From NCBI GenBank assembly GCA_021325035.1, contig JAJPHW010000231.1, positions 1 to 35,547 of the forward strand: a DNA stretch of 35,547 nucleotides. Direction: 5' to 3'. This DNA comes from Terriglobia bacterium. Its GTDB lineage: Bacteria; Acidobacteriota; Terriglobia; Terriglobales; Acidobacteriaceae. Under the pieces are notes generated by a model. The model was given only the letters and a program-made list of their open reading frames with translations, searched no databases and was not told the origin of the DNA. This document shows, piece after piece, positions 1 to 35,547 of the stretch; the first letter of the stretch is position 1; each line of letters opens with the position of its first letter. The translations under genes were made by a program, and so were the position numbers.

Positions 1-2
1 AT

Positions 3-359
3 CAATGGCACGCGGAATTGGTCGCGAAGCGATCGAATAATACCGGTGAAAATGAGTTCCGGGAGGCTTTGGGCAAGAAGTTCATTGTGGGAGAAATCAA
101 AGCGATTAACGGATTGCAGCTCACGATTTTGCGGCCCGATGGTGTGGCGCAGACAATCGCAGTGGATGAAAATACTTCGTTTCATAAACAGGGCGAGAGC
201 GTAACTTTGGCGGATTTCAATGTTGGCGATAAAGTCTTCGGCCGCGGCGAAATGAAAAGCGATATTTTTGTGCCTGCAGTACTGGGTTGGGGCGACCCCA
301 TGAGCATGTTCGGTGGGCAGAGTGCGCCGCCTCCAACTGATAAGCCAAAAGGCAAGTGA
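3..359 (+). CDS. DUF5666-like protein, 3' end only
   Basis: The reading frame is open from base 3 through a TGA at 357-359, so the gene begins outside the window; the TTG at base 18 is internal to an open frame and is probably not the start. The visible 118 residues contain a small beta-rich unit (VGEIKAINGLQLTI, then AVDENTSF, then NVGDKVFGRGEM) with the spacing of DUF5666-type OB-like repeats, and a Pro/Lys-rich tail ending in PKGK. No enzymatic motif is visible. It lies about 50 bases upstream of the TonB-dependent receptor on the same strand, so it may be its operon partner. Function unknown; the family call is from pattern and is moderate. Confidence 0.6.
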   Translation, partial: QWHAELVAKRSNNTGENEFREALGKKFIVGEIKAINGLQLTILRPDGVAQTIAVDENTSFHKQGESVTLADFNVGDKVFGRGEMKSDIFVPAVLGWGDPMSMFGGQSAPPPTDKPKGK

Positions 360-408
360 GCCCGATTAAAAAATCCAAGAGCGAAATTTGGAAGTGAGCA
401 AGCTAAGA

Positions 409-3400
409 ATGGGAATTTGGGCTCGCCTTTTTATCACGCTAATATTGGGATGTGCTGGATTGGCGCAAACGGCCGACGCTGGCTCGAATCAAACAACTCC
501 ATCGACCCCATCTCAAACAACTTCGGGTCAGTCAGCACCAGCGCAATCACCCGCAGGAACTATCCACGGAATCGTCAAATCCGGGAATATGCCTTTGCCC
601 GGAGTTACAGTCACGGCGACGAACACGCTCACTGGTCAGAAAGTGACAACCTGGACGGATGTAGATGGGTCTTACTCATTGCAAGTGCCGTCCAACGGGC
701 GATATGTCTTGCGGACACAGATGGCAGCTTTCGCGCCTTCCACGCAGGAAGTGCTGATCAATGCAACGAACCAGGATGCAACGGCGAATCTTGAACCGGT
801 ACTCCAATCGCGCGCGCAGGATGCGACGCAGGCGCAACAGAAACAAGCCGCCGCGATTGGACGGGGATTCCAAACATTGTCCGTGTTGCAAAGCGCCTCT
901 TCCACAGAGCTAGCCGCGAGCGGCGGTAACGATATTGTCCCGTCCGGGATTTCGATTCCTGGATTATCTGCCAACGGAGCCACGGAATCGGTTTCGGTGT
1001 CTGGCAATAACTCAAGTCCTTTTTCGACAATGAGTAGTGATGAAATGCGTGCGCGTTTTAATGAAATGCGCCCATCCGGCGGCGGCCTTGGTGGATTCGG
1101 GGGAGGATTTGGTGGTGGAGGTTTCGGGCCGGGTGGAGGCGGTCCGCCACGCGGCATGTTCGGCCGCGGATTTAACTTTAACCAGCCGCACGGGAGCATT
1201 TATTACAGCGTGGGGGATTCCGCGCTGAATGCCTCACCCTTCTCTCTCACCGGTCAGCCCGTGGTTAAACCTGGATATTTGCAACAACGTTTTGGTGTGA
1301 CGATTGGTGGGCCACTAAAAATCCCCGGTATTTATAAGGGCAGCGACAAAACTTTCTTTTTCATGAATTACAACGGTGCGCGCGGGGAAAATCCTTTTGA
1401 CCAATTCTCCACCGTGCCGACACTTTTGGAGCGTGCAGGAGATTTTTCTCAGACCACCTATACGTCTGGTGCGAACGCAGGGCAACCAGTTCAGATATTC
1501 GATCCAAATACAGGAACGCAATTTCCCAATAACACGATTACGTCTATCAGCCCACAGGCGCAAGCCTTACTTGCGTACATTCCTGTACCGAATCTGCCCG
1601 GCACAACGCAAAATTTTCATCGTGTGGTTGCTACGACTAATGACAGTGATGATTTCAACATTCGCTTGATTCGCTCGCTGGGTGGGACGAGCGCCGGACC
1701 GCGTGCCAACGGTCCGCGGAACAGTCTGATTTTCGGCTTTCACTACCACGGATCGAGCAATGACATCACGAACCCTTTTCCCAGCGTGGGTGGCAACACT
1801 TCGGTGCGCGATTTCGATGTCCCCATTAGCTATGTGCGTACGTTTGGGAAAATTACTAACAGTCTTCGCTTTGACTTCAATCGCAGCCGCACGAAAACGC
1901 AAAATCTCTATGCTTTTTCGCAGGATGTTGCCGCGAATGTTGGGATTGGCGGAGTTTCGACGAATCCTTTTGACTGGGGGTTGCCGACGCTTTCCTTTAC
2001 AAATTTTGCGGCATTGCAGGACACAAATCCCAGCCTCGTCCGCGACCAGACTTTTTCATATTCCGATAATGTGGTGTGGACGCACGGGAAGCATACATGG
2101 CGATGGGGAGGAGATTTTCGGCGCATTCAGTTGAATACTGAAGGAGATAGTAATTCGCGGGGATCGTTTATTTTCACCGGATTGAATACTTCGCAACTTG
2201 ATAGCTCCGGCAAAGCAATCGCCGGCACAGGATATGATTTTGCCGACTTTTTGCTGGGTTTTGCTCAACAAACATCGGTCCAATATGGAGCAAACAACTA
2301 TCATTTCCGCGGGAATTCATGGGATTTGTACCTGCAAGATGAATGGAAACTGCGCGGGAACCTGACACTGAATCTTGGCGTGCGTTACGAGTATGTTTCG
2401 CCATTTACAGAAATCGATAACCGCATTGCGAATCTCGATCTATCTCCCGGCGTATTAAATGATTCAAGCAACGCGCAGGTTGACGTTGTTTTGCCGGGGC
2501 AGGCGGGCACGTTCCAGGGAAAATATCCAACCACTTTGGTGCGGCCAGATCGTGATAATTTTGCCCCCCGCGTTGGCATTGCCTGGAAGCCTCTTTCGAA
2601 GACTGTGGTTCGGGCTGGGTATGGCATTAACTACAATACGGGCGCTTACCAAACCATCGCGCAGGATCTGGCTTTTCAACCGCCTTTCGCGCTTGCACAG
2701 ACGAATGTACAGGCGACCGCGGGCCCTTTAACGCTCGCGAACGGCTTTCCGACTCCGATTCCAGGAACGATCACGAATAGCTATGCAGTGGATCCGAATT
2801 ACCGGCTGGGCTATGTGCAGATTCGAAATTTAGATATTCAACAAGAAATTCGCCCGACTTTAATCATGAATGTGGACTACACCGGAACCAAAGGATCAAG
2901 ACTCGATATTCTCTCCGATCCTAACCGAAGTCTCGCGGGAATTCGCATTGCGAATGTGCAGGCATTCAACTATGAAGAATCTGCTGGGAGCTCGAGCGCT
3001 AATGCCGGATCAGTTCGCATTCGCAAGCGACTACAAAATGGAGTTTCTGTTGGAGGTACCTACACTTTTTCGAAATCCATTGACGACGCCTCCACGATTG
3101 GGGGAGGAACAACTTCGAGCGGGAATTCTGCTGGTTTAGGTGCTGGAGGCACCGGTCCTCCCGGTGGAGGGAGTGGAGGAGCCAGCAATACAGGATCGTC
3201 GCAACTGGCTCAGAATCCCTTCAATCTAGCGGGCGAACGGGGACTATCCAGTTTCAATCAGACGCAACGTTTTACGGGGGATTTTCTCTGGGAGTTGCCA
3301 TTTGGCCATGATCATAAATGGCTCAATAACGCGACGGCGTGGCGCGCGATTTTTGGAGATTGGCAATGGAGCGGAGACTGGACCGTTGCTTCTGGGCTGC

Positions 3401-3819
3401 CATTCACTCCACGCATCCTTGGCAGCTTCAGCGACGTGAACAGTGGTACAAACGGCACCCTAAGACCGGATCTAACTGGAGAGTCCATCAGCATCTCAAA
3501 TCCCAGCATAGGAAGGTGGTTCAATACTGCTGCGTTCGTCGCTCCGCCTACGGATCAGAATGGCAATACTTTGCAGTACGGCAACGCCCGGCGGAACAGC
3601 ATTATTGGGCCAGGATCGCACGTTGCCGATATGGCATTCACCAAATTGTTTCCACTAAAGGAATCGCGGGTGCTTGAATTTCGCGCACAACTGAGCAACG
3701 TTTTTAATACGCCCCAATACAACACGATTGACACGGTGCTCAATTCGCCCACTTTCGGACAGGTCACGGGTGTGGGATCCATGCGCACCGTGCTTATGAG
3801 CGCGAGGTTCCGCTTCTGA
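409..3819 (+). CDS. TonB-dependent receptor, Oar-like, with carboxypeptidase-regulatory domain
   Basis: Large outer-membrane beta-barrel receptor of about 1136 residues, probably taking up a large or polymeric substrate with energy from TonB; the substrate cannot be read from sequence. A signal peptide (MGIWARLFITLILGCAGLAQ) precedes a Thr/Ser/Pro/Gln linker. A carboxypeptidase-regulatory beta-sandwich follows at about residues 50-130 (GTIHGIVKSG, PGVTVTATN, TDVDGSYSLQVP). A Gly-rich tract sits near residues 224-250 (bases 1078-1158), then the plug and barrel. A second Gly/Ser-rich insertion occurs at about bases 3100-3200. The C-terminus ends in ARFRF, with the terminal Phe typical of BAM-inserted barrels. 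ATG 409 was chosen because it begins the signal peptide; GTG 394 and TTG 388 are in frame. The VWA gene follows after 10 bases. Confidence 0.9.
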   Translation: MGIWARLFITLILGCAGLAQTADAGSNQTTPSTPSQTTSGQSAPAQSPAGTIHGIVKSGNMPLPGVTVTATNTLTGQKVTTWTDVDGSYSLQVPSNGRYVLRTQMAAFAPSTQEVLINATNQDATANLEPVLQSRAQDATQAQQKQAAAIGRGFQTLSVLQSASSTELAASGGNDIVPSGISIPGLSANGATESVSVSGNNSSPFSTMSSDEMRARFNEMRPSGGGLGGFGGGFGGGGFGPGGGGPPRGMFGRGFNFNQPHGSIYYSVGDSALNASPFSLTGQPVVKPGYLQQRFGVTIGGPLKIPGIYKGSDKTFFFMNYNGARGENPFDQFSTVPTLLERAGDFSQTTYTSGANAGQPVQIFDPNTGTQFPNNTITSISPQAQALLAYIPVPNLPGTTQNFHRVVATTNDSDDFNIRLIRSLGGTSAGPRANGPRNSLIFGFHYHGSSNDITNPFPSVGGNTSVRDFDVPISYVRTFGKITNSLRFDFNRSRTKTQNLYAFSQDVAANVGIGGVSTNPFDWGLPTLSFTNFAALQDTNPSLVRDQTFSYSDNVVWTHGKHTWRWGGDFRRIQLNTEGDSNSRGSFIFTGLNTSQLDSSGKAIAGTGYDFADFLLGFAQQTSVQYGANNYHFRGNSWDLYLQDEWKLRGNLTLNLGVRYEYVSPFTEIDNRIANLDLSPGVLNDSSNAQVDVVLPGQAGTFQGKYPTTLVRPDRDNFAPRVGIAWKPLSKTVVRAGYGINYNTGAYQTIAQDLAFQPPFALAQTNVQATAGPLTLANGFPTPIPGTITNSYAVDPNYRLGYVQIRNLDIQQEIRPTLIMNVDYTGTKGSRLDILSDPNRSLAGIRIANVQAFNYEESAGSSSANAGSVRIRKRLQNGVSVGGTYTFSKSIDDASTIGGGTTSSGNSAGLGAGGTGPPGGGSGGASNTGSSQLAQNPFNLAGERGLSSFNQTQRFTGDFLWELPFGHDHKWLNNATAWRAIFGDWQWSGDWTVASGLPFTPRILGSFSDVNSGTNGTLRPDLTGESISISNPSIGRWFNTAAFVAPPTDQNGNTLQYGNARRNSIIGPGSHVADMAFTKLFPLKESRVLEFRAQLSNVFNTPQYNTIDTVLNSPTFGQVTGVGSMRTVLMSARFRF

Positions 3820-3829
3820 GGAGCTTGCC

Positions 3830-5938
3830 ATGACATTTCATTCCATTCGAAACTTACTCCGGAAATCGCTGATTGGGGTCCTGCAATTTTCTCTACTCGC
3901 GTTGCCGATGCCAATTTCTGCACAGGATGCCGACTATGTCATGAAAGTGCAGACAGAAATTGTGCTGGTTAACGTTACAGTGCGCGACAAAAACGGCAAT
4001 CTTGTACGTGATCTTAAGCAGGAAGATTTCAATTTGCAGGAGGACGGAAAAGGGCAGCACATCGTCTCCTTTGATCAGGAAAATACCGACGCTATTCCTG
4101 CTACGGATGTTGCCCAGGTACAGCTTCTAAAAAATGTAAATCTGGCGAATGTGGCCACGCAGCCAGCAGGCACTCCAAGCGATTCAAAGGCTCAGTTCAA
4201 AGATCGCCGGCTCATTGTTCTTTTTTTTGATATCTCTAGCATGGAACCGGATGAGATTGACCACTCGGCCCAGGCAGCACTGAAATACGTGGACAAACAA
4301 ATGTCGCCTGCGGACTTGGTTTCGATTGTGTCGCTGGGCAACACGATTACCGTAAATCAGGACTTTACTTCCGATCACGACCAGCTCAAGAAAGTATTGG
4401 CTGGGTTTAGCTCGAGCAGTGGGCAGGGTTTTGAAGCTGGTACTACTGGAACGACTGAGGGGACCCAGGACACAGGACAGTCTTTTACCGCTGACGATAC
4501 GGAATACAACATTTTTAACACTGACCGGCGTTTGGAAGCCTTACGTGCGATCGCAAAGCAACTCGAGCATGTGGATCAAAAGAAGTCACTGATCTATTTT
4601 TCCAGCGGTATGGATCGCACTGGAATTGAAAATCAATCGGAACTGCGGGCGGCGATCAACGCCGCTGTGCGTGCCAATCTCGCTATTTACACGATGGATA
4701 TCCGTGGCCTGCAAGCCATTGTCGCGGGCGGCGAGGCGCAGAATGCCAGCCTGCGCGGATCGTCTGTCTATTCCGGCCAAGCGCAGTTGAGCGCATACGA
4801 TAGCAACTTCAGTTCGCAAGAAACATTGGTGACACTGGCCGGCGATACCGGTGGGAAGGCGTTTCTTGATTCCAACGATTTCAGCAAGGTATTCAAAGGT
4901 GTCCAGGATGACACCGCGAGTTATTATGTGCTCGGCTACCACAGCACAAACGCTGCGCGGGATGGCAAGTATCGTAGAATTTCCGTCAGCTTAAATCGAC
5001 CGGGGTTGAAGCTTGAATATCGCCGCGGCTATTATGCGCCAGCCGATTATCAACACTCCAACAAAGACGACCGGGAGCGGCAATTAGAAGAACAGTTAGC
5101 GTCTGATTTGCCCGCCACCGATCTGCCTCTTTATATGAGTGCGGGGTATTTTCGCATCGCCGACAATAAATTTTTTGTTCCCATTTCTTTGGTCGTGCCG
5201 GGATCGGAAATTCCGTTTGTCAGCAAGAGCAATCAAGATAAAGCAACGTTGGATGTAATAGGCACGGCGACTGACAGTAATAAACGTCAAGTCGGAGACC
5301 TTCGTGACACCGTAAAGCTTTCGGTTGGGACTTCCGCGCAAGTTAAACAAAAGAATGTGCAATACAATAACAGCTTTTTGCTGATTCCCGGGCAGTATCA
5401 CTTGAAGTTTGTCGTACGGGAGAACCAGACCGGACGCATGGGGTCGTTCGAGACTGATATCACTGTTCCTGATCTCAAACCACAACCGTTGCGCATGAGT
5501 TCCGTTGTCCTGTCTAGTCAGGTTCAGCCGGCCGATAAGAAAGCCGCCTCGAACGATCCGCTCATTCATGACGGCTCAGAAATCGTTCCCAGCGTGACCC
5601 ATGTTTTTGCCAGCGGCCAACATCTATATCTTTACTATGAGGTCTATGATCCCGGAAGGGAATCGGAGAAGAAGGGCGATCAGAGCAACGCAAAGCAGCC
5701 GGGAGGAATTCACGTCCTCAGCAACGTTGCATTCTTTCAAGGGAAGGTAAAGGCTTATGAGAGCCCACTCGTGGAAGTTTCTCAGCCGACGTCAAAAGAT
5801 GGTAAAACCGCTGCATTCCAGCTTGATATTCCACTTACGCAGCTAAAACCGGGTTTCTACACCTGTCAGGTGAATGTTGTGGATGACGCAGCTGGGCATT
5901 TTTTATTCCCGCGTTTAGGTCTGCTGGTTCGGCAATGA
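3830..5938 (+). CDS. VWFA-related Acidobacterial domain protein (TIGR03436 type)
   Basis: Secreted or periplasmic 702-residue protein with a von Willebrand factor A-like domain. A signal peptide ends near LPMPISAQ (about residue 32). Next comes a beta domain (TEIVLVNVTVRDKNGNLVRD, LKQEDFNLQEDG) typical of this family. The VWA core starts at RRLIVLFFDISSM (about 126-138), where the metal-site DxSxS reads DISSM. It continues through SLIYFSSGMDR, NLAIYTMDIRGL and YVLGYHS, the last being the usual end of the family's VWA domain. The C-terminal half is beta-rich with no recognised motif. The start is supported by a GAGGAG ribosome site 6-7 bases upstream. It lies 10 bases behind the receptor, so the two are probably co-transcribed; a protein-interaction role at the envelope is inferred. 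The gene ends two bases before a convergent gene. Confidence 0.88.
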   Translation: MTFHSIRNLLRKSLIGVLQFSLLALPMPISAQDADYVMKVQTEIVLVNVTVRDKNGNLVRDLKQEDFNLQEDGKGQHIVSFDQENTDAIPATDVAQVQLLKNVNLANVATQPAGTPSDSKAQFKDRRLIVLFFDISSMEPDEIDHSAQAALKYVDKQMSPADLVSIVSLGNTITVNQDFTSDHDQLKKVLAGFSSSSGQGFEAGTTGTTEGTQDTGQSFTADDTEYNIFNTDRRLEALRAIAKQLEHVDQKKSLIYFSSGMDRTGIENQSELRAAINAAVRANLAIYTMDIRGLQAIVAGGEAQNASLRGSSVYSGQAQLSAYDSNFSSQETLVTLAGDTGGKAFLDSNDFSKVFKGVQDDTASYYVLGYHSTNAARDGKYRRISVSLNRPGLKLEYRRGYYAPADYQHSNKDDRERQLEEQLASDLPATDLPLYMSAGYFRIADNKFFVPISLVVPGSEIPFVSKSNQDKATLDVIGTATDSNKRQVGDLRDTVKLSVGTSAQVKQKNVQYNNSFLLIPGQYHLKFVVRENQTGRMGSFETDITVPDLKPQPLRMSSVVLSSQVQPADKKAASNDPLIHDGSEIVPSVTHVFASGQHLYLYYEVYDPGRESEKKGDQSNAKQPGGIHVLSNVAFFQGKVKAYESPLVEVSQPTSKDGKTAAFQLDIPLTQLKPGFYTCQVNVVDDAAGHFLFPRLGLLVRQ

Positions 5939-5940
5939 CA

Positions 5941-7074
5941 TCAGCCTCTCGCCATCGGTAACCCATCCCAAACGCGCCAGAAGGTCTGCATCTCGTCGGG
6001 CTTGCCAAAGGAAACGCGCAAAAAATTCGGCATGGCGGGGAATTCCCGACCGACTAAAATTTTGTTTTCTTTGAAATAGCTGACGACATCGTTTACCGGG
6101 CGATTGGCGTTCATCATGGCAAAATTCGCCTGCGAGTCAATCGCCTGAATGCCACGCGCTTTGGCTTGATCGAGGAAGAACTGCCTTGCTGAAGCATTTC
6201 GCTTGATCGCTTCCTGCATGCCTTTTTGATCGCTCAAGGCTGTGACTCCTACGCGTACTGCAATCGCATTGATGCTGTCCTCGGTGATGAATGGTTCCAT
6301 GCGATTGACGACATCTTTCGAAGCAACGGCGTAACCCAGACGCAATCCTGCCAGCCCATAAACCTTGGAAAAAGTGCGGCAAACGATGATGCGTTCATCC
6401 CGTGCGGGCTGATCGAGAAACGAAGTGTAAGCAGCGCTGGGACTTACGAAGTGGTGATATGCCTCATCCAGAACTACGTGCCAGTTGGCAGGGAGCTTGC
6501 CGAGAAATGCTTCCAAGTCTTTGCGCGGGGTGAGCGAGCCGGTCGGATTATTGGGATTGCAAATATAAACCAGCCCCTCCGATTGTCCTGTATGCGCAAG
6601 CATCGCGTCGAGATCGTGGGCATATTGAGGGGTAAGTGGCACTGAAATTACCTCCGCTCCACTCAAGCGCGCATAGTGCGCAATTGCCTCATAGGTCGGA
6701 GCAGCTTGCACCAACCGTTTGCCGGGTCCGCAAAATGTTGCGGCTGCAACGCGAAGAATCTCCGTGGAACCACAGCCAAGGAGAACCTGCTCACTATGCA
6801 GTCCATGGTGTGTGGCAATCGCGTCGGTCAAATCGCCATATTCGCGATAGGGATAGCGGTTGGCTGCAACCAACGCATCCTGCATTGCGTAGGTGACCTT
6901 CTGCGAGGGTCCGTAAGGATTTTCGTTGCTGTTTAGGCGAATGAAGTTATCAGAACCGCTCCGTGGCGGTTCGAACATCGCAGCGGAAGCCAGATTAACG
7001 AGAGCACCGCTAGTTGCGGTCGCGGCGGCGCCTGCCCCGAATATGCGAAAGAAGTTTCTACGCGAAAGCTGCAT
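5941..7074 (-). CDS. Tat-signal PLP aminotransferase, histidinol-phosphate aminotransferase-like
   Basis: Fold-type I PLP aminotransferase of 377 residues, closest by motif to HisC. It shows LNSNENPYGPS near the N-terminus, NPNNPTG at about 173-179, DEAYHHF at 203-209, and the Schiff-base lysine in TFSKVYGLAGLRLGY (Lys237). The first residues, MQLSRRNFFRIFGAGAAATA, carry a twin-arginine motif followed by a hydrophobic stretch and an A-S-A cleavage-like site near residue 31. The enzyme is therefore probably exported folded, with its cofactor. ATG 7074 was chosen because it places the RR motif at the N-terminus; longer in-frame extensions look non-coding. No his genes are nearby, so a role in histidine synthesis is doubtful and the substrate is unknown. 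Its 3' end is convergent with the VWA gene, 2 bases apart. Confidence 0.87.
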   Translation of the reverse strand: MQLSRRNFFRIFGAGAAATATSGALVNLASAAMFEPPRSGSDNFIRLNSNENPYGPSQKVTYAMQDALVAANRYPYREYGDLTDAIATHHGLHSEQVLLGCGSTEILRVAAATFCGPGKRLVQAAPTYEAIAHYARLSGAEVISVPLTPQYAHDLDAMLAHTGQSEGLVYICNPNNPTGSLTPRKDLEAFLGKLPANWHVVLDEAYHHFVSPSAAYTSFLDQPARDERIIVCRTFSKVYGLAGLRLGYAVASKDVVNRMEPFITEDSINAIAVRVGVTALSDQKGMQEAIKRNASARQFFLDQAKARGIQAIDSQANFAMMNANRPVNDVVSYFKENKILVGREFPAMPNFLRVSFGKPDEMQTFWRVWDGLPMARG

Positions 7075-7145
7075 ATATAAAACTGCACGAAATAACCACA
7101 ATCCTCGCAAATTTAGGTAAATTATGCCAGTTAGAATGTTGGCCG

Positions 7146-7196
7146 TACGTCGGTCTTGCGTCAGGGTGGCGATTCTGGTAACGTGCGTCCGACGTA
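7146..7196. repeat. 8-bp perfect inverted repeat in divergent promoter gap
   Basis: TACGTCGG at 7146-7153 is matched by CCGACGTA at 7189-7196, with a 35-base spacer. It lies between the minus-strand aminotransferase and the plus-strand zinc-ribbon gene, 25 bases before the latter's start. It could be a spaced operator or the closing stem of a leader RNA structure; neither is proven. Confidence 0.4.
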
Positions 7197-7221
7197 AACA
7201 ACGAGGAAATCGGGAGGATCT

Positions 7222-7658
7222 ATGGCGTTTTGCTCTGGGTGTGGTGCACAAGTTGCGGATGGAGCTGCATTTTGTCCCGCATGCGGACGGGGAATGGGGC
7301 AGGCGACTTCAGTTCCTGCCAATGCTGGAGGTCTCGCCGATAACATCGCCGGAGCGCTCGCTTATGTGACGATTATGCGATTATCTTCCTTGTGATTGAG
7401 CCTTTCAACCGAAGCAGGTTTGTGCGCTTCCATGCTTTTCAATCGATTTTCTTTGCGCTGACTTGGTCCGTTCTTTGGATCGTTTTGAACATCGTAGTTC
7501 ATATACCCATCTTCGGTTGGTTAACCGTGCTTCTATGGCCGATTGTTGGGCTCGCGGGATTTATTATTTGGCTGGTTCTTATACTGAAAGCTTTTCAGAA
7601 CCAGATGTTTAAGCTTCCAGTCATTGGCGATCTTGCCGAAAAGCAGGCCCAGGCCTAG
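7222..7658 (+). pseudogene. Zinc-ribbon plus DUF4870-like membrane protein gene, split by frameshift
   Basis: ATG 7222 has a strong GGGAGG ribosome site and opens a frame encoding a CxxC...CxxC zinc ribbon (FCSGCGAQ, FCPACGRG), then GGLADNIAGALAYVTI. That frame stops at TGA 7393-7395 after 57 residues. The other half continues in a different frame: AIIFLVIEPFN, RFVRFHAFQS, two or three membrane segments, and FKLPVIGDLAEKQAQA, ending at TAG 7658. The two halves match the layout of one known family (zinc ribbon followed by a DUF4870-like membrane domain). The break falls near bases 7372-7378, where a few bases seem to be missing compared with the usual sequence (a T-I-I-P-A-I-I-F pattern, from memory). 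It may be a true inactivating deletion or a sequencing/assembly error. The stop and the next frame's GTG overlap as GTGA, so re-initiation is conceivable. Confidence 0.7.
7392..7658 (+). CDS. DUF4870-like membrane domain, C-terminal fragment of the split gene
   Basis: Open frame of 88 residues from GTG 7392 that would encode the membrane half of the interrupted gene. It begins with the family's loop (IEPFNRSRFVRFHAFQS). Two hydrophobic helices follow, roughly residues 17-36 and 40-65, around a GWLTVLLWPIVGLAGFIIWL stretch. It ends in a conserved-looking tail (FKLPVIGDLAEKQ). There is no purine-rich ribosome site before GTG 7392; its overlap with the upstream stop codon (GTGA) is the only hint of translation by coupling. 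If made alone, this would be a small membrane protein without the zinc ribbon. Confidence 0.5.
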   Translation: MIEPFNRSRFVRFHAFQSIFFALTWSVLWIVLNIVVHIPIFGWLTVLLWPIVGLAGFIIWLVLILKAFQNQMFKLPVIGDLAEKQAQA

Positions 7659-7685
7659 ACCACTATTCATCGCCCTCTTTCGATT

Positions 7686-7707
7686 CAGCCTGTTTACTGA
7701 TAGGCTG
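7686..7707 (+). terminator. Weak stem-loop after the split zinc-ribbon gene
   Basis: CAGCCT (7686-7691) and AGGCTG (7702-7707) form a 6-bp stem with a 10-base loop, followed by a moderately T-rich TTGAATTCTATTT. It sits 28 bases after the stop of the split gene and 36 bases before the DHH gene. The loop is long and the T-tract is interrupted, so this is only a possible terminator. Confidence 0.22.
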
Positions 7708-7742
7708 TTGAATTCTATTTCACGCTGAATAGGGAGCGATGC

Positions 7743-8714
7743 TTGAAGGTTCGTGTTTTTTTTCATGACCGATGTTTTGACGGGGCTTGTTCGGCCGCCT
7801 TGTTTTCGCGCTTCTACAGCGAACGCATTCGCAACGACGTGGAGTTCGTTTTCTCCGGACTACTGCATCGGGCGGGGGCTCTTTTCAATGAAAATGATTT
7901 TGATGGCGACGAGAATGTCATTGTGGACTTCAAGTATTCCAGCTCGCCTAAGATCACATGGTGGTTCGATCACCATGAAAGCGCATTTTTAAGCGCAGCG
8001 GATGCGGACCACTTTGAACAGGACCAAAGCAACCGCAAATTCTATGATCCTAGTTTCAAGTCATGCACAAATTTTATGGCGATGATCGCCGAACAGCGTT
8101 TTGGTTTTAATCCGGCTCCGGTCGCGGATATGATTCATTGGGCCGATATTGTGGATGGCGCGCTCTATCCGGATGCGCGAACTGCCGTCGAAATGAAAGC
8201 GCCCGCCATGAAGTTAACCATGGTCATCGAATCCACGCAGGATTCTACATTTGTACCTCGATTAATTCCGTTACTGGCTACGCAGTCGTTGGCGAACGTG
8301 CTGGATGCACCTTTCGTCGCGCCATTGCTTCCGCCGCTGTTGGAGCGGCATCAACGCTCCATCGCAATTCTGAAAGAACGGACTGAATCAAAGGACGGTA
8401 CGTTATTTTTTGATGTTACGGACAAGGAACTCGAGGGATACAACAAGTTTGTACCTTACTACCTGCATCCTGAGACTGTTTATAGCGTGGGCCTGAGTAA
8501 GAGCAGTTTTCGGGTAAAGGTCTCTGTGGGGTCGAATCCGTGGGCGCCTGTAGAACCGGTCGTGAACCTGGCAAAAATATGTGAACGCTACGGCGGCGGC
8601 GGACACGCCCGTGTTGGCGCAATCTCTTTTGATGTGACCCAGCATGAAGCAGCAAAAAAAGCCGCAGCCGAGATTGTTGAAGAACTTCGGGCCAGTTTTC
8701 GCCGCGGAGCTTAG
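7743..8714 (+). CDS. DHH family phosphoesterase
   Basis: A 323-residue cytoplasmic protein of the DHH/DHHA1 phosphoesterase superfamily, which includes NrnA/NrnB nanoRNases and cyclic-dinucleotide phosphodiesterases. Metal-binding motifs are present in order: HDRCFDGACSAALF (8-21, with Asp9 and Asp13), VDF (61-63), FDHHES (75-80, the DHH signature) and the C-terminal substrate-binding RYGGGGHARVGA (282-293). TTG 7743 is the only start giving the full first motif and has GGGAG six bases upstream. The substrate cannot be assigned. It is the first gene of a tight plus-strand run, with FetA starting 6 bases after its stop. No metal ligand appears missing. Confidence 0.85.
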   Translation: MKVRVFFHDRCFDGACSAALFSRFYSERIRNDVEFVFSGLLHRAGALFNENDFDGDENVIVDFKYSSSPKITWWFDHHESAFLSAADADHFEQDQSNRKFYDPSFKSCTNFMAMIAEQRFGFNPAPVADMIHWADIVDGALYPDARTAVEMKAPAMKLTMVIESTQDSTFVPRLIPLLATQSLANVLDAPFVAPLLPPLLERHQRSIAILKERTESKDGTLFFDVTDKELEGYNKFVPYYLHPETVYSVGLSKSSFRVKVSVGSNPWAPVEPVVNLAKICERYGGGGHARVGAISFDVTQHEAAKKAAAEIVEELRASFRRGA

Positions 8715-8720
8715 TCTGCC

Positions 8721-9389
8721 GTGCTGCTGGAAGCCAAACATCTCGGACGCGAAGTAAATTCCAAGATTTTGCTGCAAGATATAAATTTCTCGGTGGCCGC
8801 CGGTGAAGTCATTGCGATCATCGGCCCCAGCGGATCGGGGAAGAGTTCTCTTCTGCGGCTGTTGAATCGGCTCGACGAGCCTACCTCCGGTACTGTGTAT
8901 TTCGAAGGAAAAGATTATCGAGAAACGCCTCCCCGCGAACTACGTTGCAAAATTGGAATGGTTACGCAAAGAGCCTATCTTTTTCCGGGCACAGTCGCTG
9001 AAAACATTAATTTTGGCCCAAACCAGAGGGGCGAATCGCTCGAACGTGAGGCGTTGGAGAAGCTGCTTTCTCAAGTTAGCCTCGCGGGCTTTGCGGATCG
9101 AAATGTGACAAATCTGTCAGGCGGTGAGGCCCAAAGAGTCTCAGTCGCGCGAACTTTGGCGAACAAACCGGAAATTTTACTCCTGGATGAGCCCACGTCC
9201 GCGCTGGATGAAACAGCCAAATCTGATGTGGAAGCATTGCTTCAAAGCATCATGCATGAACGTTCTCTTACCTGCATCCTGGTGACGCACGATGAAGCTC
9301 AGGCAATGCGCATGGCGCAGAGAGCGCTTATCCTGCAGGCCGGTAGAATCGTGAAGGACGGCTTCATAAAAGAGGTTTTGCATGCTTAA
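8721..9389 (+). CDS. fetA: ABC transporter ATP-binding protein, FetA (YbbL)-like
   Basis: ATPase subunit of 222 residues with a complete nucleotide-binding set: Walker A GPSGSGKS (35-42), Q-loop in MVTQRAYLFPG (80-90), signature LSGGEAQR (132-139), Walker B LLLDEP (153-158), D-loop SALD and switch His190 (LVTHDE). ABC ATPases are hard to assign alone. Here the gene overlaps by 8 bases with a FetB/UPF0014 permease, which points to FetAB, described in E. coli as an iron exporter linked to oxidative-stress resistance. GTG 8721 is the likely start, only 6 bases after the DHH gene. The ribosome site is weak (GGAG within the end of the preceding gene), so coupling to upstream translation is plausible. 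Iron as substrate is by homology only. Confidence 0.85.
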   Translation: MLLEAKHLGREVNSKILLQDINFSVAAGEVIAIIGPSGSGKSSLLRLLNRLDEPTSGTVYFEGKDYRETPPRELRCKIGMVTQRAYLFPGTVAENINFGPNQRGESLEREALEKLLSQVSLAGFADRNVTNLSGGEAQRVSVARTLANKPEILLLDEPTSALDETAKSDVEALLQSIMHERSLTCILVTHDEAQAMRMAQRALILQAGRIVKDGFIKEVLHA

Positions 9390-10170
9390 ACATTGGTTTG
9401 TCACTCAATTACAGCTGGGATTTGCGCAAGCAACGTTTACAGCGCTGACGGCACTGTTGATTGTCTGGTTGGCGAAGTGGCGTGGCATTCATCTTTTCGG
9501 AGAAGCGGCAATCGCCATGTCCCGGGGCATCGTCCAGATTGTTGCCGTGGGCTCGATCTTGGTCTTACTGCTTCATGGGCCAGCATGGACGGGAGCAATT
9601 GTGTTGGTTGCGATGATGGTTGCTGCCGGTCAAATCTCCGCACGCCGGGCGAAGGGAATGCCGGGCGCGTTCGCGGTTTCGACTTGGGCGATTGCATGTG
9701 GATCTGGTTCCGTGATTGCACTCATGACCTGGATTGGGGTCATTGACACTGCGATCACTTCACTCGTTCCCGTCGGTAGCATGATTATCGCAAACGCAAT
9801 GAATACGAACGGAATGGCTTTAAACCGCTTTCGATCGGAAGTGCTCGCACACGTGGGAGAAATTGAAACTGCTTTGGCACTAGGAGCGCAGCCCCAGCAG
9901 AGCGTCGCTCCGTATGTTCAATCATCGTTTGAGGCAAGCCTGATTCCCGCTCTCGATTCCATGCGTTCGCTGGGCATTGTTTGGATTCCCGGGCTTATGG
10001 CCGGCATGATGCTTTCGGGAGCTCGCCCGCTTTACGCCTCTATCTATCAGTTTGTTGTTCTCGCCATGATCTTTACTGCATCTGGTTTGACTTCTCTTGT
10101 GAGTACAATTCTGATTCGTGCTCGAATTTTTACTCCTGCACAACAACTGGCACTTCAACCTGGGAGATAA
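9382..10170 (+). CDS. fetB: ABC transporter permease, FetB (YbbM/UPF0014)-like
   Basis: Integral membrane protein of 262 residues with about seven hydrophobic helices, the usual size for UPF0014. Recognisable family stretches are AIAMSRGIVQIVAVG near residues 42-56, PVGSMIIANAMNTNGMALNR at about 131-150, and LIPALDSMRSLGIVWIPGLM at about 188-207. The last two are hallmark conserved segments of FetB proteins. ATG 9382 lies inside the end of the ATPase gene, an 8-base overlap implying translational coupling and a two-component transporter. By homology the pair exports iron. The stop at 10168-10170 is followed after 7 bases by a DUF2127 gene. Confidence 0.87.
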   Translation: MLKHWFVTQLQLGFAQATFTALTALLIVWLAKWRGIHLFGEAAIAMSRGIVQIVAVGSILVLLLHGPAWTGAIVLVAMMVAAGQISARRAKGMPGAFAVSTWAIACGSGSVIALMTWIGVIDTAITSLVPVGSMIIANAMNTNGMALNRFRSEVLAHVGEIETALALGAQPQQSVAPYVQSSFEASLIPALDSMRSLGIVWIPGLMAGMMLSGARPLYASIYQFVVLAMIFTASGLTSLVSTILIRARIFTPAQQLALQPGR

Positions 10171-10177
10171 TGGACGC

Positions 10178-10705
10178 ATGGGCGTAAGCTTGAGGCACAG
10201 TCACAACTATGCAGCCTCAGAACATGGCAAGCACGCGAAAGTTCTACGCGCTGTGGCTTCGCTTGAGTTAGTGAAAGGGCTTGCGGTCTTAGTCGCCGGG
10301 TTTAGCGTTCTATTTCTGATTCACAAAGACCCTTGGGATATCGCCGACAACCTTCTCCATACTTTGCACATTAACCCAGACCGCCATATTGCTCAAATTT
10401 TGCTGGATTGGGCCGACCGCTTGACGGACTCGCAGCTCTGGGCTGTCGCAGGCTTTTCATTTCTTTATTCGACACTTCGATTCATCGAAGCTTATGGCTT
10501 ATGGAAAGCGCGCATCTGGGCGGAATGGTTTGCGCTCATCTCAGGAACGATCTATCTACCCTTTGAAATCTATGCAATTCATAAGCAGCCCAATTTCTTC
10601 CACGGTGCGCTTTTGATGCTAAGCATTGCCATTATTCTCTATATGGCCTATCTGCGGTTTACCTCACAACGCCGTTTGAATGCTCAGGGCGGAATCTCAA
10701 TCTAG
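10178..10705 (+). CDS. DUF2127 domain membrane protein
   Basis: Predicted inner-membrane protein of 175 residues with about four hydrophobic segments: LVKGLAVLVAGFSVLFLI, LWAVAGFSFLYSTLRFIEAY, WFALISGTIYLPFEIYAI and ALLMLSIAIILYMAYL. The RFIEAYGLWKARIWAEWFAL stretch and the overall pattern fit DUF2127, whose function is unknown. ATG 10178 was chosen because it has GGGAG 11 bases upstream and avoids a long overlap with the permease gene; an in-frame extension reaches back to TTG 10118. It is the fourth gene of the DHH-fetAB run, 7 bases behind fetB, so a link to metal or envelope stress is possible but only inferred. Confidence 0.78.
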   Translation: MGVSLRHSHNYAASEHGKHAKVLRAVASLELVKGLAVLVAGFSVLFLIHKDPWDIADNLLHTLHINPDRHIAQILLDWADRLTDSQLWAVAGFSFLYSTLRFIEAYGLWKARIWAEWFALISGTIYLPFEIYAIHKQPNFFHGALLMLSIAIILYMAYLRFTSQRRLNAQGGISI

Positions 10706-10750
10706 CGTAATTTGACTTTCCTCATGCAGTGGCACTATTGTGCCTCCGAG

Positions 10751-11839
10751 ATGATGAATATTGTTAAAGCGACCCGGCGCTATGAAGCATGGCTTGCAGA
10801 GCACACTCTCTTAGACGCCCGCGATCTGCGCCTCAAGCACAAGCGCATGGCGGAAGGCTTGTTCCCGTTTTTCCGCGCAACATTCTACCGGTGGATGCAG
10901 CTTTGGCCGGAAGCCTGCCCGAGTCTTTGCTCGGCTCCAGAGGTCTTGGCTGTCGGTGATTTGCATGTGGAGAATTTCGGCACGTGGCGCGATGTAGAGG
11001 GTAGGTTGATCTGGGGCGTGAATGATTTTGATGAAGCGGCAAAGCTGCCCTATACGCTCGATTTGGTAAGGCTCATGGCCAGCGCGATGGTGGCAGCCAG
11101 AGAAGGGCATCTTGCTCTTGGATTTAAGAATGTGTGCGAAGTCATTCTGGATGGTTATCGGGAATCATTGGAAGAGCATGGACGGCCGTTTGTATTGGCA
11201 GAGAAGAACAAGTGGCTGCGCGATATCGCCACCAATGAACTACGCGATCCGGAACACTTCTGGCAAAAAATGGACAGCTTCAAGATGGCTGAGGGCAAAA
11301 TTCCGGATAGTGCGGAAGAAGCTCTTCAATTTCTCATGCCGGAGAAGGGCATCGAATGTCGCGTTATCAAAAGAATCGCTGGGTTGGGCAGTCTAGGGCA
11401 TGTGCGTTTAGTAGCGACGGCATACTGGAAGGGGGGCAGGGTCGCGCGTGAGGTGAAAGCCATGGCGCCATCTGCTGTTCATTGGGCCAAAGGCAAGCGT
11501 GGGCCGAATGAATTGAGTTATCAGACAATTATCAGCCGCGCCGTGCGTTGCGTTGATCCATTCGTTGACCTACGTGGCAAATGGCTTGTACGACGGCTTG
11601 CGCCATATTGTTCCCGTATCGAATTGACCGTCCTGCCCAAGGAACGTGATGAATTGAAGCTGCTTTCTGCCATGGCTTATGAAACGGCTAACATTCATCT
11701 GGGAACGCCAGGAGCACGTAAGCAAATTCTGCGACATCTGGCAAAAGCGAAGTCAAATTGGTTGTTGACTGCCGCCGATGCGATGGAAAAGGCGCTGGCG
11801 CAAGATTGGAAAACATGGCGCACTAGCCGCTCTCGCTGA
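10751..11839 (+). CDS. DUF2252 family protein (kinase-like fold)
   Basis: Cytoplasmic protein of about 362 residues matching DUF2252, a family related to aminoglycoside-phosphotransferase-like kinases. GDLHVENFG (69-77) resembles the catalytic HxDxxxxN-type loop and GVNDFDEA (89-96) the metal-binding D-F-D segment. FYRWMQLWP near the N-terminus and RVIKRIAGLGSLG in the middle also fit. The start is uncertain: ATGATG at 10751-10756 gives the family-like MNIVKATRRYEAW, while ATG 10724 and TTG 10712 extend it with unconvincing residues. It trails the DUF2127 gene by about 45 bases and is convergent with the DUF4337 gene four bases on. Substrate unknown. Confidence 0.8.
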   Translation: MMNIVKATRRYEAWLAEHTLLDARDLRLKHKRMAEGLFPFFRATFYRWMQLWPEACPSLCSAPEVLAVGDLHVENFGTWRDVEGRLIWGVNDFDEAAKLPYTLDLVRLMASAMVAAREGHLALGFKNVCEVILDGYRESLEEHGRPFVLAEKNKWLRDIATNELRDPEHFWQKMDSFKMAEGKIPDSAEEALQFLMPEKGIECRVIKRIAGLGSLGHVRLVATAYWKGGRVAREVKAMAPSAVHWAKGKRGPNELSYQTIISRAVRCVDPFVDLRGKWLVRRLAPYCSRIELTVLPKERDELKLLSAMAYETANIHLGTPGARKQILRHLAKAKSNWLLTAADAMEKALAQDWKTWRTSRSR

Positions 11840-11843
11840 CTGG

Positions 11844-12386
11844 TTAGTGAAGCCAGATAGCGCTTCCTGCAACCACCAATCCAGCAACTCCCAGCAAAAT
11901 GCCGGCATGCCAGAAAATTCTGCGTCCGGAGAGCAGCGTAATTGAAGTGATGACCAACGCAATTTCCAAAAAGACTTCACCTAAATCGTAGCGATCTGCG
12001 CGGCACCGTTCATGGTCGGTCTCCTGTTCCAATCGTCGTGCCTCGGCATCAAGATCCTTTTGTTCATCTTTGTAGCGCTCAGCTTCTTTGCTGTATTTCT
12101 CCCGCAACTGGTCCGCTAGAGCCGCATCCTTGGTGGCAACCACGCCGGTAAGGTCTGCAAAAAGTTCATCGGTATGGCGGCGGATATTCTTCGCCTGGTA
12201 GTACGCCCATTCATCGCTGACTTTATTTTGCAGGATCACTTCTTCTGTATGCGTCCGATGGCCTAACAGAGAAACCGTGGCAACCAGCACAGCCAGAAGG
12301 GCCATGGTCAAGGTAACAGGCGCCAGGCTGTGATCATGCTTGGCATGTTCGGCGTGTTCTTGCAGTTCCTGAAGTTCTTCAGACAT
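11844..12386 (-). CDS. DUF4337 domain membrane protein
   Basis: Protein of 180 residues with a His/Glu-rich N-terminus (MSEELQELQEHAEHAKHDHS), a first helix VTLTMALLAVLVATVSLL, and a long charged, probably coiled-coil middle segment (about residues 85-130). Two helices follow near the C-terminus (LGEVFLEIALVITSITLL, ILLGVAGLVVAGSAIWL). The EVILQNKVSDEWAYYQAKNI segment is characteristic of DUF4337. ATG 12386 is preceded by a good AGAGGG ribosome site. It lies 28 bases downstream of the YjbQ-family gene on the same strand. Function unknown. Confidence 0.85.
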   Translation of the reverse strand: MSEELQELQEHAEHAKHDHSLAPVTLTMALLAVLVATVSLLGHRTHTEEVILQNKVSDEWAYYQAKNIRRHTDELFADLTGVVATKDAALADQLREKYSKEAERYKDEQKDLDAEARRLEQETDHERCRADRYDLGEVFLEIALVITSITLLSGRRIFWHAGILLGVAGLVVAGSAIWLH

Positions 12387-12414
12387 TGTGTTCCCTCTGG
12401 ATTATTCGGAGAAG

Positions 12415-12828
12415 TTATTCTCCCATGACTTTCACGATCACGCGCTTGTCGCGTTGACCATCGAACTCCGCATAAAAAATGCGCTGCCATCGTCCAAGAT
12501 CAAGTTTGCCCGTCGTAATCGGCACAATGACTTCGTGGTGGATCAATAAGGCTTTTAAATGAGAGTCGCCGTTGTCCTCACCCGTCTGATGATGCTTGTA
12601 ATGAGGATTGGCAGGGGCCAGCTTTTCCAGCCACTGGTCAATATCTTCGATAAGGCCGGATTCGTTATCGTTGACGTAAATGCCCGCAGTGATGTGCATG
12701 GCGGAGATTAATACCATGCCTTCTCTCACGCCGCTCTTCCGAACAATCTCCTCTATTTGTGGCGTCAGGTGAACATAAGCCCGATGCGTTTTCGTATGGA
12801 ATATCAGATATTCAGTGGTTACTTTCAT
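12415..12828 (-). CDS. YjbQ family (UPF0047) protein
   Basis: Small cytoplasmic protein of 137 residues, the usual length for YjbQ/UPF0047. Hallmark segments are [15 protein letters not shown] (about 42-56), a His-containing central helix [15 protein letters not shown], and [20 protein letters not shown] near the C-terminus. Some members rescue thiamine-phosphate synthase mutants, so databases often call it secondary thiamine-phosphate synthase; the physiological reaction is unsettled. It is divergent from the zinc-ribbon membrane gene, with a 90-base gap. No thiamine genes or TPP riboswitch are visible nearby. Confidence 0.9.
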
Positions 12829-12918
12829 GATTGCAACGGGTCTGAGCTTTCTTCTGGATGATTTTATGGCCTGTTGCTCATGCTAACATTTAGCGGAAAT
12901 TTGTTAGGAGAAGAGTTT

Positions 12919-13593
12919 GTGTTGTGCCCAGAGTGCAACGACGTTTTACCAGAAGGTGTGAAGGCTTGCAGAAGTTGCGTCTTGCCTGTTCGAGTGGTGT
13001 CTCCACCTCAAGAGGATCGGAAATCTGCCCTGAGCAACAAAAACGTCGGGAAAATTGGCACATTCTTTTTGCTGCTTTTCATTATTGTTGGCCTCATTGC
13101 CCTATTCAGCAATAACTCTGTCCAACAATACTTGCGAGATAGGATCGGTACCGTACAAGAGCGCTCGCTCACAGAAGGAAAGTTTCACCTGAAGTCGAGT
13201 GAATTTGTCTCCTACAAAATCGTCGTGCCTGCTGGAGCAACGGATGTTTCCGTGAATGGGTCATTCAAGGCTATTTCGACGCCAGCAAAGAAAAATTCCG
13301 GTGGCGAAGAGGGCGACGGTGTCGAGGTCTATCTACTCACCGATGCGACGTTTGTGGTTTGGCGCAATGGATATTCAGCCGGTTCGGAATATGAGAGTGG
13401 CCGCCTCGCCGAGGGGCAAATCCATGCGCAACTTCCCGATGGCGGCGCGATTTACTATCTGGTTTTTAGTAACCGGTTTTCACATCAGTCGGCAAAGTCC
13501 GTGCAAGCGAACGTATCACTACGATATAAAAGCTGGTTGCCCGAATATTTATTTACGTTGAAAGATCGTTTTGAAAATTTGCTCGGCTTGTAG
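12919..13593 (+). CDS. Zinc-ribbon single-pass membrane protein of unknown function
   Basis: Unrecognised 224-residue protein. The first 20 residues contain two CxxC pairs (Cys3, Cys6, Cys17, Cys20), a zinc-ribbon-like knuckle. A basic linker leads to one transmembrane helix (IGTFFLLLFIIVGLIALF, about 46-63). The rest (about 90-210) is beta-rich with many short hydrophobic strands and no Cys, as expected for an exported sandwich domain, with the zinc ribbon in the cytoplasm. It ends in an amphipathic stretch. GTG 12919 was chosen because AGGAG lies about 8 bases upstream and it starts just before the first CxxC; longer in-frame starts lack support. It is flanked by a divergent yjbQ and a convergent VWA gene. 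A signal-relay role is conceivable but unproven. Confidence 0.75.
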   Translation: MLCPECNDVLPEGVKACRSCVLPVRVVSPPQEDRKSALSNKNVGKIGTFFLLLFIIVGLIALFSNNSVQQYLRDRIGTVQERSLTEGKFHLKSSEFVSYKIVVPAGATDVSVNGSFKAISTPAKKNSGGEEGDGVEVYLLTDATFVVWRNGYSAGSEYESGRLAEGQIHAQLPDGGAIYYLVFSNRFSHQSAKSVQANVSLRYKSWLPEYLFTLKDRFENLLGL

Positions 13594-13613
13594 CGTTGAA
13601 CATTTAAAACCAT

Positions 13614-14543
13614 TTATTCGCTTGCTGGTACATAAACACTTTCAGCACCCACTAATTCCACGTTTGGTATTTCGGTACTTAACTTTATGTGCTGCATCCC
13701 TGCCTTTTTCTGTGGTTTTGGGATGAACGTGAGTAGGTACTGCTGGCCGAAACGGCGATTCAAGTCGTCCATGTAAGGTACAAACGAGACGGGTGCGCCT
13801 GTAAAGCCAATGTAGTAGGATTCTCCTCCCGTTTGATCGGATAGCTGCGACAAATACATTTGACCGTAGGATGTTCTCCAGTAGCTGTGGTCGTAGTGGC
13901 CAACCCCCGGGCAGTAGATGGCATAGACAATTACACCTGCGCGTTGTGCTTTTTCAACGGCTTCATCCACATAGGGATTCTCCATGCCACCACCGTAGAC
14001 GTGATCAATTCCATCGCTGACCATCAGTACCTCATGCCGCGCTGAACTTTGCGGCCATCGCGAGATTAGATCGGTTAGTGACAAGTATGGGCTGCCATCG
14101 ATTCCAGCCATGCCTAACGGGAGGCGAAGCACTTTGGCTGCTTGTGCATGATCCGACGTGGGGTTTTGCAAGACTTTGGCCATCCCATTCTGCATGTAGG
14201 CGATTCCTATTGCAGTTGATGGCGGTTGTGCTTGTACGAACTGCCGAATGTCATCGAGTTGCGATCCAAGGCTAATGCCCGCGCCATCGTCAAGCAAAAT
14301 CATAAGTTCAAGCGCAGCGTGATCCCTCTGCGCTGGAATCCAGGCGGTGACTTGGTCGCGGTCATGTCCCTCATACACGAACACTTCATTTTGAGCGATC
14401 GGGGGGACATTCGAGCCGTGCCTCACTTCCGCGGTTACGATCATTTGAACAGTGGGTTGCGGGCTTTGACCTGAAGCGAAGACATTAGCGGAAAGTAATA
14501 AAGCAAAAGTAATTAAATAAAATTTTACGCGGCGATTGTTCAC
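13614..14543 (-). CDS. Short VWA-domain-like secreted protein
   Basis: Secreted protein of 309 residues with a VWA-like fold. A signal peptide (VKFYLITFALLLSANVFASG) is followed by a beta lead-in (TVQMIVTAEVRHGSN, EVFVYEGHDRDQV). The VWA core begins ALELMILLDDGAGISLG, in which the metal-site DxSxS is degenerate (DDGAG), and continues through HEVLMVSDGIDHVYGGG and AGVIVYAIYCPGV. It closes with QQYLLTFIPKPQKKAG, similar to the family's YVLxYxP strand. GTG 14543 was chosen because GGAGG lies 7 bases upstream; GTG 14570 is a longer alternative. It may be a shorter relative of the TIGR03436-type protein at 3830-5938. Its ligand is unknown, and loss of the metal-site serines suggests metal-independent binding. 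Confidence 0.78.
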   Translation of the reverse strand: MNNRRVKFYLITFALLLSANVFASGQSPQPTVQMIVTAEVRHGSNVPPIAQNEVFVYEGHDRDQVTAWIPAQRDHAALELMILLDDGAGISLGSQLDDIRQFVQAQPPSTAIGIAYMQNGMAKVLQNPTSDHAQAAKVLRLPLGMAGIDGSPYLSLTDLISRWPQSSARHEVLMVSDGIDHVYGGGMENPYVDEAVEKAQRAGVIVYAIYCPGVGHYDHSYWRTSYGQMYLSQLSDQTGGESYYIGFTGAPVSFVPYMDDLNRRFGQQYLLTFIPKPQKKAGMQHIKLSTEIPNVELVGAESVYVPASE

Positions 14544-14578
14544 GGCCTTCCTCCAAATCTCTTTCGACACATATTTAG

Positions 14579-14626
14579 ATGCGTGTGCGCACGAGCATAG
14601 GCTGCCTATTTTGCACGCACAAGCAT
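14579..14626. repeat. Nested inverted repeat between ftsK and the VWA gene
   Basis: An outer pair, 14579-14589 and 14616-14626, is complementary over 11 bases with one mismatch. Inside it ATAGG (14597-14601) and CCTAT (14605-14609) form a 5-bp hairpin with a 3-base loop. It falls in the 102-base gap after ftsK and before the short VWA gene on the minus strand. It could be a leader or terminator-like RNA structure, but no good U-tract follows on the minus strand. Confidence 0.4.
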
Positions 14627-14672
14627 ATACCGAAACATTTTGGAAGTGTTGTGAGATTGCGGGGAGACGGCG

Positions 14673-17036
14673 CTAACGCAGCGATTCTTCCACTTCGTCA
14701 ATCCAGTCCGGACGTTTCAGCAATTCACGAGGTTTGGGCCCATCTGCTGCGCCGACAATGCCATCGCGCTCCATTAAGTCAATCAGATGAGCGGCACGGC
14801 CATAGCCGATGCGCAAACGGCGCTGAAGCAGGGAAGTCGATGCCTTCCCGAATTCAAGCACCAACCGGACAGCATCTTCGAACATAGGATCGTGCTCAGC
14901 TTCTTCGTTGCCGGAACCGCCAGCAATTCCACCTTCGCGCTCTTCTTTTGGCGCTTCGAGGAATTTCTGTTCATACTCCGCAGTGCCTTGCGAGCGCCAG
15001 AACTCTACAACTGCGGCGATCTCTTTTTCGGTGACAAACGGCGCATGAAGCCGTTGAACACGCGCGGATCCTGAAGGCAAATAAAGCATGTCGCCTTTTC
15101 CCAACAACGCCTCTGCACCGTTGGAATCGAGAATCGTACGCGAATCCACCTTGGTTGCTACACGGAATGACACGCGAGCCGGGAAGTTGGCTTTGATCAG
15201 CCCTGTGATCACATCCACAGAAGGCCGTTGTGTTGCCAGCACCAGGTGTATGCCCACGGCCCGAGCCATCTGGGCAAGACGAGTCACCGATTCTTCAACA
15301 TTGCCTGAATCGAGCATCATCAAATCTGCAAACTCGTCGATGATGATGACGATGTAGGGAATCGGTCGTTCATCGGCATTCTCCCCGAACAGGCTTGGCG
15401 TCGGATTGTCTTCGAACAGCTTGTTGTATTGATCAATGTTCCGAACGCCCTTTGCGGCCAGCAATTTCAGACGGCGTTCCATTTCCCGAACCGCATTGCG
15501 CAGTGCGTTGGCGGCCAGTTTTGGTTCCGTAATGATTGGAGTAAACAAGTGTGGCACGCCTTCATAGTTGCCAAGTTCAAGGCGTTTTGGATCCACGAGA
15601 ATCAGTCTTACTTGGTCCGGCGTCGCCTTAAACAAAATGGACATAATCATCGCGTTAATTGCAACGCTTTTACCGGCTCCAGTTGAGCCGGCAATGAGCA
15701 AATGTGGCATACCGGCAAGGTCGGCCGTAACGATGCGGCCGTTAATATCTTTTCCCAGAGCCAGCGTAAGTTTTGACTTGGTGCCATAGAATTCTTGTGA
15801 TTCAATGTTCTCTCGTAGCCAGATGATTTCACGCTGGCGATTTGGAACCTGAATCCCGACTGTGGACTTTCCCGCCATTCGCTCAATCAAAATGCTTTCA
15901 GCCTTCAACGCAAGGCATAAATCGTCTGTAAGGTTCGTGATGCGGCTGTACTTGATGCCCGCCTCTGGCTTTAGTTCGAACGTCGTGACAACTGGGCCCG
16001 GATTGATCTGCGTGATCTGACCGTGGACATCGAACTCGGCATATTTTTCCGTGAGCACCTGAGCCAAAGATTTAAGTTCATCAGCATCCACCACTTGTTG
16101 CTCATCGGCACGTTGTAGCAGGCTGCTGGGTGGAAGTTTATAGCCCCCCGCTATTTTGGGTAGTAACGTTTTGCTATGCTGCTCGCTGTCGGCGCGAACG
16201 CTGACTTCAGGCTCAATCGTGGTTGGTCTTGCCGCTTCCACAACAGCTGCTGGTTGTGGTAAGTCCTCTTCGAATGTCCGCTCTATTCCGGAGCGTCTCG
16301 CTTCAGGTGCACGAGTTGGTAGTGGTGGCGCGGGTGTCCGCGCGGGCACTAATTGCGTCTGAATGACTGGTTTTGGCGAAGCTCGCCGCTTCTCCAAATC
16401 TTTCTGCATGCGCTCTTTGGAGCGGGACTCCTGCCAGTCCTGATAGCGCTGCCATAGGGCGACGGCGAAGGCAAACCTCGTAGGCGCCCAGACCCGCACT
16501 GCGGAGAAGGAGAATGCCGTCGTCAAGTAGAGCGCAACGGCCAACACGCTTGCGCAAACTATATAAGCCCCAGCCAAATTAAAGTAGTGGATAAGGAAAT
16601 CACCGACGATGCGGCCTACAAGCCCTTCAATTGGAATTACATGTAGCCAGCGTGTATGGCCTGGCAGCAATGCCAGCAGGGCAGGCAGAAAAATCAGTAA
16701 CCATATGCCGCCCAGTGACTTTGCGACAGGAGACGCTACTTTGTGTGAGCGGAACCAGCGCATTCCAAGAACAACAGGAAAAACGGGCAGCAAAAAAGCA
16801 CCCAATCCGAAGCACTGCAAAAGCAGGTCAGCAGCCAACGCTCCAACAACTCCCACCCAGTTGCGCGCAGCATGGGAGCCATTTAGCACCGATGCACTAT
16901 TGAGCGAAGGATCTAAAGGCGAATACGATGCCAGCGCGAGAAAAAGGAGGAGCGCGGAGACACACAACAAAAACCCGATCAGCTCATTGAGCCGACGGTT
17001 GTTGGTGGGGGCGAAAAGTCTTAAGAAGTAATCCAT
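14673..17036 (-). CDS. ftsK: DNA translocase FtsK/SpoIIIE
   Basis: Membrane-anchored, septum-located ATPase that pumps chromosomal DNA towards dif during division. The 787 residues show an N-terminal membrane domain of about four helices (20-38, 57-92, 110-124, 155-175) and a Pro/charged linker (200-300). The RecA-like motor follows, with Walker A GSTGAGKS (450-457), Walker B IIIDEFAD (564-571) and the sensor-like ATQRPSVDVITG (601-612). The C-terminal winged-helix gamma domain (about 718-775: LLQRRLRIGYGRAAHLIDLM) recognises orienting DNA motifs. All expected parts are present; the linker is short compared with E. coli FtsK and like SpoIIIE-sized proteins. ATG 17036 starts directly before the first helix. 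A plausible promoter lies 50-80 bases upstream. Confidence 0.96.
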   Translation of the reverse strand: MDYFLRLFAPTNNRRLNELIGFLLCVSALLLFLALASYSPLDPSLNSASVLNGSHAARNWVGVVGALAADLLLQCFGLGAFLLPVFPVVLGMRWFRSHKVASPVAKSLGGIWLLIFLPALLALLPGHTRWLHVIPIEGLVGRIVGDFLIHYFNLAGAYIVCASVLAVALYLTTAFSFSAVRVWAPTRFAFAVALWQRYQDWQESRSKERMQKDLEKRRASPKPVIQTQLVPARTPAPPLPTRAPEARRSGIERTFEEDLPQPAAVVEAARPTTIEPEVSVRADSEQHSKTLLPKIAGGYKLPPSSLLQRADEQQVVDADELKSLAQVLTEKYAEFDVHGQITQINPGPVVTTFELKPEAGIKYSRITNLTDDLCLALKAESILIERMAGKSTVGIQVPNRQREIIWLRENIESQEFYGTKSKLTLALGKDINGRIVTADLAGMPHLLIAGSTGAGKSVAINAMIMSILFKATPDQVRLILVDPKRLELGNYEGVPHLFTPIITEPKLAANALRNAVREMERRLKLLAAKGVRNIDQYNKLFEDNPTPSLFGENADERPIPYIVIIIDEFADLMMLDSGNVEESVTRLAQMARAVGIHLVLATQRPSVDVITGLIKANFPARVSFRVATKVDSRTILDSNGAEALLGKGDMLYLPSGSARVQRLHAPFVTEKEIAAVVEFWRSQGTAEYEQKFLEAPKEEREGGIAGGSGNEEAEHDPMFEDAVRLVLEFGKASTSLLQRRLRIGYGRAAHLIDLMERDGIVGAADGPKPRELLKRPDWIDEVEESLR

Positions 17037-17086
17037 AAGCGTATCCGCGCCACCTTGCCGGTGCCGAAATACGCCAGAGCCTTATG

Positions 17087-17115
17087 ATTATGCCAAGAAG
17101 TGAACCCGGCTACAA
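17087..17115 (-). promoter_or_regulatory. Candidate sigma-70 promoter of ftsK
   Basis: On the minus strand TTGTAG (-35, 17115-17110) and CATAAT (-10, 17092-17087) are separated by 17 bases. They lie within the 122-base gap between uppP and ftsK, about 50 bases upstream of the ftsK start. The match to consensus is moderate and no transcription data are available. Confidence 0.35.
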
Positions 17116-17158
17116 TGCCCGTTGCGCGCGGATAGTATCGAGTTAGCTACCCGCCCAA

Positions 17159-18055
17159 TTACCCCACCAATTGGGCTGCAAATGCCAGTACCAGAGCGCC
17201 AACAATGATGCGGTAAATGGCAAAAGGCACGAATCCGTGCTTGCGTACCCAAGCCATGAACCAAGCCACAGCTGCGTACGCTACGATAAACGAAACGACG
17301 AATCCAATAGCCAGCACTATCCAGCCATGGGAATCAATCTGCGATACCCCGATTGGGTTGGCCATCCCTTTTCCCTTCAATGACTTGAGGAGATCGTAGC
17401 AGGTCGCAACAACCATCGTCGGGATGGAAAGAAAGAATGAAAATTCGAGCGCCGAGGCGCGGGACATCCCTGCTAATTGTCCGCCTGCAATCGTGGACAT
17501 TGACCGAGAAGTTCCGGGAAATACGGCTGATAGTATCTGACAGGCGCCAATCCAAACCGCCTGGCCTAAACTCATCGCTTCCATCTTCCAAGTGTGAATG
17601 CGGCTATTCGGAGCTCCGGGGCCTGCGGCCTCAGACTTTGCATTCAAGGCATCAACCGCCCACATTACGATGCCACCAATCAGCAACGCCATGCCCATGA
17701 TGTGCAGGTCTTCGAGATGTTTGCCGATCACCTTTGTCAGCAAAAATGCAGGGCCTGCCGTCACCACGAATGCAATCATGGTCAGGCTGAGCGGATGAGT
17801 CAAAATCGTCTTGTCGCCGTTCTCGCCGTGTGGGAAAGTCGAAATAAATTTTGCAATGCGGCTGCGAAAGTAAATCGGCAGGCACAAAATCGCGCCCAGT
17901 TGAATCACGATCGTGTACATCTTCCAATAGCCGTCACCCAGATTGATGTGAAGCAATGCTTCCGCAATACGCAAGTGAGCGGTCGAACTGACCGGCAGAA
18001 ATTCAGTGAGGCCTTCGACAATTCCCAAGATGACTGACAGCAGATAGTCGTTCAA
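17159..18055 (-). CDS. uppP: Undecaprenyl-diphosphatase UppP (BacA)
   Basis: Integral membrane phosphatase of 298 residues that converts undecaprenyl diphosphate to the monophosphate carrier used for peptidoglycan and other envelope polymers; overexpression confers bacitracin resistance. The two catalytic motifs are intact: EGLTEFLPVSSTAH (14-27) and PGTSRSMSTIAGG (180-192). About eight hydrophobic helices surround them. The start is TTG 18055 with GGAGGG just upstream, which places the first helix at the N-terminus as in the family. It lies 48 bases downstream of the SH3/TPR-like gene and upstream of ftsK on the same strand, an envelope and division neighbourhood. Confidence 0.95.
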   Translation of the reverse strand: MNDYLLSVILGIVEGLTEFLPVSSTAHLRIAEALLHINLGDGYWKMYTIVIQLGAILCLPIYFRSRIAKFISTFPHGENGDKTILTHPLSLTMIAFVVTAGPAFLLTKVIGKHLEDLHIMGMALLIGGIVMWAVDALNAKSEAAGPGAPNSRIHTWKMEAMSLGQAVWIGACQILSAVFPGTSRSMSTIAGGQLAGMSRASALEFSFFLSIPTMVVATCYDLLKSLKGKGMANPIGVSQIDSHGWIVLAIGFVVSFIVAYAAVAWFMAWVRKHGFVPFAIYRIIVGALVLAFAAQLVG

Positions 18056-18082
18056 GTTCCCTCCAGCGGAATGGAAAGAATA

Positions 18083-18102
18083 TCGTATTTGCTGCGATAC
18101 GA
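18083..18102. repeat. 6-bp inverted repeat downstream of the SH3/TPR gene
   Basis: TCGTAT (18083-18088) and ATACGA (18097-18102) with an 8-base spacer sit directly after the stop of the SH3/TPR-like gene and before uppP on the minus strand. A pyrimidine-rich run (TATTCTTTCC) follows on that strand. It could be a weak attenuator or terminator; it also overlaps the uppP leader. Confidence 0.25.
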
Positions 18103-18103
18103 C

Positions 18104-19117
18104 CTAATCGTTGCCGTATGTCGGAATGCCTTGCTCAATCATGTATTGCAAACGCTGCGCGCGTGGGGCCCAATCAGATTGAGGAAATTGCGCTAAGACC
18201 TTCTGTGTGGTTGCGACCGCTTTTGCCTTTGAATCGTCAGATTTTTTGGTCTGATCGTCGGTCTTATAGATTTGAATCAGTGCTGCATATCGTACGGCGG
18301 CATCATAAAGTGCTTCTGCTGCTACAGATGACTGCGAATGATCTGCGGCAAATTTTTCGTATAAGTCGGCTTCTTTTTCCGGGCACTTTGGTTCACCCTC
18401 CCAATCACCACATACTTTGTTCTCAATCAAATGAAATGAGGCCAAATCGGCCCACTTCGTCCCCGGATATTTCTTCATCACTTCGTGCATGTAGTGTTCG
18501 TCCATGTGGCCACGCAAGGTTGGATCTTGTTCCTTTGCCGATGGCCGCGACATGATATCGGCACGTTCGATCTGCCAGCGAATATCTGCTGAACGGTACA
18601 TGGCTTCGGCCGCAAGCGGTGAGGTAGGGAAGTATTCAGCGACCGCATAATACAGCCGCATGGCGTCTTGCGCCGCGCCCCGACGCCCATGGCTACGGCT
18701 GGCCTGATCTTCTGAATCAACGGCTTCGCCATAAAGTATCTTGTCGCCGTTCGGCGTCGAAGCTCGTACTACACCCTGGTCTTGAACCCATCCCGTTATG
18801 GTTTTCGTGACATCTTGTTCAATATAAGCCTCGTCTGTCTGGCGTTGTCCGATGATTGCCTCGACATGGACCCACCCATTCGTTGTCTCAAGAATGATGA
18901 GCTCGCGTCCGCGAGCTGCATCTGCAAGCTTTGCTGAACTGATGTCGGGCGAAAGATAGATCGTCACCTGGCTAATTGGCGCCCCATAAATGTTTTCGGC
19001 ATTTGCTGGAAAAGAAAGTGTCGCAACCAGCAGTAGAAGAACTGCAATCCAGAACTCTGCACGCAGATGCTTTTCTTTAAAGTGGTTTAGTGCCGTTGAA
19101 GTGGAAAATTTATCCAT
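18104..19117 (-). CDS. Exported SH3-like/TPR (BamD-like) repeat protein
   Basis: Protein of 337 residues with a signal peptide or N-terminal anchor (FWIAVLLLLVATLSFPANA, about residues 22-40). It is followed by an SH3-like beta segment at 45-125 (VTIYLSPDISSAKLADAARG, GWVHVEAI, ITGWVQDQGVV). A helical repeat region follows (about 150-330) with two tell-tale TPR-type motifs: DAMRLYYAVAEYFPTSPLAAEAMYR and a later copy DLYEKFAADHSQSSVAAEALYD. These resemble the repeats of BamD/YbgF proteins, though no lipobox Cys is seen. Its ATG overlaps the stop of the threonine-dehydratase gene by 8 bases. The function is probably envelope-related, but no specific role can be assigned. Confidence 0.72.
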   Translation of the reverse strand: MDKFSTSTALNHFKEKHLRAEFWIAVLLLLVATLSFPANAENIYGAPISQVTIYLSPDISSAKLADAARGRELIILETTNGWVHVEAIIGQRQTDEAYIEQDVTKTITGWVQDQGVVRASTPNGDKILYGEAVDSEDQASRSHGRRGAAQDAMRLYYAVAEYFPTSPLAAEAMYRSADIRWQIERADIMSRPSAKEQDPTLRGHMDEHYMHEVMKKYPGTKWADLASFHLIENKVCGDWEGEPKCPEKEADLYEKFAADHSQSSVAAEALYDAAVRYAALIQIYKTDDQTKKSDDSKAKAVATTQKVLAQFPQSDWAPRAQRLQYMIEQGIPTYGND

Positions 19118-20075
19118 TCATAATCTCCGCTCTTAACGCCGGATCAATATTTCCTCCGCTAATCACGGCGACATTAATCTGGGTTTTCGGTAATTCGTCA
19201 CGACGGAATAGAAATCCAGCAACCGCAACCGCGCCACTGGGCTCTGGAATCGTTTTAGAGTTGCGCGCCAATAGCTTCATAGCTTCGCGGATTTCATTTT
19301 CTGTAACGGTCACAATGTCGTCTACATACTTCTTGATGTGCTCAAAGTTGATAGGGCCAATGCTCTGTGTACGCAAACCGTCAGCCGCCGTTTGAGAAAC
19401 CTGATCGGCGGGGAATTGTACAATTTCCCCTTTACGCAGGCTGGCCTGGGCATCGCCTGCAAGTTCGGGCTCCACGCCGATCACTTTCACCGAAGGCTTG
19501 CTCAGCTTAATCGCTGTGGCAATTCCGCTTAGCATACCGCCTCCGCCGACAGGGGTGAAGACTGTTTCCACCTCCGGTAGATCTTCAAGAATTTCCAGTC
19601 CCATGGTGCCTTGTCCGGCGATGATGTATTCGTCGTTATACGGTGGAACGATTACATAGCCATGTTGGGCTGCCAGCTCTTCCGCTTTAACCTGGCGTTC
19701 CAGGCTGCCCGGGCCGACGATTACGATTTCAGCCCCCATCGCTGCGGTCGCTTCGCGCTTAACCTCGGGAGCGTTATTCGGCATCACAATGACGGCCTTC
19801 GCACCCAAGGCACGTGCTGCATAGGCCACGCCCTGTGCATGGTTTCCACTGGAATATGTGATAACGCCGCGCTCACGCTCAGCATCGCCTAAAGCCGCAA
19901 TCTTGTTGTACGCTCCCCGTAGTTTGAAGGCCCCGATGGGCTGAAGGTTTTCCGGCTTGAGAAAGAGTTTCCGCGTATCCTCGGAATTCACGGATTGAAA
20001 TTCAATGAGTTTGGTGCGAGTAGCTATGCCCTTGATGCGGGATTGCGCGGCACGGAGATCGTCTAGGCTGACCAT
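19110..20075 (-). CDS. Threonine/serine dehydratase, short form without ACT domain
   Basis: PLP-dependent fold-type II enzyme of about 321 residues. The Schiff-base lysine lies in PIGAFKLRGAYNKI (Lys51), followed by the substrate loop SSGNHAQG (75-82) and the phosphate-binding glycine loop PVGGGGMLSG. A C-terminal VISGGNIDP provides the last family motif. The ACT domain of biosynthetic IlvA is absent, so it resembles catabolic threonine ammonia-lyase (TdcB), serine racemase or hydroxyaspartate dehydratase; these cannot be separated by eye. ATG 20075 (MVSLDDLRAAQSRIKG) fits the family N-terminus. ATG codons at 20132 and 20129 extend it by 19 and 18 residues that look non-conserved and overlap an inverted repeat. 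Confidence 0.88.
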   Translation of the reverse strand: MVSLDDLRAAQSRIKGIATRTKLIEFQSVNSEDTRKLFLKPENLQPIGAFKLRGAYNKIAALGDAERERGVITYSSGNHAQGVAYAARALGAKAVIVMPNNAPEVKREATAAMGAEIVIVGPGSLERQVKAEELAAQHGYVIVPPYNDEYIIAGQGTMGLEILEDLPEVETVFTPVGGGGMLSGIATAIKLSKPSVKVIGVEPELAGDAQASLRKGEIVQFPADQVSQTAADGLRTQSIGPINFEHIKKYVDDIVTVTENEIREAMKLLARNSKTIPEPSGAVAVAGFLFRRDELPKTQINVAVISGGNIDPALRAEIMNG

Positions 20076-20131
20076 GCATTCGAGGGTGCCGCGTTTTAGG
20101 ATATTTTGCAAGTTAAAGAGGATTGACATCA

Positions 20132-20153
20132 TGATGCTTATTTGTTAGCATCA
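20132..20153. promoter_or_regulatory. Inverted repeat, candidate VapB operator
   Basis: TGATGCT (20132-20138) and AGCATCA (20147-20153) form a perfect 7-bp dyad with an 8-base spacer. It ends four bases before the vapB start codon and lies between the divergent dehydratase and vapB genes. Ribbon-helix-helix antitoxins usually autorepress by binding such repeats at their own promoter, so this is a good candidate operator. Confidence 0.5.
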
Positions 20154-20157
20154 CGAT

Positions 20158-20400
20158 GTGCGAACAACTCTTACTCTCGACGACGACGTCGCTCGTCTTT
20201 TGGATAAGGAAGCGAAGCGCACCGGAACTTCTTTCAAAGAGACGGTGAACCGGGCTCTAAGACTAGGTTTGATGGCGGCGAAGCAACCGCCTCGGAAACC
20301 TTTCGTAGTCACACCGGTTAAACTTGGCTTGCCGCCCGGCCTCAGTTACGACAACGTCGAAGAATTGCTGGAAGCCTTGGAAGGGCCGAATCGCCGGTGA
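20158..20400 (+). CDS. vapB: VapB-type antitoxin (ribbon-helix-helix)
   Basis: Protein of 80 residues. The N-terminal half (MRTTLTLDDDVARLLDKEAK, then TGTSFKETVNRALRLGL) is a classic ribbon-helix-helix: one DNA-binding strand and two helices. The C-terminal half (PPRKPFVVTPVKLGLPPG, then NVEELLEALEG) would wrap the toxin. GTG 20158 is chosen because it begins the ribbon strand; there is no ribosome site before it, so the mRNA may be leaderless. Its stop overlaps the toxin's GTG start (GTGA at 20397-20400), giving the tight coupling usual for type II toxin-antitoxin pairs. It probably neutralises the PIN toxin and represses its own promoter through the adjacent dyad. Confidence 0.88.
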   Translation: MRTTLTLDDDVARLLDKEAKRTGTSFKETVNRALRLGLMAAKQPPRKPFVVTPVKLGLPPGLSYDNVEELLEALEGPNRR

Positions 20401-20825
20401 TCGTCTTAGACGCGAATATTCTTCTTTACGCTTACGACAGTGCTTCCCCCGATCACGTAAAGTCGCGCGAACATGTTCAAGAACTATTTTCAGGAGATAT
20501 GCCTGTCGGATTGACTTGGCAAACCATTTCAGCCTTTCTGCGGGTTATTACGCATCCTCGGCTTCCGGGTGAAAGGCTATCACCCAATAAAGCGGTGACC
20601 ATTGTTGATTCGTGGCTTGCTCAACCCAATGTTTTGCTTTTAATTGCGGGAGAGGGCCACTGGATGCGTTTGCGCAGCCTGATTTTGGATGGTGAAATCT
20701 CCGGCAATTTAATCAGCGATGCCCAACTAGCGGCTCTGACTACAGAATACGGCGGGGAGCTTCGTACAGCGGACAGAGATTTCGCGCGTTTTCCCGGGTT
20801 GCGCTGGAAGAACCCTCTGCTGTAG
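20397..20825 (+). CDS. vapC: VapC-type PIN-domain toxin ribonuclease
   Basis: Protein of 142 residues with the PIN fold. MIVLDANILLYAYD carries the first metal-binding Asp (Asp5), NLISDAQLAAL the third acidic position, and RTADRDFARFPGL the last. In the middle TWQTISAFLRVITHPR has Ala46 where many PIN toxins have Glu; this substitution is seen in a VapC subgroup (from memory), so activity is not excluded. Known relatives cut tRNA or rRNA when the antitoxin is lost. GTG 20397 overlaps the antitoxin stop. The gene ends 4 bases before the convergent RNase J gene. The pair could be a recent insertion between housekeeping genes, though no mobile element is visible. Confidence 0.88.
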   Translation: MIVLDANILLYAYDSASPDHVKSREHVQELFSGDMPVGLTWQTISAFLRVITHPRLPGERLSPNKAVTIVDSWLAQPNVLLLIAGEGHWMRLRSLILDGEISGNLISDAQLAALTTEYGGELRTADRDFARFPGLRWKNPLL

Positions 20826-20829
20826 TTCG

Positions 20830-22494
20830 TTAAATTTCCAAGATCACCGGCATAATCAGCGGGCGTTTCTGTGTCTGCTTGGAAATATAGCGTTTTAGAT
20901 CCGTACGGATTTTTTCTTTGATTACGCCGTAGTCAGCTTTTTCTTCCACGCTCGACTGTTCTAAAGTCTGCATGACAATACCACGAGCCTCTTCCATAAA
21001 ACCGCCCTCGCCCGGAGAGAAGCCGCGGCTGACGATTTCCGGCATAGTCTCAACCCGGCCCGTAAGTTTGTGAATGGCGATAATCGGCAACACAATACCA
21101 TCTTCGCTGAGATGACGACGGTCTTTGACGATTAGATCTTCGACTACGTCCGTGCGTGAGCCGGAGTCAATGCAAACGCGGCCAACATTCACCCGTCCGG
21201 CCTTTCGCGCGCCGTGCTCGTCGAACTCGAGCACGTCACCACTTTCGATGAGCATGACTTTGCCTACAGAGCCTTTCATGGCTCCTGCAAGTTCAGCATG
21301 CAACTTCAATTGGCGGTATTCGCCATGAATGGGGATGAAATATTTCGGCTTGACCAGATTGATGATGAGCCGTAACTCTTCCTGGCTGGCGTGTCCACTC
21401 ACATGCACCGGAGGGGAAGAGCCGTCGTCATAAATGACATAGGCTTCACGGCGGAAGAGATGGTCCACAACGCGGTAAATGGCTTTCTCGTTACCTGGAA
21501 TAATGCGCGACGACAGCACTACCGTATCGCCCTTTTCAATTTTTGCGTGTTTATGGTTGTCGAGCGCTGCGCGCGACAGTGCCGACATCGGCTCGCCCTG
21601 TGTGCCGCTTATCATCACGCACACTTTTTCAGGAGGGAAATTCTTCATCTCGCCGGGATGAATCAGTAATCCATCAGGAATTTCGATGTAGCCCAAATCT
21701 TCGGCAATTTCTGCCGAGTTGTTCATTGAGCGGCCGACAAAGGCGATTTTGCGTCCATGCTCCCAGGCCATTTCGACCGCCAGCTTGATGCGATGAATGG
21801 ACGACGAAAAGCACGAGATAAAGAGACGACGCTCGGTATGTGCGAAGATTTCGTCGAATTTGCGGCGAACAGCCCTTTCGCTGGGCGTGTACCCTTTGCG
21901 CTCGACGTTCGTGGAGTCTTGAAACAGCGCCAACACGCCTGATTTACCGTATTCTGCAAAAGCGTGAAGGTCGAAGAGTTTGTTGTCGGTCGGAGTGGGG
22001 TCAACTTTAAAGTCGCCGGTGTGAATAATTACGCCGAGAGGTGTATGAATCGCCAAGGCGACGCAATCGACCAGGCTGTGGGTGACTTGGAGCGGATGAA
22101 TCGTAAACGGCCCAATTTTGAAGCGTTCACCTGCCCGAATTTCGTTGAGCTCGGCGTCATCGAGTAACCCGTGCTCTTCCAGTTTGTCTTCTACATAAGC
22201 CAGCGTAAACTCCGTGCCCCAAACGGGAATGTTTAGCTCGGATAGTATCCACGGCAACGCGCCAATGTGATCTTCGTGGCCGTGCGTAAGAACAATTGCC
22301 TTAACTTTCGATCGGTTCTCAATGAGGTAAGAAATATCAGGAACGACGATGTCCACGCCCAGGAGTTCGGCTTCCGGGAACATCAATCCACCGTCAATGA
22401 CAATAATGTCATCGCCCCAGCGGACAGCCATGCAATTCATTCCAAACTCGCCCATGCCACCCAGTGGCACAATCTGCAATTTTCCAGTTGTCAT
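20830..22494 (-). CDS. rnj: Ribonuclease J
   Basis: Metallo-beta-lactamase/beta-CASP ribonuclease of 554 residues involved in mRNA decay and rRNA maturation, with 5'-3' exo and endonuclease activity in characterised members. It has the zinc motif LTHGHEDHIGALPW (His71, His73, Asp75, His76) and IHTGDFKVDPTP as the later Asp. The beta-CASP insertion follows (LFISCFSSSIHRI onwards), then VHVSGHASQEEL and KYFIPIHGEYRQL with the remaining His ligands. The C-terminal oligomerisation domain is present, so the length is normal. ATG 22494 gives the expected MTTGKLQIVPLGG N-terminus. It is a monocistronic minus-strand gene between vapC and a divergent EcsC-family gene. Confidence 0.95.
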   Translation of the reverse strand: MTTGKLQIVPLGGMGEFGMNCMAVRWGDDIIVIDGGLMFPEAELLGVDIVVPDISYLIENRSKVKAIVLTHGHEDHIGALPWILSELNIPVWGTEFTLAYVEDKLEEHGLLDDAELNEIRAGERFKIGPFTIHPLQVTHSLVDCVALAIHTPLGVIIHTGDFKVDPTPTDNKLFDLHAFAEYGKSGVLALFQDSTNVERKGYTPSERAVRRKFDEIFAHTERRLFISCFSSSIHRIKLAVEMAWEHGRKIAFVGRSMNNSAEIAEDLGYIEIPDGLLIHPGEMKNFPPEKVCVMISGTQGEPMSALSRAALDNHKHAKIEKGDTVVLSSRIIPGNEKAIYRVVDHLFRREAYVIYDDGSSPPVHVSGHASQEELRLIINLVKPKYFIPIHGEYRQLKLHAELAGAMKGSVGKVMLIESGDVLEFDEHGARKAGRVNVGRVCIDSGSRTDVVEDLIVKDRRHLSEDGIVLPIIAIHKLTGRVETMPEIVSRGFSPGEGGFMEEARGIVMQTLEQSSVEEKADYGVIKEKIRTDLKRYISKQTQKRPLIMPVILEI

Positions 22495-22523
22495 GAAGGT
22501 ATGATCGTAGCATACGCCTTGCA

Positions 22524-22538
22524 GGTAAAGGGTTTACC
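22524..22538. repeat. GGTAAA-GGG-TTTACC palindrome in the rnj/ecsC divergent gap
   Basis: GGTAAA (22524-22529) and TTTACC (22533-22538) are perfect complements around a 3-base centre. The element sits in the 83-base gap between the divergent RNase J and EcsC-family genes, 30 bases from the former and 40 from the latter. The size and symmetry suit a dimeric regulator, but no consensus was recognised. Confidence 0.35.
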
Positions 22539-22577
22539 CCTGTAAGCCGTTAAGCGCGGGAGCTGCATCTAATAGCC

Positions 22578-23282
22578 ATGCATCAAACGGGACCGAAATC
22601 ATGGTTGCGGCGGCGGGTCGAAAGCTCACTGCTGCGCGGATTTCACCGCGCCTATGAAACCGTGCAAGTAGATCCGGCAAGATTTCTTTTTCAACTTCGT
22701 GCGGCGTACGGTTTGCCAATTACAGATTTCCGCGGCGTGAACTCTTTGCCTGTCGAGAGCTTGGATACGATTGCCAGAGACATTATTCGAAGCGGTATGA
22801 AGGTTGCGGCCGCCGAAGGCGCGGGATTCGGGCTTGGTGGTGCGCTGACACTTCTGCCCGATCTAGGCATCCTTTCAGCGATTACTCTTCGAACCATCCA
22901 AAAACTGAGCCTTGTCTATGGATTCGAATATCGCACCGATAATGAAACCGCGGAACTCTGGATCGCCGCAGCGAGCGCTGCGGGTGTGGATATCAGCAGG
23001 GAACTGCTGGAAAAAGAAGTGGTAAGCCGATTTGTCCCGCGAGTGATTCAGCGTATCGCGGCGAGAGCCAGCGCGGAAGTCGTCGAAAAATGGGCTGGAC
23101 GTGTGATCCCGTTAACCAGTTCCCTCATCGGTGCTGGACTGAATTACTACTTTGTTCGCGCATGGGGGCGACGTGCGCAAACCCACTTTCGCCAGCGACA
23201 TTTAGCGATGCGGAGGTCCATAGAATCGAAATCCATCGCAATGGTGCCAGCTCCTGCTGGCCTTCCTTCTTATCCCTCATAG
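22578..23282 (+). CDS. EcsC family protein
   Basis: Protein of 234 residues matching the EcsC family. The central EGAGFGLGGALTLLPDLGIL (about 76-95) is the signature. It is followed by a helical region (ITLRTIQKLSLVYGFEY) and a downstream glycine-containing hydrophobic segment (IPLTSSLIGAGLNYYFVRAW, about 177-196). EcsC was named from the third gene of the Bacillus ecsABC locus; its biochemical role is unknown. No EcsAB-type transporter is next to it. ATG 22578 is the first start after the promoter gap, with only a weak ribosome site. It precedes the HAD gene by 26 bases, so the two may be co-transcribed. Confidence 0.8.
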   Translation: MHQTGPKSWLRRRVESSLLRGFHRAYETVQVDPARFLFQLRAAYGLPITDFRGVNSLPVESLDTIARDIIRSGMKVAAAEGAGFGLGGALTLLPDLGILSAITLRTIQKLSLVYGFEYRTDNETAELWIAAASAAGVDISRELLEKEVVSRFVPRVIQRIAARASAEVVEKWAGRVIPLTSSLIGAGLNYYFVRAWGRRAQTHFRQRHLAMRRSIESKSIAMVPAPAGLPSYPS

Positions 23283-23308
23283 CTTGCTATGTTGTAATCT
23301 GAAAGAAC

Positions 23309-23956
23309 ATGCCACTGTTCGATTGCGCAGCTATTCTTTTTGATCTCGATGGTGTTCTCGTCGATTCCACCCACTCGGTTGAGCGCCAATATCGTCGTTG
23401 GAGTAAGGAGCATGGACTCGATCCCGAAAAAGTCATGCAAATAAGTCATGGCATTCGCACCATCGAAGTAGTGCGGGCCGTGGCGCCGCATCTGGATGCA
23501 CAAGGTGAAACTCAGCGGCTGGAAAAATGGGAAGCGGATGATCTCGATGGAGTATCCGTCATGCCCGGCGCGCCGGAGCTGGTTCGGACGCTTCCACCGG
23601 ATGGGTGGTGCGTGGTGACATCTGGTACGCGCGCCCTGGCAACCTCACGGCTTACGCATGCTGGAATACCCATTCCGCGTGTGTTTGTAACTGCCGATGA
23701 TGTGAGCAAGGGGAAGCCCGACCCAGCGCCTTATCTGAAAGGCGCTTCATTACTCGGGTTCGAACCTGCGAAGTGTTTGGTAATTGAAGACGCTCCGGCG
23801 GGAATTCAGTCGGCGCATGCGGCAGCAATGAAAGTGATTGCCCTTACCAGTACATTTTCGGCGGAGAAATTGAGCGGAGCGGATGCCGTGGTGCACAAGC
23901 TTAAACAAATTCAAATCGAAGTTAAAAACAACAAAATTATTGTGAATGTGGAATAG
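23309..23956 (+). CDS. HAD-superfamily phosphatase, sugar-phosphatase/beta-phosphoglucomutase-like
   Basis: Cytoplasmic hydrolase of 215 residues with all four HAD motifs: FDLDGVLVDS (Asp12 nucleophile, Asp14), motif II VVTSGTRA (about 101-108), motif III Lys in SKGKPDPAPYL, and motif IV VIEDAPAGIQSA. The helical cap between motifs I and II and the Asp-Gly-Val spacing place it in subfamily IA with GPP/YfbT/PgmB-like enzymes, which act on small sugar or polyol phosphates. The exact substrate cannot be read. ATG 23309 is preceded by GAAAGA. The 3' end is convergent with dapD, three bases apart. Confidence 0.88.
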   Translation: MPLFDCAAILFDLDGVLVDSTHSVERQYRRWSKEHGLDPEKVMQISHGIRTIEVVRAVAPHLDAQGETQRLEKWEADDLDGVSVMPGAPELVRTLPPDGWCVVTSGTRALATSRLTHAGIPIPRVFVTADDVSKGKPDPAPYLKGASLLGFEPAKCLVIEDAPAGIQSAHAAAMKVIALTSTFSAEKLSGADAVVHKLKQIQIEVKNNKIIVNVE

Positions 23957-23959
23957 CGC

Positions 23960-24793
23960 CTACCGCAACCAATCTTCCAGTTCAATCCGCTGATCGGTTT
24001 TTTCGTCGCGATATTTCACGATCACCGGCGTATATAAAGACAGGTTCCACTCCGCAGCTTTTCCTCTGCTCACTGCTCGTGATCCCGGCACAACTACAGC
24101 GCCCTCCGGCACTTCGAGCGGTTTCTCATCGGAAGCACGATAAATCTCTCCACGAACAATGTCATGAATTGGAGTTGAGCGCGTCAGCATGGTCCCAGCG
24201 CCCAGAACCGCCCGCGAGCGGACCAAAGTGCCCTCATAAACACCGCAATTTCCGCCCACTAAAACATCGTCTTCAATAATCACCGGAGAAGCGTTGATTG
24301 GCTCCAATACGCCGCCTATCTGCGCAGCGGCGCTCAGATGAACGCGCTTGCCTATCTGTGCACATGAACCTACAAGCGCATGGGAATCCACCATCGTCCC
24401 TTCATCCACATAGGCGCCGACATTGATGAACATCGGTGGCATACAAATCACGGAAGGTGCTATGTAAGATCCCATCCGAACCGAAGATCCCCCGGGGACT
24501 ATGCGAATGCGATCTTCAGGCTTAAAACGCCGGGCAGGGAAAGTATCTTTATCCACGAACGAAAGGCACGATCCGTCGCTCATCTGCGTGAGTTGGCCGA
24601 GCCGGAAACCAAGCAGAATGCCTTGTTTGACCCAAACGTTGACGATCCACCTGCCATTGGTTTTTTCGGCTGCGCGAATTTCTCCCGCGGTCAATGCTTC
24701 GCGAAATTTTAGAAAAATCTCCCGCGCATCGGAATTCTGCCCAATTTCGCCCAAAGATGCGAGGCGTTCAATTTCTGCTTGCAAAGTCGGCAT
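23960..24793 (-). CDS. dapD: 2,3,4,5-tetrahydropyridine-2,6-dicarboxylate N-succinyltransferase
   Basis: Cytoplasmic left-handed beta-helix acyltransferase of 277 residues, making N-succinyl-2-amino-6-ketopimelate from tetrahydrodipicolinate and succinyl-CoA in the lysine/diaminopimelate route. The hexapeptide-repeat core runs from about residue 105 to 215 ([59 protein letters not shown]). The N-terminal helical domain contains the usual [20 protein letters not shown] segment. Its presence means the succinylase branch is used. It is the last gene of the asd-lysC-dapB-dapA-dapD operon, 4 bases after dapA. The later dapC, dapE and dapF genes are not in the window. Confidence 0.95.
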
Positions 24794-24797
24794 GGAA

Positions 24798-25925
24798 TTA
24801 TCCGACGCACTTACATTCGCTGCGGATTAACACACCGGCAAGCTGCTGCGAAGCCTCGCGTGCTTCCGTTACAGACGTATATGGCCCATGCCAACGCGAT
24901 TGATTAGGATCATGGCCCGGCGGTCTGCCTTTGCCGTGATTGCACTGTCCACAAGAAGAACGGTGCAACTGCGATTTGTGTGGCCCGCCGACCCAGCTTT
25001 CATAAATGTAAAAGTCGGTAGCTTGCGCAGGTACGGCTGTTTTAGGGAGAAGCCCGGCATCTGATGCAATTTTCTGCAACTTCGAGCGCGTGTCACGCCG
25101 CATCGGAAGCATCGGCAAACGATAAACTTCCTCGATTTTCCCCATCATCGCCAACACAGCTTTCACCGGCATCGGATTCGACTCGATGAAATTTGCCTGC
25201 ATAAGGGGAAGATATTTTCGGTGAATATTGCGCGCTTTTGACCAATCGTTATTCAGTACCGCCCGTGTCATCTCGGCCATCTCGCGAGGGATTTCATTGG
25301 AAGCTACGGAAATCACACCCACGCCGCCGAGCGCCATTACGGGAAGCGTAACGGCGTCATCGCCCGAGAACACCAGAAAACTTTCCGGAACTATATTGCA
25401 GACATCAGCAATTTGCGAAAGATTCCCGCTGGCTTCCTTTACGCCCGCAATGTTTGGCACTTCGGCGAGTCGTGCGAGTGTCGCAGGTTCGATGTTTGCT
25501 GCGGTTCGTCCCGGCACATTGTAGAGAATGATCGGCTTATCAATTGCCTCAGCAATCGCTCGAAAATGACGATACTGGCCTTCTTGTGTCGGTTTGTTGT
25601 AATAAGGCGAAGCGGTAAGAATCGCGGTCACGCCCGGTCGCGCAGCGACTTCCTTGGCCTTTTCGACTGCTTCTTTGGTCGAATTCGACGTGGCTCCGGC
25701 TACGATAGGTACGCGCCCGGCGGCCACCTCAATGTTGACGTCAATCACGCGCAGCCATTCGTCATGAGTGAGCGTGGGCGTCTCAGCGGTTGTGCCGCAG
25801 GCCACGATGAAATCAATGCCAGATTCGATTTGCCAGTTGATTAGACTCCGAAGAGCAGGCTCGTCAATCGAGCCGTCTTGCTTAAACGGGGTAACTAGAG
25901 CTGTACCGCATCCGCGAAGTTCCAT
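24798..25925 (-). CDS. dapA: 4-hydroxy-tetrahydrodipicolinate synthase with C-terminal Cys/His-rich extension
   Basis: Class I aldolase that condenses pyruvate with aspartate semialdehyde. Residues 1-295 form a complete DapA TIM barrel: [10 protein letters not shown] at the start, [11 protein letters not shown] (43-53), Tyr135 in [10 protein letters not shown], and the Schiff-base lysine Lys163 in GVKEASGN. The protein does not end there. After a short linker ([11 protein letters not shown]), an in-frame extension of about 70 residues (305-375, bases about 24801-25013) contains [22 protein letters not shown] and a terminal ECKC. The four Cys and five His could bind metal. From memory it resembles a small Cys/His module found in stand-alone hypothetical proteins. 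No frameshift is needed. Operon gaps: 54 bases after dapB, 4 before dapD. Confidence 0.93.
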
Positions 25926-25979
25926 TGCATTAAGATAACGCGAATTGCTGACAGAGCAAAACGGGCATCAGGCCGGGGC

Positions 25980-26660
25980 TTAAAGCTCCCGCCAGATATT
26001 CTTAAAGTCGAAGAAGCCTTTTTTCCCAGGAAGCCACTCGGCGGCGCGGACCGCGCCTTCGGCAAAGCCACGGCGAGACTTGGAATCATGGCAAAGATAG
26101 ATCGTATCGTGTGGAGAGTCGAATACTAACTCGTGCATGCCGACCACCTCGCCTTCGCGGAACGACGTAATTTCCAGTTCTGTTCCGGAAGCTTCACGGA
26201 CAATGCTTCTGAGCGCCATCGCCGTGCCGGAAGGCGCGTCCTTCTTGTGCACGTGATGGCGCTCAAATATCTGTCCCGAATAGTGATGTTTGAGGGCTGA
26301 AGCGGCGTTTCGAATCACGTCATAGAAAAGATTTACACCGATGGAATAATTCGCTCCGTGCAGTAGCGCTGTATCGCTTTTTTCTACCAGTGATCGAACT
26401 CGCGTCATCTCGGCCAGCCAGCCGGTGGTTCCGACCACAATGGGCTTATTGGCGCGCAGGCAAGCCTCGATATTCCCGATGACCGCGTGCGGAGATGTGA
26501 AATCAATAATGGCATCAATATTTGCAAGGTTTTCCTTCGTCAGTGCTGCGCCTTGAGCATTCTCCACCGCACCCGCCACCTGCACTTCATGGTTGCGCGC
26601 GCGCGCGACTTCGGCGACGAGAGATCCAGTTTTGCCCCGGCCTAAAATAAGTAATTTCAT
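25980..26660 (-). CDS. dapB: 4-hydroxy-tetrahydrodipicolinate reductase, short form
   Basis: NAD(P)H-dependent reductase of 226 residues, converting hydroxy-tetrahydrodipicolinate to tetrahydrodipicolinate; E. coli DapB is about 270 residues, so this is a compact version. The active-site block ERHHVHKKDAPSGTA (133-147) is intact and defines the family. VVGTTGW (75-81) forms the usual cofactor-side loop. The Rossmann loop reads LGRGKTGS (6-13) instead of the usual GxxGxMG; such a variant may change cofactor preference. It lies 3 bases after lysC and upstream of dapA in the lysine operon. Confidence 0.94.
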   Translation of the reverse strand: MKLLILGRGKTGSLVAEVARARNHEVQVAGAVENAQGAALTKENLANIDAIIDFTSPHAVIGNIEACLRANKPIVVGTTGWLAEMTRVRSLVEKSDTALLHGANYSIGVNLFYDVIRNAASALKHHYSGQIFERHHVHKKDAPSGTAMALRSIVREASGTELEITSFREGEVVGMHELVFDSPHDTIYLCHDSKSRRGFAEGAVRAAEWLPGKKGFFDFKNIWREL

Positions 26661-26663
26661 GTT

Positions 26664-28037
26664 TTATGCGAAGACCGCAGAATCCAGCTCCGAAAAGAAT
26701 GCTTTGTGCAGTCGCTGTACCACGCCAGGCACGGCATCTTCTTCAATGACAAAAGTCAGATTAATTTCCGATGCCCCCTGTGAAATCATGCGTATCTTAA
26801 CATCAGATAACTCGCCGAAAACCCGCGCGGCAATTCCTGGGGTTTCCCTTAAGTTTTCTCCAACAAGGCAGACAATCGCTTTCCGCCCTTCATATTTCAC
26901 ATCGGCCAATTTCGCCAAATCAGCCGCCAGGGCAGGGATTGCTTCATTCGAGTCCACCGTAAGAGAAACGCTCACTTCGGAAGTGGAAACTACATCTACC
27001 GGCACTTGATGCCGGTCGAAAGCTTCAAAAATCGCGCGCAAAAAACCATGTGCTAGCAACATGCGGGGTGCGGCGACGTCCACAATCGTAATGCGCTTTT
27101 TCACCGCGATGGCTTTGAAGAAATTCTTACAATGAGGAGCCCGCGCGGCAATGCGTGTTCCTTCGCATGCCGCATTGCGCGAATTTAATACATAGACGGG
27201 GATATTCTTCTGAATCGCTGGCAACACCGTCGCCGGATGTAGAACCTTGGCTCCAAAATACGCCAGCTCGGCAGCTTCATCAAAGCTAATAACTTTAATT
27301 CGCCGTGCTTCTGGTATCAGGTTGGGGTCCGTCGTCATCATGCCATCAACGTCGGTCCAGATTTCGATGCGTTCAGCATTGAGGCCCGCGCCCACAATGG
27401 CAGCCGAGTAATCCGATCCGCCGCGTCCGATGGTTGTGGTGACGCCAGTTTTCGTCGCGCCGATGAAGCCGCCCATCACCGGAACACTCGATTTGTCCAA
27501 TAAAGGCTGAAGGTTCTTTGTAAGACGCTCGTTGGTTTCGGTAAAAAGAGGAGCTGCGCGCATGTGCGCACTATCGGTAACGATGCAGTCACGCGAGTCC
27601 ACGAGTGTCGACGGAACGCCATGCGCGGACAATGCTGCCGTCACAATCTTGCTCGACAACATCTCTCCGTACGCCGCTACGTGGTCGGTTGTGCGAGGCG
27701 TGAGCTCGCCCACGGCTGCTATGCCGCGCAAAAGCTCATCGAGGGCTTCAAAATCTATACCGAGGTCGCCATGAAATTGGGTGAAGAGGGCAGTTCCCAG
27801 CAATTCTCCCGCGGTGTTGTAATGGCGTTCTCGCAGTGTGCGCGAAAGCTTCAACGCAGTCTTGCGATCGCCCTCGCCAGCCGCTTTTGCCATTGCCAGC
27901 AGTTGGTCGGTAGCTTTGGACATCGCGCTCACAACCACGACTGGCTTTTCAGGTTGGCGCTGTTTGACGATGTCAACCAAGCGGAGAATCGCGGCAGTGT
28001 CCCCCACCGACGTCCCGCCAAATTTCATGACAATCAT
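26664..28037 (-). CDS. lysC: Aspartate kinase (lysine-type, with ACT domains)
   Basis: Aspartokinase of 457 residues, the committing step from aspartate to lysine, threonine and methionine. MKFGGTSVG (4-12) is the nucleotide/aspartate site. Further kinase segments are TTIGRGGSDYSAAIVGAGL and EIWTDVDGMMTTDPN. The C-terminal third has two ACT-like units (KRITIVDVAAPRML, and later RKAIVCLVGENLRETPG with MISQGASEINLTFVIEED) for allosteric control, probably by lysine. There is no homoserine dehydrogenase fusion. The length and motif order match class III lysine-sensitive LysC. The gene lies 22 bases after asd and 3 before dapB, in one operon. Confidence 0.95.
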   Translation of the reverse strand: MIVMKFGGTSVGDTAAILRLVDIVKQRQPEKPVVVVSAMSKATDQLLAMAKAAGEGDRKTALKLSRTLRERHYNTAGELLGTALFTQFHGDLGIDFEALDELLRGIAAVGELTPRTTDHVAAYGEMLSSKIVTAALSAHGVPSTLVDSRDCIVTDSAHMRAAPLFTETNERLTKNLQPLLDKSSVPVMGGFIGATKTGVTTTIGRGGSDYSAAIVGAGLNAERIEIWTDVDGMMTTDPNLIPEARRIKVISFDEAAELAYFGAKVLHPATVLPAIQKNIPVYVLNSRNAACEGTRIAARAPHCKNFFKAIAVKKRITIVDVAAPRMLLAHGFLRAIFEAFDRHQVPVDVVSTSEVSVSLTVDSNEAIPALAADLAKLADVKYEGRKAIVCLVGENLRETPGIAARVFGELSDVKIRMISQGASEINLTFVIEEDAVPGVVQRLHKAFFSELDSAVFA

Positions 28038-28059
28038 GGGCGAAAATTCCTTGGCGGGT

Positions 28060-29112
28060 TCAATTCAGATACCCTTTGACTTTCAGCAATTCCGCATTCA
28101 GCAGCGCCGCTCCGGCCGCTCCACGAATCGTGTTATGCGAGAGTGCGGTGAATTTCCAATCGAGCACGCTGCATGGCCGCAAACGGCCGACAGTCGTGGT
28201 CATGCCATTGCCAAATTCGACGTCGAAACGCGGCTGTGGTCGATCGTTCGCACTTACGTAGCGAATCGCTTGAGCAGGGGCGCTGGGCAGCTTCAGTTCC
28301 TGCGGAACTCCCGCAAATTGCTGCCATGCGGCAATTATTTCTTCGGCGCTGGCTTTCTTCTTTAACTTGATTGAAACAGATTCCGTGTGCCCATCTTCCA
28401 CGGCCACCCGGTTACATTGCGCGCTCATCGCAAACCCGGCTGGTTTGATGCTCGAACCATTCACCGAACCCAGAAGTTTGAGTGTTTCTTCCTCCATTTT
28501 TTCTTCTTCCTTGGGAATGTAGGGGATTACATTTCCGAGGATATCAAGCGACGCCACTCCGGGATAACCAGCTCCACTCACGGCTTGCATGGTGACGGCC
28601 ATTACAGTTTCGATGCCAAAAGTCGTCTGCAACGGTTTCAAGGCGATGACCAGCCCAATTGCCGAGCAATTTGGGTTTGTCACAACATAGCCACCGGACT
28701 TTGCCCGCCAGCTCTGCGTTTCAATCAGTTTGATGTGATCGGCGTTGACCTCAGGAATCACCAGCGGCACGTCGGATTTCATGCGCAACGCGCTGGAGTT
28801 CGTGATCACAGCGTGACCCGCTTCGGCAAATCTCGGTTCCATCTCGGCTGCAATGCCGGCATCAAGAGCGGCAAAAATCACCTTCGGTGCTCCATGAGGT
28901 TGTGCCGGTGAGACTGTCATCTTTGCGATGCGATCAGGAATCGCTGTTTTCAGGCGCCAGCGCGTGGCTTCACCATAAGTTTTGCCTTCGGATCGGTCAG
29001 AAGCGGCCAACCACGCCACCTCAAACCAAGGATGATTCTCCAGCAACTGCACAAAACGTTGTCCAACGACACCGGTTGCGCCAAGAATGCCAATGGGGAT
29101 TTTCGTTTGCAT
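28060..29112 (-). CDS. asd: Aspartate-semialdehyde dehydrogenase
   Basis: NADP-dependent dehydrogenase of 350 residues that makes aspartate semialdehyde from aspartyl phosphate, the product of the adjacent lysC. The N-terminal Rossmann loop GILGATGVVGQRF (8-20) and the nucleophile Cys149 in TNPNCSAIGL are intact. The catalytic His region follows in the C-terminal half (VAVEDGHTES). The segment QAVSGAGYPGV and the overall size resemble the archaeal/fungal branch of Asd more than the E. coli one. It is the first gene of the lysine block, with only 67 bases between it and the AI-2E gene upstream. No lysine riboswitch could fit there. Confidence 0.95.
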   Translation of the reverse strand: MQTKIPIGILGATGVVGQRFVQLLENHPWFEVAWLAASDRSEGKTYGEATRWRLKTAIPDRIAKMTVSPAQPHGAPKVIFAALDAGIAAEMEPRFAEAGHAVITNSSALRMKSDVPLVIPEVNADHIKLIETQSWRAKSGGYVVTNPNCSAIGLVIALKPLQTTFGIETVMAVTMQAVSGAGYPGVASLDILGNVIPYIPKEEEKMEEETLKLLGSVNGSSIKPAGFAMSAQCNRVAVEDGHTESVSIKLKKKASAEEIIAAWQQFAGVPQELKLPSAPAQAIRYVSANDRPQPRFDVEFGNGMTTTVGRLRPCSVLDWKFTALSHNTIRGAAGAALLNAELLKVKGYLN

Positions 29113-29179
29113 AAAAAGGCTGAAATTGAATTTTACAACAGAGGCAAAATCGAACTATTACTGCATTGAGGCTCAAACA

Positions 29180-30277
29180 TCAAAGAGGACTGCTGCCTCC
29201 GCTGATGTCACTGCCAAATGCGTAATCGTTTAAAGGGCCGAAACGCTTTTTTTCCGCATACACCCGCCAACGTCGCCAGACAATGCGCAAACTCGCCATT
29301 ACCGGGATAGAAAGATAAACTCCAAGGATACCCGCAACTTCAGCGCCGGCAAGCACGCCAAAAATCGCTGCAAGCGGATGCAGTTCCATGCTGCGTCCCA
29401 TGACACGGGGAGAAATTACGTAGTCCTGTATCAGTCGCCATCCCAAAAGCAAAATCACCAGCGCAAGCCAGTGTGGATAGCTGGTGAGCAGGCTGACTCC
29501 AATAATCAAAACTCCTGCGAACAGTGGCCCGACTACGGGGATAAATTCCATGGCCCCACCGGCCGCGCTGAGCGCCAAAGCGTAAGGAACACGCATCGGT
29601 CCCATGAAACTGATATACGCAACAAAAGACAATAAAGCGAGAATCAGTTGCGCGCGAATGAATTGCGCCAGCATTTGATTCATATCATCCAGCACGCCCT
29701 GCAAAAATTCACGTTGTGGCTTGGTTTCGAGCAGGCTCAGGATTACCCCGCTAAATCCTTTACCGTCTTTCAGGAAAAATGCCGCCAGTATAGGCACTAC
29801 GATAAGAAGCCATGACTCTTGCGCCGCTTCTGCCACCCGAAGGCCAACCCGTTGCGCCAGGCTGGTGAGCCCGCTTTGATGGTCGGAAAGAAACTGTTCA
29901 ATCTGTTGAAATGTAGTTCCATTCCAGCCATGTTCCTCGGCGATCTGTGCTGCTACATGTGCGTAGCCACCTTCTTCTAAAAATTTCGGGAAAGTTTCCG
30001 TGAAACGATGGGTCTGCCGTCCGATCTGGGGGCCAACGAAGAAGAAAAAAGTAAAGAGCAATCCGACAAGAAGCAGATAAATGACGCCGATGGCAACGCC
30101 ACGGCTGTGGGCCCACCGTTCGATGCGGGAAACTGCAGGATCCACGAGGTAAGCGAAAAATACCGCAAAAAGAAACGCCATCAGCGTGATGTGTGCAACA
30201 TAAAGAAACCCAATCGCCAGCCCAAATAGAAGCGTGGTGAAAAGGATCCGCAGCGTGCGTACGTCAAGCAGAGGCAT
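29180..30277 (-). CDS. AI-2E family transporter (PerM/YdiK-like)
   Basis: Polytopic inner-membrane protein of 365 residues with about eight helices and a central soluble stretch (about 95-150). Family hallmarks are the N-terminal LMAFLFAVFFAYLVDPAVSR (31-50), the late FIPVVGPLFAGVLI segment, and DYVISPRVMGRSMELHPLAAI followed by the last helices. AI-2E family proteins are named for putative autoinducer-2 export, but characterised members include sodium/proton antiporters, so the substrate is unknown. It starts 14 bases after the secreted hypothetical protein and ends 67 bases before asd on the same strand. Confidence 0.88.
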   Translation of the reverse strand: MPLLDVRTLRILFTTLLFGLAIGFLYVAHITLMAFLFAVFFAYLVDPAVSRIERWAHSRGVAIGVIYLLLVGLLFTFFFFVGPQIGRQTHRFTETFPKFLEEGGYAHVAAQIAEEHGWNGTTFQQIEQFLSDHQSGLTSLAQRVGLRVAEAAQESWLLIVVPILAAFFLKDGKGFSGVILSLLETKPQREFLQGVLDDMNQMLAQFIRAQLILALLSFVAYISFMGPMRVPYALALSAAGGAMEFIPVVGPLFAGVLIIGVSLLTSYPHWLALVILLLGWRLIQDYVISPRVMGRSMELHPLAAIFGVLAGAEVAGILGVYLSIPVMASLRIVWRRWRVYAEKKRFGPLNDYAFGSDISGGSSPL

Positions 30278-30291
30278 AAGTGGATGTGCTT

Positions 30292-31041
30292 TTAGTCTCG
30301 AATCACTTCGATGTTTTCTCCCGGTACCACGATTCGTTGTAACTTGAATTGGTCATCAAGCCACAGCGCCCAATCCCCGGCATCACTCTTCAAATTCAAA
30401 CGAATCAATTCCTTCTCCGTTCCATGAAGAGTTACTTTTTCGCGTCCTGCAAATTCCAGGCTCACTGGCGCGGAGCTTCTGGCATGGGGATTCAGTGTCC
30501 CGAACATGGTTTTTTGATGTAATGGGCACGCCAGCTGGCCTTTGTCATCTTTGCATCCGCTGGAAAAAAACTTCCATGCCAAAATCTCCCGCTGTACGAA
30601 GGAATAGTCATCCAGCATGATGGTGGAATTTGGGAGCAGAAATGGCTGCTCGATTTCTTTCTCATCCGGACTTGTGTTGTAGCGTTCCATTAGAAATTCG
30701 TTGTTGGGATATACAGTGAACTGCGCTTTTCCTGGATGGATTTCCTTCCAGCTGTATTTTTTCAACTCGCCATTTGCTGTCAGTTGTAATACCGATGATT
30801 GCGCGGCGCCGTCGGTTCCGTCTGATTTAAATTCCGACGTTATTTCGCTGCCCCCGGAATTCTGATGGACACTAAATTTCTCGCTGGCCGCACGCTTTCC
30901 ATTGATAAGGACAGCAAAGGTACCACTATCCACTTCCTGTCCATTCGAGTCATGGCCCGGCATGGCAGAACAAAGCGCGGTTGCTAATAGAAGCACAATC
31001 GCCAAACTTGCTGATTTTAATTTCGCAATCCCAAACCGCAT
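30292..31041 (-). CDS. Secreted hypothetical protein
   Basis: Unrecognised 249-residue protein with a signal peptide (LKSASLAIVLLLATALCSAM). The mature part is mostly beta-strand: GTFAVLINGKRAASEKFSVH, SSVLQLTANGELKKYSWKEI, and a C-terminal strand pair WALWLDDQFKLQRIVVPGEN. Two Cys (in SSGCKDD and LACPLH) could form a disulfide. The pattern (a modified-sugar or lipid-like beta half-barrel) resembles DUF6134/DUF3108-like periplasmic proteins only loosely. ATG 31041 has GGAGG 5 bases upstream, inside the aroK coding sequence, giving a 25-base overlap with aroK and implying co-expression. Periplasmic or envelope location is inferred from the signal peptide. Confidence 0.68.
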   Translation of the reverse strand: MRFGIAKLKSASLAIVLLLATALCSAMPGHDSNGQEVDSGTFAVLINGKRAASEKFSVHQNSGGSEITSEFKSDGTDGAAQSSVLQLTANGELKKYSWKEIHPGKAQFTVYPNNEFLMERYNTSPDEKEIEQPFLLPNSTIMLDDYSFVQREILAWKFFSSGCKDDKGQLACPLHQKTMFGTLNPHARSSAPVSLEFAGREKVTLHGTEKELIRLNLKSDAGDWALWLDDQFKLQRIVVPGENIEVIRD

Positions 31042-31541
31042 GCTACCTCCGCTACTACCGCTTCCACGGTCTTGCCGTTGGTTTCAATTCTTAGCGTAGC
31101 AGCCAAATACCTTGCTCGTCGTGCCTCGTAGAGATTACGAAAGTCATCGAAGTCTTTTTGCAATGGCCGCCCAGAGTTTTGAGCGGAACACCTTTGGAAT
31201 AATTCTTCCGGAGGAGCGTCGAGAAAGATCGTTACGCATGCTTTTTCCTGGATCAATTTTGCATTTTCCGGCTGTACAAACGCACCTCCGCCTAAAGCAA
31301 GAATATGGGAGGCGAAATGATTTTCCGACAGGAAATCCCGCAGCGCGTGGTGTTCAATTTTCCGGAATACGGGCTCGCCAGACTCCTGAAAGATGCGCGA
31401 AATGGCCCGCCCCTCGCGGGTTTCTATGCGTGTGTCCAGTTCAACGAAGGGAAAACCTAGTTCCCGGGCCAGCGCTGCGCCCACACTACTCTTGCCGGCT
31501 CCCATGAATCCCGTAAGGATGTAGATTTGCGCTGCTGTCAC
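31017..31541 (-). CDS. aroK: Shikimate kinase
   Basis: Kinase of 174 residues that phosphorylates shikimate in the chorismate pathway. The P-loop GFMGAGKSS (11-19), the shikimate-binding DTRIE with a nearby RKIE, the ALGGGAF glycine loop and the lid segment GRPLQKDFDDF are all present, and the length is typical. The start is GTG 31541 with little ribosome-site sequence. It lies 21 bases after the DUF4097 gene and overlaps the start of the secreted protein gene. No other aro genes are in the window. Confidence 0.93.
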   Translation of the reverse strand: MTAAQIYILTGFMGAGKSSVGAALARELGFPFVELDTRIETREGRAISRIFQESGEPVFRKIEHHALRDFLSENHFASHILALGGGAFVQPENAKLIQEKACVTIFLDAPPEELFQRCSAQNSGRPLQKDFDDFRNLYEARRARYLAATLRIETNGKTVEAVVAEVACGLGLRN

Positions 31542-31562
31542 AAGTCAGCGGCCCCGGTGAGT

Positions 31563-32423
31563 TTATTTGTGGCGTTTCTTGAGGTGGATTTTACCACTGA
31601 AGGAATGTAGCTTTACCGACGATGCCGCCTTGCCGATGGTGCCGGCAAAAGCGCTTTCCGCCCGCATCAGGAACGGTGTTGTCTGTTCTGGTTCCAGCCG
31701 GAAATCGTTTTCCACCTGCCCATGAATGGAGCGAGCGGAAACGTCAATGGATGCTGAATCTGGTGCGAATGCTTCAATATCACCGGTGTTGCTCATTAAT
31801 CGGTACTGACCGTTATCGCCAAAATTTCCATCGTAGCGAATTTTGCCGCTGTTGGAGTTGACTTCCACCAACATGCCGTTCACTTGATTCAAATTCACAT
31901 CGCCGCTGACGGAAGTAATTTCCACGTGGCCTTTTTGAACATTCGTCAATGTAACCGGCCCATCAAGCGTTTTTATATGGACGTGCGCGTCATCTATGTT
32001 TCGCACTTCCACCGGAGCGGTCGTTCCTTCTAAAGCAATTTCACCGCGCAAGCCTTCCGCGGATAACGGACCCGTATTGGAATGGAGCATCACATTGGTA
32101 TCGGCCGGAACCTGTAGTTCATATTCCACGCGGCCTGTTTCTGTGTCGGCGCCGGGCAATAAATGCGAAAACACATTCACTCGATTACCGGTTTGATTTT
32201 GATCCACTGTAACTTTGTCGGAGTGCAAAACCGCCGTGACAACAACTTGGTTTCCCGCAATGGGGCGAACAGAGATCGGTCCGTATTGATTTGTTACGGA
32301 AACGCTGGCTTTCGGGCCGACGATGAAGCGGAATTCTTTGCGCACTTCACCCGCTCCGAATGCCACACCTGCAAGGATCGTGACTACGGCTGCCTTGGTG
32401 AAATTTCCCCTGCTTCGCATCAT
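31563..32423 (-). CDS. DUF4097-type beta-helix protein
   Basis: Exported protein of 286 residues with a signal peptide (AAVVTILAGVAFGAG). It then has a run of short hydrophobic strands repeating about every 20 residues, each with a Gly-Asp/Gly-Pro turn: NTGPLSAEGLRG, LDGPVTLTNVQ, VSGDVNLNQVNG, NSGKIRYDGNFG, NTGDIEAFAPD, FSGKIHLKK. This is the DUF4097 (putative adhesin) pattern. Such proteins commonly sit next to ECF sigma/anti-sigma pairs, as here (51 bases after the anti-sigma gene). ATG 32423 has GGGAGA upstream. Function unknown; a cell-surface or envelope-stress role is inferred. Confidence 0.85.
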   Translation of the reverse strand: MMRSRGNFTKAAVVTILAGVAFGAGEVRKEFRFIVGPKASVSVTNQYGPISVRPIAGNQVVVTAVLHSDKVTVDQNQTGNRVNVFSHLLPGADTETGRVEYELQVPADTNVMLHSNTGPLSAEGLRGEIALEGTTAPVEVRNIDDAHVHIKTLDGPVTLTNVQKGHVEITSVSGDVNLNQVNGMLVEVNSNSGKIRYDGNFGDNGQYRLMSNTGDIEAFAPDSASIDVSARSIHGQVENDFRLEPEQTTPFLMRAESAFAGTIGKAASSVKLHSFSGKIHLKKRHK

Positions 32424-32474
32424 ACTTCTCCCTGCTCTGCGGCTGACAATCCCCGCAGGCTGCCCTCAGATAGA

Positions 32475-33095
32475 TTATTGCAAAGGACGTTCGAATGCCA
32501 TTTCGTAAACCATCGAACGCTGTTCATACGCGCCCATCAGCGCCCGCTGAGCTTCAGCATCTGTCGGATCCGCTTTTACCGATGCTTCAGCATTTCGGAT
32601 ATACGCATTGACGTGATCCAGGTCTGCCGCATAAGTTGCCCGCAGTGCTGGCGTTTGGGCGGCGACTTCCTGGAGAATTTCATCATCTTCGGTCAGACTG
32701 TTCTGCGTTACGCTCTGGCTTAAATCTGCCACCGATTGTTGCTGCGCTTTTCGCTGATAAACAGCTACGCCGGAAGTCATAACTAGAAGCATAGCTGCAA
32801 TCGGAACAAGCCAGCCCAGCTTCCAACGCGATACATTTCTTGGCACGAGCGTAGGACCGGTGGACAGCGGTTCACGAATCAAACCTTCTTGCCGTAAGGC
32901 GATTTCGATTGAATTCCACACCCGCAGGTTCGGTTCTTCGCCGGCACGTAGAAGCATTGCAGCCTGCGAAATTTCTTTCAATTCTTCATACAGGCTGGAA
33001 CATTCCGCACATGACTTGGCGTGTGCGCTATATTCCGCCTTATCTCCGCCGTCTAAAATCTCCGGCAAAAATTCCTGGAACTCCGAACAATTCAT
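32475..33095 (-). CDS. Transmembrane zinc-finger anti-sigma factor
   Basis: Protein of 206 residues predicted to hold the adjacent ECF sigma factor inactive at the membrane. The N-terminal ZAS domain has Cys3 and the HxxxCxxC motif (His25, Cys29, Cys32). One transmembrane helix (LGWLVPIAAMLLVMTSGVAV, about 98-117) follows. The exported C-terminal part is helical (EDDEILQEVAAQTPALRATY, YIRNAEASVKADPTDAEAQR) and could sense a signal. ATG 33095 is chosen because GGGGAG lies 6 bases upstream; a TTG at 33119 overlaps the sigma stop and would add 8 residues. It is co-transcribed with the sigma gene. Confidence 0.86.
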   Translation of the reverse strand: MNCSEFQEFLPEILDGGDKAEYSAHAKSCAECSSLYEELKEISQAAMLLRAGEEPNLRVWNSIEIALRQEGLIREPLSTGPTLVPRNVSRWKLGWLVPIAAMLLVMTSGVAVYQRKAQQQSVADLSQSVTQNSLTEDDEILQEVAAQTPALRATYAADLDHVNAYIRNAEASVKADPTDAEAQRALMGAYEQRSMVYEMAFERPLQ

Positions 33096-33115
33096 CAGCT
33101 TCTCCCCATCAATCC

Positions 33116-33817
33116 TCAATGCTTTCCCGCCGGTTCATTCCGCTTGCTCTGGAGTAAAGTACGCAATTTCATTCTAGCCTTATGCAGTTGCGACTTGCTG
33201 TTACCAATGGAACAGCCAATCATTTCCGCAATCTCATTGTGCTCATAGCCTTCTACATCGTGCAGTAAAAAAATCGTTCTGTAACCCGGCGGCAAATCTT
33301 CCAGCGCCCGTTGCAGGTGCAGACGATCCACCGAACCTGCTAATTTCCTGTCCGGCGCTCCCGGTTCTTTCTTCGGGGTGTCCTCGTCGCTCTCGAGCGT
33401 TTCTTCCAGCGATACAACCGGCAAATTCTTCTTGCGCAGTTGCATCAGAACCACGTTCACCGCCATACGGTGCAACCAGGTGGAAAACGCAGATTCGCCG
33501 CGAAAAGTCCCAATCTTGCGGAATAGTTGCAGAAATGCTTCCTGCGTCAGGTCTTCTGCTTGCGCCGTATTGGCCGTCATGCGCAGGCACAATGAATACA
33601 CCCGCCTTTTGTGCAAATCATAAAGCACGCGGAAGGCATCCGCATCCCCCAGTTTTGCTCTCTCAATGGCCTCGCTTTCGGCAATTCTGGAGGCGTTCTG
33701 TGATCCGCTAACTTCCGTGGAATCGCGGTTTTCCGCCCCATCTTGTCTGATGCCGTCCGAGCGCTTTTTCGTTGTCCCGCGGGATATCAATTGATTTAGC
33801 ACTTTCCGCTCGCCCAC
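33116..33817 (-). CDS. ECF sigma-70 family RNA polymerase sigma factor
   Basis: Sigma factor of up to 233 residues with a 45-residue charged N-terminal extension. Region 2 follows (about 50-120: GDADAFRVLYDLHKRRVYSL, AEDLTQEAFLQLFRKIGTFRG, FSTWLHRMAVNVVLMQLRKK). An acidic linker leads to region 4 (about 165-225: ALEDLPPGYRTIFLLHDVEG, HNEIAEMIGCSIGNSKSQLH). This fits the RpoE-like ECF group paired with membrane anti-sigma factors. The start is GTG 33817 without a clear ribosome site; GTG 33802 is possible. It is the first gene of a long minus-strand block and presumably directs its own promoter, which I could not define. Confidence 0.9.
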   Translation of the reverse strand: MGERKVLNQLISRGTTKKRSDGIRQDGAENRDSTEVSGSQNASRIAESEAIERAKLGDADAFRVLYDLHKRRVYSLCLRMTANTAQAEDLTQEAFLQLFRKIGTFRGESAFSTWLHRMAVNVVLMQLRKKNLPVVSLEETLESDEDTPKKEPGAPDRKLAGSVDRLHLQRALEDLPPGYRTIFLLHDVEGYEHNEIAEMIGCSIGNSKSQLHKARMKLRTLLQSKRNEPAGKH

Positions 33818-33843
33818 CGGCGGCAGGAGGTCAAAAGCGATGA

Positions 33844-33851
33844 TTACGTAA
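33844..33851. repeat. TTACGTAA palindrome upstream of the ECF sigma gene
   Basis: A perfect 8-bp palindrome, extended to a purine/pyrimidine-symmetric 12 bases (33842-33853), lies 27 bases upstream of the sigma start and just before the MFS stop. It could be part of a regulatory site in the short gap; the evidence is only the symmetry. Confidence 0.2.
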
Positions 33852-33856
33852 CCAGT

Positions 33857-35191
33857 TTATGCCGCAGCCGTCTTTGTTGTAATTGTTTCTAACCCATGAC
33901 CATGGGGGCCAGTCTCTCTTCGACGTAAAAGAAATGCAAAAAATAACCCCAAGAATCCCGAAACCGAAAAAATCCACATGCCAAGGCGGTAACCATCTGG
34001 ATTGGACGCGCTTGCTCCGGCGTGATCATTGGCCCATCCGATTAACAAGTTGAACCCGAAAAGCCCTATGTTCTGGATCATCGTCATTACCCCATAAGCA
34101 GTGCCAAGTTTTGCAGAATCAACAATATAAGAGACAGATGGCCACATCACAGCGGGAATTAACGAGAAAGCGACACCCATCATTCCCATGGTGATAAGTA
34201 ACAGAACCGGGAGATCCCAAGTGCCGAAGTAGGGGATTGGGATGACGACATGCCGCGCGGAAGACATGTATCCCATCATTAAGTACACCGGAATCAATAA
34301 CATCGAGCCAAGCATCATCAGGAAAGCGCGGCGGCCAATGCGATCTGCCAATAGGCCAAACAGCGGGGTCGCAAACATGGCGAACAATGTCAATATGCTG
34401 GATAGAAAACCTCCAGTTGCTCTTGAAGTGTGATGAGCGTCCATGAAGAAAGTGACTGCAAACGTTTGAAAGGGGAAAATGCCCGAGTAGAACGTTATAC
34501 ACAAGGCTACGATGTACCAATAGCTACGACCGAATTTGAAGAGATCGACAAAGACAACTTTGTCAGTGGAAGCCGCACCCAGAGCGTAGGTTTTCTCGGC
34601 GTGGACTTCAAGAATCCAATAAACCACCGCTCCTACCACGCATAACGACGAAAATGCGAGTGCAATCAAAAATGGCGCTCGCCAGGTTGCATAAGCATTG
34701 CGCGCCCAGGTTGGTGAATTGAGGGCGGCGAAAGTCCCGAGCCGCGAAATGGTGAGATTAATGCCGAACGCGAAGCTAAGCTCTTTGCCGCGAAACCAGC
34801 GGGCCAATGCCGCGGTGACCGCGACAATGAGAGATTCCGCACCCATGCCGAAAATCAAACGCCCACTAGCCATCACCCAGAGATGACCGGATGACGCCGT
34901 AATCGCAGGCCCCAGAAGGCAAAGCAGGCCAAAGAGCATCAATGACTTTCGAAGTCCGAAGCGGTCAATAAGAATACCGCCGATGACAACGGTGAAAATA
35001 TTGGGAAAACTATAAATGGCTTGGAGTAAGCCGATGTTGGAATCGGTAAATCCGAGTTGTTGTTTGAGCACATCGGCGAGCGGGCTGAGCGCATCATAGA
35101 CGTAATAGTTTCCGAACATGGCAACGCTCAGGAAAATCAAAACCATCCAGCGGTATAACCGCGTTGGTTCTGGACGCGCTCCATCAACCAT
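33857..35191 (-). CDS. Major facilitator superfamily transporter
   Basis: Inner-membrane carrier of about 444 residues with 12 hydrophobic helices. The two MFS loop motifs are GGILIDRFGLRKS between helices 2 and 3 and FGLLADRIGRRAF between helices 8 and 9. The helix-4 segment RLIFGMGAESLIVAVTAALA and the charged cytoplasmic loop between helices 6 and 7 are normal. The substrate cannot be inferred; the ALARWFRGKELSFAFG stretch resembles anion/organic-acid or nitrate-type MFS members only in general form. ATG 35191 is selected because GGGAGG lies 4 bases upstream and the first helix follows soon. The 39 extra residues to 35308 look non-coding. Confidence 0.88.
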   Translation of the reverse strand: MVDGARPEPTRLYRWMVLIFLSVAMFGNYYVYDALSPLADVLKQQLGFTDSNIGLLQAIYSFPNIFTVVIGGILIDRFGLRKSLMLFGLLCLLGPAITASSGHLWVMASGRLIFGMGAESLIVAVTAALARWFRGKELSFAFGINLTISRLGTFAALNSPTWARNAYATWRAPFLIALAFSSLCVVGAVVYWILEVHAEKTYALGAASTDKVVFVDLFKFGRSYWYIVALCITFYSGIFPFQTFAVTFFMDAHHTSRATGGFLSSILTLFAMFATPLFGLLADRIGRRAFLMMLGSMLLIPVYLMMGYMSSARHVVIPIPYFGTWDLPVLLLITMGMMGVAFSLIPAVMWPSVSYIVDSAKLGTAYGVMTMIQNIGLFGFNLLIGWANDHAGASASNPDGYRLGMWIFSVSGFLGLFFAFLLRRRETGPHGHGLETITTKTAAA

Positions 35192-35269
35192 GTGGCCTCC
35201 CACGAAATCGGGATAAACTAACGAACTGACGAAGATAGCAGATGATGGCGTGGTATGCACCAGAGATCG

Positions 35270-35296
35270 GCCAGCGGCCTTGTGAAAAAGGCTGGC
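35270..35296. repeat. Inverted repeat in the MFS/secreted-protein divergent gap
   Basis: GCCAGC (35270-35275) and GCTGGC (35291-35296) are perfect complements around a 15-base interior. The interior contains a competing GCCTT/AAGGC hairpin (35277-35281 and 35288-35292). The element lies about 40 bases before the right-edge gene and about 80 from the MFS start. It may be an operator or leader hairpin. Confidence 0.3.
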
Positions 35297-35338
35297 AAGC
35301 GGGTTCAATAAGAGTCAGAGGGAAAGGGGATAAAGCGC

Positions 35339-35547
35339 ATGCGAGTGTTATGTGCAATCGTGATCTTGTCACTGGGTTTGATGGCGCAAAGCGCAAACGT
35401 AGCAAATGCAGCTTCTGCAAGTCCGCCATCCACGCCAAATGCGACGCAGCTTTCCATCCCCGCGGGCACGCGTGTCCCCATTTCGCTCAAGCATGCTATT
35501 TCAAGCAAAGGCAGCCGGGAAGGTGATTCGGTTTATGCAGAGACGAC
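35339..35547 (+). CDS. Secreted protein, 5' end only
   Basis: Frame open from ATG 35339 to the window edge, 69 codons visible, with a GAGGGAAAGGGG ribosome region just upstream. The N-terminus is a signal peptide (MRVLCAIVILSLGLMAQSAN). A Ser/Pro/Ala-rich linker leads to SIPAGTRVPISLKHAISSKG and then GDSVYAET. That motif (I-P-A-G-T-x-V then K-x-G-D-x-V) starts a beta-sandwich found in many acidobacterial secreted hypothetical proteins, from memory. The gene is divergent from the MFS transporter. Function unknown, and the rest of the gene lies outside. Confidence 0.75.
   Translation, partial: MRVLCAIVILSLGLMAQSANVANAASASPPSTPNATQLSIPAGTRVPISLKHAISSKGSREGDSVYAET

Follow-up and report, generated by a model that had tools for sequence, protein, structure and literature searches.

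The dapA gene and its product

The window, a stretch of 35,547 nucleotides from a Terriglobia bacterium contig (JAJPHW010000231.1), carries a lysine-pathway gene cluster in the order asd-lysC-dapB-dapA-dapD, located on the minus strand throughout. The neighbors of dapA were named from the sequences of their open reading frames and from gene order rather than by family searches. They are asd, coding for aspartate-semialdehyde dehydrogenase (28060..29112), lysC, coding for aspartate kinase (26664..28037), dapB (25980..26660, named from sequence and gene order) and dapD (23960..24793), which is separated from the stop codon of dapA by 4 bp. The dapA open reading frame itself translates without interruption from position 25925 to a stop at 24798 and encodes a protein of 375 amino acids.

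The first 292 residues (25050..25925) form a barrel of 4-hydroxy-tetrahydrodipicolinate synthase, DapA. The Pfam DHDPS domain spans residues 3–288 (E 4e-89) and the TIGR00674 dapA model residues 8–288, with a score of 345.2 bits against a cut-off of 206.15. Matches listed from the PDB, which are solved members of the DapA family, all end at or before residue 293 and none reaches the tail. Likeness to E. coli DapA, TIGR00674 and PF00701 covers the whole barrel, including catalytic and lysine-site positions. The standard architecture of DapA is a bare barrel. The window protein differs in having about 83 extra residues, 71 of which make up a Cys/His module (residues 305–375; 24801..25013); the barrel and the module are separated by an Ala/Pro-rich variable linker (residues 293–304; 25014..25049), distinguished by its low identity compared to both flanks. 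Four Cys (325, 328, 371 and 373) and five His (316, 321, 330, 338 and 346) are present in residues 305–375, and an in-frame Cys/His-rich module after a complete DapA barrel, as described in an earlier note on this DNA, is indeed what the frame encodes.

The catalytic residues T44, T45, Y107, Y133, R138 and K161 (E. coli numbering) are all present in the window protein. In a set of 51 distinct fusions (see below), T44 is replaced with Ser in a single protein and the other five positions are invariant. Lysine is contacted in DapA by positions 53, 80, 84 and 106 (PMC11201819), and positions 53, 80 and 84 matter for the response of the enzyme to lysine (PMC8821502). In the fusions N80 and Y106 are invariant, H53 is found in 49 of 51 proteins, and position 84 is either Glu or Asp. 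H53 is nearly fixed in fused DapA and variable in tail-less DapA, while the residue corresponding to E. coli DapA H56 is Trp in each of the 51 fused proteins and in 27 of the 28 tail-less ones. Judged by these residues, the barrel appears to have the full catalytic set of an ordinary DapA and is probably responsive to lysine. Since the lysine-site residues are kept, the extension sits on a normal DapA with no visible replacement of the known control, and the idea of the tail as a substitute for lysine control was rejected.

Distribution of the fusion and constraint on the module

A search of 298 Terriglobales genomes with the module alone revealed strong matches in about 60. When the whole protein was used, 56 of the 298 genomes matched it from end to end, up to residue 374 or 375. 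Together with two genomes where the linker is long (G095 and G193) and one where the copy is located at a contig edge (G210), the fused form is present in about 59 genomes of the order. A second, independent collection yielded 19 loci, all of them fused, some of which belong to species already included in the 298-genome set. Thus, the fusion is conserved in related Terriglobia, a point that the earlier note had left to be checked. A profile search of a whole-phylum sample gave no match in any genome beyond the window's own family; when a broader profile was run against the class, stand-alone forms were detected in another family.

In 28 tail-less relatives, with barrels 61–79% identical to that of the window protein, the frame ends at residue 293–303. 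The earlier note had considered that related genomes might have a stop codon after the barrel and a separate short gene. A stop after the barrel is indeed common among relatives, but in these 28 the sequence read 3′ of the tail-less dapA (about 300 nt of the 400 nt retrieved) contains no module sequence. Stand-alone module genes exist (see below) and no module was seen in the stretch read downstream of tail-less dapA; the origin of the tail by read-through into the dapA-dapD intergenic region was therefore rejected. A close dapD is found downstream of most fused dapA genes. An association of the tail with dapD was also rejected, for a dapD homologue was found in 27 of 28 genomes checked for it, fused and unfused alike, so that there is no pathway difference between the two groups.

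Averaged over pairs of the 51 distinct fusions, identity reaches 83% for the barrel and 75% for the module, against 47% for residues 291–304. This conservation sets the Cys/His module apart from a chance sequence. Positions without variation in the module include E309, W311, G314, P315, K317, H321, R322, C325 and G331 in the N-terminal part, followed by W345, H346, G347, P348, R356, L366, I367, R368, S369, C371 and C373; the invariant core pattern is H-x3-C ... C-x-C. The conserved basic residues are K317, R322, R334, R344 (or K), R356 and R368. The module is under purifying selection: differences at codon positions 1, 2 and 3 are 0.18, 0.12 and 0.51, i.e. they fall mainly at third positions, and the median dN/dS is about 0.09 for unsaturated pairs. 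In two lineages, L050 (from G193) and L116 (from G095), the linker exceeds 100 residues while the module is intact, which argues against tight coupling between the barrel and the module. These long linkers are rich in Ala, Pro and Glu.

The earlier note had also allowed for a missing stop codon. Although DapA elsewhere in the order is as a rule tail-less, an artefact in which a lost stop or a frameshift joined dapA to non-coding sequence has next to no probability, given that about 59 genomes and the 19 loci of the other collection have the same fusion at an identical position, and that the module is constrained at the amino-acid level. We conclude that the fusion is real and inherited rather than a sequencing error, and belongs to one branch of soil Acidobacteriota.

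Homologues and predicted fold of the module

The earlier note mentioned a resemblance of the tail to small stand-alone proteins, and such proteins were found. One of them, from another Terriglobia family (G681), has 73 residues and is encoded by a stand-alone gene adjoining a murA-like gene; it aligns with the window module over 70 residues at 47% identity and without gaps, with His at the position of C371 and with C373 kept. A second short stand-alone gene, for about 72 residues, is present in G115, and module homologues were also detected in G110 and G146. In G022 a related module forms the N-terminus of a 290-residue protein with a putative membrane segment (L171:6557-7429, plus strand). 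The G022 gene is located downstream of type IV pilin/prepilin-like genes, and the same genome encodes a DapA without the tail. Finally, unannotated disrupted copies of the module are carried by Bradyrhizobium and Mesorhizobium plasmids (L062, about 2995-3130, and L131, about 2490-2710). One has an in-frame stop and the other goes out of frame after the W-H-G-P motif; both are probably decayed. The stand-alone Cys/His proteins share with the fused module the pattern F/Y-x-x-Y/H-E-x-W ... H-x3-C-x2-C ... W-x-G-P, but differ in being unfused and in their final pair, which is H-x-C in G681 and C-x2-C in G115 and in the Mesorhizobium copy. They belong to no named family.

No significant match to the module was found in Pfam, NCBIfam, PHROGs or PDB. 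HMM and Foldseek searches with the module likewise gave nothing significant, the fold comparison covering both PDB and viral folds. DUF4170 (PF13773) was considered and rejected, with a score of 12.5 bits against a gathering score of 25 and only 24 residues matched. A resemblance to the metal-binding domain of Ada (PF02805) can be seen by eye: a ligand-x3-Cys element after a β hairpin, an F/Y-x-S/T-x-x-E-A helix and a closing Cys pair. The ligand sets differ, however, being C-x3-C ... C-x2-C in Ada and H-x3-C-x2-C ... C-x-C in the module, and the first ligand position is the methyl-accepting Cys in Ada and His in the module. This candidate was rejected as well: there was no Pfam match at E up to 10, Foldseek gave nothing, and hhalign comparison of the module with Ada domains aligned 10 columns with probabilities of 1.4% and 1.3%. 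By these searches, the module represents an undescribed family absent from Pfam and NCBIfam. No description of a DapA with such an architecture was found in the open literature, as judged by titles and abstracts.

The structure predicted for the isolated module has a pLDDT of 88.8 and a pTM of 0.77. The alignment behind this model is shallow (20 close sequences), and the prediction is therefore of moderate weight. The predicted elements, in module numbering, are β strands 2–6, 13–17 and 39–42, a helix 48–56 and a β strand 63–66. H321, C325 and C328 (module positions 17, 21 and 24) are located at the end of or just past the second strand, and C371 and C373 (positions 67 and 69) just past the last one. 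In the model of the full-length protein pLDDT of the tail is below 55 and mostly below 50. The module probably folds separately from the barrel.

Candidate metal site, possible roles and origin

The conserved residues suggest that the module is probably a metal-binding domain. The candidate zinc ligand set consists of four residues, H321 (24963..24965), C325 (24951..24953), C371 (24813..24815) and C373 (24807..24809), invariant in 51 of 51 fusions; H321 and C325 are also retained in the aligned stand-alone relatives. C328 (24942..24944) is present in 50 of 51 fusions and, judging by its replacement with Tyr in L050, is dispensable, so that an accessory role is assigned to it here. Replacement of Cys with His is typical of zinc ligands. 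A metal site with four ligands is what the invariance of the four residues points to, together with the absence of C328 from one lineage and the presence of His instead of C371 in the G681 homologue. In the stand-alone relatives L051 and L053 the second Cys of the final pair is absent, and the putative site is thus not universal in the family. The metal site suggested in the earlier note is plausible, on the strength of the invariant H-x3-C/C-x-C core and the swap at position 371.

The reading that we favor, while giving it slightly less than an even chance, is that of an autonomous metal-binding docking domain, metal site included, tethered to a normal DapA. H321, C325, C371 and C373 would hold one Zn ion, with C328 as an accessory residue, and the ion would staple the predicted β-β-β-α-β mini-fold. 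A tetramer is established for the DapA family; in the fusion it would display four such domains on Ala/Pro tethers. The conserved surface comprising R322, G331, W345-H-G-P348, R356 and L366-I-R-S369 may dock a partner molecule, which would be brought in this way to the lysine/DAP enzyme, the module acting as a tethered binding unit outside catalysis. Tethered binding domains are usually marked by just this combination, a strongly conserved module on a linker that varies freely, and growth of the linker beyond 100 residues with the module intact is what is expected of such a unit. On these grounds docking to a partner is favored over a switch, nucleic-acid binding or stabilization; a conserved module surface need not mean partner binding.

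Among the other explanations, control of the enzyme by the tail has the most to recommend it. DapA is a branch-point enzyme, and the Cys residues of the module are paired close in sequence; the metal occupancy of the tail, or oxidation of its thiols, could change the activity of the enzyme and so supplement its control by lysine. Six barrel positions differ between fused and unfused proteins, which speaks for such a sensor. Four of these (276, 277, 281 and 284) are close to the junction and differ systematically, but this may reflect shared ancestry, because there were only one or two gains of the tail. The linkers of more than 100 residues in two lineages, the loss of C328 in one lineage, the intact lysine-site residues and the occurrence of the module apart from DapA all argue against a sensor, which we consider unlikely. 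The redox switch or new allosteric control put forward in the earlier note found no support in this analysis; the lysine-site residues are retained, and the long linkers speak against tight coupling to the barrel.

The conserved basic residues listed above, a small and probably zinc-type fold and the separability of the module from DapA are also consistent with binding of nucleic acid, either its own mRNA or other RNA or DNA, which would make DapA a moonlighting regulator. The searches revealed no similarity to known nucleic-acid-binding families, however, and basic residues could serve other ligands, which makes this explanation improbable. A purely structural add-on that stabilizes DapA or its tetramer is, in our estimate, a trace less probable still: the tail directly follows the last barrel helix, whose residues differ between fused and unfused proteins, yet the linker is variable and sometimes very long, and close relatives with 61–79% barrel identity live without the tail.

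Beyond the docking reading, a wider and more tentative proposal can be made, which we regard as possible but rather doubtful. The product of DapA is a precursor of lysine and, through DAP, of peptidoglycan. The module may represent a new family of small docking domains for zinc or another metal, occurring alone or fused to different proteins, that was recruited onto DapA in one branch of Acidobacteriota and there links the synthesis of lysine and peptidoglycan precursors with a metal signal or with some other process of the cell. The novelty lies in the new architecture of a well-known enzyme, the added domain being unclassified. A DapA that is usually the sole copy found in its lineage and that bears an unclassified conserved domain is a clean case for testing how new connections are acquired by a central enzyme, and the fusion points to a small domain family outside Pfam and NCBIfam that is open to characterization through it.

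The history of the fusion was addressed with a barrel tree of 79 sequences from which tail columns were excluded. In this tree 49 fused proteins form one group (97/88), while the long-linker fusions L050 and L116 sit apart, among tail-less proteins. A tree that joins all fused proteins in one clade is not rejected by the AU test (p 0.40); the tail may thus have been gained once and later lost in some lineages, or gained twice. The simplest origin would be fusion of a small stand-alone gene to dapA. A phage or viral source was rejected, as no relative of the module was found in phages or viral contigs. At the cut-off used, G227 and G210 have two DapA matches each, the other matching genomes have one and ten genomes have none. 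Two full-length fused dapA copies are present in G227 (C182:1067-2191 and C212:5134-6258), which may reflect a mixed assembly or a duplication.
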